Part shown: in pieces, positions 1-64,000 of the stretch
Layout: each line of letters begins with the position of its first letter
How positions within the stretch are numbered: position 1 is the stretch's first letter
Made by a program: the position numbers and the translations under genes
Notes under the pieces: generated by a model
Told to the model about the DNA's origin: nothing
What the model saw: only the letters and a program-made list of their open reading frames with translations
The model's database searches: none
DNA from: Brevibacterium paucivorans
GTDB taxonomy: Bacteria; Actinomycetota; Actinomycetes; Actinomycetales; Brevibacteriaceae
Assembly: GCF_016907735.1 (NCBI RefSeq)
Contig: NZ_JAFBCP010000001.1
Location: 1,550,001 to 1,614,000 of the forward strand
Length of the DNA stretch: 64,000 bases
Reading direction: 5' to 3'

Positions 1-234
1 GACAGGTTCCCATTTGTGTTCTTTTGTTCTGAATTGCAACCGTTGCTCGTTTTGCGCTGGCCACACCATGAGCGCTTGCCCGGTGCCTGCTGTTTCTTCG
101 ATCCGTTGCCACAGCAGCTCCCTGACTCGCGCACTCACGTTGCCAACGAAAACGCCTGCTGAAACCTCAAGCGCCCACTTGGTTAAGTCGCCTCGTAAGC
201 CGGTTGGGCATGACGAAAGCACAATGACAATCAT
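1..234 (-). CDS. cas2: CRISPR-associated endoribonuclease Cas2, type I-E (partial)
   Basis: This gene is cut by the left edge; about 78 N-terminal residues are visible. Reading from ATG, the protein starts MIVIVLSSCPTGLRGDLTKW and continues with VFVGNVSARVRELLW, a hallmark of the I-E (CasD-like) Cas2 family. Cas2 dimers bridge two Cas1 dimers in the complex that inserts new spacers. The start codon overlaps the cas1 stop by four bases (ATGA), so the two are translationally coupled. The usual I-E protein is roughly 95-115 residues, so only the C-terminal tail is missing. Identity follows from both sequence and its position last in the operon. Confidence 0.93.
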   Translation of the reverse strand, partial: MIVIVLSSCPTGLRGDLTKWALEVSAGVFVGNVSARVRELLWQRIEETAGTGQALMVWPAQNEQRLQFRTKEHKWEPV

Positions 235-1178
235 GAGAACCGCTCCCAATGGTTCTCGCCGCTGGGCAAACGCTGTTCGCCTCGACCAGACCACAGCGAC
301 AGCTCATCGTTGTAGAAGTACTCTGGTTCGTCTTCAACCTCGCTAGCTTCTAAAAACAACAACTGCAAGATTTTTACGAGCCTGTCCATCACGCCAGCCC
401 GCACTAAACGGTCACGAAGCAACGCCCTTACCGTACGATCTGGTTGACCGTCTGCATGCGCGACAGCATCAAACGCGGCCGGAATACTCGTCTCTGCTTT
501 CACTAGGTCAGCTACGTCATAAGTAAAACTCTGCGTGTTTCCAACGTGCACGAAACCGAGCCCAGGCGTCATTCCCAGTGCATTGATTACAGCTGTAACT
601 GTTCCGTATAGGCATGCATTCGCTGCTGACAGTGCGCGGTTAATGTCGTCCCCAGCGTCGAACGCCGTGGGGTCGAAGTCACGCCTATCCCACTCAACAC
701 CGGTCCGAGCGGACTCATTGCGGTAAAGCGCACGGACTCGAGCTCCTTCGCGCCCCCGCAACTGCTGCATCGTAAGTCCAGATACGTCTTCACCGGGAAA
801 CCGCAACTCATACATTTGCCTCGCGACACGCAAACGTTCTGACTGGTTTGAAAACGCTCGAGCTTGAGCTTCAAGCATCCGCGATGATCGGGCAAGGGGC
901 CGGCCGGTGGCATAGCATCGGACCGCCCCTTCCCCAATCCACGCAACGGTGACACCGCAGCTACCTAGCAACGCCACGGCTGCATGGGACGCACGAACCC
1001 CGGGCCCGATCAGTAGCGCCCCCACCATTGCAGCTGGAATGTGTACGGTGCCTTGCTGATCTGTTGCCGTAATTGCGTTCGAGTCACGATGTAAGACACA
1101 CCGCTCGACATACACAAACGACAGCCGATCACGAACTCTGCCTAGCTCCTTTACAGAAGGCGGAACGATCTCAGCCAT
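231..1178 (-). CDS. cas1: CRISPR-associated integrase Cas1, type I-E
   Basis: Cas1 is the catalytic subunit of the spacer-acquisition integrase. The I-E signature residues are visible: Glu in REGARVRALY, His in GFVHVG, and the acidic pair in YDVADLVK, which together bind the catalytic metal. The N-terminus PPSVKELGRVRDRLSFVYVE matches the start of I-E Cas1 proteins, so I chose the ATG giving MAEIVPPS (315 residues). An upstream in-frame ATG at 1211 would add 11 residues and overlap cas6e by 31 bases. With my start, cas6e ends two bases before cas1 begins. Neither start has a convincing ribosome binding site, as expected for coupled translation. Confidence 0.95.
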   Translation of the reverse strand: MAEIVPPSVKELGRVRDRLSFVYVERCVLHRDSNAITATDQQGTVHIPAAMVGALLIGPGVRASHAAVALLGSCGVTVAWIGEGAVRCYATGRPLARSSRMLEAQARAFSNQSERLRVARQMYELRFPGEDVSGLTMQQLRGREGARVRALYRNESARTGVEWDRRDFDPTAFDAGDDINRALSAANACLYGTVTAVINALGMTPGLGFVHVGNTQSFTYDVADLVKAETSIPAAFDAVAHADGQPDRTVRALLRDRLVRAGVMDRLVKILQLLFLEASEVEDEPEYFYNDELSLWSGRGEQRLPSGENHWERFS

Positions 1179-1180
1179 TG

Positions 1181-1891
1181 CTACACGCGAGCCAATGTCA
1201 TAAGACCGCATCCGTACGCTTTAGCTCTCCCCATTCCGTGACAAAGTGCGTGCCTTAACTGTTCGGCATCAGTTACCTCAAGAAGACCCTCGAACGTCGC
1301 CACCCGATGCACAACGCGGTCACGGCCTGCATGGCTGTTCTTCCGGTTGAACCGCAGTTCTTCACGACGCACAATGTTCACATTTGCTGGGATTCCGTTC
1401 AGCGAAGACTCTTCTCCCACCGCTGTGTTCTGATCATCATGGGTAGAATTTGCGATTCGAAAACCCCACCCTTCTACGCGGTCGAGAAACCACTGCATTT
1501 GGTGTTTCGCTGAAACATGCGGAACCTTGTGGCGTCTGCCCTGCTCGTCCTTGATCGCTTTCACCGGATTCAATGTCACTTTGAAAGCAAACTCCTGACC
1601 ACGCGTCAGACTGTCAAGGAGCCGGACGTAATCCGTAGTCTGGGCAGGGGCTGAAGGCCACCCAACTTGCTCCACAATGTGGTCGAGCCTGGGCAGTACA
1701 GGGGTAACTAAATACAGTGCTGTCTCGGTGTCATTGCGGTCAATTCTCCACAAGATTCGACCATCGTCAGAGCTTTGCAAGTGCGGTGGGACCGCCTTTG
1801 TCGCCATCCCGTGAGTGATATGTGGATCGGCCAGCATAGCGCGACTCTTCCGCAGCTCAGGATTAATCAGTACTTTGCTGAAATACATCAC
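1181..1891 (-). CDS. cas6e: CRISPR pre-crRNA endoribonuclease Cas6e (CasE/Cse3)
   Basis: Cas6e cuts the repeat RNA at the base of its hairpin and stays bound to the 3' handle of the crRNA in Cascade. The 236-residue protein begins MMYFSKVLINPELRKSRAML, the usual strand-1 motif of this family. It ends with the glycine-rich loop GMGRAKAYGCGLMTLARV, the family's best-conserved signature. His residues at about 24-28 (PHITHG) are candidates for the catalytic general acid/base known at this position in relatives. It overlaps cas5e by four bases (ATGA) and is followed directly by cas1. Confidence 0.93.
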   Translation of the reverse strand: MMYFSKVLINPELRKSRAMLADPHITHGMATKAVPPHLQSSDDGRILWRIDRNDTETALYLVTPVLPRLDHIVEQVGWPSAPAQTTDYVRLLDSLTRGQEFAFKVTLNPVKAIKDEQGRRHKVPHVSAKHQMQWFLDRVEGWGFRIANSTHDDQNTAVGEESSLNGIPANVNIVRREELRFNRKNSHAGRDRVVHRVATFEGLLEVTDAEQLRHALCHGMGRAKAYGCGLMTLARV

Positions 1892-2592
1892 GCCTCCTGC
1901 ACTGTCTGGAAAAACGGATCTGCGTACTTCACGCCTACGTCGTTGCGTACGAGCACTGGCTCCGGTCGCACCACTATTCGCGCGTCATACTTGCGATGGC
2001 GCGGATCAAAACTCACTGGAACGTCGTAGACTGACTCACCGATTTCACCTGGACGAGCATCACGAGCAATCGGCAATCGCACCTCTGTAGGAGCATTCTT
2101 GCGGTACTGCTCAGAGGCTTGCCACGGAGCGGCGGAAAGGTCACGTAAGACCTCCTCGGCATCACCCTTATCTACAAGGCCGCCTACCAGGTTCAGAGGC
2201 GCGGGGCATGAACGCCGTCCCATATAGAGCGGAAACTTGGGCTCTCTGAGTGCATCTGACAGGCCGGCTACGAGCTCGTCGTTACCCGTAACAGTGGCCA
2301 CATAAGCGGCATCAGACCGGTAGTGACGCCACGAAAGGTTCGAGCTCTGGGAGCGCGGAGCGCGTGCAGTGTGGAAGTCTTCGACTAGCTCACCTGGCAT
2401 GTCGACTCGCACTGCCAAAGAAAGTGCTGCCAAGTCGTCAAGAGATGCTTCACGAGGTCGTCCTTGCGCTGCTGCCAGCAGTCCAAGCACGCCTGATTTG
2501 CTGGGCTCTGTTTGCGTCGAGCGTCGACTAAACCGTGATCCCACCCCCCACGACTGCAGTGGACCACTGAGGTTGAGTACAAGAGTTTTCAT
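1888..2592 (-). CDS. cas5: Cascade subunit Cas5e (CasD)
   Basis: Cas5e caps the 5' handle of the crRNA in the Cascade complex. The diagnostic N-terminus MKTLVLNLSGPLQSWG, followed by SRFSRRSTQTEPSKSGVLGL, is typical of I-E Cas5. That motif fixes the start at the ATG one base after the cas7 stop, giving 234 residues. A longer in-frame reading of 23 extra residues into cas7 is not supported. A central VATVTGNDELVAGL stretch and the C-terminal SVYDVPVSFDPRHRKYDAR region also fit the family. Strand and spacing place it in the same transcript as the other cas genes. Confidence 0.93.
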   Translation of the reverse strand: MKTLVLNLSGPLQSWGVGSRFSRRSTQTEPSKSGVLGLLAAAQGRPREASLDDLAALSLAVRVDMPGELVEDFHTARAPRSQSSNLSWRHYRSDAAYVATVTGNDELVAGLSDALREPKFPLYMGRRSCPAPLNLVGGLVDKGDAEEVLRDLSAAPWQASEQYRKNAPTEVRLPIARDARPGEIGESVYDVPVSFDPRHRKYDARIVVRPEPVLVRNDVGVKYADPFFQTVQEA

Positions 2593-2593
2593 C

Positions 2594-3736
2594 TTACTCA
2601 CCAGCGCGGTCGTTAAGTACCTCAGCAACCGTTTGCGAAATGTCAGCGATGAGCGCTTCAAAGTTCGTTGACTCGCCGAGGTCGTTCAAGCTTTCGTTGG
2701 TTGCGTCAGGGGCGATGTACCACGAGTGGCTTGGCACGTAACCGTATAGGTGTGAGACCTGCTGTGCTTCTTTGGCCATTGCACGACCAGCCTTTGTGGC
2801 GGTGCTTTCGTCTCCGTCGGGTTTGATTGCAAGTTCGAAAGCGTTGACATAACTGACCGGACGCTTCCGTACGGCTACGCTCACTACGTCAGGAAGTGTG
2901 TGTGCTGCAAAGGAATTCTGGTAGCCAGTTGGCAGAGATTGGATGAAGGTGCGGGCGTACGCTTCCACTGCGCGCAGTGTCGCCTCGACGGAGCCGAGGT
3001 TGTGCACGAGCTGGTCAATATTCAACGTTGAATAACGGTAGAACGTTGACGACATCATTTCGATAGTGCCCATCATGCCTGCGCCGGTTTCTTCTTCTCG
3101 CTCACTTACATCATCGACCGCAGTAAAGAAGTCGAAGTCTGGCTGAGCTTCGGTAACCCCAATCGCGTGTGCTGTCTGGACAGCAGCATCAACGTTAAGT
3201 GAAGCGTCATCAGCGAGCATGCGGCCAAACAAGGACACGTCTACGGCATGCTCTGTGTCAATGATTTCCACAACCTCTTTTTTGCTGAATGCTTCCCCAT
3301 TTTTCTTCACAATGGCATCTGCGAGGCGGTCGAGCTGGTGATTGCCGATGAATACGAGGTAACCAGTTTGTTCGGCGGTAGGAGCGCTGTCTTCGTCGTC
3401 GCTCTTCGCGCTTGGTTTGGGAACCGTTAGCTTCAACCCTGCTTTCTTGAATGCGTCGGCTGCCCGTTTCTGTGCGTCTTCCAGACTCACATCTGGGTTG
3501 AGTTTAATAACTCGGTCTGCAACCTCGGCGGCGATCTGCTTAGTGCGGATGCCCAGCTGTGAATCGTCGAGCAAGTCTTTGAAATCACGCCGTTGTGCTG
3601 ATTTCAATGCTTGTGAAGAAATCCTTTGGCGCCGTTTTCCACCAAAAACGGCGCTCTTGGGTGCACCGTCTTCTCCTCGGTTGATGTTTGAAGGAGGAAG
3701 GGTTTGAAGTGCGTGAAAGTCGATAAAAGTAGTCAT
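2594..3736 (-). CDS. cas7: Cascade backbone subunit Cas7e (CasC/Cse4)
   Basis: Cas7e polymerises along the crRNA (six copies in known I-E Cascades) and forms the backbone of the surveillance complex. The 380-residue sequence starts with FIDFHALQTLPPSNINRGEDG and GGKRRQRISSQALK, both conserved in Cse4 proteins. Further family segments are GMMGTIEMMSSTFYRYSTLN and the C-terminal YVPSHSWYIAP. A GAAAGGT ribosome binding site stands six to ten bases upstream of the ATG. A 26-base gap separates it from cse2, the largest gap inside the operon, which suits a gene that must be made in excess. Confidence 0.95.
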   Translation of the reverse strand: MTTFIDFHALQTLPPSNINRGEDGAPKSAVFGGKRRQRISSQALKSAQRRDFKDLLDDSQLGIRTKQIAAEVADRVIKLNPDVSLEDAQKRAADAFKKAGLKLTVPKPSAKSDDEDSAPTAEQTGYLVFIGNHQLDRLADAIVKKNGEAFSKKEVVEIIDTEHAVDVSLFGRMLADDASLNVDAAVQTAHAIGVTEAQPDFDFFTAVDDVSEREEETGAGMMGTIEMMSSTFYRYSTLNIDQLVHNLGSVEATLRAVEAYARTFIQSLPTGYQNSFAAHTLPDVVSVAVRKRPVSYVNAFELAIKPDGDESTATKAGRAMAKEAQQVSHLYGYVPSHSWYIAPDATNESLNDLGESTNFEALIADISQTVAEVLNDRAGE

Positions 3737-3762
3737 TTTTGAGGTACCTTTCTTTTCTTGTG

Positions 3763-4356
3763 TTACTTAGATTCGTTCTTTGGAGTAAAAGCGTAGGACT
3801 GGTAGAACTGTCGCCCCCATTCGCGCTGTATACCGGGCCGACTGTCTGTGCGCTGTAGGTGTACGAGGTCGTTTGCGAATCGCCCATAATCGAAACCGAT
3901 GCCGTCAGTACTGAGAAGGCCGACGAGCGAGCGAAGGTGATAGCGCTGAGCATCAAATGTTGTGGCTGTGAGAACGGCATCAAACCGCCTCTTCATGGAT
4001 GCCGTCCGCTGACGAACAAGCTGTCCCGTGGCCTTTGCGAACGGTATTCCTGGCACGTGCATGGGAGTGTTCTTTCCACGTTGATGCACGGCATAAAGTG
4101 TTAACGCGGTGAAAGCTGCCAGTTCGCTGTAGTTGGGTTTGTCAGATGTTCCGGTCCACCGCTCTGGTACAGCTTCCATAGTCATAAACCAGACGTGTGG
4201 ATTGATACCCGGTTCTTCGTCTACGGCTTTGCGAAGTTCTGCAAGCGCACCGCGTGCGCTGGGGACTCCTGCCAGGTATTGCGCCTGTAGCTTGTAGATC
4301 TGTTCGCTGACACGTGACTGCAATGAGTCATCTTTATCTTGGTGCTGCATTCTCAT
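3763..4356 (-). CDS. cse2: Cascade small subunit Cse2 (CasB)
   Basis: Cse2 forms a dimer on the belly of Cascade that stabilises the displaced strand of the R-loop. The protein is 197 residues, mostly predicted helical and rich in Arg and Gln. Recognisable family features include the N-terminal ALAELRKAV segment, LTLYAVHQRG, and LVGLLSTDGIGFDYGRFANDL near residue 150. The TGATG junction with cse1 means the start codon shares one base with the preceding stop. A second in-frame ATG two codons downstream could also be used. This is the least conserved Cascade protein, so identity rests partly on operon position. Confidence 0.9.
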   Translation of the reverse strand: MRMQHQDKDDSLQSRVSEQIYKLQAQYLAGVPSARGALAELRKAVDEEPGINPHVWFMTMEAVPERWTGTSDKPNYSELAAFTALTLYAVHQRGKNTPMHVPGIPFAKATGQLVRQRTASMKRRFDAVLTATTFDAQRYHLRSLVGLLSTDGIGFDYGRFANDLVHLQRTDSRPGIQREWGRQFYQSYAFTPKNESK

Positions 4357-5999
4357 CAGTCCTCATTCTTTTGTGTTAGAGGTTTTTCAACTTGTGTAAG
4401 CTCTCGGATTCTTGCGCGAATCCACAGTTCGTACCGTGCGGCATTGTGAAGTGTTTCGTTACCGTTTTCATCGGTAATAACTACTCCAATAGCTGCTCTA
4501 GGTCCGGCTGCTTCAACTGCGGCTCGGACTGTTTCAAGCGTCACTGTTCTAACAATTTCAAGCCATCGTTTGAGTGCTTCTTCGGCGTCAAAACCAAGGT
4601 TGAGGGTCGAAAGCCAGTGCGTGAACTCAGCTTCTAGTCGGGACATCCACGCCCCTAGAGGAGCTTCGAAGTCGTGGTCAGAAGAGCCACCTAAACTGTG
4701 CTCTAAACCGCGGTAGAACCACCGCAAATTGCCACGAAGTTTGAAAACGATGTCGATCGCTTCAAGAGCACTTTGACGCAGACGCTGTCCGTCGTGTGTG
4801 AGCAATCCCAGATGGATAGGAAGCGTTTCTGAGATTTCATCTGCGAACGAAGACTGTTGCGCGCCATACGTCATCCCCACTAGCCACAGTCCCACGAGTT
4901 TGCCGGCATATGCCTCACCTATCGCAGCTCCAACCTCGCCTCTCAACTGTTCAACCGCAGGCGCCACTTTGTCATTCTGCTGTTGCCCACCGCTCATCAA
5001 AGTCGCTTGTACGCCTCGCCATACTGTTAAGTCGGGGTCCAGGTCTCGCGCAAAGTAGACATCGACGCCCTTTTTCGACTTTGCTTTTGAGTAACGCTGG
5101 GCGGAGTAGGGCTCACCAAAGCAGTTTTGTGGATTAATACGGTCACCATTTGCGATGAGTACCTCATTCACTGTGGTGCCGTCTGCCGACAGAAAGAGGC
5201 GAATGCGACGCTGTTGCCACGTGAGAATATCTACAACCCCGTTAGGCTCAGTGAAGTCCGCCAATGTGCGCGGGTGTGCAGTATCTGGTTCTCTTTCCCA
5301 CGGTGCTAAATCTTGCGCAATCGCGGATGTGCCATCGGGGAAAATTGCCCTAACTGGCAGGTTGAGAAGTAAAAGGTCTTTGAGCGTAGCTCCGGTAAGT
5401 ACGGTATGACCTAGATTCCCTGCCCATCCGGGGCCAATTGGGTAACCTTTTCCACCCTTAATCCGTGGGTCGCCTTCGACGCCTGTCTTGATTCCAGAAA
5501 AGTCATAAGCTTGTCGGTGCACTAACAAACGTGCTGCTAAATCAAGGGGGAGCTGGTTGGCGGTTTCGCGTGTTTGAGTGGAAAAAAGAGAAGGACCAGC
5601 GTCGGGCACGAGCTCTGCTGCTGACTTGTACTCGCCCTTTTTCGTGTGGAGATCAGCCACTTGGAAGAACGGGGTGACTGGCGAAATCAGCCAGAACCTG
5701 TCTCGGTGTTCCTCTAGGTACGCGCAAACTTCGTCACCCATTTCGGCGTCGTCGGAGACCGCCTCCCACAGTTCTTTTTCGGAAAGGTCTGCCCATGCGT
5801 CGAACTGCCGGATCGTCTGAATACAGATGGTCATGAGAAGACGGAAAATAGCGACGTTTTGAGTCGGCGTCTCTCCGTCGAACGTCGCGAGCTTGTCCCA
5901 CCTCTTAAATAATTCTTTGAGGCCCACGACCTCGGCGTCTCCGTGCAGGGTTCTCACTTTTATCCATGGCTCATCCAGCAGGTTAAATGTCGGTTTCAT
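4356..5999 (-). CDS. cse1: Cascade large subunit Cse1 (CasA/Cas8e)
   Basis: Cse1 reads the PAM next to the protospacer and recruits Cas3. The 547-residue protein opens with FNLLDEPWIKVRTLHGDAEVVG and LKELF, the usual start of the family. It contains SLFSTQTRETANQLPLDLAARLL and KGGKGYPIGPGWAGNLGHTVL, the glycine-rich region that lies near the PAM-reading loops. The C-terminal four-helix bundle region begins around residue 400 (FKLRGNLRWFYRGLEHSLGG). Its start overlaps the cas3 stop by four bases. No frameshift or truncation is seen. Confidence 0.94.
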   Translation of the reverse strand: MKPTFNLLDEPWIKVRTLHGDAEVVGLKELFKRWDKLATFDGETPTQNVAIFRLLMTICIQTIRQFDAWADLSEKELWEAVSDDAEMGDEVCAYLEEHRDRFWLISPVTPFFQVADLHTKKGEYKSAAELVPDAGPSLFSTQTRETANQLPLDLAARLLVHRQAYDFSGIKTGVEGDPRIKGGKGYPIGPGWAGNLGHTVLTGATLKDLLLLNLPVRAIFPDGTSAIAQDLAPWEREPDTAHPRTLADFTEPNGVVDILTWQQRRIRLFLSADGTTVNEVLIANGDRINPQNCFGEPYSAQRYSKAKSKKGVDVYFARDLDPDLTVWRGVQATLMSGGQQQNDKVAPAVEQLRGEVGAAIGEAYAGKLVGLWLVGMTYGAQQSSFADEISETLPIHLGLLTHDGQRLRQSALEAIDIVFKLRGNLRWFYRGLEHSLGGSSDHDFEAPLGAWMSRLEAEFTHWLSTLNLGFDAEEALKRWLEIVRTVTLETVRAAVEAAGPRAAIGVVITDENGNETLHNAARYELWIRARIRELTQVEKPLTQKNED

Positions 6000-8900
6000 G
6001 AAAGATCGCCTCCGCAGTCGTAGGGATAGTCGAGGTGTTCGTCATAGAAATCTCCTTCGGGTGCTCGCGTTACAAAATCAAACTCATTAACGTGATCAGG
6101 TTGGACGAATCCAGTAGCAGGTAGATAAAAGAAGTTTCGGCCCAAGAGTTGTCCGCTGAAATCATGTCCGACGCGCAGCAATAGCTGGCCTCTCAGACGA
6201 AAATCGTCTTGCCACGCGGCAACGCCTTGTGCCTCTAATTCGTCAATCGCAGGATCAATAGACCACTCGGGCACTAGCCAGTGCGGAATCTTGACTACTG
6301 ATTCGGCGAGCAGACGGGAAATTTTCCGAGGTGGCAGTTGGGTTTCGCTTAGTGGCACCAGTTCTGTTTCGTTGTCGAGTAGCCATGGCAACGGGTAAAT
6401 GTATCCGTCGTTTTCCCAAAGCAGGATTGCTTCCAGCGTAGGCTGGATATCGCGCACACTTGCGACGGCTTTACGTTGATCTCGATCAGCATCGAGCTTG
6501 CTAGCAGAGCCAAGCGCTTGTGTCAGATCAGCTCCAGCTTTCCGCGGAGTCGGCATCTGAAACTTTTCCGCGCGTACTCGTGCTTCCTTCTTATCGTGGT
6601 CGTAGGCTTTCTTGGCCTCTTCAAAACGAGTGGCCCACACTTCTGGAATGTCTGGTGTATGCGTATAGACGGCTTCAATTTTCGGATAAAGGTCGTGCCT
6701 AATGCACCAAGGGGAACCGTTAACGTGAGTACGCAGAACAGCAGCTGTGGCGAGGAGCAAGTACTGCCCATAAATTTTCTGTGCACCTGATTCGAATTCT
6801 GGAACGGTGGCAGACGAAATTCCATCGCGGTCGAGTCCTCGCACTAGCATTTCGGGTTCTCGCAAGGTCAGGGGCCGGTCGTGCGCAGGTCTCCCATGAC
6901 GATGGAGTCGTCCAGCACGTTGGGCCAACAGGTCAACCGGCGCGAAGTCTGAAACTAGCAGGTCGAAGTCGACGTCAAGAGACTGCTCTAACACCTGTGT
7001 GCCAACCACAAGGCGCCGGAAAGGCCGTTGAGTTTGTGCGTCAGAAGGTTGCCTGCGCCCATTTTTACCGAGGTCGTTTACAAGTTGGCGTTCAAGGCTC
7101 GATCTTTCGGCGATGGTAAGTTGCGAATGAAGCAATACGACATCTTCGCCGTATTCCTTCCTGAGCGCAGAGAACGCTTGTTGTGCCCTAGAGACGGTGT
7201 TGCATACAACTCCCACAACCCCTCCGTCCCTTAGCCGGGTGGAAAGCGCGGACTGCAAATCCTCCAATGAGTCTTCAAGAGTCGTCAGGCGTACCTCTCT
7301 GGACTTCTTTTCAGCCTCGACGGGCATACGTTTTGTGCCAGCCTGTGAGGTGACGGAAACTGATGGGAAAGTGAACGTTTCAGTCGGTTGGGGCAGTTCA
7401 ACCTTTCGTTTCACCCGCTTGCCCTGCGTGGGCTTTTTCTGCTCGACTCCCTCCGTATAAGCTTTCTCAAATTCAGACTGAACCGACGACGCGAGGGTCG
7501 CAGACAACAAGATGACGCTGGTTCCGTGAGCTGCGAGCCATGTGAGGGTTTTCTCCAGGTACGAGCGGGTGTAGTGGTCATACGAGTGAACCTCGTCAAT
7601 GATGACGATTTTCCCCGCAAGTCCAAAATGCCTGAGCGCGACGTACCTGCTTTGGAGCGCCAGCATGAGGACTTGATCTACCGTCGAAACAGTAAATTCA
7701 GAAAGTAGCCCTTTACGCCCGCTGAACCATTGATGGGCAATCACTTCATCATGGTCGGTCCCGTCACTAATCGCACGTGTGCGATGGATGAGCGACTCAA
7801 ACTCAGGACTCAAATGCGCGTTTGAGTGCATGAGGCGAAGAGAATGTGGTGACTCTTGATCCAGCGACTCCACCCAGTGAGTAATGCGGGGCAACATTGC
7901 ATTTGAGGTCACTTGGCTAGGCAAAGCGAAGGCAGTTCCACCTGCGCCCGTATGCCCCGCTGAAATTTCGGCTGCGAGTAGCGCGGCCTCAGTCTTCCCT
8001 CGCCCCATTTCGTCGCAAATGATGAATAGCGCGGGTCCCGTTTGTTCCATAGCTGCTTCAACTGCGACCTGCTGACACTCACGCAGATGAGAGCCTTGGG
8101 GCCACCCAAACCGTCGTTCAAATGGTGGCACGGCGTCGCGTTTTGCTCTCCACGGAGGTGTAAGAGCAAGCTGTTCCAAAGCATCGCTTGCGCGTGACTG
8201 GTCGGATGTGTGGCGCCCACTTTCGGTAAGTTCGAACAGTTCTTGGTTCGACGCGATCCAGTCTGCAATGCTTACGAGCCCGGCCAAAAGCATCTGGTCG
8301 GTGATGTCTAGACCGCCTTGGTTCAGAACCTGTGCAAGCGCCGAAGTTGCCTGTGTGCGTTCGAGGATGTCCTCGACGAGTTCGCTCCATGCGTGTGCCC
8401 ATACGGGGCCATGACGGTCAAGGTACTGGTTAACGGTAGTTAGACGTTCACCACCTAATGGGCCGTCATGCATGGGTAGTTCGCTGGGGCGGCCATGATG
8501 AGCGCCAGCCGCCGAGGTGAGAGTGCAGATCGCTGTGTACTCAGCCTCAGGGAATATGCGGGCGAGCTCTCGTCTGAGAATGGCGTCAGAGGCCAAACTG
8601 TGTGGCGGTTTAAAGGCAGGGTTCACAAAAGGGGTGAAACTGTCGTGTGACATAGCGCGCCGAGCTTGATTCGCCAACCACTCCAGTTCGGGGACGTCCG
8701 CAATTTGATCCGTAAACGTTTTTGTCGCTTTACCGGCATCATGCGTTCCCGTGAGAAATCCGATCAGGGACGTAAGTTGTTTTTGAGTGAGTCGGTTTTT
8801 CCGGCAAAGGCGCTCACGTACTGACTCCGGAATCCAAGAAGCAGAAAGGGTCATACCTACATCTGCGCTGTCACGCAAATGCTGTGGAACCGAAAGCCAA

Positions 8901-9034
8901 AGAGACTCGCGCAGGTGTGCGAATGACGGGTCAGCACTATTGAAGGTCTTAGCCCAAAGCAAAAGCGCTGGACTCGTAGGGGATAGTGCCACATCTGCCT
9001 CCGGTTGCTTCGTTTCCGGGATGTTTAGAATCAT
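5996..9034 (-). CDS. cas3: CRISPR-associated helicase-nuclease Cas3, type I-E
   Basis: Cas3 unwinds and shreds the target DNA once Cascade has formed an R-loop. Domains in order: an N-terminal HD nuclease (LTGTHDAGKATKTF, then AAGAHHGRPSE), and a superfamily 2 helicase with Walker A DEMGRGKTEA, DExH box IIDEVHSYD, LLSATL, and motif VI QRAGRLHRHGR. A C-terminal accessory domain follows. I chose the first ATG (1012 residues); a TTG eleven codons upstream (9067) is also open. Neither has a good ribosome binding site. The A+T-rich TAAATT at about 9090 on the minus strand may be the -10 element for the operon. All catalytic motifs look intact. Confidence 0.94.
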   Translation of the reverse strand: MILNIPETKQPEADVALSPTSPALLLWAKTFNSADPSFAHLRESLWLSVPQHLRDSADVGMTLSASWIPESVRERLCRKNRLTQKQLTSLIGFLTGTHDAGKATKTFTDQIADVPELEWLANQARRAMSHDSFTPFVNPAFKPPHSLASDAILRRELARIFPEAEYTAICTLTSAAGAHHGRPSELPMHDGPLGGERLTTVNQYLDRHGPVWAHAWSELVEDILERTQATSALAQVLNQGGLDITDQMLLAGLVSIADWIASNQELFELTESGRHTSDQSRASDALEQLALTPPWRAKRDAVPPFERRFGWPQGSHLRECQQVAVEAAMEQTGPALFIICDEMGRGKTEAALLAAEISAGHTGAGGTAFALPSQVTSNAMLPRITHWVESLDQESPHSLRLMHSNAHLSPEFESLIHRTRAISDGTDHDEVIAHQWFSGRKGLLSEFTVSTVDQVLMLALQSRYVALRHFGLAGKIVIIDEVHSYDHYTRSYLEKTLTWLAAHGTSVILLSATLASSVQSEFEKAYTEGVEQKKPTQGKRVKRKVELPQPTETFTFPSVSVTSQAGTKRMPVEAEKKSREVRLTTLEDSLEDLQSALSTRLRDGGVVGVVCNTVSRAQQAFSALRKEYGEDVVLLHSQLTIAERSSLERQLVNDLGKNGRRQPSDAQTQRPFRRLVVGTQVLEQSLDVDFDLLVSDFAPVDLLAQRAGRLHRHGRPAHDRPLTLREPEMLVRGLDRDGISSATVPEFESGAQKIYGQYLLLATAAVLRTHVNGSPWCIRHDLYPKIEAVYTHTPDIPEVWATRFEEAKKAYDHDKKEARVRAEKFQMPTPRKAGADLTQALGSASKLDADRDQRKAVASVRDIQPTLEAILLWENDGYIYPLPWLLDNETELVPLSETQLPPRKISRLLAESVVKIPHWLVPEWSIDPAIDELEAQGVAAWQDDFRLRGQLLLRVGHDFSGQLLGRNFFYLPATGFVQPDHVNEFDFVTRAPEGDFYDEHLDYPYDCGGDLS

Positions 9035-9135
9035 CGTACACCAAACATTGATATTGGACTTCGTCAAACACTAAAGAGTTAAAAAATAATTTAGTTCGAG
9101 GTTACCGCATGACTTGAACCGGAAACGAAATGCGA

Positions 9136-9162
9136 ACGGGCGCCTTGAAAGTAGGCGCCCGT
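9136..9162. repeat. Perfect 9-bp inverted repeat (hairpin) upstream of cas3
   Basis: ACGGGCGCC and GGCGCCCGT form a perfect nine-base-pair stem around a nine-base loop (TTGAAAGTA). It sits between the divergent cas3 and def genes. No T-run follows on either strand, so it does not look like an intrinsic terminator. It is directly joined to the CRISPR-repeat-like hairpin that follows. Confidence 0.6.
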
Positions 9163-9188
9163 ATCCCCACAGAGGTGGGGAGTAGATC
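9160..9188. repeat. Isolated, degenerate type I-E-like CRISPR repeat
   Basis: A seven-base arm TCCCCAC, a four-base loop AGAG and the matching arm GTGGGGA lie inside a 29-base unit with four flanking bases on the left and seven on the right. That is the geometry of type I-E repeats, whose stem normally reads CCCCGC/GCGGGG. No second copy occurs one repeat-plus-spacer length (about 61 bases) to either side. It is therefore at most a remnant or an orphan, not an array. A coincidental hairpin remains possible. Confidence 0.4.
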
Positions 9189-9314
9189 GTCTTTGGTACT
9201 TCTTCAAAAACGAAAGATGGCTCATGCCACGTGCGCGGCAAAAGAAACGCGTGGTTCCATATATTCAGTAGCCATGCTTCCCCAGCGTCTCAAACGTTCT
9301 TTGCTCAACACAAG

Positions 9315-9328
9315 TAGAGTTACACCCG
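9315..9328 (+). promoter_or_regulatory. Probable leaderless promoter of def
   Basis: The -10 hexamer TAGAGT ends seven bases before a GTG that is in frame with deformylase. This spacing puts the transcription start on the start codon itself. No Shine-Dalgarno sequence precedes the GTG. Confidence 0.5.
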
Positions 9329-10041
9329 TGAATACTTCCATGACTCAGCCACGCTCCAATGACGGAAGCCATGGCAACGAGATCTCGGCGCAGACCATCC
9401 GCGAACAAGTCGACCGGGCCCTAACCGCGGCTGCGAACAACGACGGCGTCATCCCCATCGTCACCGCAGGTGACCCCGTTTTGCGCACCACCACCGCGCG
9501 CTTTGACGGCCAGATCGACGACGCGACCCTGCTGGAACTGCTCACCGCCATGCGCACCACCATGCTCGCAGCCCCCGGCGTGGGACTCGCTGCCCCACAA
9601 ATCGGCATCAGCCTCAGACTCGCCGTGTGCGAAGACCCGGGCACCACCTCGGCCGAACATGCGACAGCCCGCGAACGCACACCCCTGCCATTCACCGCAC
9701 TCATCAACCCCACCTACAAGCCCGCCACCGACCAACTCGTCGCCTTCTACGAAGGGTGCCTCTCCATCCCCGGCTACCAAGCCGTCGTGGCGCGCCCGCG
9801 CACCATCGCCCTGACCGCACACGACCACGAAGGCGCCACCATCACCAAGGACATCACCGGCTGGGCCGCGCGCATCATCGCACACGAAACCGACCACCTC
9901 GACGGCATCCTCTACCTGGACAAAGCCGAAATGCGCTCCCTGGCCACCGACGAACAAGTCGCGCGCTGGTGGAACCAACCCACCACACAACAGGCAGCTG
10001 CCGCTCTGGGCTTCGAACTGCCCGCCCCACCGGCCCTGTAA
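9328..10041 (+). CDS. def: Peptide deformylase
   Basis: Peptide deformylase removes the formyl group from the N-terminal methionine of new proteins. All three motifs are present: PGVGLAAPQIG (residues about 73-83), EGCLSIPGY (about 142-150) and HETDHLDG (about 187-194), giving the metal ligands Cys and two His plus the catalytic Glu. I chose the GTG preceded by a -10 box; an ATG four codons later is an alternative. The reading frame stays open back to 9130, but that stretch crosses the two hairpins and looks non-coding. A ~50-residue N-terminal tail before the core and a C-terminal tail make it longer than E. coli Def (237 versus 169 residues). Confidence 0.92.
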   Translation: MNTSMTQPRSNDGSHGNEISAQTIREQVDRALTAAANNDGVIPIVTAGDPVLRTTTARFDGQIDDATLLELLTAMRTTMLAAPGVGLAAPQIGISLRLAVCEDPGTTSAEHATARERTPLPFTALINPTYKPATDQLVAFYEGCLSIPGYQAVVARPRTIALTAHDHEGATITKDITGWAARIIAHETDHLDGILYLDKAEMRSLATDEQVARWWNQPTTQQAAAALGFELPAPPAL

Positions 10042-10092
10042 ACCACCAGCCCGCCAGCCCTCCACGCCGCCCCACAAACTCAAGGACACTCC

Positions 10093-10953
10093 ATGACCAC
10101 ATACATTCCCGACGACGTTCCGCCGTCGCGCGCACTTGACCGCGTCCTCGACATCGCCAACGCGGGGCTGTCCGCGGTCCGCTCACATCACGTGCCCGCC
10201 AAATACCAGCCCGCGCTGCGGCTAGGCACGTCACTGGCTACAGGGCTCGTGGCAGCCGGTTACGTGCTCAACACCCGGGACATCTGCCGCACCTCCGCTG
10301 GCACCATCGCAGGTCTTGGCGCAGCCACGGCCGCCCTCACCTACGCCACCTGGGGGCTCTCCGACCGCGTTGACAAGGCTGTGGACCGGCGCCTGCGCGC
10401 GTGGGGTATCCCCGCTCCCGAGGTGGCAACCGGCCTGGCAGCGTTCATCGCCTTGCGAGCGTTTTCGGCGTGGGATGAACGGCAAGAAAGCGACTTCGAA
10501 TGGATGGCGGTCGCTGGCGAGGGCTACGAACGTGACTTGCCCAGTGACCTCCGCGACTTTCTCACCGGTTTTGCGCACCCTGAACTCAACCTCACTCCGG
10601 GTGCGGCCCAGGCGCTTGCCACTCAGGTCCAGGTCTTGCGTGCGACCATCTATGTCCCGTCGGACCAGGACTTTTCAAACTTCCTCGACGACTGTTACCT
10701 TGAACTCACACTTCCAGCAGATGCAGACGTCAGCTTGATTACCCCGCGAACACACACTTACCCCGTTTACGCCCGCGCTACTTTCAACGGTGTTGAACAC
10801 CGCCTGAACCTTGAGGTGCGCGAAGGCTACGCATCCGAGTTGCAGCTTGCTGAATTTGACGAAGAGTCGCCTACGCTGTCCGAGTGGATTACCGCATACC
10901 GCGCCGGCGCAGTTGAGTTCATCAGCGAGTTCGAAGAGGAGACCGCCCAGTGA
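10093..10953 (+). CDS. Uncharacterised membrane protein
   Basis: I do not recognise this 286-residue protein. It has two or three hydrophobic stretches in the first half (around residues 47-60, 73-95 and 115-125), separated by short charged loops. The second half is soluble and acidic, with WDERQESDFEWMAVAGEGYERD near residue 127 and a very acidic C-terminus (EFEEETAQ). An ATG preceded by AAGGACACTCC gives a good ribosome binding site. Its GTGA overlap with msrA shows that the two genes are translationally coupled, which hints at a shared envelope or stress context, but no function can be assigned. Confidence 0.8.
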   Translation: MTTYIPDDVPPSRALDRVLDIANAGLSAVRSHHVPAKYQPALRLGTSLATGLVAAGYVLNTRDICRTSAGTIAGLGAATAALTYATWGLSDRVDKAVDRRLRAWGIPAPEVATGLAAFIALRAFSAWDERQESDFEWMAVAGEGYERDLPSDLRDFLTGFAHPELNLTPGAAQALATQVQVLRATIYVPSDQDFSNFLDDCYLELTLPADADVSLITPRTHTYPVYARATFNGVEHRLNLEVREGYASELQLAEFDEESPTLSEWITAYRAGAVEFISEFEEETAQ

Positions 10954-11486
10954 CCCACGATCATTACCGCACCATCACCTTGGCGAACGGGTGTTTCTGG
11001 TGCTTCGACGCCGTGGTGCGCCGCGCACGTGGCGTCATCGACGCGGTGTCCGGGTACACCGGTGGCCACGTGGACAACCCCACCTACCGCCAAGTCTGCG
11101 CTGGTACCACCGGTCACGCTGAAGCCGTCGCTGTCACCTACGACCCAGACATCATTCCCGAACACGTCATCCTTGGCATGTTCTTCACCACCCACGACCC
11201 CACCAGCCTCAACCGCCAAGGCCACGACGTGGGCACCCAGTACCGGTCCGCCATGTTCTACCAGGACCGGGACCAAAAGGAACGCTTCCAGCACGCCATC
11301 GACCAGGCCCAGCAGTTCTACGACCGCCCAATCGTGACCACACTCGAACCACTGAGCACGTTCTTCCCCGCAGACTACATGCACCAGGACTTCTATAGTC
11401 GTAACCCCAGCAACGGGTACTGCTCATTCGTCATCGACCCCAAACTGGCGCAGGCACGCCAACAGTGGGCAGACTGGATCCAATGA
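10950..11486 (+). CDS. msrA: Peptide methionine (S)-S-oxide reductase MsrA
   Basis: MsrA repairs oxidised methionine in proteins. The catalytic motif near the N-terminus reads ANGCFWCFDAVV (canonical GCFWG/C), with the first Cys as nucleophile. GYTGGHVDNPTYRQVCAGTTGHAEAV and HDPTSLNRQGHDVGTQYRS are conserved substrate-pocket segments. The C-terminal NGYC provides a probable resolving cysteine. Its 178 residues match the family. It starts with GTG inside the stop of the previous gene, and its own stop overlaps the start of the next gene, so three genes form a tight unit. Confidence 0.95.
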   Translation: MTHDHYRTITLANGCFWCFDAVVRRARGVIDAVSGYTGGHVDNPTYRQVCAGTTGHAEAVAVTYDPDIIPEHVILGMFFTTHDPTSLNRQGHDVGTQYRSAMFYQDRDQKERFQHAIDQAQQFYDRPIVTTLEPLSTFFPADYMHQDFYSRNPSNGYCSFVIDPKLAQARQQWADWIQ

Positions 11487-12736
11487 CACAAAAGCAACCC
11501 AAAACCGCCATCCCAGCCGACATCTGGGTCATGGTCATCGCCGCGTTCATCGTGGCTATTGGTTACGGAATCATCGCGCCGGTCTTGCCGCAGTTCGCAA
11601 GCTCGTTCAACGTTGGCGAAACCGCCGCCGCGGTTGTTGTCAGCGCGTTCGCATTCTTCCGCTTAGTGTCCGCCCCAGCAGGCGGCTCCCTAGTAAACCG
11701 CCTGGGCGAACGCCCCATCTACGTCACCGGCCTGCTCATCGTGGCCGCATCAACCTACGCCGTAGCGTTCGCCCAGACCTACTGGCAACTCCTCATCTTC
11801 CGTGGCCTAGGTGGCTTGGGCTCCACCATGTTCACGGTGTCGGCCATGGCTATCATCGTGAAACTCGCCCCACCTCACGCCCGCGCCCGAGCCACCGGCC
11901 TCTACGCCACCTCATTCCTTATCGGCAACATCGCCGGGCCCATCGTGGGTGGTCTGCTTGCCGGATTTGGGCTCAAGGTTCCCTTCATCATTTATGGCAC
12001 CGGACTGGTGATTGCCGCCGCCGTCGTCCACGTGAAGCTGGCAAGCTCCACCCGGGTTGCCCGCGCCGAGGTGCGCGCCACCGTATCCCCAGGCGACACC
12101 TCCCAGCGTGACACCTCCAGTGCCACCCTGGCGCCCATGCGCGTGCGTGAAGCGTGGCAGGTGCCGGCCTACCGTGCCGCCCTCCTTGGTGCCACAGTGT
12201 CCGGGTGGTCGGCCATGGGGATCCGCGTCGCGATCTACCCGCTGTTCGCCCTGAGCGTTCTCAAGGTGGGCCCCGAAGCCGCCGGGCTGGCTCTCACATT
12301 CTTCGCACTGGGCAACGCAATCGCCATCAACGCCTCGTCCCGATTCGCCGACACCTACGGCCGCGTCCCATTTGTATCCGCCGGTTTCGCTGTCATGGGA
12401 ATTGCCACCCTGCTCTTAGGAGTCTGGCCCAACCTGCCCATGTTCCTTGCCTTGTCTACCGTTGCCGGTATGGGCGCAGGACTCATTATGCCCGCGCAGC
12501 AAGCCGCAATTGCCGATGTCGTCGGCAGTGAGCGCCCCTCTGGAAAAGTGCTTTCACGTTTCCAAATGGCCATGGACTTCGGCTCGATCGTGGGCCCAAT
12601 CGCCACCGCTGCACTCGCCCAGAACGTGTCCTACGCGGTGGCATTCGCCGTTGCCGGCGCGTTCTGTCTACTGGCAAGTGTGGTGTGGCTGTGTACGCCC
12701 GAACCCATGAACAAGCCGTCCCGCAACAAGCGGTAG
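11483..12736 (+). CDS. MFS family efflux transporter
   Basis: This is a 12-helix major facilitator superfamily protein of 417 residues, most similar in style to drug-proton antiporters. The first helix (WVMVIAAFIVAIGYGIIAPVLPQFA) contains the D1 region typical of drug exporters. The loop 2-3 motif is NRLGERPIYVTG, a variant of GxLaDRxGrkp. A middle loop at about residues 190-215 is rich in Thr, Ser and Arg. It starts at the ATG overlapping the msrA stop (ATGA). The substrate cannot be predicted; linkage to msrA suggests, but does not show, a role in stress or toxin export. Confidence 0.88.
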   Translation: MTQKQPKTAIPADIWVMVIAAFIVAIGYGIIAPVLPQFASSFNVGETAAAVVVSAFAFFRLVSAPAGGSLVNRLGERPIYVTGLLIVAASTYAVAFAQTYWQLLIFRGLGGLGSTMFTVSAMAIIVKLAPPHARARATGLYATSFLIGNIAGPIVGGLLAGFGLKVPFIIYGTGLVIAAAVVHVKLASSTRVARAEVRATVSPGDTSQRDTSSATLAPMRVREAWQVPAYRAALLGATVSGWSAMGIRVAIYPLFALSVLKVGPEAAGLALTFFALGNAIAINASSRFADTYGRVPFVSAGFAVMGIATLLLGVWPNLPMFLALSTVAGMGAGLIMPAQQAAIADVVGSERPSGKVLSRFQMAMDFGSIVGPIATAALAQNVSYAVAFAVAGAFCLLASVVWLCTPEPMNKPSRNKR

Positions 12737-12842
12737 CGCAGAAATGCAGACAACCTGATGTGAAGTGTGGGGAAAACCGCACCATGTGACGCCCGCCCCA
12801 AACATAGGATTGAGCTGAAGCCCAGATCTGAAAGAGGAACTT

Positions 12843-15800
12843 GTGAAACATCTTGTGAGACTGAGCTTGCGAAACCGCTCGCTCATTGCGCTTGTCACTG
12901 TCGTCGCCATCATCTTTGGAACCATCGCCACGTTCAGTCTCAAGAAGGAACTTTTCCCTTCCTTTAACGTGCCGCAGGCGCTTGTGCTCAGTCAGTACCC
13001 TGGCGCCGCCCCCGAGGCGGTCGAACGGGAAGTGACGGACCCTCTGGAGTCCGCTCTGGCTGGCGTGCAGTCGGTGGACGAGGTGTCCTCGTCATCGTCC
13101 ACGGGAAACAGCCAGATCACGGTCGAAACGAAGTACGGTACCTCCTCGGACGACGTCGTTCGCGAGCTCCAGCGTGCCGTTTCGCAAGTCGAAAGCGAAC
13201 TTCCCGACGGCGTGACCCCCACCGTGGTCGCCGGGTCAGTTGATGACTTCCCAGTCCTCGTCATGTCCGTGTCCGGTGACGACGTTGAAAAGCTGTCGAA
13301 GGACCTCGAGGACATCGCTGTCCCAGAGATCAAGAAGATTGACGGTGTTCGCGACGCCTCCGTTTCGGGCCAAAAGCAAAAACAAGTTGAGATCCGCGTC
13401 AAGTCAAAACAGATGAAAGACAAGGGCGTTCAGCTGGATGAACTCGCCCAGATCCTCAAAACCAATGGTGTTCCGGTTTCTGCCGGTGAGCTCAAGGCAT
13501 CGAACGGCGCCGCGCCCGTTGAAGTGGGAAAGCGTCTCACCAGCGTTGAAGACATTAAGAACCTCTACGTCACGGGTGAAATGAACGGCAAGCCAAAGCC
13601 CATCAAGGTCCGCGATGTCGCCGACATTGAACTCAAGGACGAACCCACCACGTCGATCTCTCGATCAAACGGTAAAGACGCTCTGACGCTTCAAGTGCTC
13701 AAGAAACCGGACGCCAACACGGTAGACGTGGCTGAAGGCGTTCAAGACGCTTTGCCTGAGCTGGAAACGAAGATCGGCAACAATGTCGAGTTCACCACGG
13801 TCTTCGACCAGTCGCCGTTCATCAACCAGTCCATCGAAGACCTGGTGCGCGAAGGTGGCCTGGGCCTGATCTTCGCCGTCCTGGTCATCCTGGTGTTCCT
13901 GCTGTCATTCCGCGCAACCGCAATTACAGCGATCTCCATTCCGCTGTCCTTGCTGGTCACCATGATCGCGATCTGGCGCACCGGCTACTCGCTGAACATG
14001 CTCACGCTGGCAGCACTGACCATGTCGATCGGTCGTGTTGTGGATGACTCGATCGTGGTCATTGAATCTATCCGCCGTCGCCAAACCTTGGGTGGTACAA
14101 AGTTCGCGAACATCTACGCCGCCGTATCCGAGGTCGCCGGCGCCATTACCTCGTCCACCCTGACCACGGTCGCGGTGTTCATTCCGCTCGCGTTCATCAC
14201 AGGACAGACCGGTGAGCTGTTCCGTCCATTCGCGCTCACCACCTCGATCGCGCTGTTGTCCTCGCTGCTGGTGTCACTCACCATCGTTCCGGTGCTGGCG
14301 TACTGGTTCCTGCGTGCGCGTGAATCGCGCGTCAAGCTCACCCGCTCGGACAAGAAGGAAATCCGTTCCCTGCGCAAGGAAAACCTCAAGCAGTGGAAGA
14401 AGGAACGCAAGGAAAGCCGCAAGCGTGCGCGCGCCGGGGGAACCGGGCCGCGCAGGGCCACCTCGGAAATGCCCGTGGTTGGCAAGACCGCGGCCTCTGT
14501 GTTGGGTGAAGATGAAGGTTCCGCCGCCGAGGTCGACGAACTCGCCAGCCTCAAGCCACCTGTGACTCGCCTCCAGAAGACCTACACGCCCGTAGTGGGT
14601 TGGGCTACCCGTCACCCAGTCATCACGATTGTGGTCAGTGTGGTCCTGCTCATTGGAACCTTGGCCATGACCCCGCTGCTCAAGACCGAATTCTTGGGTG
14701 ACACCGGCGAAGACACCGTTCAAGCTCAGCAGACGTTTGAGCCCGGCGTTGGTCTAGAGGAAGCCGGCAAACAGGCAGAAAAAGTCGAAGAAGTGCTTTC
14801 GAAGACGCCTGGTGTGGAGTCCTACCAGTTCTCCATCGGTGACGCAGGACTGTCGTTTGGCAGTGACGGAGGCGGACTTTCTGGAGACTACTTCATCAAC
14901 CTCGAAACGGGGGCAAACACCTCGGAGGTATCTGCCGACATCCAAAAACGCTTCGACGAACTTGACGGTGTAGGCGAACTCGAAGTCAGGTCCTCCAACG
15001 CAGGACCCGGTGGGGACTCGATCGACCTGACACTCACCTCGAACGACTCGAAAGCCCTGGAAGACGGTGTCAAGAAACTGACGGAAGAGCTTAAGGACGT
15101 CGACGGCGTGCAAACCGTCACCAACGACCTGCAAGCCGTGCAGCCAATTGTTCAGGTCACTGTTGACGTGAAGAAGGCTCAAGAAAAGGGCCTGACCGAA
15201 GCTCAAGTCAGTGAGTACGTACAGCGTGCGGTGGAAGGTCAGGACATCGGTGACCTCATCATCGACTCGTCAACACGAAGCGTGAAACTGTTTGACGGAT
15301 CCGCTGATACCGTCGAAAAACTGGAAGACCTCAAGATTCCGTACACGGAGCAGACGGTTCAGGCTTCTCCAGTTCCGGGAATGCCTGGAACGCCAACGAC
15401 GAAAAACAAGAAGATCAAACTGTCCAAGATCGCCAAGGTCGAAGAAGTGAAGACCGCGCCGGTGATTCGCCACTCTGGTGGACTGCGATCCGCGCAGGTA
15501 AGCGTCACACCTACAGGCGATAACCTGGGTCAGGTTGTTCAAAACGTCAACCAGAAAGTCGACGAAACCGAACTGCCCAGTGGCGTAACTCAGGCCACGT
15601 CTGGTGTGGGTGCCGAACAGGCCGATGCGTTCAAGCAGATGGGTCTGGCCATGCTGGCCGCGATCCTGATCGTGTTCGTGATCCTTGTGGCAACGTTTAA
15701 GAGTCTGATCCAGCCGCTCATCCTCCTGGTCTCGATCCCATTCGCGGCCACCGGATCGATTGGGCTTCTGTTGCTGACAGACACTCCACTGGGACTGGCC

Positions 15801-16208
15801 TCGTTGATTGGTCTGCTTATGCTGATCGGTGTCGTGGTCACTAACGCGATCGTGTTGATCGACCTCATCAACCACTTCCGTGCCCACGGCGTGGACCTGC
15901 GTACCGCGGTGATCAACGGTGCTCGCTTGAGGTACCGCCCCATCATCATGACCGCTGCTGCGACGATCTTCGCGCTGATTCCGATGGCACTTGGACTCAC
16001 CGGCGGTGGTGGCGTGTTCATCTCCAAGCCACTTGCCATGGTGGTGATCGGTGGACTTGTGAGCTCGACCCTGCTGACCCTGATCCTGGTGCCCGTGCTG
16101 TACCAGCTGATCGAAGGCTTCAAGGAACGTCGACGCGAAAAGAAGATCATCAAGGAAATGGCCCGGTCCAGCGTGATCGACAAGGCCGAAGCACGTAGTG
16201 AAAGCTGA
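12843..16208 (+). CDS. RND-family efflux transporter (AcrB/HAE1-like)
   Basis: This 1121-residue protein belongs to the AcrB/AcrF/AcrD family. It has the duplicated layout: TM1, a large extracytoplasmic loop, six helices, then a repeat of the same. The proton-relay motif GRVVDDSIVVIES (about residues 399-411) keeps the Asp pair. The second half has FVILVATFKSLIQPLIL and IGVVVTNAIVLIDLINH. Between the halves, residues about 495-578 are a long, Lys/Arg-rich cytoplasmic insert unlike AcrB. It starts with GTG after AGAGGA. No membrane-fusion partner or outer channel gene is nearby, as expected for a Gram-positive. It is coupled to the CPBP gene by an 11-base overlap. Confidence 0.9.
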   Translation: MKHLVRLSLRNRSLIALVTVVAIIFGTIATFSLKKELFPSFNVPQALVLSQYPGAAPEAVEREVTDPLESALAGVQSVDEVSSSSSTGNSQITVETKYGTSSDDVVRELQRAVSQVESELPDGVTPTVVAGSVDDFPVLVMSVSGDDVEKLSKDLEDIAVPEIKKIDGVRDASVSGQKQKQVEIRVKSKQMKDKGVQLDELAQILKTNGVPVSAGELKASNGAAPVEVGKRLTSVEDIKNLYVTGEMNGKPKPIKVRDVADIELKDEPTTSISRSNGKDALTLQVLKKPDANTVDVAEGVQDALPELETKIGNNVEFTTVFDQSPFINQSIEDLVREGGLGLIFAVLVILVFLLSFRATAITAISIPLSLLVTMIAIWRTGYSLNMLTLAALTMSIGRVVDDSIVVIESIRRRQTLGGTKFANIYAAVSEVAGAITSSTLTTVAVFIPLAFITGQTGELFRPFALTTSIALLSSLLVSLTIVPVLAYWFLRARESRVKLTRSDKKEIRSLRKENLKQWKKERKESRKRARAGGTGPRRATSEMPVVGKTAASVLGEDEGSAAEVDELASLKPPVTRLQKTYTPVVGWATRHPVITIVVSVVLLIGTLAMTPLLKTEFLGDTGEDTVQAQQTFEPGVGLEEAGKQAEKVEEVLSKTPGVESYQFSIGDAGLSFGSDGGGLSGDYFINLETGANTSEVSADIQKRFDELDGVGELEVRSSNAGPGGDSIDLTLTSNDSKALEDGVKKLTEELKDVDGVQTVTNDLQAVQPIVQVTVDVKKAQEKGLTEAQVSEYVQRAVEGQDIGDLIIDSSTRSVKLFDGSADTVEKLEDLKIPYTEQTVQASPVPGMPGTPTTKNKKIKLSKIAKVEEVKTAPVIRHSGGLRSAQVSVTPTGDNLGQVVQNVNQKVDETELPSGVTQATSGVGAEQADAFKQMGLAMLAAILIVFVILVATFKSLIQPLILLVSIPFAATGSIGLLLLTDTPLGLASLIGLLMLIGVVVTNAIVLIDLINHFRAHGVDLRTAVINGARLRYRPIIMTAAATIFALIPMALGLTGGGGVFISKPLAMVVIGGLVSSTLLTLILVPVLYQLIEGFKERRREKKIIKEMARSSVIDKAEARSES

Positions 16209-16977
16209 CCGTTCCCGCTGGGGAACTGAGCTCGCGCTGATCGCGGCTGTCTCACTGGGGCAGTCCGCGATCTACGCGATTGTGCGCTTAGTCGACATCA
16301 CCACCCGTGGTCCCATCTCTGACGCACAGGCCAAACTCAACACCTCGGAGTCCGTCCGCCCGTTCTTTGACCTGGTGTACCAGCTACTAGGAATCGGGTT
16401 TGCGGTGGTGCCGGTTGTCTTTGCGCTGTGGCTCATGAACCGCGACCGGGACACCGCCCCATCCACCCCGTCACTGCGGGCGCGCATGGGGTGGCCCGGC
16501 AGTTCACGCGACTGGCTGGTTCAAGTTCTTTGGGGTGTGGGCCTGTTTGTGGTGATCGGGGTGGGCACTCTGGGCATCTACTTCCTTGGCCGCACCCTGG
16601 GGATCACAGCAGAGATCAAGCCCAGCAACTTAGGCGCGTACTGGTGGACCGTTCCCGTGCTCATCTTGCACGCACTCAAGAACGGGGTTTTAGAAGAGGT
16701 CCTGCTTCTGGGCTACGCAACCGACCGTCTACAGAAAATGAGCATAAGCCCGTGGGTGACACTTGTCGCCCTGGCACTGTTCCGAGGTTCCTATCACCTG
16801 TACCAGGGGATCGGACCCTTTGTGGGCAACGTGCTAATGGGCCTGCTTTTTGGATACCTGTTCTTCTTTGGCCCACGGTCCGCCCGCGGAACCGTGATGC
16901 CTTATGTGTGGGCGCACACGTTCATCGACGCGGTGGGCTTCATCGCACCTGGGATACTGCAGGCTGTGGACGCGTAA
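16198..16977 (+). CDS. CPBP-family intramembrane protein (possible protease)
   Basis: The 259-residue protein has about seven or eight membrane segments. The core resembles the CPBP (CAAX protease/bacteriocin-processing) family: LEEVLLLGY (Glu166-Glu167) followed by LFRGSYHLYQG and WAHTFIDAVG, giving the paired Glu and two His. The usual motif is EExxxRG, and here the Arg is replaced by Leu, so activity is uncertain. It starts inside the end of the RND gene, so the two are probably made together. Some CPBP proteins process peptides or prenylated proteins; no substrate is evident here. Confidence 0.82.
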   Translation: MKADRSRWGTELALIAAVSLGQSAIYAIVRLVDITTRGPISDAQAKLNTSESVRPFFDLVYQLLGIGFAVVPVVFALWLMNRDRDTAPSTPSLRARMGWPGSSRDWLVQVLWGVGLFVVIGVGTLGIYFLGRTLGITAEIKPSNLGAYWWTVPVLILHALKNGVLEEVLLLGYATDRLQKMSISPWVTLVALALFRGSYHLYQGIGPFVGNVLMGLLFGYLFFFGPRSARGTVMPYVWAHTFIDAVGFIAPGILQAVDA

Positions 16978-17004
16978 AACGCCTCGCTTTAAACGGCGCT
17001 TGTC

Positions 17005-17649
17005 TTAAACGACAACCTCGCCCTGCGGTGTGGTGAACGTCACCGAAATGAGTCCAGGCGCCGCATTGGGTGCCGTCCAGTCGATCCCAATTTCTGGAAT
17101 CGGCTTAGGGTCGTCGGTACCCAACCAGTCACGCACCCTGTCGCGGTTACCCGCAATCTGCAAGGACTTGATCGCAACGTCGCTGCTAGGTGATTTCCAA
17201 TGCGCCGGGTGATCAGCTGTAGGGGACAGCCAGTGAATGAAGTACGGCAACTGAGGGTCTGCCATGAGCCCCTTGACGCCGATCTGCTTCCACTCGAGTT
17301 CCGGCCCGCCCACGGCCTGACGGTTACCGTCAACAGCCTTGCGTCCCAAACGCTCTTCTACGCTGGACAGGTCGTCGGTGCGGACACACCAACCCATCCA
17401 GCCACCACCCAGTTCAGACCGTGCTCGCACAGCCTGCCCGTACGGAGTTGCTAGAGCTGCTGGGTGCTCAAGGGCTTCCACCACTTCAACGTAGTGACCA
17501 CGCGTGAGCGGGAAGATGAGGTTACGAGTTCCGAACCGTGGATGCACTCCACCGTCGTAAAAGGACAATCCAAGTTTCTCAGCCAAACGTTCTGCCGTTG
17601 CCTGATATCCGTCTGACTGTGCCGCAAACGAAAGATGATCCAAGTGCAT
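17005..17649 (-). CDS. Glyoxalase-like domain protein (VOC superfamily)
   Basis: The protein starts MHLDHLSFAA, the typical first strand of vicinal-oxygen-chelate folds, where the His is normally a metal ligand. NLIFPLTRGHYVEVVEALEHPA fits the Glyoxalase_3 type domain seen in many actinobacterial proteins. The second half (GWMGWCVRTDD to ISVTFTTPQGEVVV) forms the second module. I chose the internal ATG (214 residues) because the family begins there. It converges on the CPBP gene. An inverted repeat resembling a DtxR/IdeR box lies 36 bases upstream. The substrate is unknown. Confidence 0.82.
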   Translation of the reverse strand: MHLDHLSFAAQSDGYQATAERLAEKLGLSFYDGGVHPRFGTRNLIFPLTRGHYVEVVEALEHPAALATPYGQAVRARSELGGGWMGWCVRTDDLSSVEERLGRKAVDGNRQAVGGPELEWKQIGVKGLMADPQLPYFIHWLSPTADHPAHWKSPSSDVAIKSLQIAGNRDRVRDWLGTDDPKPIPEIGIDWTAPNAAPGLISVTFTTPQGEVVV

Positions 17650-17684
17650 GTGTGTACTGTGACACACGGCATTTGGATCATCTT

Positions 17685-17704
17685 GTTAGGTCACCCTAAC
17701 TATG
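17685..17704 (-). promoter_or_regulatory. Iron-box-like inverted repeat (possible DtxR/IdeR operator)
   Basis: GTTAGG and CCTAAC form perfect six-base arms around TCAC. By eye, the surrounding 19-mer matches about 14 of 19 positions of the DtxR/IdeR consensus (TTAGGTTAGSCTAACCTAA). On the minus strand it contains TAGGGT, a plausible -10 for the glyoxalase-like gene, so a bound repressor would block the promoter. Confidence 0.4.
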
Positions 17705-17750
17705 AGACTGTCTGCTGGCGCTCCGCGTGAGTGAAGCGCGAACCTTTAGC

Positions 17751-18239
17751 TTAGTGACCTTCGGACTTGAAGCGTTCGATCGATTCGTTCACGATGCGCT
17801 CAGCCTCTTCACGGCCAGCCCATTCGGATCCCTTGACGAACTTGCCTGGCTCAAGGTCCTTGTAGTGAACGAAGAAGTGCTCAATCGCGTCGAGCTGGAA
17901 CTTCGAAATGTCCTTCACGTCAGTGATGTCTTCGAAGCGTGGGTCGTCAGCGAGAACGGCCAGAACCTTGTCGTCGCCACCAGCTTCGTCAACCATCTTG
18001 AAAACGCCAATCGGACGAGCGTCGAGCTGGCAACCAGGGAACACCGATTCGTGGAGCAGAACCAGAACGTCAAGCGGGTCACCGTCTTCACCCAGGGTGT
18101 CTTCGAAGTACCCGTAGTCCGTGGGGTAAGCCATTGAGGTAAACAGGTAACGGTCCAGCTTGACCCGTCCGGTTTCGTGATCCACTTCGTACTTGTTGCG
18201 CGAACCGGCAGGAATTTCAATTGTGGCCAAAAGCTCCAT
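17751..18239 (-). CDS. ppa: Inorganic pyrophosphatase
   Basis: This family I soluble pyrophosphatase hydrolyses PPi to phosphate and drives biosynthetic reactions. The 162-residue protein starts [20 protein letters not shown] and has the signature [11 protein letters not shown] with its three metal-binding Asp residues. [17 protein letters not shown] and the C-terminal [16 protein letters not shown] complete the active site. An in-frame extension upstream is open but lacks family similarity, so the ATG at MELLAT is preferred. It diverges from dacB. Confidence 0.95.
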
Positions 18240-18329
18240 GAATGCTCCATTTCTGGCTAGTAGGCATGCGCGAAAACGCGCCTGAGAGGTACCTCCCTTA
18301 GCATAGAGAATAATAAGCGGAGTGTACTG

Positions 18330-19796
18330 GTGAAAGCACCACCCCTCACCCACAATCCCAAATGGAAGAGTATGTCCAGTCGAAAAGCCCGTCGTCACCA
18401 AGCGCGCAAGCGCAGAACAGGTCTGATGATCACAAGCGCCGGAGTGGTCGTCGCGCTCGCCGGTTACCTAGCCCTAGACGTGGCGGACATCGCTCCCGGT
18501 TTCCTCACCACCAAACCACCCATCGAAGTGCAAGCGCTTCCGCAACCCGGGCCCGAATCCCACAGTTCGGTGGACATGCCAGCGCTTGCCGACGACGCGC
18601 CCGTGCCACACGACCTCAGGCAACGGCTCGACCCCATCTTTGGCTCTGCAAAGGACCCCTCAAAGTTCTCCGCTGAAATCCGTGACGCCAAAACGGGCGA
18701 CACACTCTATGACAAGGACGCCAACCGGGCCAGGACCCCCGCCTCGGTCACAAAAGTCCTCACCGCCACGGCAGCCCTGGACGCGCTGGGACCTTCAACA
18801 CGGTTCACAACGGAAGCCCTCCTCGACGGCGACACCCTGTTCCTCAAGGGCGGGGGAGACGTCCTTCTTGGAGCCGGCGAATCCGACCCCAACTCCATCA
18901 TCGGACACGCGGGGTTGGGCACCCTGGCAGAAACCACCTCGGCGTTCTTAAAAGACCGAGGTCGCACCTCCGTGACGCTACGCGCGGACGTCTCCCGGTA
19001 TGAGGGCCCGGACTTCCGTAAGAAATGGGACCGCGCAGACATAGGCAACGGCTATATTTCTCCCGTCAAACCACTCATGGTGGACGCAGGTTTGGTGAAA
19101 CGCGCGCGTTTTTCTACGCGCGAACAGGACCCTGTGAACCGTGCCGTCAAGGACTTTGAGAAGGCCCTCAAGGACCGCGGGATCGACGTGAAGGTGGAAA
19201 AGCCCCAAACAGCGCCGGAGTCGGCGGAAAAAGCAGCCCAGGTGGAATCGGCCCCGGTCAGTAGCGTGATTCGGTACATGCTGTTGCACTCCGACAACGT
19301 AGTTGCCGAAAACCTGGGCATCGAAGTGGCCGTCAAGCGTGGAGACAAGCCCGGGCTCGGGGCCTCGCCTCAAGCGGTGCTCAACCAGCTCAAGGACATG
19401 AAACTCGACACCGCGTCGATCACCCTGGGTGACACGTCGGGGCTCAACTACGACAACCGCATTTCGCCCAACGAACTCACTCAGATCATCACCAGCGTTG
19501 CCCAGCGTGAAGACCTGGCCGAACTCCTCCCCAACATGCCAGTTGGGGGTCTGTCCGGAACGCTCATCAAGCGGTACAACGACCCAGAAACCGAGCCAGC
19601 GGCAGGAGTCGTCAGCGCCAAGACTGGAACGCTGGCCACCGTCACCAGCCTGTCAGGTGTGGTCACCACCAAAGACGGTCGCCTCCTCACCTTCACCATC
19701 ATGGCCGACGGCCTTGAACGCGGCAGCTCCAACGAGGCGCGCAAAGTTGTAGACCGGGCTGTGACCGCACTAGCCGAATGCGGGTGTACCGGGTGA
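18330..19796 (+). CDS. dacB: D-alanyl-D-alanine carboxypeptidase/endopeptidase (PBP4-type, peptidase S13)
   Basis: This enzyme trims peptidoglycan stem peptides. The 488-residue protein has a basic N-terminus and one membrane anchor (about residues 32-50), then a Pro-rich linker. The penicillin-binding motifs are SVTK (Ser139, Lys142), SDN in [11 protein letters not shown], and KTG in [11 protein letters not shown] long insert between the first two motifs is typical of S13 enzymes. The GTG start has GGAG seven bases upstream; an ATG 14 codons later is possible. It opens a tightly packed cluster leading to tilS, hpt, ftsH and the folate genes. Confidence 0.93.
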
Positions 19797-20791
19797 ACGA
19801 AAAACCTTTCCACGTGCCCACGATCGTGCGCACCGGACGTGAACTCACAGCCCCGGGCCCCATCCCAGACGCCCACACCGCCCGCACTCTGGTGCAGGAT
19901 CTACGCGAAGCGGCGGACACCTCGGTCGATTTGGTTCTTCGCACCGTCAACCTGCCACGGGAGTGGGAGGACAACGTCCGCAACACCGTCACCGGCGACA
20001 CCGTTCTAGTGGTCGACCGCGTGGGGTGGCTCACCGCTAACGCGCAGACATTCGCCGAGCTGGGCGCCAGCCTGATGACCCCGCCCAAACCGTCAATGTT
20101 TCGCATCAATCCGGTGGTCCGTGTGGGTTCGGCGCAACTGGGCACAGTGCTCGCCGTTCTTGCCGGGCGCGTGCTGGGTCAGTTCGACCCGCTGGGCTCC
20201 CACCGGCGACTCATGCTGGTGGCACCAAACGTGCTGGAAGCCGAAAAGCGTCTCGAAGTCGACCCCCGCGACTTCCGCCTGTGGGTCACCTTGCACGAAA
20301 CAACCCACCGCGTGCAGTTCGCCATGGCCCCGTGGCTACGCGACTACATGATCGAGCGGGTGAGCGTCCTGGTACGTAAGTCCACACAGGACGAAAACTG
20401 GATCGAAGCACTCAAAGGCGGATCCCTGCTCGACGCCATCACCACCCCCGACAAACGCCAAGCAGTCAACGAAATCACCGCCGTCATGAGCGTGCTCGAA
20501 GGCCACGCGGACGTCGTCATGGACTCGTGCGGACCTTCCGTGATCCCCACCGTCGCCAAAATCCGCCGCGCATTCGACCGCAAACGCGCCACCAGCGTCA
20601 ACGGGCTCAACCGCCTGCTGGGTTTCCAAAACAAACTGGAGCAGTACACCACGGGTGCCGCGTTCATCCGCGGAGTCGTCAAACACCGCGGGCACGCCGG
20701 CCTGCACCCACTGTGGCAAAGCCCGGAAAACCTGCCCACCCAAACGGAACTCGACAACCCCGAACTCTGGCTGGAGCGCATCCGTGCCTAG
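19793..20791 (+). CDS. Zincin_2-family putative metallopeptidase (DUF2342)
   Basis: The motif TLHETTHRVQF, with HExxH, and a downstream EGHADVVMD supply likely zinc ligands, as in the actinobacterial Zincin_2/DUF2342 family. That family is sometimes labelled coenzyme F420 biosynthesis-associated; no F420 gene is seen in this window. The GTG start overlaps the dacB stop by four bases (GTGA), giving 332 residues; an ATG at 19778 is in frame. The stop overlaps the tilS start. The dacB / Zincin_2 / tilS order is common in actinobacteria, but the substrate of the peptidase is unknown. Confidence 0.85.
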   Translation: MNEKPFHVPTIVRTGRELTAPGPIPDAHTARTLVQDLREAADTSVDLVLRTVNLPREWEDNVRNTVTGDTVLVVDRVGWLTANAQTFAELGASLMTPPKPSMFRINPVVRVGSAQLGTVLAVLAGRVLGQFDPLGSHRRLMLVAPNVLEAEKRLEVDPRDFRLWVTLHETTHRVQFAMAPWLRDYMIERVSVLVRKSTQDENWIEALKGGSLLDAITTPDKRQAVNEITAVMSVLEGHADVVMDSCGPSVIPTVAKIRRAFDRKRATSVNGLNRLLGFQNKLEQYTTGAAFIRGVVKHRGHAGLHPLWQSPENLPTQTELDNPELWLERIRA

Positions 20792-21764
20792 ACGACCCAG
20801 GCTGGACCCCGCCTCGGCGAAAATTCGCAAGGCCGTCGAAGACGCGCTGGAACCCGGACACACCTACCTCATCGCGGTATCCGGGGGAGCGGACTCCATG
20901 AGCCTGGCCGCCGCGTGCGCGTTCCTGACCCGCAAGGACTACCAGTTTGTTGCGGTCACCGTCGACCACGGGCTACAGGAAGGAAGCGCCGAGGTCGCAA
21001 CCCGCACACAGCGCGCGCTCACCGACCTGGGGCTCACCGCAACTGTCGAAACGGCGGAGGTGACGGCAACCTCGGACGGCTTGGAAGCTGACGCGCGCAC
21101 TGCCCGATACGCGGCCCTGGACCGGGCAGCCAAGGTGCATGGCACCTCGGGGATCTTGCTGGCCCACACACAAAACGACCAGGCCGAAACCGTGCTCCTG
21201 GGGCTTCTTCGTGGCTCCGGCGCGCGGTCCTTGGCTGGCATGAGGCCCCGCACCGGCCCGTACATCCGCCCGCTTTTGGGCATTACCCGGGCCGAAACCG
21301 AAGCTGCCACCACCGCCCAAAACATCCCCGTGTGGAACGACCCCATGAACACGGACCCCAGCTTCACACGCGTGAAAGTTCGCACCCAACTGATGCCTGC
21401 GCTCGCCGAGGTCGCAGGCCCTGGCGTGTACGCCAACCTGGCGCGCACTGCCCACCTTCTGGCTATGGACTCCGACGAACTCGAATCCCAAACGGATGCC
21501 CAAGCGCACATCCGCGGCGACACACTTGTGAGCACCGCAGCTAAGTTGCCCGCAGCGTTGCGCACGCGCGTGATCCGTGACTGGCTGTGGCAATTCTCAC
21601 CCACCAACGAAGCGGGCTTCCATCACGTCACCGCCATCGATGACCTTCTGACGGGAGCGCGGGCTGGGGCGGTGTCGTGCCCTCCCGCCGCCGAGGTGGT
21701 CCGCACCCGCGCCGGCGACGTGCAGTTCCGCAGGCGTGACGGGCGAGCACCCATTTACAGGTAA
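20784..21764 (+). CDS. tilS: tRNA(Ile)-lysidine synthase
   Basis: TilS converts the wobble cytidine of the tRNA-Ile with anticodon CAU to lysidine, so that it reads AUA. The PP-loop SGGADS occupies residues 33-38. It is followed by VTVDHGLQEGS and LLAHTQNDQAETVLLGLLRG, both typical. IPVWNDPMNTDPSFTRVKVR is the conserved C-terminal end of the catalytic domain. The GTG start overlaps the previous gene by eight bases and gives 326 residues, the short actinobacterial form lacking a full TilS C-terminal domain. A longer reading upstream (from 20655) falls inside the peptidase gene and is rejected. Confidence 0.94.
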   Translation: MPRRPRLDPASAKIRKAVEDALEPGHTYLIAVSGGADSMSLAAACAFLTRKDYQFVAVTVDHGLQEGSAEVATRTQRALTDLGLTATVETAEVTATSDGLEADARTARYAALDRAAKVHGTSGILLAHTQNDQAETVLLGLLRGSGARSLAGMRPRTGPYIRPLLGITRAETEAATTAQNIPVWNDPMNTDPSFTRVKVRTQLMPALAEVAGPGVYANLARTAHLLAMDSDELESQTDAQAHIRGDTLVSTAAKLPAALRTRVIRDWLWQFSPTNEAGFHHVTAIDDLLTGARAGAVSCPPAAEVVRTRAGDVQFRRRDGRAPIYR

Positions 21765-21800
21765 GCTAAAACGAGCAGCGAAAACAAGAAAGGACGCAAC

Positions 21801-22352
21801 GTGGATCAGCGCGACCTGGGCGATGACATCGAAGAGATCCTGGTAACCGAAACACAGATCAAACACCGACTCACTGAACTCGCAGCCGACATCGACCGGG
21901 ACTACGAAGGTAAAGACCTTCTGGTAGTGGGAGTCCTCAAGGGCGCTGTCATGGTGATGGCGGATCTAGCGCGCGCTTTGCACTCGCCTGTGCGCATGGA
22001 CTGGATGGCTGTATCTTCCTACGGCTCCGGCACCAAGTCCTCCGGTGTTGTCCGCATTCTTAAGGACCTGGACACTGACCTGAAGGATCAGCACGTTCTG
22101 ATCGTTGAAGACATTATTGACTCCGGTCTGACCCTTTCGTGGCTCCTAGCTAACTTGAAGTCCCGTGGTGCAGCGTCAGTCGAAATCTGCACCATGTTGC
22201 GCAAACCTGAAGCACTCAAGGTTGACATTGATGTGCGTTATGTAGGCTTTGACGTTCCTAACAAATTTGTTGTGGGATACGGGCTAGACTACGCCGAGAA
22301 GTATCGCAACGTGCCATTCGTCGCAACACTCGCGCCACACGTCTACAGTTAA
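21801..22352 (+). CDS. hpt: Hypoxanthine phosphoribosyltransferase
   Basis: The enzyme salvages hypoxanthine and guanine using PRPP. The 183-residue protein carries the PRPP-binding motif [34 protein letters not shown] provides the first PRPP loop, and [23 protein letters not shown] the base-binding region. It starts at GTG after AAGGA, at good spacing. The tilS-hpt-ftsH order is widely conserved in Gram-positives. Confidence 0.95.
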
Positions 22353-22395
22353 TAGACCCACACAACTGACCCGCAAGTACGTACAGAGAGAATTA

Positions 22396-24642
22396 ATGAC
22401 GGACAAGAACAACGATCTGAAGCGTCGGGACCCTAAAGGATCCGACGACAAGGATTCCAATAAGTTCGGCGTGAAGAAGCTGACGCGCGGACCCATCGTT
22501 TGGATCGTGCTGGCAATTGTCATCGTTTCTATTGGAATGCTGTGGTTGTCCGGTGGTGGCTACCAGCGCATCGACACCAAACAGGGACTCGAACTGCTCA
22601 ACGGCAAGACCGTGGAGCAGATCAAGGTCGTTGACGGTGATCAGCGCGTCGACATGGTGCTGACTGAAGACTACAAAGTCGACGACCGCAACTACGGTAA
22701 ACGGGTTCAGTTCTTCTACGTTGAGCCTCGTGGCGATCAGGTCATCAAGGCGATCAACGACGCGGACATCAAGAAGGGCTACACGGACGAGGTTCCTAAG
22801 CGGTCGTTCCTCACCTCTCTGCTTCTTAACGTCATTCCGTTCGTCATCATCCTGGCCATCTTCTGGTTCCTGCTTTCGCAGATGTCCGGAGGCGCCAAGG
22901 GGATCATGAACTTTGGTAAATCCAAAGCCAAGCTGGTCAACAAAGAACACCCCGATGTCACGTTTAAAGATGTCGCCGGTGTAGACGAAGCATTGGAAGA
23001 GCTCCAAGAAATTAAGGAGTTCTTGGCTGAACCCAAGAAGTTCACCGACTTGGGAGCCAAAATCCCTAAGGGTGTTATGCTCTACGGCCCTCCCGGAACC
23101 GGTAAAACGCTTCTGGCCCGCGCCGTAGCTGGAGAAGCGGGCGTACCGTTCTTCTCCATCTCTGGTTCTGACTTTGTTGAAATGTACGTGGGTGTGGGTG
23201 CCTCACGTGTCCGTGACCTGTTTGAGCAGGCCAAGAACAACTCACCCGCCATCATCTTCATCGACGAAATCGACGCAGTGGGTCGTCAGCGCGGTGCCGG
23301 AATGGGTGGCGGTAACGACGAACGCGAACAGACACTCAACCAGTTGCTGGTGGAAATGGACGGTTTCGACGCCACCACCAACGTGATCCTCATTGCGGCA
23401 ACCAACCGTCCGGATGTCCTGGACCCAGCTCTGTTGCGTCCTGGACGTTTTGATCGCCAGGTCAATGTGGAAGTACCCGATATGAAGGGTCGCCAGCACA
23501 TCCTGGGAGTCCACGCGCGCAACAAACCGCTCGCGCCTGAAGTGGACCTCGCTCAAATCGCTAAGCGCACCCCCGGTTTCTCCGGTGCTGACCTGGCGAA
23601 CGTCCTCAACGAAGCGGCCCTGCTCACGGCGCGCTCGGGTCGAACACAGATCGACAACCGTATCCTGGACGAAGCGATTGACCGTGTCATCGCCGGGCCA
23701 CAGAAGCGCACCCGTTTGATGAACGACAAGGAACGTCTGGTCACCGCATACCACGAAGGCGGCCACGCGCTTGTGGCTGCTGCCATGAACCACACCGACC
23801 CAGTCACAAAGGTCACTATCCTTCCACGTGGTCGTGCACTCGGATACACCATGGTGCTTCCAAGCGAAGACAAGTACTCCACCACGCGCAACGAACTCTT
23901 GGACCAGCTCGCGTATGCGATGGGTGGGCGCGTGGCAGAAGAAATCGTGTTCCACGACCCAACCACCGGTGCCAGCAATGACATTGAAAAAGCCACCAGC
24001 ACGGCCAAGAAGATGGTCACGCAGTACGGCATGACGCAAAGCGTTGGAATGGTCAAGATCGGTGACGTGTCCTCTGAGCCGTTCGCCGGACGCGGACCAG
24101 GAACAGAAGCCCACGCATCCGACGAAACCTACCGCCAGATCGACTTGGAGATTCGCGCGCTCGTCGACGCGGCACACGCCGACGCCTACCGCGCGCTGAA
24201 TGAAAACCGCGACATTCTGGACCGTCTGGCCCACGAACTCCTCGAAAAGGAAACCCTGGACCAGGCGCAGTTGGCAGAAATTTTTGCCGAGGTGAAGAAG
24301 GCCCCCAAGCGTGATGTGTGGCTGGCTGACCCGTCGCGTCCGGTTTCCAACATTCCGCCTATCGAGGTTCCGGAGCGTGTGCGCCCCGAGAACCCCGAGG
24401 TGTGGGAGGCGCCTCTCGACGCTCCTGAAACCAAACCAGGGGAGCCGGAGCAACCGCCCATTGACCCGCACCCAACCCCAGGTAACCAGCCACCTCAGGC
24501 AGGCCCGGGCACACCGGAGCCGGGCGCACCTCAGCCGCCGGTGGACTCGCCCCAGGAACCACCTCGGCCACCTCAGACTGGCCCTGGCGACCAGCCCGGG
24601 GCCAACCCTGGCGACCAACAACCACCGTGGACTGACCGCTAA
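22396..24642 (+). CDS. ftsH: ATP-dependent zinc metalloprotease FtsH
   Basis: FtsH is a membrane-anchored AAA+ protease that degrades damaged or unassembled membrane proteins and some regulators. Order: TM1 (residues about 37-55), extracytoplasmic domain, TM2 (about 138-158), Walker A GPPGTGKT (about 231), Walker B IIFIDEID, an SRH region [21 protein letters not shown], zinc site HEGGH (about 452), and a third ligand region in NDIEKAT. HEGGH instead of HEAGH is common in actinobacteria. The last ~90 residues are a Pro-rich, low-complexity tail. The stop overlaps the folE start (TAATG). Confidence 0.96.
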
Positions 24643-25208
24643 TGGTGGACCAGCCGCGCATTGAGGCAGCGGTCCGCGAAATCCTGCACGCGATTGGCGA
24701 AGACCCGGGCCGCGACGGGTTGCAGGAAACACCCGGGCGGGTTGCCCGCGCGTATGCGGAACTGTTCGCCGGAATCGGACAAGACCCGGCAGAAGTGCTG
24801 TCGACTACGTTCGAAATCGGGCACGACGAAATGGTGCTGGTGCGCAACATCGAAATGTTCTCCACGTGTGAACACCACTTGTTGCCGTTCCACGGGATCG
24901 CCCACGTGGGCTACATCCCCAACACATCAGGACGCGTGACCGGGCTATCAAAACTGGCGCGCTTAGTCGAACTGTACGCGCGCAGACCACAAGTCCAAGA
25001 ACGGCTCACCGGCCAGATCGCCGACGCGCTCATGGAACACCTTGAACCCCGGGGTGCAATCGTGGTGATCGAAGCTGAACACCTGTGCATGTCCATGCGC
25101 GGGGTCGACAAAGCCGGTGCGTCCACAATTACATCAGCGGTGCGCGGTAGCTTGCGCAAACCCACATCGCGCGCCGAAGCTATGAGTTTGATCCGAGGCA
25201 CAACATGA
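24642..25208 (+). CDS. folE: GTP cyclohydrolase I
   Basis: FolE converts GTP to dihydroneopterin triphosphate, the first step of folate synthesis. The 188-residue protein has [20 protein letters not shown], with the zinc-binding Cys and His. [21 protein letters not shown] and [16 protein letters not shown], with the second zinc Cys, are also conserved. It is translationally coupled to both ftsH (TAATG) and folP (ATGA), and so starts the overlapping folate operon. Confidence 0.96.
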
Positions 25209-26005
25209 AAATCATGGGGATTTTGAACGTCACCCCAGACTCGTTCTCCGACGGCGGACGCTACTTCGACACCACAAGCGCGCTCGACCACGCACACCAG
25301 ATGGTGCAAGACGGCGCGCACATCATTGATGTGGGAGGGGAATCGACACGCCCCGGTTCGGCTCGGGTGGGCGAAGAAGAGGAACAGCGTCGCGTGCTTC
25401 CCGTGGTTACAGAGCTTGCCAAACAGGGGATCGCGGTCAGCGTGGACACCATGAACGCCTCCACCATGCGCGCCTGCCTCGAAGTGGGCGCGCGCTATAT
25501 CAACGACGTGTCAGCCGGTCAGATGGACCCAGATATGTTGCGCCTGGCGGCCGAAACGCACAGTGAAATCATCCTCATGCACTGGCGTGGCCTGTTGTCT
25601 GACGCCGGTGCTGTGTTCCACTACGACGACGTGGTAGAAGAAGTGCGTGAAGAACTGACCCAACGCGTCGACGCCGCCGTGGACGCTGGTGTGAATCCCG
25701 GTCGCATCATCGTGGACCCGGGGCTGGGCTTTTCGAAGAACGCACAGCACAACTGGACGCTCATGTCTCACCTCGACCGGTTGGTCAGCATTGGCCCCCG
25801 GCTGCTGGTGGCAGGTTCGCGCAAGCGTTTCCTGTCCTCGCATCTGGAGGAAACCGCCGCCGAGGTGGACGAACGCAATCTGGATACTGCCACCTCGGCG
25901 TTGACCGCCCTTGCCTGCCACGCGCGCGCCTGGGGCGTGCGCGTCCACGATGTGCGCACCTCGGCGGTGGTCGCCAGCGTCACCGAACGGGTCCTCAATG
26001 ACTGA
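25205..26005 (+). CDS. folP: Dihydropteroate synthase
   Basis: FolP condenses p-aminobenzoate with hydroxymethyldihydropterin pyrophosphate; it is the sulfonamide target. Signatures: [17 protein letters not shown] at the N-terminus, [29 protein letters not shown], and [17 protein letters not shown]. The C-terminal [15 protein letters not shown] has the conserved Arg and His. Length is 266 residues. The ATG overlaps folE by four bases, and the end overlaps the start of the next folate gene by eight. Confidence 0.96.
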
Positions 26006-26936
26006 CGACCGCATCACGCTGACCGGGTTGAAAGCGCGCGGTTACCACGGTGTTTTCGACTTTGAAAAACGCGAAGGTCAGGACTTTGTGGTCGATGTGG
26101 TGTTGCACACCGACCACACGCAAGCTGGGGAGTCGGACCGGTTAGAGGACACCATCAACTACGCGGACGTCGCACAGATTGTGGCAGACCGCATCACCGG
26201 TGAGCCCTTTGACTTGATTGAAGCTCTGGCGTGGGCAATTGCCGGGGACTTGTTGCGTGTGGCGGGCTCGGTGGAGGTCACGGTTCACAAGCCCCAGGCG
26301 CCCATTGACCAGGACTTCCAGGATGTTTCAGTCACCGTGCGCAGGTCTGGTGCGGAGTGGCAGGGTGAGCGGCAGGGTCAGCAGCGTGAGCGGTTGGTGC
26401 GCGGTGGGCAGGCCGTGATCGGTGTGGGCGCTAACATGGGGAAGCCTGCTGAGACCGTTCAGAGTGCCATGGATGCGCTTGATTTGCACCCGCATATCAC
26501 GGTCTTGCAAAGGTCCTCGCTATATAGGTCCGCGCCCGTTGGAGGAGTCGAACAAGACGACTTCATCAACGCGGTGACGACGGTTGAGACCACGCTGTCT
26601 GCGTATGAACTGTTGGGCGTGTGCCAAGGTGTTGAACTGGCGCACGGTCGCACGCGCGACGTGCGGTGGGGGCCACGCACATTGGATCTGGACCTCATTC
26701 GGTTCACTCCGCATGAGGGGCTGGGCCGGGGCGCGGGCTTAGGCGATGCTGGCGCCCAACTGACACTTAACGACCCGGTGCTCACACTGCCTCACCCAGA
26801 AGCTTGCAACCGGGCATTTGTGCTCACACCCTGGCATGAAATCGATCCCAGCGCGACAATAGAGGTAGACGGCACAACGCTGACGCTTCGTGAACGACTG
26901 GAAGAACTTGGCGACCAGGGGGTTGAACGAGCATGA
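25998..26936 (+). CDS. folBK: Bifunctional dihydroneopterin aldolase / HPPK (FolB-FolK fusion)
   Basis: The 312-residue protein joins two folate enzymes. Residues 1-~120 are FolB: ITLTGLKARGYHGVFDFEKREGQ with the catalytic region, and NYADVAQIVADRI. After a Gln/Arg-rich linker (about 121-135) comes FolK: VIGVGANMGKPAETVQSA, SSLYRSAPVGGVEQDDFINAV and the signature RWGPRTLDLDLI. Both modules look complete. The ATG lies just before the folP stop; a longer upstream reading inside folP is rejected. The stop overlaps the next start (ATGA). Such fusions are known in several actinobacteria. Confidence 0.93.
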   Translation: MTDDRITLTGLKARGYHGVFDFEKREGQDFVVDVVLHTDHTQAGESDRLEDTINYADVAQIVADRITGEPFDLIEALAWAIAGDLLRVAGSVEVTVHKPQAPIDQDFQDVSVTVRRSGAEWQGERQGQQRERLVRGGQAVIGVGANMGKPAETVQSAMDALDLHPHITVLQRSSLYRSAPVGGVEQDDFINAVTTVETTLSAYELLGVCQGVELAHGRTRDVRWGPRTLDLDLIRFTPHEGLGRGAGLGDAGAQLTLNDPVLTLPHPEACNRAFVLTPWHEIDPSATIEVDGTTLTLRERLEELGDQGVERA

Positions 26937-27394
26937 GCCAGACCAAACCCAAGACGCTTGCGATTGCAGGTTTACTTGGGCTGGCACTTGCCTACGTGTT
27001 CAACTTCATGTGGGAATCCTACGGGCAAGTGTTGCCAGGAATCCCGTGGCTGGCAATCGTGGGAATGATGATCCTGTCGGTTGTTCTTCTGATTGTTGGC
27101 CTTCCCATTAAAAAGTGGAACGAAGGCGACCGAACCCGCGTCCTCGACCCACTTAAGGCCGCTCGCGTGGCCATCATGGCCAAAGCTGCGGCACTCGCCG
27201 GGGCGAGCCTCACCGGGTGGTACGCGGGAAGCGCGGTGTATTTGTTGACTACCGGCGGTGGTGCGCGCAGTTCTAGTGGGGCTGGAATGCTTCTGGCAGT
27301 AGCCGCCGCAGCTGTTTTGATGATCGTGGGCCTTATCGTAGAGTCATACTGCCAGTTGCCGCCCGATGACCCAGAAGGAACCGAACCGGCATGA
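26933..27394 (+). CDS. DUF3180 membrane protein
   Basis: The 153-residue protein has four hydrophobic helices arranged as two pairs (about residues 8-25, 38-58, 80-100 and 115-138). The loop after helix 2 contains IKKWNEGDRTRVLDPLKAARVA, a recurrent feature of the actinobacterial DUF3180 family. It regularly sits after folK and before the PH-domain genes. Its ends overlap both neighbours by four bases. No function is known to me. Confidence 0.86.
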   Translation: MSQTKPKTLAIAGLLGLALAYVFNFMWESYGQVLPGIPWLAIVGMMILSVVLLIVGLPIKKWNEGDRTRVLDPLKAARVAIMAKAAALAGASLTGWYAGSAVYLLTTGGGARSSSGAGMLLAVAAAAVLMIVGLIVESYCQLPPDDPEGTEPA

Positions 27395-27855
27395 ATGATC
27401 AGATTGTTCCAGTAAACAGCAAACTGTTCTACGTGTGGCTGGTGAACGGTCTGTGGTCCATTGTCGTCGCTGTTGTTGCGTGCGTGATGGCAGCAGTTTT
27501 TCTTCCCTGGTGGGTTCCAATCGCTGTTGGTGTTGCCGCTGTCATCGGAATCGTCTGGTGGGTCATCGTCGCCTACCGGCAGGTGAAGAACCTGGGGTAC
27601 GCAATCCGGGAAAATGACCTGCTCATCCAGCGGGGGATCATGTTCCGAAGCACCACGGTCGTGCCCTTTGGACGCATGCAGTTCGTCGACGTTTCTTCCG
27701 GGCCGGTGAGCCGTTTCTTTGGGCTGGCAACAGTGGAACTTCACACCGCCTCGGCATCCTCAGACGCGACCATCCCCGGGCTTCCTGCTCAAGATGCCGA
27801 CCACCTGCGCGAACTTTTGGCGCAGCGCGGTGAAACTCACCTGGCCGGATTGTGA
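27391..27855 (+). CDS. Bacterial PH-domain membrane protein (YdbS-like)
   Basis: Two N-terminal membrane helices (about residues 15-35 and 38-60) are followed by a bacterial PH domain (DUF304/bPH2). Its characteristic strand is NDLLIQRGIMFRSTTVVPFGRMQFVDVSSGPVSRFFGLATVELHTAS in summary form: an RxG..VPFxRxQxVDV core, then a short helix. The 154-residue length matches YdbS of Bacillus. It is paired with a larger PH-domain protein by a four-base overlap, the usual arrangement; the pair is thought to act at the membrane. Confidence 0.87.
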   Translation: MNDQIVPVNSKLFYVWLVNGLWSIVVAVVACVMAAVFLPWWVPIAVGVAAVIGIVWWVIVAYRQVKNLGYAIRENDLLIQRGIMFRSTTVVPFGRMQFVDVSSGPVSRFFGLATVELHTASASSDATIPGLPAQDADHLRELLAQRGETHLAGL

Positions 27856-29588
27856 GGCCACCGGTGTCACAGGAAAACCTAGACGCACAGAACGCCCCTG
27901 CCACAGAGGTAGACGCGCAGCCAGACCACCTCGACTGGCACCGAGTCCACCCCGCCACCCCGTTCCTCGACGTGGGACTGGGGCTGATCGCGCTCGTCGT
28001 GGCGTTCGTGTCCTTCTCGTTCAACCAAGTTCAGGACCTGATTGAACTGGTGGTCTTTGCCGTCGAACACGGAACGCTCGACTTTATTGTCAAGAACCTC
28101 GCCTGGTTGCTGGTGGTTGTTCTGGTGTTTGCAGGGATCATTGCCCTCAACTGGTGGTCGTGGCGGGTGCGCGCATACGCGATTGATCACAACGCGGTGT
28201 ATTCGCGCTGGGGAATCCTCAACAAGCAACTGCGTAAAGCGCGCTTGGACCGCGTACAGTCGATCGACATCCGGCAACGGTTCATGCCACGCATCTTCGG
28301 TATGGCCGAACTCACCTTCGACGTGGCCGGTGGTGAAGGCTCGGAAGTCACCATCAAGTTCCTCACGAAACGACAGGCCGAAGACCTGCGTGAAGACATG
28401 CTCGCGCAAGTCCGTGCCGCGAAAAGTGAGAAAGCCGCGCCTGTGGAATCACCGGCCGAGGTCGCCCCGACTGACCCCGCCACTGAAGGTACCCCCGCGC
28501 ACAGTCCTCACACCGAGGCCCCGGGAACGACCTCGGCGGACCACGAGAAAGCCCACCGCCACGGCGCACCTGCCGGAAGCCGCATCACCGCGAGTCTGAG
28601 CACCGGGATCAGCACGGTCGCGGAAGATTTAACGGAGACCGTGGACTCCGTCCTCATGCCGTACCGCATCAAATCCAATGTGAGCGCCGACGGTCGGTTG
28701 CTCATGGTGCCGGCGCACCGCGTGATTCTTTCGCGCCTGGTTTCTACGACGACGCTTGCGTTGGTCCTCTGCACGTTGGCGGTCCTCGTGGCCATTGCTG
28801 TGATTGCGCTGCTTCCCAACACGTCGTTCAGCTTTGGTGGGCTGGCCGGTCTCGCCGGTCTTGTCGCAGGTCTTGCCTCAGTGGTGAAAAAGGGTTTTGC
28901 TGAATCCAACTTTGCTGTGTCGATCACTGGTGACGGCCTGGCGATCACCTCCGGGCTGCTGGATACGCGCCGGAGCATGATCCCTTTGGACCGTATCCAG
29001 GCGGTGGAGCTGAACCAGAGTCTGCTGTGGCGACCATTCGGGTGGTGGCGTGCCACGTTCAACCTGGCCGGAACATCTGAGACTGGCAAAGAATCTGTTC
29101 TTTTGCCCGTGGGAACGCTCGATGAAGTAATGGTGCTTCTGGGATTGGTGCTTCCCGACCCCGGAGTTCCTGAGGACATTCACGGTGGTGACCTGATCCG
29201 TGAAGCGGCCCTGAAGAAGTCCAAGGGTGAGCCGGTGGGGCCGGCCGCGCGCATGTTCACGCACCAGCCTGCGTCGTCCAAATGGCTGGACCCGATTTCG
29301 TGGAAATCCAACGTGTTCGCTTTCACCGACACCATGCTTGTAGTGCGTAGGGGAGTGTTGGAGCGCACGGTTCAACTGGTGCCGCACGCCCGTGTGCAGT
29401 CGCTGGCGTTAGAGGAAGGGCCGCTTCAGTCTGCGCTGGGGCTCAAGTCGATCAGTATTCACTCCACCAGCGGCCCGGTTCATCCGCACATATATCACTT
29501 CGATGGCTCCAACGGGCACGCTTTGCTGAATGACTATGCGGAACGTACCGTGCGCGCACGTCGTGTGCTTGACGGAGTCGAAGCTTAG
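27852..29588 (+). CDS. Bacterial PH-domain membrane protein (YdbT-like)
   Basis: The 578-residue protein contains three DUF304-type PH modules. The first is near AIDHNAVYSRWGILNKQLRKARLDRVQSIDIRQR (read in part), the second near GDGLAITSGLLDTRRSMIPLDR, and the third near FTDTMLVVRRGVLERTVQLVPH. Pairs of membrane helices precede them (about residues 37-55, 85-105 and 295-345). A Pro/Ala/Thr-rich linker (about 195-235) separates the first module. It starts at GTG overlapping the smaller PH gene. YdbT of Bacillus has the same layout; the function is not established here. Confidence 0.85.
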   Translation: MRPPVSQENLDAQNAPATEVDAQPDHLDWHRVHPATPFLDVGLGLIALVVAFVSFSFNQVQDLIELVVFAVEHGTLDFIVKNLAWLLVVVLVFAGIIALNWWSWRVRAYAIDHNAVYSRWGILNKQLRKARLDRVQSIDIRQRFMPRIFGMAELTFDVAGGEGSEVTIKFLTKRQAEDLREDMLAQVRAAKSEKAAPVESPAEVAPTDPATEGTPAHSPHTEAPGTTSADHEKAHRHGAPAGSRITASLSTGISTVAEDLTETVDSVLMPYRIKSNVSADGRLLMVPAHRVILSRLVSTTTLALVLCTLAVLVAIAVIALLPNTSFSFGGLAGLAGLVAGLASVVKKGFAESNFAVSITGDGLAITSGLLDTRRSMIPLDRIQAVELNQSLLWRPFGWWRATFNLAGTSETGKESVLLPVGTLDEVMVLLGLVLPDPGVPEDIHGGDLIREAALKKSKGEPVGPAARMFTHQPASSKWLDPISWKSNVFAFTDTMLVVRRGVLERTVQLVPHARVQSLALEEGPLQSALGLKSISIHSTSGPVHPHIYHFDGSNGHALLNDYAERTVRARRVLDGVEA

Positions 29589-29596
29589 AAGGACAT

Positions 29597-30490
29597 ATGG
29601 ACCAGACACGTTTAGGCGTTGGCATCGTTGGAACCGGTCGCGTGGGTGCCGTGATGGGGCGCGCGCTGCGTGAAGCCGGGCACGCGATTGTGGGATGCAC
29701 TGCTAGTTCTGATGCGAGCCGTGACCGTGCTTCTGCCATGTTGCCCGACGTCCCCATTTTGGACGTTGAAACGGTGGTTGAACGTAGCGAGCTGGTGTTG
29801 TTCACGGTTCCAGATGACATCCTCCCTGAGCTGGTGTCTGGGTTGGCTAAGTTGGGGAAGTTCAACTCTGGTCAGATTGTGGCCCACTGCGCGGGCCGCT
29901 ACGGGACCGAGGTGTTAGAACCTTCTGGCGCCATTCCCCTTGCGTTGCACCCGTCTTTGTCGTTTACCGGGACCAGTATTGACTTACCGCGTCTTCGCCA
30001 GGCCACGATCGCGGTAACGGCACCCAAGCCGGTTTTGCCGATTGGGCAAGCGCTCGTGGTGGAGATTGGGGCCGAGCCAGTGATTGTGGCTCCTGCGGAC
30101 AGGCCGTTGTACCACGCGGCTATTTCACACGCGGCCAATCACACGGTCGTGATCCTCAGCCAGGCGTTAGAGCTGTTGACGAGTGTGGGGTTGGATAACC
30201 CGGCTCAGGTTCTGCACTCGCTCGTCGACGCGAGTGTGAACAACACTCTGCAGTCCGGCCCTAGAGCGCTCACCGGCCCGGTCTCTCGTGGAGACATCGG
30301 AACAGTGGAAGCGCACCTGGGCGCCTTGTCCGAGTTCAGCCTTGCCCAAGAAGGCGTGGCTACCCGTGACACGTATGTGGCCATGGCGCGCGCAACTGTT
30401 GCTCGTGCTCTCACCAACGGCACGATCTCTGACGCACAAGCCACCGCTTTGCTGGATCTGTTGCAGTCCTCTAGCGCAGATCCCAAATAG
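29597..30490 (+). CDS. Rossmann-like / DUF2520 domain oxidoreductase-like protein
   Basis: The N-terminus LGVGIVGTGRVGAVMGRALREAGH is a GxGxxG nucleotide-binding fold. FTVPDDILPELVSGL fits the ProC/6PGDH-like Rossmann arrangement. The C-terminal half (HAAISHAANHTVVILSQALELL and VEAHLGALSE) matches DUF2520. Length is 297 residues. In actinobacteria this gene often precedes panC, but here lysS follows directly. The substrate is unknown; pterin or pantothenate roles have been suggested only from context. Confidence 0.85.
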   Translation: MDQTRLGVGIVGTGRVGAVMGRALREAGHAIVGCTASSDASRDRASAMLPDVPILDVETVVERSELVLFTVPDDILPELVSGLAKLGKFNSGQIVAHCAGRYGTEVLEPSGAIPLALHPSLSFTGTSIDLPRLRQATIAVTAPKPVLPIGQALVVEIGAEPVIVAPADRPLYHAAISHAANHTVVILSQALELLTSVGLDNPAQVLHSLVDASVNNTLQSGPRALTGPVSRGDIGTVEAHLGALSEFSLAQEGVATRDTYVAMARATVARALTNGTISDAQATALLDLLQSSSADPK

Positions 30491-30511
30491 GAGCTGAACA
30501 TATAAACGCGG

Positions 30512-30524
30512 TAGCCTAAGACCA
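30512..30524 (+). promoter_or_regulatory. Probable leaderless promoter of lysS
   Basis: TAGCCT (TANNNT-type -10) ends six bases before the lysS ATG, which would be the first transcribed codon. No Shine-Dalgarno sequence lies immediately before the ATG. Confidence 0.45.
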
Positions 30525-32026
30525 TGCCTACCGATCACGAAGAACACCTCGACCCTGAACAGTTGCGCATCCGCAAAGAAAAGCGTCAGCGCATGCTCGA
30601 TGCGGGTGGTGAAGCGTACCCCGTTTCTGTTGCACGCACCCACACCCTGGAAGAAATCCGCCAGGCGTATCCGCATCTGGAAGCCGGAGAAGAAACTGAC
30701 GACCGGGCTGGAGTCGTTGGTCGTGTCGTGTTCTTCCGCAACACCGGAAAGCTCTGCTTTGTGACCCTGCAGTCAGGTGACGGCACCCGCTTGCAAGGAA
30801 TGCTGTCACTTGCCGAGGTGGGTCAAGAGGCGCTGGACGCCTGGAAAGCCGACGTCGACTTGGGTGACCACGTTTTCCTGGAAGGGCGCGTGATTTGCTC
30901 TAAGCGCGGCGAACTGTCGATTTTTGCCTCCCGTTGGGAGATGGCAGCCAAAGCGATTCGTCCGTTGCCACCGCAGCACACTGAGTTGGGTGACGAAGGG
31001 CGCATGCGCCAGCGGTACCTGGACCTGATCATGCGTGACGATGCGCGCAAGACGGTTCACATTCGTTCGGACGTGATGAAGTCACTGCGCAAAACATTCG
31101 ACGAACGCGGGTTCCTCGAAATTGAAACCCCTATGTTGCAGACAATTCCATCTGGAGCGGCGGCACGTCCGTTCTCAACGCATATGAATGCGTACGACAT
31201 GGAACTGTATTTGCGTATTGCGCCTGAGCTTTTCCTCAAGCGTGCTGTTGTTGGCGGATTGGAAAAGGTTTTCGAAATTAACCGCAACTTCCGAAACGAA
31301 GGTGCTGACTCTACACACTCTCCGGAATTCGCAATGCTTGAAGCGTATGAAGCATATGGCGATTATTCGACAATCGGGGAATTAACCAAAAAGCTTGTTC
31401 AGAATGCTGCTTTAGAAGCGACTGGTTCTCTTCAAGTGACTCTGGCCGACGGAACCGAATACGACTTCGGTGGCGAGTGGGCTACCGTCAGCATGTACGA
31501 AACACTTTCCGAAGAGTGCGGGGAAACTGTTACGCCAGAAACCACCGTCGACGAACTGCTGGCAATTGCTAAGAAGTGTGACATCGACGTGGAGGGTGTC
31601 TTCCGAGGGCACGGAAAACTCGTGGAAGAAATGTGGGAGCACTTCTACCAAGACAAGCTGTGGGAGCCTACGTTTGTCACAGACTTCCCCGTCGACACTT
31701 CGCCCTTGGTGCGTGAACACCGCGATAAGCCGGGCGTTGTTGAAAAGTGGGACCTCTACGTGCGTGGATTCGAGCTGGCCACGGGATATTCAGAGCTCGT
31801 GGACCCAGTCATCCAGCGGGAACGTTTTGAAACGCAGATGCGTAATGCCGCAAAGGGTGACGACGAAGCGATGCCTTTGGATGAAGATTTCCTCACGGCA
31901 ATGGAATTCGGAATGCCTCCTACTGGCGGGATGGGTATGGGAATCGACCGACTCCTCATGGCTCTTACCGGTTTGGGAATTCGTGAAACAATTCTTTTCC
32001 CGCTTGTGAAGCCAATTGAAAATTAG
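30524..32026 (+). CDS. lysS: Lysyl-tRNA synthetase (class II)
   Basis: LysS charges tRNA-Lys. The 500-residue protein has the N-terminal OB-fold ([22 protein letters not shown]) and class II motif 1 ([21 protein letters not shown]). Motif 2 is [26 protein letters not shown], given here only as a landmark around residue 260. Motif 3 is [16 protein letters not shown] near the C-terminus. No paralogue features such as GenX or a LysX membrane domain are seen, so this is the housekeeping enzyme. It appears to have its own promoter. Confidence 0.96.
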
Positions 32027-32060
32027 TAATTCCTGAAAATAGAGACGGAAGTCTAAGCGC

Positions 32061-32072
32061 TAGGATAGACAG
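32061..32072 (+). promoter_or_regulatory. Probable leaderless promoter of the small membrane gene and lsr2
   Basis: TAGGAT ends five bases before a GTG start codon. The spacing puts the transcript start at or next to the GTG. This would drive the small membrane protein and the overlapping lsr2. Confidence 0.45.
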
Positions 32073-32305
32073 TGGAATACATTAAAGTATTGCTTCCTTC
32101 GATCGTTGTCGGATTGATTTTTTGGTACGTAATTCGAGCCATTATTCGATCGGACAGCATCGAGCGCAAACAAATGGATAAGTATTACGCTCAGCTAGCT
32201 GAATCCGAAGGAGCTTCACCGGCACGTTCAGGCTCCCACAGGGATCAGACTGACCAATCGGAAGGTGACTCACATGGCGCGCACGATGAAGGTCGTTCTC
32301 ACTGA
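32072..32305 (+). CDS. Small single-pass membrane protein upstream of lsr2
   Basis: The 77-residue product starts MEYIKVLLPSIVVGLIFWYV, one membrane helix. It continues with a basic juxtamembrane stretch (RAIIRSDSIERKQMDKYYAQ) and a hydrophilic, His/Ser/Asp-rich tail. Small membrane proteins of this type sit upstream of lsr2 in related actinobacteria. Its last 32 bases overlap the start of lsr2 in another frame, which points to coupled expression. I cannot name a function. Confidence 0.72.
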   Translation: MEYIKVLLPSIVVGLIFWYVIRAIIRSDSIERKQMDKYYAQLAESEGASPARSGSHRDQTDQSEGDSHGAHDEGRSH

Positions 32306-32600
32306 CGACATTGACGGAACCCCCGCAGACGAAACTGTCGAATTTTCAATTGACGGCACTGACTATGAAATTGAACTGAACAGCGACAATGCTGCGAAGT
32401 TCAGGGAAGTGCTTGAACCATATATCTCTAAGGCGCGACGAGTCAGTGGCTCGCGCACGTCCAAGAAGAAGGCAACAAGCAGCCGTTTCGACCCAGTGAA
32501 GGTCAGGGACTGGGCCCGCGACAACGGGCTCGAGGTCTCGGAACGGGGCCGCCTGTCCAGCGAAGTGATCGAGGCATACGAAAAGTCGCTGACCAACTAG
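32274..32600 (+). CDS. lsr2: Nucleoid-associated protein Lsr2
   Basis: Lsr2 is the actinobacterial H-NS analogue: it bridges DNA and silences A+T-rich, often foreign genes. The N-terminal dimerisation domain starts MARTMKVVLTDDIDGTPADE. A basic linker (SRTSKKKATSS) follows, then the DNA-binding domain VRDWARDNGLEVSERGRLS with the AT-hook-like RGR (about residues 89-91). The ATG has GAAGG eight bases upstream, which supports this start over one three codons earlier. Length, 108 residues, is typical. Confidence 0.95.
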   Translation: MARTMKVVLTDDIDGTPADETVEFSIDGTDYEIELNSDNAAKFREVLEPYISKARRVSGSRTSKKKATSSRFDPVKVRDWARDNGLEVSERGRLSSEVIEAYEKSLTN

Positions 32601-32620
32601 GTCACTGAGGATCCACAAAA

Positions 32621-32658
32621 TTTCGCCATCAGCCGAACTGTTTCGGCTGATGGCGAAA
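32621..32658. terminator. Strong 17-bp hairpin between lsr2 and clpC
   Basis: The arms TTTCGCCATCAGCCGAA and TTCGGCTGATGGCGAAA pair perfectly over 17 bases around a CTGT loop. Four A residues precede it and AAATAAAA follows nearby, so a U-run exists only for minus-strand transcripts. It most likely ends lsr2 transcription or separates lsr2 from clpC, but it could also be an operator. Confidence 0.55.
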
Positions 32659-32719
32659 CTGCAAATAAAACACTGGCCCGCATGGTTACAGTCTTAGAAA
32701 TCCAGAAACAGGAGGGCAA

Positions 32720-35323
32720 ATGTTTGAACGGTTTACAGATCGTGCCCGTCGAGTCATCGTGCTGGCACAGGAAGAAGCCAAGCTTCTTAAGCACAACTAC
32801 ATCGGAACCGAACACATTCTTTTGGGGCTCATTCACGAAGGTGAAGGAATCGCTGCCAAAGCGCTCGAAGGAATGGACATTTCCCTCGAGGGTGTACGCG
32901 AACAGGTAGTCGACATTATTGGTGAGGGTCAACAGGCTCCCACCGGTCACATTCCTTTCACACCGCGTGCAAAAAAGGTGCTAGAGCTCAGCCTGCGAGA
33001 AGCCCTGCAGCTGGGTCACACCTACATCGGTACCGAACACATTCTTTTGGGCCTCATTCGCGAAGGTGAGGGCGTTGCCGCCCAGGTGCTTGTGAAACTG
33101 GGCGCCGACCTCGGCCGGGTGCGACAAGAGGTCATCAAACTCATTTCCGGTTACCAGGGCAAGGAACCTGCTTCTACTGGTGCGCGGGAAGAAGGAACGC
33201 CGTCTGGCTCGCTGGTTCTTGACCAGTTTGGGCGCAACCTCACCGCAGCTGCTCGGGAAGGCAAGCTGGACCCGGTTATTGGTCGCGAAGAGCAGATGGA
33301 ACGCGTCATGCAGGTGCTGTCGCGTAGGACCAAGAACAACCCCGTTCTCATCGGTGAACCCGGTGTAGGTAAGACGGCTGTGGTTGAAGGGCTTGCGCAG
33401 GCGATCGTGGCCGGCAGCGTTCCTGAAACGCTCAAAGACAAGCAGCTCTACACCTTGGACTTGGGGTCGCTCGTTGCAGGCTCCCGCTACCGCGGTGACT
33501 TTGAAGAGCGCCTCAAGAAGGTCCTCAAGGAAATCCGCACACGCGGAGACATCGTCCTGTTCATCGACGAAATCCACACCCTGGTGGGTGCAGGTGCGGC
33601 CGAAGGTGCGATTGACGCCGCGTCGATCCTCAAGCCCATGCTGGCTCGTGGTGAACTCCAAACAATCGGTGCCACCACGTTGGACGAGTACCGTAAGAAC
33701 ATCGAAAAGGACGCGGCTCTGGAACGTCGTTTCCAACCCATCCAGGTGCCTGAACCTACGCTCGATATCGCTGTCCAGATTCTGCGTGGACTGCGTGACC
33801 AGTACGAAAACCACCACAAGGTGACCATCACTGACGGTGCACTCGAAGCAGCAGTCAACCTCTCTGACCGCTACATCAACGACCGCTACCTGCCGGACAA
33901 GGCGATTGACCTCATTGACGAAGCTGGTGCCAAACTGCGCATCACCCGTATGAGCGAACCGCAGGAAATTAAGGATCTCAACGAGAAGATCGCAGAAGCT
34001 CGCAAGCGCAAAGAAGTTGCAATCGACAAGCAGAACTTCGAGCTCGCAGCCGATGAACGCAACACTGAGATGGAACTCACAAAGGAACGCGACAAGGCCG
34101 AAAAGGCGTGGCGTTCAGGTGCCCAAGGTGGCGGAGCGATCGTTGACGAAGAACTGATCGCTGAAGTGCTGGCGAAGGCCACAGGCATCCCAGTGTTCAA
34201 GCTGACGGAAGAAGAGTCGTCACGACTTCTGCGCATGGAAGACGAACTGCACAAGCGCATCATTGGTCAAAACGATGCGATCAAGTCAGTATCGCGGGCG
34301 ATCCGTCGTACGCGCGCTGGGCTGAAAGACCCCAAGCGTCCATCCGGTTCGTTCATCTTCGCCGGACCTACCGGTGTGGGTAAGACTGAGCTCGCTAAGG
34401 CTCTTGCCGAGTTCTTGTTCGGTGACGAATCTGCGCTGATTAGCCTGGACATGAGTGAGTTCTCTGAGAAGCACACCGTGTCGCGTCTCTTCGGTTCACC
34501 TCCCGGATACGTGGGATACGAAGAAGGTGGGCAGCTCACCGAGAAGGTGCGTCGTCGCCCATTCTCTATCGTGCTGTTCGACGAGGTTGAAAAGGCTCAC
34601 GCAGACATCTTCAACTCGCTGTTGCAGATTCTGGAAGACGGCCGTTTGACGGACTCGCAGGGTCGTGAGGTGGACTTCAAGAACACCATCATCATCATGA
34701 CCACGAACCTGGGTACCCGCGACATCAACCGTGGAACCCCCATGGGATTCCAGGCTGACAACGACACGGCCACCAGCTACGACCGCATGAAGCAGAAGGT
34801 CAACGAAGAGCTCAAGCAGCACTTCCGCCCTGAGTTCCTCAACCGTGTCGATGACACGATCGTGTTCCCGCAGCTCCAGAAGGACGAAATCGTCAAGATT
34901 GTGGACCTGTTCTTGACCCGTCTGGACACGCGTCTTGCTGACCAGGGCATGAGCATCGAGGTGTCTGCAGACGCCAAGAACGCTCTTGCTGACCGTGGGT
35001 TCGACCCAGTTCTGGGTGCGCGTCCTCTGCGTCGCACCATCCAGCAGGACATCGAAGATCCGCTGTCGGAAAAGATCCTGTTCAACGAGTTGCACTCGGG
35101 ACAGCGCATCTACGTTGACGTGGAAGGCGAAGGGCCTCTGGCCACGTTCACCTTCCGCGGTGAAATGGACGACCGTGTGCTCACTCGTTCCAAGGACGAA
35201 AAAGACAACACGGGCGCGATACCGGAAGCTGGTCCCGCTAACGACGCGGCCGGCAAGCCGGAAGCCACGGAAGACTCGGACGGAAAAGCGGTAGCACAGG
35301 CTAACCAAACGACCGAAGAATAA
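32720..35323 (+). CDS. clpC: ATP-dependent Clp protease ATP-binding subunit ClpC
   Basis: ClpC unfolds proteins and feeds them to ClpP. The 867-residue sequence has two Clp N-terminal repeats (both with [12 protein letters not shown]), the first AAA module with Walker A GEPGVGKT, and a middle domain (about residues 410-480, coiled). The second AAA module has GPTGVGKT and [10 protein letters not shown]. The C-terminal ~60 residues are low-complexity and acidic. GGAGGG stands just before the ATG. A TACAGT -10 candidate lies about 28 bases upstream of the start. Confidence 0.96.
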
Positions 35324-35342
35324 GAGGATCTAGCATTGGTGT

Positions 35343-35933
35343 GTGACTTCTTCTGAACCCACCAAGCTGGAACCCCACGGTGCGGGTACCGGCCAACGAT
35401 GCCAGCAACTGACATCCGGTTTGCTTATCAGGCCGGCCCGCACCTCGGACGTGGCCGCTATCCGGGCGCTGTGCCAGCCGCTCATTGACGAGCGGATCCT
35501 GGTGCCCAAAGACCACGTGAACTACTTTGAGAACATTCAAGAGTTCATGGTGGTGACAGACCCAGACGGCACTTTGGCCGGCTGCGCCGCCCTCCACGTG
35601 TTTTGGGAAGACCTCGCAGAGGTGCGGACCGTGGCAACCAGCGCACAGTTCCGTCGCCGAGGCGTGGGTCGCGCGCTCATCGAAAGTCTCCTTCAGCGCG
35701 CAAAAGACCTGGGCGTGGACCGCGTATTTTGTTTAACATTCGAACGCGATTTCTTTGCATCCCTGGGGTTTGAACAGATCACAGGAACCCCGGTGTCTCC
35801 TGAAGTGTTCGCTGAACTGTTGCGTTCACAGGATGAAGGTACGGCCGAATTCCTGGACTTGGCCCGCGTAAAACCCAACACGCTGGGCAACTACCGGATG
35901 ATGATTTCACTGGGGCAAACTGAGAACACCTGA
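35343..35933 (+). CDS. argA: GNAT acetyltransferase, probable amino-acid (glutamate) N-acetyltransferase
   Basis: The 196-residue protein is a GNAT with motif A FRRRGVGRALIESLLQRAKDLG, which binds acetyl-CoA. GCAALHVFWEDLAEVRTVAT and VFCLTFERDFFASLGFEQITGTPV closely resemble the short actinobacterial N-acetylglutamate synthase (Rv2747 type), and the end FLDLARVKPNTLGNYRM is shared too. It would start arginine synthesis, although no other arg gene is nearby. The GTG start is weakly supported; AGAGGA lies about 13 bases upstream. Its 3' end overlaps mutY, on the other strand, by 27 bases. Confidence 0.85.
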   Translation: MTSSEPTKLEPHGAGTGQRCQQLTSGLLIRPARTSDVAAIRALCQPLIDERILVPKDHVNYFENIQEFMVVTDPDGTLAGCAALHVFWEDLAEVRTVATSAQFRRRGVGRALIESLLQRAKDLGVDRVFCLTFERDFFASLGFEQITGTPVSPEVFAELLRSQDEGTAEFLDLARVKPNTLGNYRMMISLGQTENT

Positions 35934-36845
35934 GTCTCGGGTGGCAAGTCCGTCGCTCACCAGGTCATCGATGAGCCGGGCAATCCGGTCATGCGTCCCC
36001 AAAGCCCGCACGCGCGTCAGGGACGAACCCACCGGTTCGGGAAGCTCTGTGATGACGGTGTCCTCAAAATCAGCGGCAGGAGCCGTAAAGTAATCTTCCC
36101 GCAGTGGACACCCCTGCACGGTGGATTCTTTGAGCGTTGCCATGATGGCGCCACGTAGCTGACGGTCGGTGCCGTGCCACGCTTGGGTTTTAGGTCGGGC
36201 GCCACTTGCCGGTCGCCCGGATTCAAGCCACGCGCAGTGCTTGGCCAGCGGGCAACCGTCACACTTAGGGTTGCGGGACGTACAAACCAAGGCGCCCAAC
36301 TCCATGGCCGCGGCGTTGAACTCAACGTGGTGGTCCTGGGGAACGAACTGCCTGGCCCACGCATGCTCTTTCTTACTCAACGCCGGCTTGGGGTGGTCAA
36401 CGCCGGCGAACACCCGCGACAACACACGCCGCACGTTCACGTCGAGCACGATCGTCCGCTGGCCAAACGCAAACGACGCAACCGCAGCTGCCGTGTACGG
36501 GCCCACACCTGGTAGGGCCAACAAACCTTCTTCAGTGCGCGGAACTTCGCCGTCCCCAATCGCCCGGGCACACTCCTGCAAACGCAACGCCCGCCTGGGG
36601 TAACCTAACGAACCCCACGCGACTAGCACCTCGGCGGTGGGGGCGTCAGCCAGCGCGCGGGGAGTGGGCCAGCGTTCCATCCACGCCCGCCATACCGGTT
36701 CCACCCGGCTCATGGGGGTCTGGTGAGACATGATCTCAGAGACAAGCACCGCCCAGGCCGAGGTGTCCGCGGCTCTCCAGGGGAGGGGTCGCTGTGCGCT
36801 GGCGAACCAGTGAGTGAGTGCGCGAGCGACTTTTTGGTGTGTCAA
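35907..36845 (-). CDS. mutY: A/G-specific adenine DNA glycosylase MutY
   Basis: MutY removes adenine mispaired with 8-oxoguanine. The helix-hairpin-helix LLALPGVGPYTAAAVASFAFGQ is followed by the catalytic Asp in VLDVNVRRVLSR. The [4Fe-4S] ligands are in CTSRNPKCDGCPLAKHC (the fourth Cys lies upstream as ALVC). The 312-residue protein lacks a recognisable NUDIX-type MutT-like C-terminus. Instead the end (THDRIARLIDDLVSDGLATRD) looks like a small winged helix. It starts at TTG after GGAG. Confidence 0.93.
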   Translation of the reverse strand: MTHQKVARALTHWFASAQRPLPWRAADTSAWAVLVSEIMSHQTPMSRVEPVWRAWMERWPTPRALADAPTAEVLVAWGSLGYPRRALRLQECARAIGDGEVPRTEEGLLALPGVGPYTAAAVASFAFGQRTIVLDVNVRRVLSRVFAGVDHPKPALSKKEHAWARQFVPQDHHVEFNAAAMELGALVCTSRNPKCDGCPLAKHCAWLESGRPASGARPKTQAWHGTDRQLRGAIMATLKESTVQGCPLREDYFTAPAADFEDTVITELPEPVGSSLTRVRALGTHDRIARLIDDLVSDGLATRDSGVLSLPQ

Positions 36846-36883
36846 GGTTTAACATCTCCGGCTGGCGGTTTAGGCTTCAAGTG

Positions 36884-37648
36884 ATGTCTCAGAATAACAA
36901 CTCCCGTCCTGGTCGACTGCCCGCGTCTGTGTACCGCAGGCGGCGCATTACTGTGCTTGGGTTGGCGGTTGTTGTTCTGGCCCTGTTTACCGTGGGTATT
37001 GTGCTTTTGGCGCAAGGGCTCACCAAGAACACGGCCGGGCCCGGGGAGCCACAGGCACAGACCCAGCCCGGTGAAGAGCAGGGCCAAGGTGGGCAGGAAG
37101 GTGAGTCGGATGGCTCGGGTGAGGCAGGGGAGTCTGGCGAATCCGGAGGTTCTGGTGACCAGCCTGCTGGACCGGGGCCCGATGAGTCCTCAGGCAAGTG
37201 CCCAACGGAAGCTGTTGAGATCTCTGCCAAGACCGACAAGCCCAGCTATAAACCCAATTCGGTGATCAAGCTTGAGCTGGGTGTGACGAATAAGCACAAG
37301 GCGTCGTGCGCAATCGACGTGGGGCCCCAGAAGCAGACGTTCACCGTGAAAAAGGACAAGGACACCGTGTGGAGTTCCGCGTTCTGTGTGAGCGGTCAGC
37401 AAAAGGACCAGACTCAGGTGTTTGTGTCGGGTGCCAATAAGAAGTCGGTTTTGCCGTGGGACATGATCCCCACGGACGACAAGTGCAACCGCACAAAAGA
37501 CACGCTGGACCCCGGCGAATACACGCTGGTGACCAAGCTAGGCGACATCGAGAGCCAACCGGCTAAGTTCGTGGTCGAAAAGCCGGAAGCGAAGAAGCCC
37601 GAAGGTGGGGATAAGCCTGAGGGTGAGAAAAAGACCAAGGGCAACTGA
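36884..37648 (+). CDS. Membrane-anchored extracytoplasmic protein of unknown function
   Basis: I do not recognise a named family. After ~20 basic residues a single helix (ITVLGLAVVVLALFTVGIVL) anchors the protein. Then comes a Gly/Ser/Glu/Pro-rich, highly acidic linker (about residues 50-105). The rest is a globular domain with three Cys, including CPTEAVEISAKTDKPSYKPN, that reads like an Ig-type beta-sandwich; it ends in a Lys/Glu/Pro-rich tail. I chose ATG at MSQNNNS; a longer frame upstream overlaps mutY. A TAACAT -10 candidate lies 28 bases before the ATG. Length is 254 residues. Confidence 0.75.
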   Translation: MSQNNNSRPGRLPASVYRRRRITVLGLAVVVLALFTVGIVLLAQGLTKNTAGPGEPQAQTQPGEEQGQGGQEGESDGSGEAGESGESGGSGDQPAGPGPDESSGKCPTEAVEISAKTDKPSYKPNSVIKLELGVTNKHKASCAIDVGPQKQTFTVKKDKDTVWSSAFCVSGQQKDQTQVFVSGANKKSVLPWDMIPTDDKCNRTKDTLDPGEYTLVTKLGDIESQPAKFVVEKPEAKKPEGGDKPEGEKKTKGN

Positions 37649-37747
37649 ATCTTGCCACGAAACGTGGCGCGAAACGGCGCAAAGCGAGCAAAACTACGCA
37701 ACATAATGCGCCGTATCGCTCGTTTAGCGCTGTCTGGTCCGGCTCAC

Positions 37748-39088
37748 CTACCGCTTCAGCGTCAACTCGATCGCTTGAGCCAGGTTGCTCACTTCCTTCA
37801 CCCGAATACCTTTGGGCAGGGTCACATCGGCAAGCGACCCGCTAGCAACTACGGCAGTGTCGATTCCCATGCGCGCAGCCTCTGCCAGCCGTTGCCCCAC
37901 GTTGGGCACGCGCCTGATTTCGCCGGACAGGCTCAATTCGCCAATCGCCACCAAACGTGAATACTGAGGTTTGTCCGCCGCAGCCGACGCCAGCGCCAAA
38001 GCCACTGCCAGGTCAGCCGCCGGTTCTTGAATCTTCGCCCCACCCACGGTCGATACGAAAACATCAGACCGGGCCAGATTCATGCTTTTCGAGGCCACCG
38101 CAATGAGCATGGCCACACGGTTGAAATCCATTCCACTCACGGTTCGCCGAGGATTCCCACCGGCAGCCTCCATAGTGAGGGCCTGCACCTCGATGACCAA
38201 AGGCCGTTTACCGTCCAGCGTCACCGTCAAACACGTGCCCGGCGCGTTAGTTTGCGACCGGGAAAGGAACAACCCAGAAGGGTCGGATTCGCTGGTGATA
38301 CCTTCCTCGGTCATGGCAAAACAGCCCACTTCATCGGTTGGGCCAAAGCGGTTCTTAATCGCCCGCAACATGCGTAGACGCGTGTGCTTATCGCCTTCGA
38401 ACGAACACACCACATCGACCAAGTGCTCCAAAAGCCGAGGCCCCGCGACCGTCCCGTCCTTGGTGATGTGCCCCACCAGCACGGTGGGCAGGTTGCGCGC
38501 TTTCGCGGCCCTGATCACCGCGGACGCAACTTCGCGCACCTGCGTGACACCGCCGGGCACGCCTTCCACCCGGTCAGAGGCCAGGGTCTGTACGGAATCC
38601 ACGATGAGCAGTTCCGGGTCTTCCACCTCGATGAGCCCCAAAACCGCCGCCAAATCAGTTTCGTTGGCCAGCAGCAGATTGTCTGACAGCGCCCCTGTGC
38701 GTTCAGCGCGCAGACGTACCTGCCCCTGCGATTCCTCGCCGGTGACGTACAGGACGCGCCTGCCCGCCTTCGCGGCCTTCGCGGACACGTCGAGCAACAG
38801 CGTGGACTTACCCACCCCAGGTTCGCCGGCCAGCAGGATCACGGCACCTGGCACCAGCCCGCCTCCCAGCACGCGGTCAAGTTCGCTCACCCCCGTTGAT
38901 GTCGCCGAGGCGGTCGTTGCGTCCACCTGTGTGACCGGGGTGGCGCGTTTGCCAGAAAAAGTGGCTTGGGTTTTGACGGACACACCTGGGCCGGCGTTTT
39001 CTTCCAGGGTTCCCCACGACTGGCACTTGGGGCACTTGCCCATCCACTTGGGGGTTGAAGATCCGCATTCGCTACACGTGTACGCCAT
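37748..39088 (-). CDS. radA: DNA repair protein RadA
   Basis: RadA is a RecA-like helicase that promotes branch migration in recombination. The N-terminal zinc finger is CSECGSSTPKWMGKCPKC (residues about 4-21). Walker A is GEPGVGKST, and the RadA signature KNRFG occurs in AIKNRFGPTDEVGCF. The C-terminal half is the Lon-protease-like domain (FVSTVGGAKIQEPAADLAVALA). The family begins MAYTCSECG, so I chose that ATG; 446 residues. It diverges from the small monooxygenase-fold gene. Confidence 0.95.
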   Translation of the reverse strand: MAYTCSECGSSTPKWMGKCPKCQSWGTLEENAGPGVSVKTQATFSGKRATPVTQVDATTASATSTGVSELDRVLGGGLVPGAVILLAGEPGVGKSTLLLDVSAKAAKAGRRVLYVTGEESQGQVRLRAERTGALSDNLLLANETDLAAVLGLIEVEDPELLIVDSVQTLASDRVEGVPGGVTQVREVASAVIRAAKARNLPTVLVGHITKDGTVAGPRLLEHLVDVVCSFEGDKHTRLRMLRAIKNRFGPTDEVGCFAMTEEGITSESDPSGLFLSRSQTNAPGTCLTVTLDGKRPLVIEVQALTMEAAGGNPRRTVSGMDFNRVAMLIAVASKSMNLARSDVFVSTVGGAKIQEPAADLAVALALASAAADKPQYSRLVAIGELSLSGEIRRVPNVGQRLAEAARMGIDTAVVASGSLADVTLPKGIRVKEVSNLAQAIELTLKR

Positions 39089-39110
39089 AGATCTATGTTC
39101 CCACGACACC

Positions 39111-39124
39111 TACACTGGGGACTA
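39111..39124 (+). promoter_or_regulatory. Probable leaderless promoter of the ABM-fold gene
   Basis: TACACT ends seven bases before the ATG and no Shine-Dalgarno sequence lies at the usual place, although GGGG is present four bases upstream. The transcript probably begins at the start codon. Confidence 0.4.
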
Positions 39125-39441
39125 TGTACTTCATTGTCGTGAAATATGACGTCAAACCAGAATCTGTAGACCAGTGGCCTGAAATCGTTCGTGAGTTCAC
39201 TGAGGCCACTCGTGCTGAAGAAGGAAACCTGTTCTTCGAGTGGTCCAAGAGCCTGGAAAACGACAACCAGTACGTACTGGTTGAAGGGTTCACCGACGAA
39301 GGCGCTGAACCTCACGTCACCAGTGACCATTTTGCCAAGGGCCTCGAAGCTATGCGCCCGCACCTGGTTTCGACCCCGCAGATCATTTCTCGCCAGGTCG
39401 AAGGCAACGGCTTCGAAGATATGGGCGAACTGAAGATCTAA
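39124..39441 (+). CDS. Antibiotic biosynthesis monooxygenase (ABM)-fold protein
   Basis: The 105-residue protein begins MYFIVVKYDVKPESVDQWPE, the typical first strand and helix of the ABM/YgiN fold. EEGNLFFEWSKSLENDNQYVLVEGFTDEGAEPHVTSDHF (in part) follows, with the EGN and H-x-x-S/T-x-H/D-F motifs of YgiN-like quinol monooxygenases. The natural substrate of such proteins is usually unknown. Its stop overlaps the convergent ykoC gene by four bases. Confidence 0.85.
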   Translation: MYFIVVKYDVKPESVDQWPEIVREFTEATRAEEGNLFFEWSKSLENDNQYVLVEGFTDEGAEPHVTSDHFAKGLEAMRPHLVSTPQIISRQVEGNGFEDMGELKI

Positions 39442-40217
39442 CTCAAAATAAAGTTCCAATGCCCGGTGACCACGGTCGCGGTGATGCATGTAGCCGCCAG
39501 CACAGCGGCACACCCCATCGCAACCCAGTCACCGACACCCAGGCTTACACGCCGGGTCCACGTGCGACCCTTGGTGCCAAACGCACGCCCCTCCATAGCC
39601 ATCGCTAAGCGCACTGCTCGCCGGATCGCCTCGGTGAGCAGTGCGAACGCGATAGGGAAGAAATCGCGAAGGCCACCCAAGAAACCTCCGTGGGAGACAC
39701 CTCGGGCACGGCGGGCAAACCGGATCGTCTCCAACTGTTCTGACAACAGCCCCGCCAACCGCGCGGCTCCCAACGCCCCCAAAACGAATCGTTCAGGCAT
39801 TTTCCATAGCTGAACCAGGGAATCAGCCAGTTCAGTGGAATCGATCGAAAACGCTAAAACAACACACGGCAACGCCATTGCCAGCGACCGCAAGAACAGC
39901 GCAAAGCCCAGTTCAACAGACCTGCTCGTCACCTCATACGGTCCAAAGGTGAACAGGACTGGGCCAGCCCCTTCAGCCAACAGAACAGTTGCCCACCCCG
40001 TTGCAAACGCGGCCAGCGGAATGAACCACAAATGGGTAAACAACCGCTTCACCGGAAACCCAGTCAGCGGGAAAAACACAATCACAAACACCATCATGAG
40101 TGACGCGCTGACCACGTCAATCGACAGGACAACCCCCACCGTAATCAGCAACATAATGGCGATCTTGGTGAGCGGGTTGGTGCGCGTGAGCGGAGTTGAA
40201 CGAACCTCAAATCCCAT
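39438..40217 (-). CDS. ykoC: ECF transporter transmembrane (T) component, YkoC-like
   Basis: This is the energy-coupling membrane subunit of an ECF vitamin transporter. The 259-residue protein has about five hydrophobic helices (starting IAIMLLITVGVVLSIDVVSA). The coupling helices carry the Ala-Arg-Gly signature FARRARGVSHG and a second AMEGRAFG, which dock on the ATPases. It overlaps the ATPase gene by 11 bases. With the TPP riboswitch at the head of the operon, it belongs to a thiamine-precursor importer. Confidence 0.9.
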   Translation of the reverse strand: MGFEVRSTPLTRTNPLTKIAIMLLITVGVVLSIDVVSASLMMVFVIVFFPLTGFPVKRLFTHLWFIPLAAFATGWATVLLAEGAGPVLFTFGPYEVTSRSVELGFALFLRSLAMALPCVVLAFSIDSTELADSLVQLWKMPERFVLGALGAARLAGLLSEQLETIRFARRARGVSHGGFLGGLRDFFPIAFALLTEAIRRAVRLAMAMEGRAFGTKGRTWTRRVSLGVGDWVAMGCAAVLAATCITATVVTGHWNFILS

Positions 40218-41592
40218 ACTCGTCAGCCCCCACTGCGTGAATAAAATCCGGGTCGTGCGTGACCGTCAGCAGGGCCGCCCCGCCATCAACCGCTTCGTTG
40301 AGTAACCGGGCCAGCTCGCGCCAGCTGTGCGCATCTTGCCCAAACGTGGGCTCGTCCACAATGAGAACGGGCGCGGCCAGCATGCACGCGACACTCAACC
40401 GCCGCTTCTCGCCACCGCTGAGTGTCGACGGGTGCGCTAATGCCACATGGTCAAGTCGTAACCGCTCCAACACCGAGTCCGGGTCCACCCCGCCCAACAC
40501 CAACTCGTCACGCACCGTGCGAGTGACGAACTGGTGCTCAGGAGTCTGAAACACCTTCCCAATCCTGCGCGCCAACGCCCGCGCTTTCCACTTTTGTGGG
40601 CTGGCGCTACGTACGGGAAACTCTGGCGCCCAGGCTTGTAGTTCAGGGCTTGCTGTGACCTGCCCCGCCCGAGGTCGTAAAAGCCCAGCCGCCGTCAGGG
40701 CCGCAGTGGACTTCCCGGCCCCGTTGGCCCCCGTGATCGCTAACGCTTGGCCTTGGGCCAGGGAAAACTCCACGTGGTTGACGTCCGTTTGACGTCCCAC
40801 GGTGGCGTCGACTTCCAGCATCTGCGGACCAGTGGCCTCGCGTAACTTGCGACGCTTTGGGCGCACGTGGCTGAGCCACAAGCCGGCGTCTTCCAACTCC
40901 TGACGATGTGTTTCCATGATCTGATGCGGTGGACCATCGGCAATCACCCCGGTGGGGGAGAGGACCACCATACGATCCACATGGTCTGCCCACAGATCCA
41001 GCCGGTGCTCCACCACCAAAAGCGTCGCGCCGGTCTCATCGGCAGCCCTGATAACAGCGTCCCTCAATCCAGGAGCTGACTGCGGGTCAATGTTTGCCGT
41101 GGGCTCATCCAACAAGATGATCGACGGGCGCATCGCCAGTACACCAGCGAGAGCCACCCGCTGTTTCTGCCCACCCGACAGTTTGGACGTGGGCCAATCC
41201 TGCGGAAACGGCAACCCCACCGTGTCTAGAGCCCACTGCACGCGGTCAGCGATCTCCCCGACTGGAACACGCAGATTCTCGGCCCCAAACGCAATGTCAG
41301 GGCCAATCCGCGACAATACTGCCTGCGAATCGGGATCCTGCAATACCAGGCCGGTACGACCTCGGGTAGGGTCCGGAGCCGTTCCGTCGATAAGCAACTG
41401 CCCAAACTGAGTTCCCGACTCGCTGGGCAGAACACCGGCCACAGCGTGCAAGAACGTAGACTTGCCGGCCCCGGACGCCCCTGCGATCAGAACACGCTCG
41501 CCAGCCTCAATCTCCACCGAAATCCCGGTGAGGGCGGCACGTTTACGGCCGGCGTGCTTCCACCCAAAATCGGTTGCGCTGAGGTGACTCAC
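40207..41592 (-). CDS. ykoD: ECF transporter fused ATPase subunit, YkoD-like
   Basis: The 461-residue protein holds two ABC ATPase domains. Domain 1: Walker A GASGAGKST, signature LSGGQKQRVALAG, Walker B ILLDEPTANIDPQ. Domain 2: Walker A GANGAGKST, signature LSGGEKRRLSVAC, Walker B LIVDEPTFGQD. The domains are linked around residues 225-245. Fused A1-A2 subunits are typical of YkoD. The ATG overlaps the ykoE stop by four bases, so all three transporter genes form one transcript. Confidence 0.92.
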   Translation of the reverse strand: MSHLSATDFGWKHAGRKRAALTGISVEIEAGERVLIAGASGAGKSTFLHAVAGVLPSESGTQFGQLLIDGTAPDPTRGRTGLVLQDPDSQAVLSRIGPDIAFGAENLRVPVGEIADRVQWALDTVGLPFPQDWPTSKLSGGQKQRVALAGVLAMRPSIILLDEPTANIDPQSAPGLRDAVIRAADETGATLLVVEHRLDLWADHVDRMVVLSPTGVIADGPPHQIMETHRQELEDAGLWLSHVRPKRRKLREATGPQMLEVDATVGRQTDVNHVEFSLAQGQALAITGANGAGKSTAALTAAGLLRPRAGQVTASPELQAWAPEFPVRSASPQKWKARALARRIGKVFQTPEHQFVTRTVRDELVLGGVDPDSVLERLRLDHVALAHPSTLSGGEKRRLSVACMLAAPVLIVDEPTFGQDAHSWRELARLLNEAVDGGAALLTVTHDPDFIHAVGADEYGI

Positions 41593-42203
41593 ACCTCGCG
41601 CCCGGTGTTGCCAGACGCAAACGCGTTAAGCGCTCCAGCTGATGCGAGCATGCGCGTGAGCAACCACGGGATCACCCCAGCCAAAACTGCTGATGACAGC
41701 ACGGCAAGACCGGTGTAAGCAACCCGGAAGCCTAGCGACCATTCCGCAAGGTAGATGATCGATTCGTGAACACCCATGAACAGTCCCGCGAGCATGGCAG
41801 CCAGAATGCTCACGGGGAGCGTGAACTTGCGGTACCTGAACGCGGCAAAAACGAGCTCTGCGCCGAGCCCCTGTAGGAACCCGGAGAACACCGCAACCAC
41901 ACCAAAGTGGGAGCCCAAAACAGCCTCGAAAATCGCGGCCAGCAGCTCACAGAACAGCGCGGCACCAGGCTTGCGGATGATCATTGCGGCCAGCGGGCCC
42001 GCGAGCACCCACACGCCACCAAACAGGGCCACAGCAGGCGGGAAAGTCGTGGCAAATAGCAACTCAAAACCACTCCACAGAGCTGCCCACAAGGCAAACA
42101 AAAGCCCGACCGCAACCGCGATTACGGCGCACACAACAATGTCAACAACTCGCCACGAGTACGTGTGAGCCTGAGTCTTTTCAGTCGCTGTCGTCGATGA
42201 CAT
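41589..42203 (-). CDS. ykoE: ECF transporter substrate-binding (S) component YkoE
   Basis: YkoE binds thiamine or its hydroxymethylpyrimidine precursor in the membrane. The 204-residue protein has about six helices, starting with IVVCAVIAVAVGLLFALWAALWSG. FGGVWVLAGPLAAMIIRKPGAALFCELLAA and GFLQGLGAELVFAAFRYRKF are typical of YkoE. The ATG lies four bases after GGGAGG. That ribosome binding site can pair with an upstream CCTCC, so translation is probably switched by the TPP riboswitch. Upstream in-frame codons lie within the riboswitch region and are rejected. Confidence 0.92.
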   Translation of the reverse strand: MSSTTATEKTQAHTYSWRVVDIVVCAVIAVAVGLLFALWAALWSGFELLFATTFPPAVALFGGVWVLAGPLAAMIIRKPGAALFCELLAAIFEAVLGSHFGVVAVFSGFLQGLGAELVFAAFRYRKFTLPVSILAAMLAGLFMGVHESIIYLAEWSLGFRVAYTGLAVLSSAVLAGVIPWLLTRMLASAGALNAFASGNTGREV

Positions 42204-42207
42204 GTAT

Positions 42208-42227
42208 CCTCCCAAGGATTCAGGAGG
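42208..42227 (-). promoter_or_regulatory. Ribosome-binding-site sequestering hairpin of the TPP riboswitch
   Basis: On the minus strand CCTCC and GGAGG form a five-base-pair stem around about ten bases. The GGAGG arm is the ykoE ribosome binding site. This is a likely expression platform acting on translation. Confidence 0.5.
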
Positions 42228-42240
42228 GGTAAAGAGAATC

Positions 42241-42323
42241 TCGACTCCCTTCGGCGGTCCTAACCGCATCAGGTTCGAGGGTCTGCATAAGCACTCTCAG
42301 CGCCCCTGATGGCGCTCCCCTGT
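42241..42323 (-). promoter_or_regulatory. TPP riboswitch (THI element)
   Basis: On the minus strand the conserved blocks are in order: ACAGGGGAGC, GCTGAGAGTG, CAGACCCTCGAACCTGAT, GCGGTTAGGACC and CGAAGGGAGTCGAG. These are the thi-box elements that bind thiamine pyrophosphate. It lies directly upstream of ykoE. A TAATGT -10 candidate follows at about 42335-42340. High TPP should reduce expression of the transporter. Confidence 0.95.
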
Positions 42324-42400
42324 CGCGGATCACACATTACACATAAACGGAGTATGAATAAACTTCTGGGAAGAAACTGCCCGAGGTGTTCCCCGGCTTT

Positions 42401-42940
42401 CTAAGGCAGGATCCCCAGGTGCGCAAGGGCTGCCTTGACGATGTGGTGCTGGCCGTGGCACATGTCGGCGATGATGTCGTCGCGCAGAAGTTCTTGAGGG
42501 GTGAACCAGTCGAAGCTCAACGCGTCTTGGCGGGGAGTGCATTCGCCTCGCACCTGCAGGATGTAGCACAGGGCCACTGCGTGCTGGCGAGGGTCGTAAT
42601 AGTTGCTCACGCCTTGAGTGGGGAAGTATTCGGCCACATGGAACGGGGTAAGCGAGGTGGGAAAAACCGGTAGCGCAAGAGGGCCCAGGTCCTGTTCGCA
42701 GTGCCGGGCGAGTGCACTGCGCAGAGTTTCGTGGAAGCGGACACGACCACCGACGATTTCGCGGCCCAGGGTCTGGTCTGGAAGGGTGCGCAGGAGCAGA
42801 CCAATCCGTTCAACCTCGCCACTGTCACTCACTTGAACGGGTACTCCGTGTACATATGTGAGCGGGAGCTTGCGCCTGAGGCGGTTGAGCTCTTCAGGTT
42901 CGAGCCAGTTTTCGTCATAGTCCAAAGCGGTGCGCGTCAT
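42401..42940 (-). CDS. NUDIX-like protein (DUF4916)
   Basis: The protein starts MTRTALDYDENWLEPEELNR, then VPVQVSDSGEVERIGLLLR and GREIVGGRVRFHETLRSALARHCEQDLG. The last segment sits where the NUDIX box would be and matches the actinobacterial DUF4916 type: GGRV, then E/R-containing helix, with the canonical REUxEExGU only partly kept. Length is 179 residues from the chosen ATG; the longer upstream frame has no family support. Hydrolase activity on a nucleoside diphosphate derivative is possible but unproven. Confidence 0.8.
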   Translation of the reverse strand: MTRTALDYDENWLEPEELNRLRRKLPLTYVHGVPVQVSDSGEVERIGLLLRTLPDQTLGREIVGGRVRFHETLRSALARHCEQDLGPLALPVFPTSLTPFHVAEYFPTQGVSNYYDPRQHAVALCYILQVRGECTPRQDALSFDWFTPQELLRDDIIADMCHGQHHIVKAALAHLGILP

Positions 42941-43122
42941 ACCGGCAATTTTTGCACAAATTTCGCTCACAGCGTACAAGCGTTTCACCGCGAAAACATC
43001 ACGTGACTGCGCACAGGTCACCTGCGGTGCACCCAAAGGTCGAACGCAGTTAACCCAAAACGGTCACTATATGGGCCGTTGTCAGTTGTTGTAGCTAGAC
43101 GCCTGCCCAGAGGAGCTTTCGA

Positions 43123-44418
43123 ATGAAGATCAAGTCGCTTGCCACCACGCTCGGACTCGTTGCATTGCTGTCATCCGGGGGTCTGAGTCCCGCCCTGGGT
43201 ACGGGCGCCGAGGCGACGAAAAAGGCCGACATCTACAACCTCGGCATGCAGGTGGGCGACCGCAACACCGACCGCGCCTTCACGTGGTACACCAAGAAGA
43301 TCGGCGAACAGAGCGTCAAGATCGCTCCCGTCAAGGAAATGGTGGGTGGCAAACTTCCGGAAGGCGCTCGCACGGTCAAAGAAGAAAAATCGGGAGTGTC
43401 AATTGACCGCGCTCGCCTCTACCACCAGGCGCACGTCATGGGGCTGAAAGCGAACACCCGGTACGCATACCAGGTTGGGTCCGACAAAAACGGATGGTCG
43501 GACGTCTACACGTTCTCGACCCCAAAGTCTTTCGCCGCTGACAACGGTGAATTCCTAGCGGTAGGCGACCCACAGATCGGCTCCGGCAACGGAAAGCCCA
43601 ACGATGCAGAAGGCTGGAACCGGACAGTCACCTCGGCCGCTAAGGCACACCCGAACGCACGATTCCTCTTGAGCCTCGGCGACCAGATCGACACCGGCAC
43701 GGGCAAACAGTACGACGCGTTCTTCGCGCCAGACGTCATGCGCACACTCCCGCACATGACAATCAAGGGCAACCACGAAATGCTCAACCCCGTTAGCCAC
43801 ATCCAACACTTCCGCCAGCCAAACCAGAAAGGCATTGGCGACTACTGGTACAAGGACGCTGGGGTGCTGTTTATCGTCCTGGACAGCAACAACCCCAACT
43901 GGAAGAAACACGGCCAGTTCATCAAGGACGTCAAAGCCGACCAGGGGCGTGACGCAAACTGGACGGTCGTCGCCTTCCACCACGCGCCATACTCGTCCGG
44001 CCCGCACCGCGACGACGCTGACGTGAAACTGTTGCGCGAAAAGCTTCCAAAATATATCGCCGAGGCCGATGTCGACCTCGTGATGAATGGCCACGACCAC
44101 GTGTACACCCGTAGCTACCTGACAAACGGAGACGGTGCCAAAGTCGCAGGCGCGAAGGGTGGTAGCAAGCAGGTCAAGAAGAAGGGCGAGGCGATCTACA
44201 TGACCGCAACCTCATCGAGCGGTTCTAAGTTCTACAGCAACAAGGATGGCGCCGACTGGGCTGCTGTGGCCAAAGGCAACAAGGTGCCCGGCTACGTGGG
44301 TGTGAAGGCACAACGTTGCTCGTTGCGCGTGACTGCGTACGAGGTTTCAACGACAGGCAAGCGGGGAACGCTCGACACCTTTACCCTGACTGACCGGTCA
44401 AACCGCGGCTGCAAGTAG
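43123..44418 (+). CDS. Secreted purple-acid-phosphatase-like metallophosphoesterase
   Basis: The N-terminus (MKIKSLATTLGLVALLSSGG, then SPALGTGAEA) is a signal peptide with likely cleavage near residue 31. A fibronectin-like N-terminal domain follows (DIYNLGMQVGDRNTDRAFTW). The calcineurin-type active site reads VGDPQIGSG, SLGDQIDTG, KGNHE, VVAFHHAPYSSG and MNGHDHVYTRS, giving all the metal ligands. The 431-residue protein has no C-terminal anchor, so it is probably secreted and may scavenge phosphate. AGAGGAG precedes the ATG. No Pho box was identified. Confidence 0.9.
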   Translation: MKIKSLATTLGLVALLSSGGLSPALGTGAEATKKADIYNLGMQVGDRNTDRAFTWYTKKIGEQSVKIAPVKEMVGGKLPEGARTVKEEKSGVSIDRARLYHQAHVMGLKANTRYAYQVGSDKNGWSDVYTFSTPKSFAADNGEFLAVGDPQIGSGNGKPNDAEGWNRTVTSAAKAHPNARFLLSLGDQIDTGTGKQYDAFFAPDVMRTLPHMTIKGNHEMLNPVSHIQHFRQPNQKGIGDYWYKDAGVLFIVLDSNNPNWKKHGQFIKDVKADQGRDANWTVVAFHHAPYSSGPHRDDADVKLLREKLPKYIAEADVDLVMNGHDHVYTRSYLTNGDGAKVAGAKGGSKQVKKKGEAIYMTATSSSGSKFYSNKDGADWAAVAKGNKVPGYVGVKAQRCSLRVTAYEVSTTGKRGTLDTFTLTDRSNRGCK

Positions 44419-44475
44419 GCCGACAAATTCGACGACAAATCCGACCTGCATTTGGGAAACGCCGACCGCGTCGTT

Positions 44476-44493
44476 TATCTTGATGTCGAGATA
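44476..44493. promoter_or_regulatory. Imperfect inverted repeat upstream of prpD (candidate operator)
   Basis: TATCTTGAT and GTCGAGATA form an 18-base palindrome with seven of nine positions symmetrical. It lies in the 200-base gap before prpD, about 70 bases upstream of a TAATAGAGT -10 candidate (44561-44569). Palindromes of this size are typical for MarR or GntR regulators. The binding protein is unknown. Confidence 0.4.
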
Positions 44494-44619
44494 CTTGTGA
44501 AGTGCCTCACTGATGTTCGGGCCACAACCAGGGGCCCGGTGCTATGACGCTTCTCATAGGTAATAGAGTGGTAGACACCACATACGAATGCGGACCAACC
44601 CGCGCGAAGGAGACCTCGC

Positions 44620-46116
44620 ATGATCAATCACGAAGTTCGTACGTACAAGTCCTCAGAGAACCTGCCACGTGAAGAGCAGCTGGCCTACAAAATCGCCCAG
44701 GTTGCTGCTGACCCGGTAGAAGTTGACGCCGATGTCACTGACATGGTGATCAACCGCGTTATCGACAACGCCGCTGTTGCCGCCGCATCCGTGTTCCGTT
44801 CGGCCCCTAAGCACGCACGCGAACAGTCCCTCGCCCACAAGCTGGAGCCAGGCTCCACCGTATTCGGTGTTTCCAACGACACCCACATCTCACCTGAATG
44901 GGCGGCATGGGCAAACGGTGTCGCCGTTCGTGAACTCGACTTCCACGACACCTTCCTGGCAAAGGAATACTCCCACCCAGGTGACAACATCCCAGCGATT
45001 CTGGCTGTTGCACAGCACAAGGGAATCGGCGGTAAGGACCTGGTCAACGGTATTGCTACCGGATACGAAATCCAGGTCGACCTGGTCAAGGGCATCTGCC
45101 TGCACGAGCACAAGATCGACCACGTCGCTCACTTGGGCCCATCCGCGGCTGCCGGAATCGGTGCGCTTCTCCACCTCCCAACCGACGTCATCTACCAGGC
45201 CGTAGGCCAGGCTCTGCACGTCACCACGGCAACCCGCCAGTCACGTAAGGGTGAAATTTCGTCCTGGAAGGCTCACGCTCCAGCATTTGCAGGCAAGATG
45301 GCCGTTGAAGCTGTTGACCGCGCTATGCGTGGCGAAGGCGCTCCAAGCCCCATCTACGAAGGTGAAGACGGCGTTATCGCATGGATCCTTTCCGGCCCTG
45401 AAGCCCGCTACACCGTTCCGCTGCCAGGTGAAGGCGAATCGAAGCGCGCGATCCTGGACACCTACACCAAGGAACACTCCGCGGAATACCAGGCTCAGGC
45501 ACTCATCGACTTGGCTCGCAAGATGGGTCGCGAAATCGATGACCTGTCGCAGATCGAAAAGATCACCATCCACACCTCACACCACACGCACAACGTGATT
45601 GGTACCGGTGCGAACGACCCACAGAAGATGGATCCAAAGGCGTCGCGTGAAACGCTCGACCACTCGATCATGTACATCTTCGCGGTCGCTATGGAAGACC
45701 AGGGCTGGCACCACGAAAAGTCCTACGCACCTGAGCGTGCGGGACGCCCAGAAACCGTTGAACTGTGGCACAAGATCGAAACCCGCGAAGACCCAGAGTG
45801 GACCCGTCGCTACCACTCCACCGACCCCAACGAACTGGCATTCGGTGGTCGCGTGGAAATCGTGTTCAAGGACGGCTCCACCAAGGTTGACGAAATCGCT
45901 GTTGCCGACGCTCACCCCAACGGTGCTCGTCCGTTCGTGCGCGAAAACTACGTTCAGAAGTTCCGCACGCTTGCCGAAGGCATCGTTTCGGAAGCAGAGC
46001 AGAACCGCTTCATCGAACTCGCCGAAAACCTGCCAGACTTGAGCGCTGACGAAGTTCGCCAGCTCAACTTCGTGGTTGACGGTGCAGACGAAATCACATC
46101 GAAGGGTATTTTCTAA
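44620..46116 (+). CDS. prpD: 2-methylcitrate dehydratase
   Basis: PrpD dehydrates 2-methylcitrate in propionyl-CoA breakdown. The 498-residue protein belongs to the MmgE/PrpD family: [14 protein letters not shown] near the N-terminus, then [25 protein letters not shown] and [48 protein letters not shown] (in part) and [21 protein letters not shown] are also conserved. GAAGGAG stands before the ATG. The stop overlaps the prpB start (TAATG). Confidence 0.94.
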
Positions 46117-47021
46117 TGCTAGGTGCACAGACTCCCGCTCACGTTCGTCGTGAGAAGTTCCGGGAGCTGCTGGCCGGCGACAAGCTGGTCCAGTTCCCCG
46201 GCGCAATCAACCCCATCAACGCGCAGCTCATTGAGCAGGCTGGCTTTGAAGGCGTCTACATTTCCGGTGGTGCGTTCTCGGCAGCCCAGGGGCTGCCTGA
46301 CATTGGGTTGACTACCCTGACCGAGGTCGTCGACCACGGCCGTAACATCTCGCGGGTGACGAACCTGCCCACCTTCATCGACGCTGACACCGGATGGGGC
46401 GAAGCGATGAACGTCGCTCGTACCGTTCAGGAGTTTGAAGACGCCGGTGTTGCAGGGATGCACCTGGAGGACCAGGTCAACCCCAAACGCTGTGGCCACT
46501 TGGACGGAAAGGAAGTCGTTTCCACTGCTGAGATGGTTAAGCGAATCTCGGCTGCAGTCAAGGGGCGCCGCGATTCGAACTTCGTCTTGTGCGCACGCAC
46601 CGACTCGCGCGCCAAGGAAGGTCTGGACGCGGCAATTGACCGTGCGAAGGCGTACGCCGACGCAGGTGCCGATCTCATCTTCCCGGAAGCAATGAGCGAC
46701 CTCGGCGAATTTGAAGCCATGGCAAACGCTCTGGACGTTCCGATCCTTGCGAACATGACCGAATTTGGGAAGAGCGAACTGTTCACCACCGAACAGCTCG
46801 CTAATGCTGGTGTGAAGCTGGTGATCTACCCGGTGACCACGTTGCGTATCGCTATGGGAGCCATCAAACGTGGCCTCGAAGTGATCCGCCGCGAAGGAAC
46901 ACAGGAGTCGTTGGTCGAGGGAATGCAGACACGCGCCGACCTCTACGACACGATCGACTACGCTTCCTACAACGAATTTGACGCTGCCGTATTCAACTTT
47001 TCACAGGAGAACCACTCATGA
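46116..47021 (+). CDS. prpB: 2-methylisocitrate lyase
   Basis: PrpB splits 2-methylisocitrate into succinate and pyruvate. The 301-residue protein is in the isocitrate lyase/PEP mutase family: GVYISGGAFSAAQGLPDIGL, DADTGWGEAMNVARTV with the Mg-binding Asp, HLEDQVNPKRCGHLDGKEVV with the active-site KRCGH loop, and FPEAMSDLGEFEA. KRCGH distinguishes lyases from PEP mutases. It overlaps both prpD and prpC (ATGA). Confidence 0.95.
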   Translation: MLGAQTPAHVRREKFRELLAGDKLVQFPGAINPINAQLIEQAGFEGVYISGGAFSAAQGLPDIGLTTLTEVVDHGRNISRVTNLPTFIDADTGWGEAMNVARTVQEFEDAGVAGMHLEDQVNPKRCGHLDGKEVVSTAEMVKRISAAVKGRRDSNFVLCARTDSRAKEGLDAAIDRAKAYADAGADLIFPEAMSDLGEFEAMANALDVPILANMTEFGKSELFTTEQLANAGVKLVIYPVTTLRIAMGAIKRGLEVIRREGTQESLVEGMQTRADLYDTIDYASYNEFDAAVFNFSQENHS

Positions 47022-48136
47022 CCGAAGACATTAAGAAGGGGCTTGCCGGCGTCGTCGTCGACAGCACCGCTGTATCGAAAGTCGTTCAGGAAACCAACTC
47101 GCTCACCTACCGTGGTTACCCGGTTCAGGAACTCGCAGCGAACTGCTCGTTTGAAGAAGTCGCCTACCTGATCTGGAACGGTGAACTGCCTAACGCGCAG
47201 CAGCTCGAAGAGTTCGTTGCCCGCGAACGCGGTCAGCGCGCAATCGACCAGGAACTCGTCGACATCATCCTGGCTCTGCCCAAGGACACTCACCCCATGC
47301 ACGTTGTGCAGACAGCCGTGTCATACCTGGGTGCCGTTGACGAACAGGCCGAAGACAACTCTCCAGAAGCCAACCAGGCAAAGGCAGAGCGCCTGTACGC
47401 CCAGCTGCCCACCATCGTGGCAATCGACCACCGTCGTCGTCACGGCCTGGACCCGGTCGCACCTACCAGCGACCTGAGCTACGCAGCTAACTTCTTCAAG
47501 ATGGTGTTTGACGAAGTCCCAGCCGACGAAGTCGTGCGCTGCTTCGACATCTCGATGATCCTGTACGCAGAGCACTCCTTCAACGCATCCACCTTCACTG
47601 CTCGCGTGATCGCTTCCACCACCTCGGACCTCCACTCTGCAGTTGCCGGCGCCGTGGGCGCCCTCAAGGGACCCCTGCACGGTGGTGCCAACGAAGCGGT
47701 TATGGCCATGCTCGAAGAAGTTGGAACCGCCGACAAGGCATCCGCATGGATCGACAACGCGCTTGCCAACAAAGAAAAGATCATGGGATTCGGACACCGT
47801 GTCTACAAGAACGGTGACTCGCGCGTTCCAACCATGCGTGCAGCGTTCGAAGACATGGTCAAGGTCAAGGGCGCAAACGACCTTCTGGACCTGTACAACA
47901 CGTTCGAAGAGGACTTCGTGGGCCGCAAGGGAATTTACCCCAACCTCGACTACCCATCGGGTCCTGCATACCATCTCATGGGCTTCGACACCCCACAGTT
48001 CACGCCCATCTTCGTGATGAGCCGCATCACCGGTTGGACCGCACACATCATGGAACAGCACGCCAACAACGCGCTGATCCGCCCGCTGAGCGCGTACCAC
48101 GGTGAAGCTCAGCGCGAGGTTCCAGCAGAACGCTAA
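47018..48136 (+). CDS. prpC: 2-methylcitrate synthase
   Basis: PrpC condenses propionyl-CoA with oxaloacetate. The 372-residue protein is a citrate-synthase-family enzyme of the short, dimeric type: YRGYPVQELAANCSFEEVAYLIWNGELP (in part), LILYAEHSFNASTFTARVIASTTSDLHSA (in part, with the catalytic His), GPLHGGANEAVM, and GFGHRVYKNGDSR. Its place in the prpDBC operon supports the methylcitrate rather than citrate role. The operon carries no prpE or prpR. Confidence 0.94.
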   Translation: MTEDIKKGLAGVVVDSTAVSKVVQETNSLTYRGYPVQELAANCSFEEVAYLIWNGELPNAQQLEEFVARERGQRAIDQELVDIILALPKDTHPMHVVQTAVSYLGAVDEQAEDNSPEANQAKAERLYAQLPTIVAIDHRRRHGLDPVAPTSDLSYAANFFKMVFDEVPADEVVRCFDISMILYAEHSFNASTFTARVIASTTSDLHSAVAGAVGALKGPLHGGANEAVMAMLEEVGTADKASAWIDNALANKEKIMGFGHRVYKNGDSRVPTMRAAFEDMVKVKGANDLLDLYNTFEEDFVGRKGIYPNLDYPSGPAYHLMGFDTPQFTPIFVMSRITGWTAHIMEQHANNALIRPLSAYHGEAQREVPAER

Positions 48137-48149
48137 AACCCTAAACGCA

Positions 48150-48183
48150 ACGAGGCGGAGATCTACCTAGGTCTCCGCCTCGT
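48150..48183 (+). terminator. Intrinsic-like terminator hairpin after prpC
   Basis: ACGAGGCGGAGA and TCTCCGCCTCGT pair over 12 bases around a ten-base loop, 13 bases after the prpC stop. There is no U-run after it, as often seen in high-G+C actinobacteria. It marks the end of the prp operon. Confidence 0.7.
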
Positions 48184-48241
48184 CGCGTAAGAGCTACTTC
48201 CACATCCCTGGCCACAGCTGGCCCCTGTCCGAGGAGACACC

Positions 48242-49012
48242 ATGACGCACGATGTTCCGCTCGTCCCAGGTTTTGAGTACAGCGTTGAAAACGGAATCGC
48301 TGTTCTGACAATTTCGCGTGTTGAAAAGCGCAACGCCCTGTCGCGGGAAATGTGGAAGGCTCTGCCCGGAATTGCGAAAGCAATCGACACCGACCCAGAT
48401 GTCGACGTGCTCATCATTACGGGCGCGGGCGGGCACTTCTCTGCAGGGTCGGACATCAAAGACCTCAACGTGCCGCTGGAAGAGTTCTGGCAGACCAACT
48501 CCCAAGCAGAAGAAGCCATCGCCAGCCTGGACATTCCCACGATCGCTGCGATCGAAGGCAACTGCGTGGGCGGTGGAACTGAGATTGCGGCTGCCTGCGA
48601 TGTGCGCATTGCAAAGCCGGGCTCAATTTATGGTGTGACGGCGGCGCGTCTGGGCCTTGTGTACCCGCCGGGGCCCACTAAGCGCCTCGCGCAGATCATT
48701 GGCACGTCGTGGGCCCGCTACATCCTGCTGTCAGCTGAGATCGTCGATTTCGATCAGATGAACCAGCTGGGATTCTTCCACCAAGTTGCGGAAGATCCGT
48801 TGGCTGCCGCCAAGGAGCGCGCCGAGGTGATCGCCAGCAGGTCTGCCCTGTCACAGACGGGTGCTAAGCGGATTCTGCGCGGTGACACGTTTGAAGCACA
48901 AGGTTGGGTGAGGGACGCGTACGCAGAAGAAATTGTGCGCGGCCAAGAGGCGTTCTTTGAACGTCGCTCGCCTGAGTTCGCGATCAACCGAACCGACTGG
49001 CCCACGGACTAG
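48242..49012 (+). CDS. Enoyl-CoA hydratase/isomerase family protein
   Basis: The 256-residue protein is a crotonase: GIAVLTISRVEKRNALSREMW, the oxyanion-hole region GHFSAGSDIKDLN, and IEGNCVGGGTEIAAACDVRIA. The family's second Glu position is in ARLGLVYPPGPTKRL rather than a clear Glu, so it might be an isomerase or another crotonase activity. GAGGAG precedes the ATG. It stands behind the prp terminator and has no partner gene, so its substrate is open. Confidence 0.88.
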   Translation: MTHDVPLVPGFEYSVENGIAVLTISRVEKRNALSREMWKALPGIAKAIDTDPDVDVLIITGAGGHFSAGSDIKDLNVPLEEFWQTNSQAEEAIASLDIPTIAAIEGNCVGGGTEIAAACDVRIAKPGSIYGVTAARLGLVYPPGPTKRLAQIIGTSWARYILLSAEIVDFDQMNQLGFFHQVAEDPLAAAKERAEVIASRSALSQTGAKRILRGDTFEAQGWVRDAYAEEIVRGQEAFFERRSPEFAINRTDWPTD

Positions 49013-49052
49013 ATCACGCCGGGCCCGAACAAGACCACTACACGACTCGGGG

Positions 49053-49066
49053 TAAACTTTCGCATA
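49053..49066 (+). promoter_or_regulatory. Probable leaderless promoter of ppx
   Basis: TAAACT ends seven bases before the ATG, with no Shine-Dalgarno sequence between them. The start codon is probably at or within a base of the transcription start. Confidence 0.45.
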
Positions 49067-50037
49067 TGCGTTTAGCCGTCCTAGACATCGGATCCAACAG
49101 CATCCACCTCCTCGTCGTTGACGCAGGAGTAGGTGCCCCGCCACTTCCCGCTACTTCCCACAAAGAAGTACTGCGCCTTGCAGAACACTTAAAAGAAGAC
49201 GGATCGATCACCACATATGCGCGTGAACGTCTCATGCAGTTCTGCAAAGAAGCAATCGAAATCGCAGAAGAACAAGGTGCCGAACAGATCCTGGCGTTTG
49301 CCACCTCGGCACTGCGGGACGCACCCAACGGCGAAGCCACCATCGAAAAGATCTACAAGGAAACCGGGCTCACACTCAACGTCATGAGCGGTGAGGACGA
49401 AGCCCGCGTAACATTCCTGGCCGCCCGCCGCTGGTTCGGATGGTCAGCCGGAAAGCTACTCTTGCTCGACATCGGTGGTGGATCCTTGGAGATGGCAGCC
49501 GGGCAGGACGAATACCCAGACGCGGCGGTGTCCGTCCCCTTGGGTGCTGGACGCATGTACTCCGAATTCCTCAACGGGGGAGAGGTCACAACCCCCGACC
49601 AGATTGCGGCCCTTCGCCGTCACGCCCGCCAACTCGTTGGTCGCTACGCCGGACTCATCAACCGGGTCGGCAAACCAGACAACGTCGTGGGATCGTCCAA
49701 GACCTTCCGGTCGCTGGCCCGTCTGGGCGGAGCAGCCCCCAGCGGAAGCGGAATTTACGTACCGCGCCAGCTCCACCGCAAGGACCTCCCAGGCATCATT
49801 GATCAGCTGGCCAGCCGCAACGCTGCTCAACGTGCAGAACTCCCAGGCGTATCCGAATCGCGGTCCGGCCAGGTGCTCGCAGGTGCCGTGCTCGCAGAAA
49901 CCGCATTCACGATTTTCAACATCGACACCATGCTCATTTCGCCGTGGGCTCTGCGTGAAGGCATCATCATGCGTAAGCTCGACCTGCTCGATTCCTCAGA
50001 GACGCTGTCGCGCCCCGCTGTGGCACTCCCACGATAA
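49066..50037 (+). CDS. ppx: Exopolyphosphatase / pppGpp phosphohydrolase family
   Basis: The 323-residue Ppx/GppA protein has the actin-like ATPase folds: LAVLDIGSNSIHLLVVDA (phosphate 1), FATSALRDAPNG, and LLLDIGGGSLEMAAGQDE (phosphate 2). It hydrolyses polyphosphate or pppGpp; sequence alone cannot separate these. Short two-domain versions like this are common in actinobacteria, often in two paralogues. The isomerase-like gene and proC follow closely; this ppx / AP-endonuclease-like / proC neighbourhood is conserved. Confidence 0.92.
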   Translation: MRLAVLDIGSNSIHLLVVDAGVGAPPLPATSHKEVLRLAEHLKEDGSITTYARERLMQFCKEAIEIAEEQGAEQILAFATSALRDAPNGEATIEKIYKETGLTLNVMSGEDEARVTFLAARRWFGWSAGKLLLLDIGGGSLEMAAGQDEYPDAAVSVPLGAGRMYSEFLNGGEVTTPDQIAALRRHARQLVGRYAGLINRVGKPDNVVGSSKTFRSLARLGGAAPSGSGIYVPRQLHRKDLPGIIDQLASRNAAQRAELPGVSESRSGQVLAGAVLAETAFTIFNIDTMLISPWALREGIIMRKLDLLDSSETLSRPAVALPR

Positions 50038-50039
50038 AC

Positions 50040-50948
50040 ATGCCTGATCGCAAGGCGTTTACACGCAAGAACTCGGCTAAGAAGAGTTCTGTGCGCCACC
50101 GCGAACACTTCGCACAGAACCCCGTGTACGAACACGGGGTCACACACGTCTCAACCGAGCGGATCAGGGTCGCCCTATCCACGTCCTCGGTCTACCCCAT
50201 GGATGTGCCCACGTGCTTCAACGTGGCACACGAACTGGGGTACGACGGGGTCGAAATCATGATCACCCACAACCGCACAACCCAGAACCCGCTACTGATC
50301 CAAAGTGAAATGCGGCGCACGGGCCTGCCGGTCGTATCGTTCCACGCACCCACGTTGTTGTTCCTACCTGGCGTGCTGGATAAAGACCACTGGACGAAAC
50401 TGCGCAAGACCTGCGACCTTGCGCTCGAATGTGGGGCAGAATCGGTTGTTCTTCACCCGCCATTTAGGTGGCAAGGTGACTACGCAAAAGGGTTCGTGGA
50501 CGGCGTGCGTGAACTGGTGAAAGAAACCGGGCTGAAAATCGCTGTAGAGAACATGTACCCGTGGCGCGCGGGCCTGCGGGAAGTCCTGGTGTACTACCCG
50601 GACTGGAACCCGCTCGACGAAGACTACGACCACATGACCTTCGACTTTTCCCACGCGTCAACCGCAGGCATGAACGCGCTTGAAACCGTCGCTGACATTC
50701 AGGACAAGCTCGCAATCGTCCACCTCACCGACGGATCCGGCTCTCTGCGTGACGAACACCTGGTGCCCGGACGCGGCAAAATGCCGGTCGCCGAAACCCT
50801 GCAGTACTTGGCCAAACACAACTGGTCCGGCGACGTTGTTGTCGAAGTGAACACACGGCTCGTGGCCAAAAAATCTACGCGCACCGCTATGCTCAAGGAG
50901 TCCCTCGAATTCGCCCGAAAACACTTAGGGCTCAACGAAGCAACGTAA
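50040..50948 (+). CDS. Sugar phosphate isomerase/epimerase (AP endonuclease 2-like TIM barrel)
   Basis: The 302-residue protein has a ~40-residue basic N-terminal extension, then a xylose-isomerase-like TIM barrel. Landmarks: RVALSTSSVYPMDVPTCFNVAHELGYDGVEI (in part), VVSFHAPTLLF, ESVVLHPPFRWQGDY, KIAVENMYPW, FDFSHASTAGM, AIVHLTDGSG and DVVVEVNT. His, Glu and Asp at these places usually bind two or three metals. Substrate unknown. It starts at the ATG three bases after ppx. Confidence 0.83.
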   Translation: MPDRKAFTRKNSAKKSSVRHREHFAQNPVYEHGVTHVSTERIRVALSTSSVYPMDVPTCFNVAHELGYDGVEIMITHNRTTQNPLLIQSEMRRTGLPVVSFHAPTLLFLPGVLDKDHWTKLRKTCDLALECGAESVVLHPPFRWQGDYAKGFVDGVRELVKETGLKIAVENMYPWRAGLREVLVYYPDWNPLDEDYDHMTFDFSHASTAGMNALETVADIQDKLAIVHLTDGSGSLRDEHLVPGRGKMPVAETLQYLAKHNWSGDVVVEVNTRLVAKKSTRTAMLKESLEFARKHLGLNEAT

Positions 50949-50959
50949 GGAGCTAACGC

Positions 50960-51775
50960 GTGCGTATTGCCTTTGTCGGAACCGGATCCATGGGATCAGC
51001 TCTTCTGGAAGGCGTACAAGCCTCCACCGATGCGCAGATCGTCGCAACATGCGCATCTGCTGCCTCAGCAACCCGCCTTCACGAACGGCTCGGGATCGAC
51101 ACGCTGGCAGTTGAAACGACCTCGGACGCTAACCTCCAAGCCATCCGTGGCGCCCAATTCGTATTCGTGGGAGTGAAGCCGTGGATGCTAGCGCAGACGC
51201 TGAAAGAAATCGCACCTCACCTGGAACCGCAGGCAGTGGTGATCTCCATGGCCGCAGGGTTCTCGCTCGCAGACATGGTCAAGCACGTGCCCAACAACCC
51301 CGTTGTGCGCATCATGCCCAACACGCCCTCGCAAGTGGGCCGAGGTGTCATTGCGCTGTCCGCGGGTCAGGGAGTGAGTGATGAGCAGGTGCAGACGCTC
51401 ACCGAACTGCTCACTGGCGCCGGGCTGGTGTTCCCGCTTGAAGAAGAACAGATCGGGGCGATGACCGCGATTTCCGGTTCTGGTGTTGCCTATTTCTTCC
51501 TGCTGGCCGAATCGCTTGCGAAAACTGGCGTGGAATTGGGTTTGGACGAAGAAACCGCAAACCGCATGGTTGCCCAAACCGCACTGGGAGCCGGGTTGCT
51601 GTTGGACTGCACGCCTGAACCCGCTGATCTGCGCAAGGCCGTGACCAGCAAGGGCGGGACCACTCACGCGGCAATCGAAACCTTCCGCGCGCACAACTTC
51701 GACGACATCGTTTTCAGAGCTGGAACAGCGGCCGTTGAACGTGGAAAAGAAATGGAAAGAGAGAACGCTGAATGA
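50960..51775 (+). CDS. proC: Pyrroline-5-carboxylate reductase
   Basis: ProC makes the last step of proline synthesis using NAD(P)H. The 271-residue protein starts RIAFVGTGSMGSALLEGV (nucleotide-binding). VFVGVKPWMLAQTLKEI, VVRIMPNTPSQVGRGVIAL and the signature GSGVAYFFLLAESLAKTGVELGL follow, and VTSKGGTTHAAIETF closes the C-terminal domain. It starts at GTG after AAGGAG. The stop overlaps the next start (ATGA). Confidence 0.95.
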   Translation: MRIAFVGTGSMGSALLEGVQASTDAQIVATCASAASATRLHERLGIDTLAVETTSDANLQAIRGAQFVFVGVKPWMLAQTLKEIAPHLEPQAVVISMAAGFSLADMVKHVPNNPVVRIMPNTPSQVGRGVIALSAGQGVSDEQVQTLTELLTGAGLVFPLEEEQIGAMTAISGSGVAYFFLLAESLAKTGVELGLDEETANRMVAQTALGAGLLLDCTPEPADLRKAVTSKGGTTHAAIETFRAHNFDDIVFRAGTAAVERGKEMERENAE

Positions 51776-53076
51776 GCAAGGACGCCCAGGTTCAGCGACT
51801 TGGAGTGGCTGGCGCTGTATGTTTGCTAGGTTTTGCCCTCTACGCCACCCTTTCGGTCATGATGTGGCGGGGCTTCATCAGCCCGTCGTGGGACTTGGGC
51901 ATTTTCACGCAACTAGCTGATCAGTACGCGCATTTCCGTGCCCCCGTGGTGAATATTAAGGGCGACGGGTACAACCTTTTAGGTGACCACTTCCACCCCA
52001 TCCTGATCTTGCTTGGACCCATCTTTCGGATCTTCCCGTCAGGGCTTACGCTGCTCATCATCCAGTCTGCTCTGTTCGCGCTTTCGGCATGGCCACTCAC
52101 GCGCTTAGCTCTTGAGCGATTTGGCACGACCGGTGGCTCGCTTTTGGGGGCTTCGTACATTCTGTCCTGGGGTTTCATTAACGCAGTGTGGTCCCAGTTC
52201 CACGAAATCGCATTCGCAGTGCCACTAATCGCGTTTGGACTGGTGTGGTGGATGCGCGACAAACGCATCCACGCAGCTGTCGCGATTGGTCTGTTGGTGT
52301 TCGTGAAAGAAGACCTGGGCCTGACGGTTCTGATGTTCGGGCTTGCTGTTCTGTTGAAAGACCGCAAGGACTGGCAGTGGGCAACCGGCTTCGCCACGTG
52401 GGGAATCCTGTGGTTCGTGCTCACGGTGAAGGTCATTCTTCCCGCACTCAACCCAATGGGACAGTACGACTACACCGACAACGTGTCCGTTGCTGAAACA
52501 CTCACGCAGTCGGTCGACACCAAGTTCGCCGTTGTGTGTGTACTGGTTCTGGCCGCTGGTGTGATCGGGATAAAGAGCCCCTTCATGCTCATGATGCTTC
52601 CCACCCTGGCATGGCGCTTTGTTGGAAACGTCGAGTACTACTGGGGCTTTGACTTCCACTACTCCGCCGTCCTCATTCCAATTGCCGTGGCGTCGATGAT
52701 TGACGCCGCTCCTCGCCGGTTCTTCAAACTAGCGCCAGCGGTTGCGCTGGTGACTGCGTGCGCAATGTTCGCCCAGTCGCAGATCAACCTGTTGTGGAAA
52801 TACGACCGCTACGCATCACCCAGCGCGCAGAGCGCAATCGAAGTTGCCTCGGAATACGACACGGTGGCCACCGACATTTACCTGCTCGCATACACGGTTC
52901 CGCACACCAACACGTACTGGTTCGGAACCATTGGTGACGTTCAACCCGACGCAGTGCTCTTCAACACCACCAAAACCGACTACTCACCGGAATCGTGGGC
53001 GCAAAGCAAGTACGGTGGCGTGTGGAACATCGTGTTCGACGACGGCACCTACAAGGTGGCCGCGCGCCAAGAGTGA
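51772..53076 (+). CDS. DUF2079 multi-pass membrane protein
   Basis: The 434-residue protein has about nine membrane helices. FISPSWDLGIFTQLADQYAHFRAP and GDHFHPILILLGPIFRIFPSG are the hallmark DUF2079 segments: an early Asp-Leu-Gly-Ile-Phe and a GDHF motif. These are seen in GT-C-like glycosyltransferase relatives. WSQFHEIAFAVPLIAFGLVWW is also typical. Such proteins are suspected to handle lipid-linked sugars, but no activity is proven. It is coupled to proC and converges on trkA. Confidence 0.87.
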   Translation: MSKDAQVQRLGVAGAVCLLGFALYATLSVMMWRGFISPSWDLGIFTQLADQYAHFRAPVVNIKGDGYNLLGDHFHPILILLGPIFRIFPSGLTLLIIQSALFALSAWPLTRLALERFGTTGGSLLGASYILSWGFINAVWSQFHEIAFAVPLIAFGLVWWMRDKRIHAAVAIGLLVFVKEDLGLTVLMFGLAVLLKDRKDWQWATGFATWGILWFVLTVKVILPALNPMGQYDYTDNVSVAETLTQSVDTKFAVVCVLVLAAGVIGIKSPFMLMMLPTLAWRFVGNVEYYWGFDFHYSAVLIPIAVASMIDAAPRRFFKLAPAVALVTACAMFAQSQINLLWKYDRYASPSAQSAIEVASEYDTVATDIYLLAYTVPHTNTYWFGTIGDVQPDAVLFNTTKTDYSPESWAQSKYGGVWNIVFDDGTYKVAARQE

Positions 53077-53097
53077 GGCTTACGGGCCGTATTCGGT

Positions 53098-53772
53098 TTA
53101 CGGGCGATCGGCAAAACGGGCCAAAAGCTCCACATGGCCTGCCACGATGAGCACATCGTGTGGCCCAATCCGGCTCGACGGTTCGGCGTACGTAAAGTCT
53201 CGTCCCGGTCCTTTCACACCCACAACGGTGACACCGTACTTTTGGCGAATATCGGACTCTTCCAGAGTGAAGTCTTGCACCTCTTTAGGCGGACGCATCT
53301 TCACAACAGCAAACTGACCGTCGTCGAATTCGATGAAGTCAAGCATGCGCGAGGACACGAGGTGGGCCACACGCGCTCCAGCTTCTGACTCTGGGTACAG
53401 AACGTGTTCAGCACCAATGCGCTTGAGGATTTTTCCGTGTGCCAACGAAATGGCTTTTGCCCAGATCTGCTCAACACCCAAGTCAACCAAATTAGCCGTG
53501 GTGAGCACGCTCGCCTCAATGGACGTTCCGATCCCTACAACCGCAGTATTGAAATCCTGGGCACCCACCTGACGCAGAGCTTCAATGTTGGTGGAATCCG
53601 CCTCAACAACGTGGGTGAGCTTCCCCATCCACTCACTGACGACCTCGGGGTTGCGTTCCACCGCCATCACCTGCCGGCCCAGCTTCATAAGATTGGACGC
53701 AGTGGAAGCGCCAAAACGACCCAGCCCGATGACCAGGACGGAACTGTTGTCGCGGGAGTCTTGTTTAGCCAA
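53098..53772 (-). CDS. trkA: TrkA/KtrA-type potassium uptake regulatory subunit
   Basis: The 224-residue protein has an RCK_N domain (VLVIGLGRFGASTASNLMKLG, a GxGxxG NAD(H)/nucleotide fold) and an RCK_C domain (DFTLEESDIRQKYGVTVVGV). It gates the TrkH-type channel in response to nucleotides. The start is TTG within the trkH stop (ATTGGCTAA), giving an eight-base overlap and translational coupling. One RCK pair, not two, makes it KtrA/CeoB-like. Confidence 0.9.
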   Translation of the reverse strand: MAKQDSRDNSSVLVIGLGRFGASTASNLMKLGRQVMAVERNPEVVSEWMGKLTHVVEADSTNIEALRQVGAQDFNTAVVGIGTSIEASVLTTANLVDLGVEQIWAKAISLAHGKILKRIGAEHVLYPESEAGARVAHLVSSRMLDFIEFDDGQFAVVKMRPPKEVQDFTLEESDIRQKYGVTVVGVKGPGRDFTYAEPSSRIGPHDVLIVAGHVELLARFADRP

Positions 53773-55174
53773 TGATCGGCCTCTCTTCTGGGTACCTGAA
53801 CAAGCGCTTTGTGGATCGGCTGGACACTGCCGCAGCGAGGGTAATCGTACCTAAGCGACCCAATAACATTAGCGAACTGAGAATGTACAGGCCAGAATCC
53901 GGGGCTGTGCTGGTGATCCCTGAAGACAGGCCCACGGTGCCAAATGCAGAAATCACTTCGAACAGCACCATGTCCAGTGACTCGTGGGTGACTTGGAGAA
54001 GCGCAATCGTGCCAACAAGAACCAAGGCCAGACCTGCGAAGACGACTGAGATCGCGACTCGGACCACGTTGTGTCCGATCCTGCGACCAAACGCAGTGAC
54101 ATCGTCATAACCGCGTGCTTCAGCCCACGCCGCCATGACCAACACAGCTAGAGTCGTGACTTTGACACCACCTGCGGTTGACGACGAACCTCCACCAATG
54201 AACATGAGAATGTCTGTGACCAAGTGGCTCGCCGGGCTCAGAAGAGCCATATCGATCGTGTTGAACCCGCCCGATCGGGTCATCACCGACATGAACAACG
54301 TTTCCCAGAAAGTGGCCCCGAACCCTTTGTTTCCAAGCGTGTCAGGATTGTTGTACTCGAGGCCAAAGTAGAGGAAAAAGCCCACGGCCACCAAGACCGC
54401 CGAGGTGGTGAGAGTGAGTTTGGTGTGCAGATCCCACGAGCGCGGCTTGTTCCACAAAATGGTTGCTACCAGGATGACCGGGAAGCCCAAGGAGCCCACA
54501 AACACCGAAAGCATGAGTGTGAACAGGATCCACGGGTCGTCGGCAAAATAGGCAATGCCTCCTGGGTGGATTGAGAAACCCGCGTTATTGAACGATGACA
54601 CGGAGTAGAAAACTGAGTACCAGACAGCTGTGCCCACTTCCTCACCTCGCATGAGGAAGCGTGGGAAAAGCATCGCAAAAATCACGCTTTCGACAGCGAG
54701 CGCTGTCATGATGACCGCGCGGAGAAGCGACCCCACTTGCCCCAGTGATCCTGTATTCGTCGCTTGCATGGCAATGAGGCGTTGTCGAACCCCGAGGCCC
54801 TTGGACACAACCATCCCAAGGACTGATGCCAGAGTGAGGATTCCCAAGCCACCCACCTGCACCGCGACAACAATAGTGACCAGCCCAAACCCAGTCCAAT
54901 AGTCTTGAAAATCAACCGGTGTTAAGCCCGTGACGCACACTGCTGACACAGTCACAGTGAGCGACCGTGCAAATGAAATTTCGCCAGGGTTCTGATGCGC
55001 AATGGGCAGCAACAACAACACAGTAAAAAGTGCGACTACCGCTAGGAACGAAAAGATCGCCAAACGCGCCGGCGACGCTTCGGCAACCCGGTCAATGAAG
55101 TCGCGCGTGCGTCGCCCTGGCGAAAACACAACCTCAGAAAAGGTTCGCTTGGGAGAACTCACGAATGACAGCAT
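53765..55174 (-). CDS. trkH: TrkH/KtrB-type potassium transporter
   Basis: The ion-conducting subunit. The 469-residue protein has four M1-P-M2 repeats with selectivity-filter glycines in AVCVTGLTPVD, FNNAGFSIHPGG, TRSGGFNTIDM and AFGTVGLSSGI. TVTVSAVCVTGLTPVDFQDYW and IGGGSSSTAGGVKVTTLAVL are typical. I chose the ATG giving MLSFVSSPKRTF; the upstream frame overlaps the acuC promoter. It is followed by trkA in one unit. Confidence 0.92.
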   Translation of the reverse strand: MLSFVSSPKRTFSEVVFSPGRRTRDFIDRVAEASPARLAIFSFLAVVALFTVLLLLPIAHQNPGEISFARSLTVTVSAVCVTGLTPVDFQDYWTGFGLVTIVVAVQVGGLGILTLASVLGMVVSKGLGVRQRLIAMQATNTGSLGQVGSLLRAVIMTALAVESVIFAMLFPRFLMRGEEVGTAVWYSVFYSVSSFNNAGFSIHPGGIAYFADDPWILFTLMLSVFVGSLGFPVILVATILWNKPRSWDLHTKLTLTTSAVLVAVGFFLYFGLEYNNPDTLGNKGFGATFWETLFMSVMTRSGGFNTIDMALLSPASHLVTDILMFIGGGSSSTAGGVKVTTLAVLVMAAWAEARGYDDVTAFGRRIGHNVVRVAISVVFAGLALVLVGTIALLQVTHESLDMVLFEVISAFGTVGLSSGITSTAPDSGLYILSSLMLLGRLGTITLAAAVSSRSTKRLFRYPEERPIIG

Positions 55175-55198
55175 AGTGGGATCGGCGCACTGAAGGGC

Positions 55199-55211
55199 TA
55201 GAGTGGTGACA
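55199..55211 (+). promoter_or_regulatory. Probable leaderless promoter of acuC
   Basis: TAGAGT ends six bases before the ATG, the spacing expected when transcription starts on the start codon. GGTGAC between them is too close to act as a ribosome binding site. Confidence 0.5.
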
Positions 55212-56404
55212 TGAGCCACGATGTTTTTGTTGTCTGGGACGAATCAGTGACCGAATACAACTTTGGTCCCTCCCACCCTATGCATCCGTTGCGCTTAGAT
55301 TTGACCGCCAAGCTGGCAACGGATCTCAATATTTTTGACCACCCCCGCGTCCACCTCGGCGCAATTCCTCAGGTTGACGACGTCGCACTGAAGAAACTGC
55401 ACTCTGCCGACTTCATTGAGGCAGTGAAAGACGCCGGACGTACCAGTGAACTTTCGAAAGAGATCATTGAGGCCTACGGGGTGGGTACGGAAGACGTTCC
55501 ACGGTTCGACGGAATCCACGAAGCCTCCGGTCGCCTTTACATGGGGTCGATCGCAGCCGCTCAAGCCGTCATCAAGGGCTCATATGTGCGGGCCGTGAAC
55601 TTCTGTGGCGGAATGCACCACGCGATGCCCGGCAAAGCCGCAGGATTCTGCGTGTACAACGACGTGGCTGCCGCGGTCCAAGAGTTCCTCGACAACGGGT
55701 ACGAACGCGTTGCCTACATTGACCTCGACGCTCACCACGGAGACGGGGTCGAACACTTCTTCTGGGACGACCCGCGGGTACTCACCGTTTCCCTCCACGA
55801 AAACGGTCGGTTCCTGTTCCCCGGGACCGGTTTCGCCGCCGACATCGGAGGCCTCCAAGCAGCCGCGAGTGCCATGAACGTGGCGCTCCCACCTCGGACG
55901 TCCGACTCAGACTGGTTGCGCGCACTCGACGCCACCGTCCCGCACGTACTCCGGGAATTCAAACCGCAAGTGATCGTGTCGCAACACGGGTGTGACGGGC
56001 ACAGACTGGACCCTCTCACGCACCTGCGCCTCTCCGTTGACGCGATGCGCCGAGGTGCCGAATGGGTGCGTGACCTCGCCGACGAACTGTGCGACGGAAA
56101 GTGGGTAGCAACCGGCGGCGGTGGGTACGCCATCATCGACGTTGTGCCACGAACTTGGTCACAGATCGTTGCGATAGCCGCCGGAATCGACCTGGAGCCC
56201 GGCACGGAAATCCCGCAACGGTGGCGCGACTACGTCATGACACTCACCGGCAGGGAAGCCCCCGTTCGCATGACGGATGGTGGCACCAACGACTACCAAC
56301 CGTGGACGCAAGGCTACGATCCGGAAGCGGACATCGACCGCGCTGTCATTGCCACGCGCAAAGCGATCTTCCCGTTCTACGGCCTGGACCCGTACTACGA
56401 CTGA
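55211..56404 (+). CDS. acuC: Acetoin utilization protein AcuC / class II-like deacetylase
   Basis: The 397-residue protein has the arginase-deacetylase fold: SHPMHPLRLDLTAKL, NFCGGMHHAMPGKAAGFCVYND, the zinc ligands in YIDLDAHHGDGVEHFFWDD, and SLHENGRFLFPGTG. VSQHGCDGHRLDPLTHLRLS and GKWVATGGGGYAI complete the pocket. AcuC deacetylates proteins such as acetyl-CoA synthetase in Bacillus; this role is inferred. It diverges from trkH and is followed by the bS22 gene. Confidence 0.92.
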   Translation: MSHDVFVVWDESVTEYNFGPSHPMHPLRLDLTAKLATDLNIFDHPRVHLGAIPQVDDVALKKLHSADFIEAVKDAGRTSELSKEIIEAYGVGTEDVPRFDGIHEASGRLYMGSIAAAQAVIKGSYVRAVNFCGGMHHAMPGKAAGFCVYNDVAAAVQEFLDNGYERVAYIDLDAHHGDGVEHFFWDDPRVLTVSLHENGRFLFPGTGFAADIGGLQAAASAMNVALPPRTSDSDWLRALDATVPHVLREFKPQVIVSQHGCDGHRLDPLTHLRLSVDAMRRGAEWVRDLADELCDGKWVATGGGGYAIIDVVPRTWSQIVAIAAGIDLEPGTEIPQRWRDYVMTLTGREAPVRMTDGGTNDYQPWTQGYDPEADIDRAVIATRKAIFPFYGLDPYYD

Positions 56405-56428
56405 CCGCGTTATTTTGACCACACTCGT

Positions 56429-56458
56429 TTGAGATGGATACCCGCCTACCGATACACT
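56429..56458 (+). promoter_or_regulatory. Promoter of the bS22 gene
   Basis: TTGAGA (-35) and TACACT (-10) are separated by 18 bases, a good sigma-70-type pair. They lie about 68 bases upstream of the small ribosomal gene, leaving a ~60-base leader. Confidence 0.6.
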
Positions 56459-56525
56459 AACGTGGTTATGTTCAGCTCGTGGGCACCTAAAGTTCACGAG
56501 AAGTTGCCGAGTATTGAGGTACCTT

Positions 56526-56624
56526 ATGGGTTCAGTCATTAAGAAGCGTCGCAAGCGGATGTCGAAGAAGAAGCACCGCAAGCTTCTGCGTAAGACGCGT
56601 CACCAGCGTCGCAACAAGAAGTAA
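56526..56624 (+). CDS. Small ribosomal protein bS22 (AURKAIP1/COX24 domain)
   Basis: This 32-residue, extremely basic peptide starts [20 protein letters not shown] and ends RNKK. It matches the small actinobacterial 30S protein bS22, which shares the AURKAIP1/COX24 motif with mitochondrial mS38. Its size makes it easy to miss. A promoter stands upstream and a terminator lies 16 bases downstream, so it forms its own transcription unit between acuC and the glutaredoxin-like gene. Confidence 0.93.
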
Positions 56625-56640
56625 TCTACGTGTCACAAAT

Positions 56641-56668
56641 CCCCGTCGATGAAGCGTCGGCGGGGTTT
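56641..56668 (+). terminator. Intrinsic terminator after bS22
   Basis: CCCCGTCGA and TCGGCGGGG form a nine-base stem (one G-T pair) around TGAAGCG, followed by TTT. It sits 16 bases after the bS22 stop. Confidence 0.75.
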
Positions 56669-56685
56669 CGTGCGTAAACGAAACC

Positions 56686-56961
56686 ATGTCGGGAAACACA
56701 GTGACGTTTGTGGACCGCGCAGGTTGTCACCTGTGCGACGAAGCAAAAACAACAGTCACTCACGTCATCGACCAAGTGGCCCAAGAGACGGGGCACACAT
56801 GGACGCTCAATGTGGTCGACGTTGATAGCGACAGCGAATTGCTGGAACGCTACGACTGGGAAGTTCCGGTCGTGCTGGTCAACGGTCGGCAACACAGCTT
56901 TCACCGAGTAGATGCGCGTCGGTTGAAGGCCTCGCTCATTCGCGCATCCAACACAAACTAA
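56686..56961 (+). CDS. Glutaredoxin-like thiol protein (DUF836 type)
   Basis: The 91-residue protein starts TVTFVDRAGCHLCDEAKTTV, with a CxxC redox motif, and has VPVVLVNGRQHSFHRVD, the cis-Pro loop of the thioredoxin fold. DUF836 glutaredoxin-like genes commonly precede hemA in actinobacteria. An ATG 20 bases after the bS22 terminator has no obvious ribosome binding site. The 80-base gap to hemA holds operator-like direct repeats, so it is probably not co-transcribed with it under all conditions. Confidence 0.87.
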   Translation: MSGNTVTFVDRAGCHLCDEAKTTVTHVIDQVAQETGHTWTLNVVDVDSDSELLERYDWEVPVVLVNGRQHSFHRVDARRLKASLIRASNTN

Positions 56962-56974
56962 AGCTAGCCAGATT

Positions 56975-57015
56975 TAGTCCGCACAAGATCTAGTCCACAC
57001 AACATATCCGCACAA
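56975..57015 (+). promoter_or_regulatory. Three direct repeats upstream of hemA (candidate regulatory site)
   Basis: TAGTCCGCACAA, TAGTCCACACAA and ATATCCGCACAA follow each other at offsets of 16 and 13 bases, ending 26 bases before the hemA GTG. Direct repeats in this position could bind a regulator of heme synthesis. No known factor is recognised. Confidence 0.4.
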
Positions 57016-57040
57016 CCTAGTTGCGTTTGAGGGGTTCTCA

Positions 57041-59503
57041 GTGTCGTTGCTCGTCCTAGGTGTTTCACACCGCACCGCTCCTATGAGCGTGCTCGATGCG
57101 TTCGCCTTTGACGCGCCCGCAGTCGAGCAATTGCGCTCGCGGGTCTGTGCAGGCGAATACGTCATGGGTGTAGTTGTGCTGGCGACGTGCAACCGAGTCG
57201 AAATCATCGCCGATGTCTCCGGCTTCCACGGCGGGCTCGCCGATCTGGGTTCCGCCTTGGTCGACATGACGTCTTTCGACTGGAAAGAGCTGGCCGGTCA
57301 CCTGTTCGTGCGCTACGAAACGGAAGCGTATGAACACCTGTTTGAACTCACCACGGGCCTGGACTCAATGGCGATTGGTGAGGCGCAAATCCTGGGCCAA
57401 GTGCGCACTGCACTCAACGAAGCCCGCACTGCTGGCACCTTGACTGGTGATCTGGAACGCGCGGTCAGTCGAGCGTTAGAAATCGGAAAGCGAGCCCACA
57501 CCGAAACCGCACTCGACACCGTCTCAAACTCGCTTTTGGACACTGCTCTCTTTGCCGCCCGTGAACACCTGGGCGAAATCAGTGGAGCCCGCGCACTCGT
57601 CGTGGGTGCCGGTGCCATGTCAGGACTGGCCGTCGCCACGTTGGTGCGCTCAGGAGTCTCATCACTCACGGTCATCAATCGGACATCAGAGCGTGCCCTT
57701 CGCCTGATCGAACACGCCGAAGAGCTCGCACAACAACTGGGCACGTACCTCACCACCTCGTTCACCGAGCTGTCAGAAGGCTCACTCGTCGACGAAATCC
57801 GCCACTCCAACCTGATCGTCAGCGTAACGGGTGCGCGCGGAACCGTGATCAACACCGACACCGTGGTGAAAGCCATGAGCTCCACCCCGGAACCGCACAA
57901 GCGTGCGTTCATCGACCTCGCAATGCCCTTCGACATTGAGCACAGCGTTGCCGACATTCCGCACGTGAGCCTCATGGGGCTGGAACAACTGTCCATGGAA
58001 TTCGCACAGAGCAACCTAGCCGCGGACTCCCGTGCGGTCGACGCGCTGGCACAAGTGCGCGCACTCATCCGCCAAGCCATGAACCAGGTCGCAGCAGATA
58101 AAGCGGCGTCCAAGATCAACCCCACCGTGGTTGCCCTGCGCAAACGCGCCAGCCAAATCATCGATGCTGAATACACCCGCCTGGTGAACAAACTGGGGGA
58201 TGACGTCAGCGAAGACGTGCAAGCCGAAATTCGTAAATCCCTCAACCGCACAGTCGACAAGATCCTGCACAACCCCACCGTCCGGGTGAAGGAACTCGCG
58301 CTCACCGAAACCAGTACGGACTACGCGGCTGCGCTGTCCACGCTTTTCGACCTCACCGCAGCACCTGAAACCTCAGAGCTCCCAATCGTCAAAGCCAAGA
58401 ACCACAGCACCAACCAAAGCAAGGCCAAGAACAACACGGCGAAGAGCAGCCCAGCCAAATCCACCACAACCGACGGAACCACACCAGTTGGCGACCACAC
58501 GCTCGACGTGGTGGAGCCAGAAGGATGGACACGAACGGTCCGGCTGGGAACTCGCCGATCGAACCTGGCGCGCTCGCAGTCAGTGGGAGTCGCTCACGAC
58601 ATTGCCGCACACACCGGGTGGCGCGTGGAAATCGTCGAGGTCGTCACAGAAGGCGACGTCAACATGACCCCGTTGGCCAACATGGGCGGAACGGGCGTGT
58701 TCGTGTCTGCAGTGCGGCAGGCCCTGCTGTCAGGCAAAATCGACATCGCCGTCCACTCACTCAAAGACCTTCCCACCGCGCAGGCGCCGGGAATTACCTT
58801 GGCGGCTGTACCACCTCGGGTAGACCCGTCCGACGTCCTTGTGGCCCGCGACGGACTCACCTTCGACCAGCTTCCCCAGGGCGCGATCGTGGGAACCGGT
58901 TCGCCGCGCCGTGCCGCGCAAATGCGTGCAGTCCGCCCGGATCTGGACATTCGTGGTGTGCGCGGAAATGTGGGCACCCGCATCAAGTACGTCACTGACG
59001 GCCGCATCGACGCCGTCGTTCTGGCCGCCGCCGGTATGCGCCGGTTGGGGCGCCTAGCCGAGGTGACCGAGACCTTGGCGACCGACCTTATGTTGCCAGC
59101 CCCGGGGCAGGGGGCGCTGGCGATCGAGTGCCGCGCAGAAAACGCGGACCGCGACCCGTTCGACGCGAAACTGCGGTCAGGGCTGTTGGCAATCCACGAC
59201 GAAACCACGTACCGCGCGGTCGTCGCTGAACGCGCCATTTTGTCGCGTGCGCAGGCCGGATGTTCAGCTCCGATTGGTGCGCTTGCGAACGTGACTGAAC
59301 GGTCCATTGAACTGTCTGCCGTGATGGCCGACGATGCTGGTAAGCTGGCGCGAATTACCCGGTCAGTGGCTAACACGGGTGTCAACGCCGCGATCGACGT
59401 GGGAACCCAGATCGCCGATGAACTTCTCGACACCTTGGGCGTTGTTCCAGATACGTTGACCGGTGCGAATGCTCCGAAAGCTCAACTTGAGGTAAAACCA
59501 TGA
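57041..59503 (+). CDS. hemA-hemC: Bifunctional glutamyl-tRNA reductase / porphobilinogen deaminase (HemA-HemC fusion)
   Basis: The 820-residue protein joins steps 1 and 4 of heme synthesis. Residues 1-~430 are HemA: LVLGVSHRTAPMSVLDAF, catalytic Cys50 in LATCNRVEI, GLDSMAIGEAQILGQVR, and a Rossmann domain (VVGAGAMSGLAVATLVRSG). A Ser/Lys/Thr-rich linker (about 445-495) follows. Residues ~497-820 are HemC: VRLGTRRSNLARSQS, VHSLKDLPT, GTGSPRRAAQ, and the dipyrromethane Cys at about 740 in AGCSAPIGA. GAGGGG precedes the GTG. No stop, frameshift or internal ribosome site was seen at the joint. The stop overlaps hemD (ATGA). Confidence 0.93.
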   Translation: MSLLVLGVSHRTAPMSVLDAFAFDAPAVEQLRSRVCAGEYVMGVVVLATCNRVEIIADVSGFHGGLADLGSALVDMTSFDWKELAGHLFVRYETEAYEHLFELTTGLDSMAIGEAQILGQVRTALNEARTAGTLTGDLERAVSRALEIGKRAHTETALDTVSNSLLDTALFAAREHLGEISGARALVVGAGAMSGLAVATLVRSGVSSLTVINRTSERALRLIEHAEELAQQLGTYLTTSFTELSEGSLVDEIRHSNLIVSVTGARGTVINTDTVVKAMSSTPEPHKRAFIDLAMPFDIEHSVADIPHVSLMGLEQLSMEFAQSNLAADSRAVDALAQVRALIRQAMNQVAADKAASKINPTVVALRKRASQIIDAEYTRLVNKLGDDVSEDVQAEIRKSLNRTVDKILHNPTVRVKELALTETSTDYAAALSTLFDLTAAPETSELPIVKAKNHSTNQSKAKNNTAKSSPAKSTTTDGTTPVGDHTLDVVEPEGWTRTVRLGTRRSNLARSQSVGVAHDIAAHTGWRVEIVEVVTEGDVNMTPLANMGGTGVFVSAVRQALLSGKIDIAVHSLKDLPTAQAPGITLAAVPPRVDPSDVLVARDGLTFDQLPQGAIVGTGSPRRAAQMRAVRPDLDIRGVRGNVGTRIKYVTDGRIDAVVLAAAGMRRLGRLAEVTETLATDLMLPAPGQGALAIECRAENADRDPFDAKLRSGLLAIHDETTYRAVVAERAILSRAQAGCSAPIGALANVTERSIELSAVMADDAGKLARITRSVANTGVNAAIDVGTQIADELLDTLGVVPDTLTGANAPKAQLEVKP

Positions 59504-61095
59504 GTGCTTCAACGGTGTTTCCACTGATCCCGCAAAAACCGCTGGTTGTTTTTATGGGAACCGGGCCGGGTGACCCCGGACTGCTACCTGTGCGTTCCGC
59601 CGACATTCTGGCCAGCGCGCAGGTCGTTGTGTATGACCCGGCTTTTCACACTGACATTGTCGACACGTACGCGCCTTCTCAGACCGCGCGGGTTGAAGAG
59701 ACGTCGTTGGGTCAAACGGCGTCCACACGTGGTCGGAAGATGGGTGAACTGGCCAAAGAGCATGGCCTGGTTGTGCGGTTGTACGCGGGTGACGGCGTTC
59801 TGTTTTCGGCTCTGAACTCTGAAGGTGTTGCCGTGCGTCGCACGGGCACCGGTATCGAGGTGGTCCCCGGGGTTGGCCTGTCGGCCGCCGTGGCATCGTT
59901 TACGGGAACCCCAATCACCACCAACCGCGTGCGGTCCCTGCGGTTTGTCGAAGCCGGAGAAATGACCCACACGGATGTGTCCAAGCACCGCAACACTGCC
60001 CACGTTTTGTCTGGTGACAGCGAAAACACGGTCGCTGCGATCCGGTCGCTCCTCAACGACGGGTGGGACCCGGCCACACGCGTGCTCGCAGTTGTGCGGG
60101 TGTCCCGCGTGCGTCAGGTGTCCGTGGACACCACTTTGGGTGCTTTGGAACAGCGTCTGGAGAACGAGCCCGTTCCACAGGAAACGATTGTCACGATCCT
60201 GGGCGCGGGAATTGAGGACCGCGGCCCGCTTTCGTGGTTTGAAACGAAGCCCCTGTTCGGATGGAACGTGCTGATTCCGCGCACCCGTGAGCAGGGTGAG
60301 ATCACCGCCCAGGTGCTCCATGAGTACGGCGCGGAGTCCGAGGTCGTTCCCACGATCGCTATCCAACCACCTCGGACGCCGGGGCAGATGGAGCGCGCGA
60401 TGCGCGGGCTTGTCGACGGGGACTACCAGTGGGTTGGGTTCACGTCGATCAACGCGGTGCGCGCCGTGCGGGTCCTGTTGGGTGACCTGGGGCTGGACGT
60501 GCGCTCCTTAGCTGGCGTGCGCGTTGCCGCTGTGGGGGCGCAGACCGCGGCTGCCTTGCGGGAGTGGGGGATTGAGCCGGAGCTCGTTGCTACGACCGAA
60601 GAGTCCGCGCGCGGGCTGGCCGCTGACTGGCCGGTGTTTGACGACGTAGAAGGTTTCAACCGTGTGTTGTTGCCGCGGGCGGATATTGCGACCGAGGTGT
60701 TGGTCAACGGCCTGCAGGAAAAGGGTTGGAAGGTCGACGATGTGACGGCCTACCGGACCGTCCGTGCCGCCCCGCCACCGGCTCCTACCCGTGAGGCGAT
60801 TAAGCGTGGCGATTTCGACGCTGTTCTGTTTACGTCGTCATCGACCGTGCGCAACCTTGTGGGTATCGCAGGTAAGCCACCGGCAACCACGGTCGTCGCC
60901 TGTATTGGACCGGCCACTGCGCAAACTGCGGAGTCTCACGGGCTGGTCGTCGACATTGTTTCTCAGGAAGCTAACGTCAAATCTTTAATTGAGGACCTCG
61001 CTGAATATGCGCGCGATCTGCGGGATCGTGCGGAAGCTCAAGGCGAGCCCGCTCTTCGGCCCTCGGAGCGTCGCCGTACCAGGAGAAAGTCATAA
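59500..61095 (+). CDS. hemD: Uroporphyrinogen-III synthase with N-terminal methyltransferase-like domain
   Basis: The 531-residue protein has two parts. Residues 1-~240 resemble the CobA-type tetrapyrrole methylase: [22 protein letters not shown] and VEVVPGV-like [22 protein letters not shown]. The substrate-loop motif GDP reads GDG here and other SAM-site residues are weak, so methylation is doubtful. Residues ~252-510 are Hem[42 protein letters not shown] and [13 protein letters not shown]. The same layout is known in Mycobacterium. It overlaps hemA-hemC and hemB starts. Confidence 0.92.
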
Positions 61096-62066
61096 TGTTC
61101 CGTCCACGTCGTCTTCGTAGCACGCCAGCAGTACGCAGGCTTGTACAAGAGAACAGGCTTCATGCTGCTGACTTGATTGAAACGCTCTTCGTCAAGGAGT
61201 CGTTGACCGAGCCGGCTCCATTGACGTCCATGCCAGGGGTTGTGCAGCACACGCTCGATTCACTTGTGGAAGCGTCACGCAACGCCGTTGACGCGGGCGT
61301 GGGTGGCATCATGCTGTTTGGGATTCCGAGCCACCGTGATGAAACGGGTTCTCAGGCGTTGGCTGAAGACGGGATTCTGAACCGTGCAATCCGTGCGGTC
61401 GTGGAGGCCGTGGGTGACCAGACGGTGGTCATGGCGGATCTGTGCCTGGACGAGTTCACGTCACACGGCCACTGTGGTGTTCTCACGGACACGGGTGAAG
61501 TGGACAACGACGCCACGGTTGAGCTGTATGCCCAGATGGCAGTGGCCCAGGCGCGTGCGGGCGTTCACGTGATTGGCCTGTCCGGCATGATGGACGGTCA
61601 GGTGGCGCGAGTGCGCGAAGCGCTTGACGAAGCTGGTTTCATCAACACAATTATTATGGCGTACGCCGCTAAGTACGCTTCGGCGTTCTACGGGCCATTC
61701 CGGGAAGCAGTTGACTCGCAGCTGAAGGGTGACCGCCGTACATATCAGCAGAACCCGGCTAACGGTCGCGAAGCTCTCACGGAGGTCGCGTTGGACGTCG
61801 ACGAAGGCGCCGATATCGTCATGGTGAAACCTGGCATGCCGTACTTGGACGTGCTCGCTGAAGTGAGTGACGCAGTGACCGTTCCCGTGTGGGCGTACCA
61901 GGTCTCTGGTGAGTACGCGATGATCGAGTTCGCGGCCGCCGCGGGAGCGATCGACCGCGACGCCGCAATCATGGAAAGCCTGACTGCGTTTAAGCGCGCA
62001 GGAGCCGACGCGATTTTGACCTACTGGGCGACCGAGGTTGCTTCCCGGTTGAATGGCCAATCATGA
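61095..62066 (+). CDS. hemB: Delta-aminolevulinic acid dehydratase (porphobilinogen synthase)
   Basis: HemB joins two aminolevulinate molecules into porphobilinogen. The 323-residue protein shows [53 protein letters not shown] (mixed Cys/Asp metal site as in other actinobacteria), [14 protein letters not shown] and the active Lys in [10 protein letters not shown]. It starts at the ATG overlapping the hemD stop (TAATG) and ends overlapping the MarR gene (ATGA). Confidence 0.96.
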
Positions 62067-62557
62067 CGGCCGCTCAGAGTCCAGTAAATTCTGACGCAAA
62101 CACTGTCCAATGGCTTGACGATTCTGAGCAACTCGCATGGCGCCACATGGTTGAGTCGTGGCGCTTGATGATGGCTGTTTTGGATAAGGACTTGCGCGTC
62201 GCGTACGGGATCGGGATTCCGGAGTACGAGGTGTTGGTCCGCTTGTCGGAATCCGAGGACTGGTCGTGTCGCATGTCGGAGTTGGCGTACGAGATCGGTA
62301 TGTCGCGTTCTCGCCTGACCCACATTGTTGCCAGGATGGAAAAGCGGGGTCTGGTAGAGCGGGAGTCCGCAGTGGGTGACGGCCGAGGTGTCCGTTGCTG
62401 TATGACGGACGCCGGCTGGGAACTGTTACAGGAGGCCGCTCCCACACATGTCACGGGTGTGCGAGAAAATTTTGTTGATGTGTTGGACCCGGTTGAGCTT
62501 AAAGCGCTGGGCGAAATGTACGAGAAGGTTCACACACACCTTCGCGAGTTAGCCTAG
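62063..62557 (+). CDS. MarR-family transcriptional regulator
   Basis: The 164-residue protein has a winged helix: [50 protein letters not shown] (described in part), with recognition helix SRSRLTHIV and wing [17 protein letters not shown]. Helices at both ends would form the dimer. It is embedded between hemB and hemL and coupled to hemB, which suggests control by or of heme synthesis, though this is inference. CC in the wing and other Cys could allow redox sensing. Confidence 0.9.
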
Positions 62558-62575
62558 ATACGAGGAGGATTTTTC

Positions 62576-63904
62576 ATGTCCCACGTAACTTCTGAGTCGG
62601 AACGTCTATTTGCCCGAGCCCAGTCTGTTATTCCTGGCGGAGTGAATTCCCCGGTTCGTGCGTTTAAAGCAGTAGGGGGAACGCCACGCTTCATCCGTAG
62701 CGCTAAAGGCGCGCTGTTGTACGACGCAGACGGCAACGAGTACGTCGACCTCATTGGTTCGTGGGGCCCCATGATCCTGGGACACTCGCACCCGCAGGTT
62801 CTCGACGCGGTTCACGCGGCTGCTGACCAGGGTTTCTCTTTTGGTACCCCGTCTGAAAACGAAGTCGCGCTGGCAGAAGAAATCGTTGCTCGCGTAGACC
62901 CGGTTGAGCAGGTGCGCTTGGTGTCGTCAGGAACCGAAGCGACCATGAGCGCGATCCGTTTGGCCCGCGGTTTCACTGGACGGTCACGCGTGGTGAAGTT
63001 CGCTGGTTGCTACCACGGGCACGTCGACGCTCTTTTGGTTGCGGCCGGTTCAGGTGTCGCTACCTTTGGTCTGCCCGACACTCCTGGCGTGGTCGCCGGG
63101 GAAGCGTCAGAGACCTTGGTTGTTCCGTACAACGACGCGCAAGCGCTCACGGAAGTGTTCGAGAAGTACGGCGACTCGATCGCATGCGTCATCACGGAGG
63201 CCTGCCCCGGAAACATGGGTATTGTGCCACCTCGGGACGGCTTCACCCAGCTCATTCGCAAACTCACACGGGAACACGGTGCCCTCATGATCTCGGACGA
63301 GGTCATGACAGGTTTCCGCGTGTCTGAGGCCGGATGGTACGGCTATGAATCTGGTCTAGGTGAGGGTTACCCGGACGGACCTGCCGATCTGTTCACGTTC
63401 GGAAAGGTTATGGGTGGCGGTTTCCCCACGGCTGCTTTCGGTGGACGCGCCGATGTCATGGCACACCTCGCCCCAGCCGGTCCCGTGTATCAAGCGGGAA
63501 CCTTGTCTGGGAACCCTGTTGCAACGGCCGCAGGTTTGACCACGTTGAAGCTGACCAAGGAACTCGATGTGTACAGTCACATCGAATCGGTTGCCGACCA
63601 GTTGCGCGCAGCAGTGACCCAGGAGCTGACACGGGCCGGTGTGCCTCATACGGTGCAGAGCGCGAACTCCATGTTCTCGGTGTTCTTTACCGACCGCCCC
63701 GTGATCAACTACGCTGACGCTCAGTCACAGAACAGTGACGCGTATGCGGCGTTCTTCCACGCGATGCTCGACCAGGGTGTGCACTTGCCACCAAGTGCGT
63801 ATGAAGTGTGGTTCTTGTCGTTGGCACACACTCCCGAGGTCGTTGACCGGATTGTGTCCGCGTTGCCTGCCGCTGCACGTGCCGCCGCTCAAGCGAAAGG
63901 CTGA
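62576..63904 (+). CDS. hemL: Glutamate-1-semialdehyde 2,1-aminomutase
   Basis: HemL makes 5-aminolevulinate from glutamate-1-semialdehyde with PLP. The 442-residue protein has [60 protein letters not shown], and the PLP Lys in [21 protein letters not shown] precedes the ATG at good spacing. With HemA it completes the C5 pathway to aminolevulinate. The next gene starts two bases after its stop. Confidence 0.96.
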
Positions 63905-63906
63905 AA

Positions 63907-64000
63907 ATGATTATCCGTGTTCACCTGAATCGACACGGCGAAGTCCACAACCCTGAAGGTATTTTGTACGGTCGCCTTCCCGGTTTTGGATTGTCTGAAG
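63907..64000 (+). CDS. Histidine phosphatase family protein (partial)
   Basis: The right edge cuts this gene after 31 residues. It starts MIIRVHLNRHGEVHNPEGIL, then YGRLPGFGLSE, the RHG catalytic motif and early loop of the phosphoglycerate mutase/histidine phosphatase family. It follows hemL by two bases and is probably in the heme operon. Substrate cannot be told from this fragment. Confidence 0.85.
   Translation, partial: MIIRVHLNRHGEVHNPEGILYGRLPGFGLSE

Follow-up and report, generated by a model that had tools for sequence, protein, structure and literature searches.

Introduction

The cas-regulating RNAs called CreRs were reportedly described by Liu et al. in Cell Host Microbe in 2023. 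According to reviews, CreRs are crRNA-like RNAs which let Cascade or Cas12a repress their own cas promoter, and they belong to types I-B, I-E, and V-A (PMC13131331, PMC12737573, PMC12948488). In type I-B of Haloarcula, a 24-nt guide is described as still repressing while interference and priming are lost, and with 20-nt guides, one site is repressed no further than to 44-65% of control (PMC10989794). For E. coli, 5 bp were reported to be enough for binding of Cascade, with more than 18 bp required for interference; off-target binding of Cascade was reportedly without effect on local expression (PMC5904413). Guide positions 6, 12, and 18 are left unpaired by Cascade (PMC12871591). When CreR was joined with Brevibacterium, Kocuria, and Actinomyces in a literature search, CreR was absent among the matches listed. 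Here we describe a candidate CreR located upstream of cas3 in Brevibacterium paucivorans.

Results

We analyzed a 64,000-nt stretch of Brevibacterium paucivorans DNA, referred to as the window (C1:1550001-1614000; genome 2.41 Mb). Its left part carries a cas operon on the minus strand:

5996..9034, minus strand: cas3, first gene of the operon, ATG at 9034, with a TTG start at 9067 also open (Pfam Cas3_HD, Cas3-like_C_2, Cas3_C, and helicase domains)
4356-5999, minus strand: cas8e (Pfam Cse1)
3763-4356, minus strand: cas11/cse2 (Pfam Cse2)
2594-3736, minus strand: cas7 (Pfam CT1975)
1888-2661, minus strand: cas5 (Pfam Cas5d)
1181-1891, minus strand: cas6e (Pfam CRISPR_assoc)
231-1211, minus strand: cas1 (Pfam Cas1)

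The cas2 gene extends past the window edge. The array, at C1 1546.8-1549.8 kb, precedes the left edge of the window and consists of 50 repeats plus one detached copy with a period of 61 nt, in one case 62; read in cas orientation, its repeat is GTGTTCCCCACACCCGTGGGGATGAGCC. The cognate effector for a CreR is present, with cas3, cas8e, cas11, cas7, cas5, and cas6e assigned by Pfam, plus the 50-repeat array. The detached copy (L002 about 6399) is 416 nt away from the final repeat of the array. Within the array, a block of four spacers occurs twice (L002 about 9255-9012 and 7913-7670), which is a segmental duplication, and another spacer is also found twice.

Between the divergent genes cas3 (minus strand) and def (plus strand, encoding peptide deformylase), a perfect 7-bp stem with a 4-nt loop is formed by TCCCCAC (9164-9170), AGAG, and GTGGGGA (9175-9181). 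An earlier note on this DNA had pointed out this hairpin correctly and had assigned it to a single degenerate repeat, the 29-mer 9160-9188. This unit proved to be off register and on the wrong strand; the correct one is 9185-9157 on the minus strand, and it is not alone, as a second degenerate repeat (9246-9218) pairs with it at exactly the 61-nt spacing of the array. The elements are as follows:

9218..9246, minus strand: psiR1, first degenerate repeat, CACGTGGCATGAGCCA, with the handle ATGAGCC of the array
9225-9218, minus strand: crRNA 5' handle, the last 8 nt of psiR1, ATGAGCCA
9240-9225, minus strand: psiR1 hairpin TGCCGC-GCAC-GTGGCA, with a 6-bp stem and a 4-nt loop, directly before the handle
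9186..9217, minus strand: psiS, a 32-nt guide of array-like length spanning from the handle to psiR2, TCTTTCGTTTTTGAAGAAGTACCAAAGACGAT
9157..9185, minus strand: psiR2, second degenerate repeat, CTACTCCCCACCTCTGTGGGGATACGGGC (9185-9157), with the stem of the array repeat
9136..9162, minus strand: strong 10-bp hairpin ACGGGCGCCT-ACTTTCA-AGGCGCCCGT, directly after psiR2, without a run of T

Two repeat-like sequences flank one spacer, here of exactly 32 nt, outside the array, an arrangement as in a CreR. Comparison with the array repeat to the left of the window, as the earlier note had proposed, gave a divided answer: the 7-bp stem of psiR2 is identical and the loop is different. On each strand, the whole genome contains 51 matches to the pattern CCCCACN4GTGGGG, namely 50 in the array and its detached copy and one in psiR2, versus zero for the reversed-pattern control. 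Over its entire length psiR2 is identical to the array repeat at 18/28 positions (15/21 over the first 21), and psiR1 at 14/28. As an unrelated place in the window scores 19/28 and two others 18/28, the identity of psiR2 alone is unremarkable; the case is built on stem, register, handle, spacing, and target. The final base of psiR1 is A, at a place where array repeats have C or G.

The RNA of 101 nt from the handle onward folds with z = -5.98, and the fold includes a weaker hairpin within psiS. This self-fold of psiS is a 9-bp stem with G-U pairs (9214-9187, minus strand). In the best fold of a 160-nt piece, psiR1 is paired elsewhere and its hairpin is not formed. The hairpin 9136-9162 is likely to be the end of a small RNA. 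It was not called by a terminator scan, whose one flag, a weak terminator-like site, spans the junction of psiR1 and psiS (9230-9217); 0.5 such sites per region are expected by chance. A scan of the minus strand for promoters, restricted to the sigma-70 consensus, gave none upstream of psiR1 and none at the target. An Rfam search of 8900-9500 gave zero matches up to E = 5, and in a plain repeat search of the first 14 kb of the window, the hairpin did not belong to any of the 20 direct-repeat families listed out of 21.

The mechanical open reading frame of def (9130-10041, plus strand) would cross the mini-CRISPR. Similarity to G004, a member of the genus without a Cse1 or Cas3 match, begins only at 9311, which suggests that the true start of def is GTG at 9328. 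Just upstream of def, where the window has the cas locus, G004 carries a weak repeat-like sequence (18/28; L039 about 1471-1498, minus strand); possibly, this is a relic, and values of 18-19/28 also arise by chance. When DNA similarity of 9000-9345 was determined in 57 genomes of the genus, only the window's own sequence and 35 nt at the def start of G004 were found. A megablast of 5996-9343 against plasmids gave no match.

The guide psiS matches the promoter region of cas3 on its own strand:

9080-9078, minus strand: PAM AAC in the cas3 promoter region
9077-9046, minus strand: protospacer, AAC-TCTTTAGTGTTTGACGAAGTCCAATATCAATG, with pairing chiefly at 9077-9058

Between the end of the protospacer and the cas3 ATG lie 11 nt. 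With positions 6, 12, and 18 left out, psiS matches this site at 15/17 pairing positions of its first 20 nt, and at 9/10 seed bases. Apart from psiS itself, this first-20-nt score is the best among about 128,000 positions of the window. The score over all 32 nt, 17/27, merely ties with two other places in the window because only 3/12 bases match past position 20. A genome pattern was built from psiS alone (first 20 nt, AAN in front, N at the unpaired positions); with up to three mismatches it occurs in the 2.41 Mb at two places, the cas3 promoter site and psiS, and the reversed control gave zero. Another genome pattern had been devised after the target was known; the pattern made from psiS only is the one relied on. 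In type I-E systems, the base after the 28-nt repeat derives from the PAM. In the array this base is C in 42/49, G in 6/49, and T in 1/49 cases, which fits the target PAM AAC.

Furthermore, related loci were surveyed. Brevibacterium sp. HMSC07C04, Kocuria rhizophila TA68, and Flaviflexus huanghaiensis, which have the closest Cas3 relatives with upstream sequence, share the layout of the window with different sequences; all three have AAC and match at 10/10 seed bases, and the unpaired base 6 is mismatched. For the order, 396 genomes were searched with PF09481 (Cse1); 64 matched, 69 places were listed, and 60 regions were taken, which cover the listed places apart from that of the window and those that were weakest or partial. 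The window itself and 13 loci from a separate set of 16 brought the total to 74 loci; L003, L008, and L015, which duplicate L071, L058, and L073, had been removed beforehand. Conditions were set such that the handle has at most one mismatch, AAN is present, and at least 9/10 seed bases match 40-250 nt downstream, with arrays masked and 300 draws of a permuted handle as control. This rule was fixed after the first cases were known and is thus not blind; the class set serves as the held-out test.

The rule was passed by 21 of the 74 loci, some of which are without upstream sequence, as compared to a control mean of 0.34 (maximum 4). A perfect seed was found in 15/74 loci (control mean 0.05, maximum 3). 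L013 passed and was rejected as spurious because its repeat had been read in the wrong orientation; the 20 accepted loci comprise the window, L005 and L006 from the separate set, and 17 of the 60 order regions. With two handle mismatches allowed, 23/74 loci passed versus a control mean of 2.98 (maximum 16), which makes a poor control. An earlier pass with two handle mismatches had given 31 candidate rows, and the matches listed in a first unfiltered survey were mostly chance matches and self-matches of arrays.

Anatomy was recorded for 21 loci, namely the 20 rule-passing ones without L013 plus L044, which has two handle mismatches and good anatomy. Their PAMs are AAC (14), AAG (4), AAT (2), and AAA (1), AA having been required. 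The relatives' targets lie shortly before cas3 or cas8e; the unit of L080-L083 precedes cas8e, not cas3. A hairpin of at least 5 bp adjoins the handle in 15 of the 21 psiR1s as compared to 8.8% of random places. L054 contains two adjacent AAC sites (reverse-complement about 1980-2018) with 9/10 and 10/10 seed bases, both matching the local psiS, possibly a double target. In L055 (about 2307-2420), the psiR2 hairpin is repeated within about 75 nt of the first one, pointing to a regulatory mini-array that is longer or has been duplicated.

Beyond the order, the same rule was applied class-wide to 60 of 86 places from 394 genomes, all 60 outside the order, and was passed by two (control mean 0.18, maximum 2). 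L123 has a good psiR2 and is convincing; the psiR2 of L134 is not good. Upstream of cas3 and cas8e of E. coli K-12, zero candidates with at least 9/10 seed bases were found, and one of six rows at 8/10 has AAA. Hence, with one convincing case among the class-wide places and no E. coli K-12 candidate, the design looks concentrated in the order of the window.

For pairing statistics, 18 loci were used, one of each near pair (L065, L078, L083) having been removed by hand. Positions 13-15, which were unused for detection, match in 37/54 cases; the unpaired positions 6, 12, and 18 match in 13/54, which is about chance. Bases outside the detection rule behave as Cascade pairing predicts. Additionally, each psiS fits its own promoter with 9-10/10 seed bases and other promoters with 3.07/10 on average. 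Only 13 of 420 cross pairs reach at least 7; four at 10 come from two near-identical pairs, and the cross-fits between the window and Kocuria are 8 and 7.

With psiR2 placed where it best matches the local repeat without gaps, psiS measures 20 nt in 11/21 loci, 21 nt in three, 32 nt in three including the window, 33 nt in two, and 30 and 15 nt in one each. A guide of 20 nt equals 32 - 12, that is, two 6-nt Cas7 steps fewer.

Discussion

The unit psiR1-psiS-psiR2 is, with high probability, a type I-E CreR, a guide RNA with which the Cascade of the host would repress its own cas operon. We base this on its anatomy, the genome-unique promoter match with a PAM, the presence of cas1, cas3, cas6e, and the Cascade genes, and the recurrence of the design, with different sequences, in related species; from these we infer transcription, Cas6e cutting, Cascade binding, repression, and relief. 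A short RNA of the minus strand would run through psiR1, psiS, and psiR2 and end near the next hairpin. Cas6e would cleave behind both repeat hairpins, giving a crRNA-like RNA of 61 nt (9225-9165) made up of the handle AUGAGCCA, the 32-nt guide, and the psiR2 stem-loop. Cascade loaded with psiS would bind AAC and the matching cas3 promoter DNA, 140 nt downstream of the psiS start, and may then hinder transcription of cas3 and of the genes that follow. Since pairing mostly ends after 20 nt, the R-loop should be too short to recruit Cas3 for cutting. The regulatory loop as a whole would limit itself and be relieved when ordinary crRNAs or anti-CRISPRs draw Cascade off. The silent off-target binding in E. 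coli implies that the position in the promoter must matter, if this mechanism is right. In that case, type I-E immunity would have in this unit its own built-in thermostat, one which registers anti-CRISPR attack as well.

The earlier note had offered several roles for the hairpin. Its idea that cas expression is tuned is favored by the evidence, by way of a promoter guide and not by Cas6e cutting of mRNA, and its mention of mini-arrays regulating cas genes in other subtypes was the correct lead. It had overlooked psiR1, psiS, and the target of psiS before cas3. An anti-repeat pairing with crRNA, which it also considered, found no support and was set aside: the polarity of the unit is that of a crRNA, and it carries a handle and a guide fitting the cas promoter. 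Degenerate repeats, here 14/28 and 18/28 identical to those of the array, would also be expected of the relic of an older array that it suggested, a decayed remnant without present function. However, the spacer matches a site with a PAM in the cas promoter of its own host, differing spacers do likewise across many other species, and own promoters are fitted far better than those of others (9-10 versus on average 3.07 of 10 seed bases); we therefore regard decay as extremely improbable.

It could further be argued that two strong neighboring hairpins between divergent genes, with a folding z of -5.98, are mere leader structures of cas3 or def, serving as terminator, for mRNA stability, or in attenuation, and that their likeness to repeats is accidental. 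This would leave unexplained why the handle is exactly in register, why the promoter match is unique in the genome, and why relatives share the layout, and Rfam had no match up to E = 5, so that hardly any probability remains with this explanation either. A CreA-like antitoxin, whose guide represses a small toxin gene of the CreTA type sited by chance at the cas locus, would have the same anatomy, CreA being described with an 11-bp seed match at the creT promoter (PMC10989794). The protospacer, however, ends so close to the cas3 ATG that there is no space for a separate small gene between them, and in relatives the targets also lie shortly before cas3 or cas8e. We consider such an antitoxin very improbable.

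With psiR1-psiS-psiR2 taken as a CreR, the guide lengths in the survey raise a further point. A short-guide CreR variant is possible among the relatives, as far as repeat alignment tells. Tentatively, and with more doubt than confidence, we propose that a CreR with a guide cut to about 20 nt is common among type I-E systems of the order; besides the 32-nt immune Cascade, there may thus be a smaller, repress-only Cascade unable to trigger Cas3. The 32-nt psiS of the window, which pairs over about the first 20 nt, would get there by mismatches. The survey makes the existence of natural short-guide Cascades testable. Its roughly 20 natural pairs of guide and target have apparently been selected to bind and not to cut, and they reveal the 6-nt pairing rule of Cascade in evolution.

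Compared with known systems, the unit resembles a canonical type I-E array in 61-nt register, stem, handle, and polarity. It differs in having two degenerate repeats in place of at least three near-identical ones and a spacer that fits the host's own promoter. Like the Racrs, it contains a repeat mimic outside an array; Racrs, however, are described as phage-borne single repeats that inhibit Cas proteins (PMC10651486), whereas this unit lies beside the host genes cas3 and def, combines two repeats with a guide to a promoter of its own host, and is not classed as a Racr. With CreA of CreTA it shares the degenerate mini-CRISPR, and CreA is likewise described as guiding repression by Cascade through a seed of about 11 bp (PMC10989794); the target of CreA is a toxin gene and that of the present unit the cas3 promoter. 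CreR, compared here through reviews, is likewise a crRNA-like RNA from a mini-CRISPR with partial complementarity to a cas promoter, and these reviews give no difference in kind from psiR1-psiS-psiR2. The kind is known, and the present unit is probably one more member of it.
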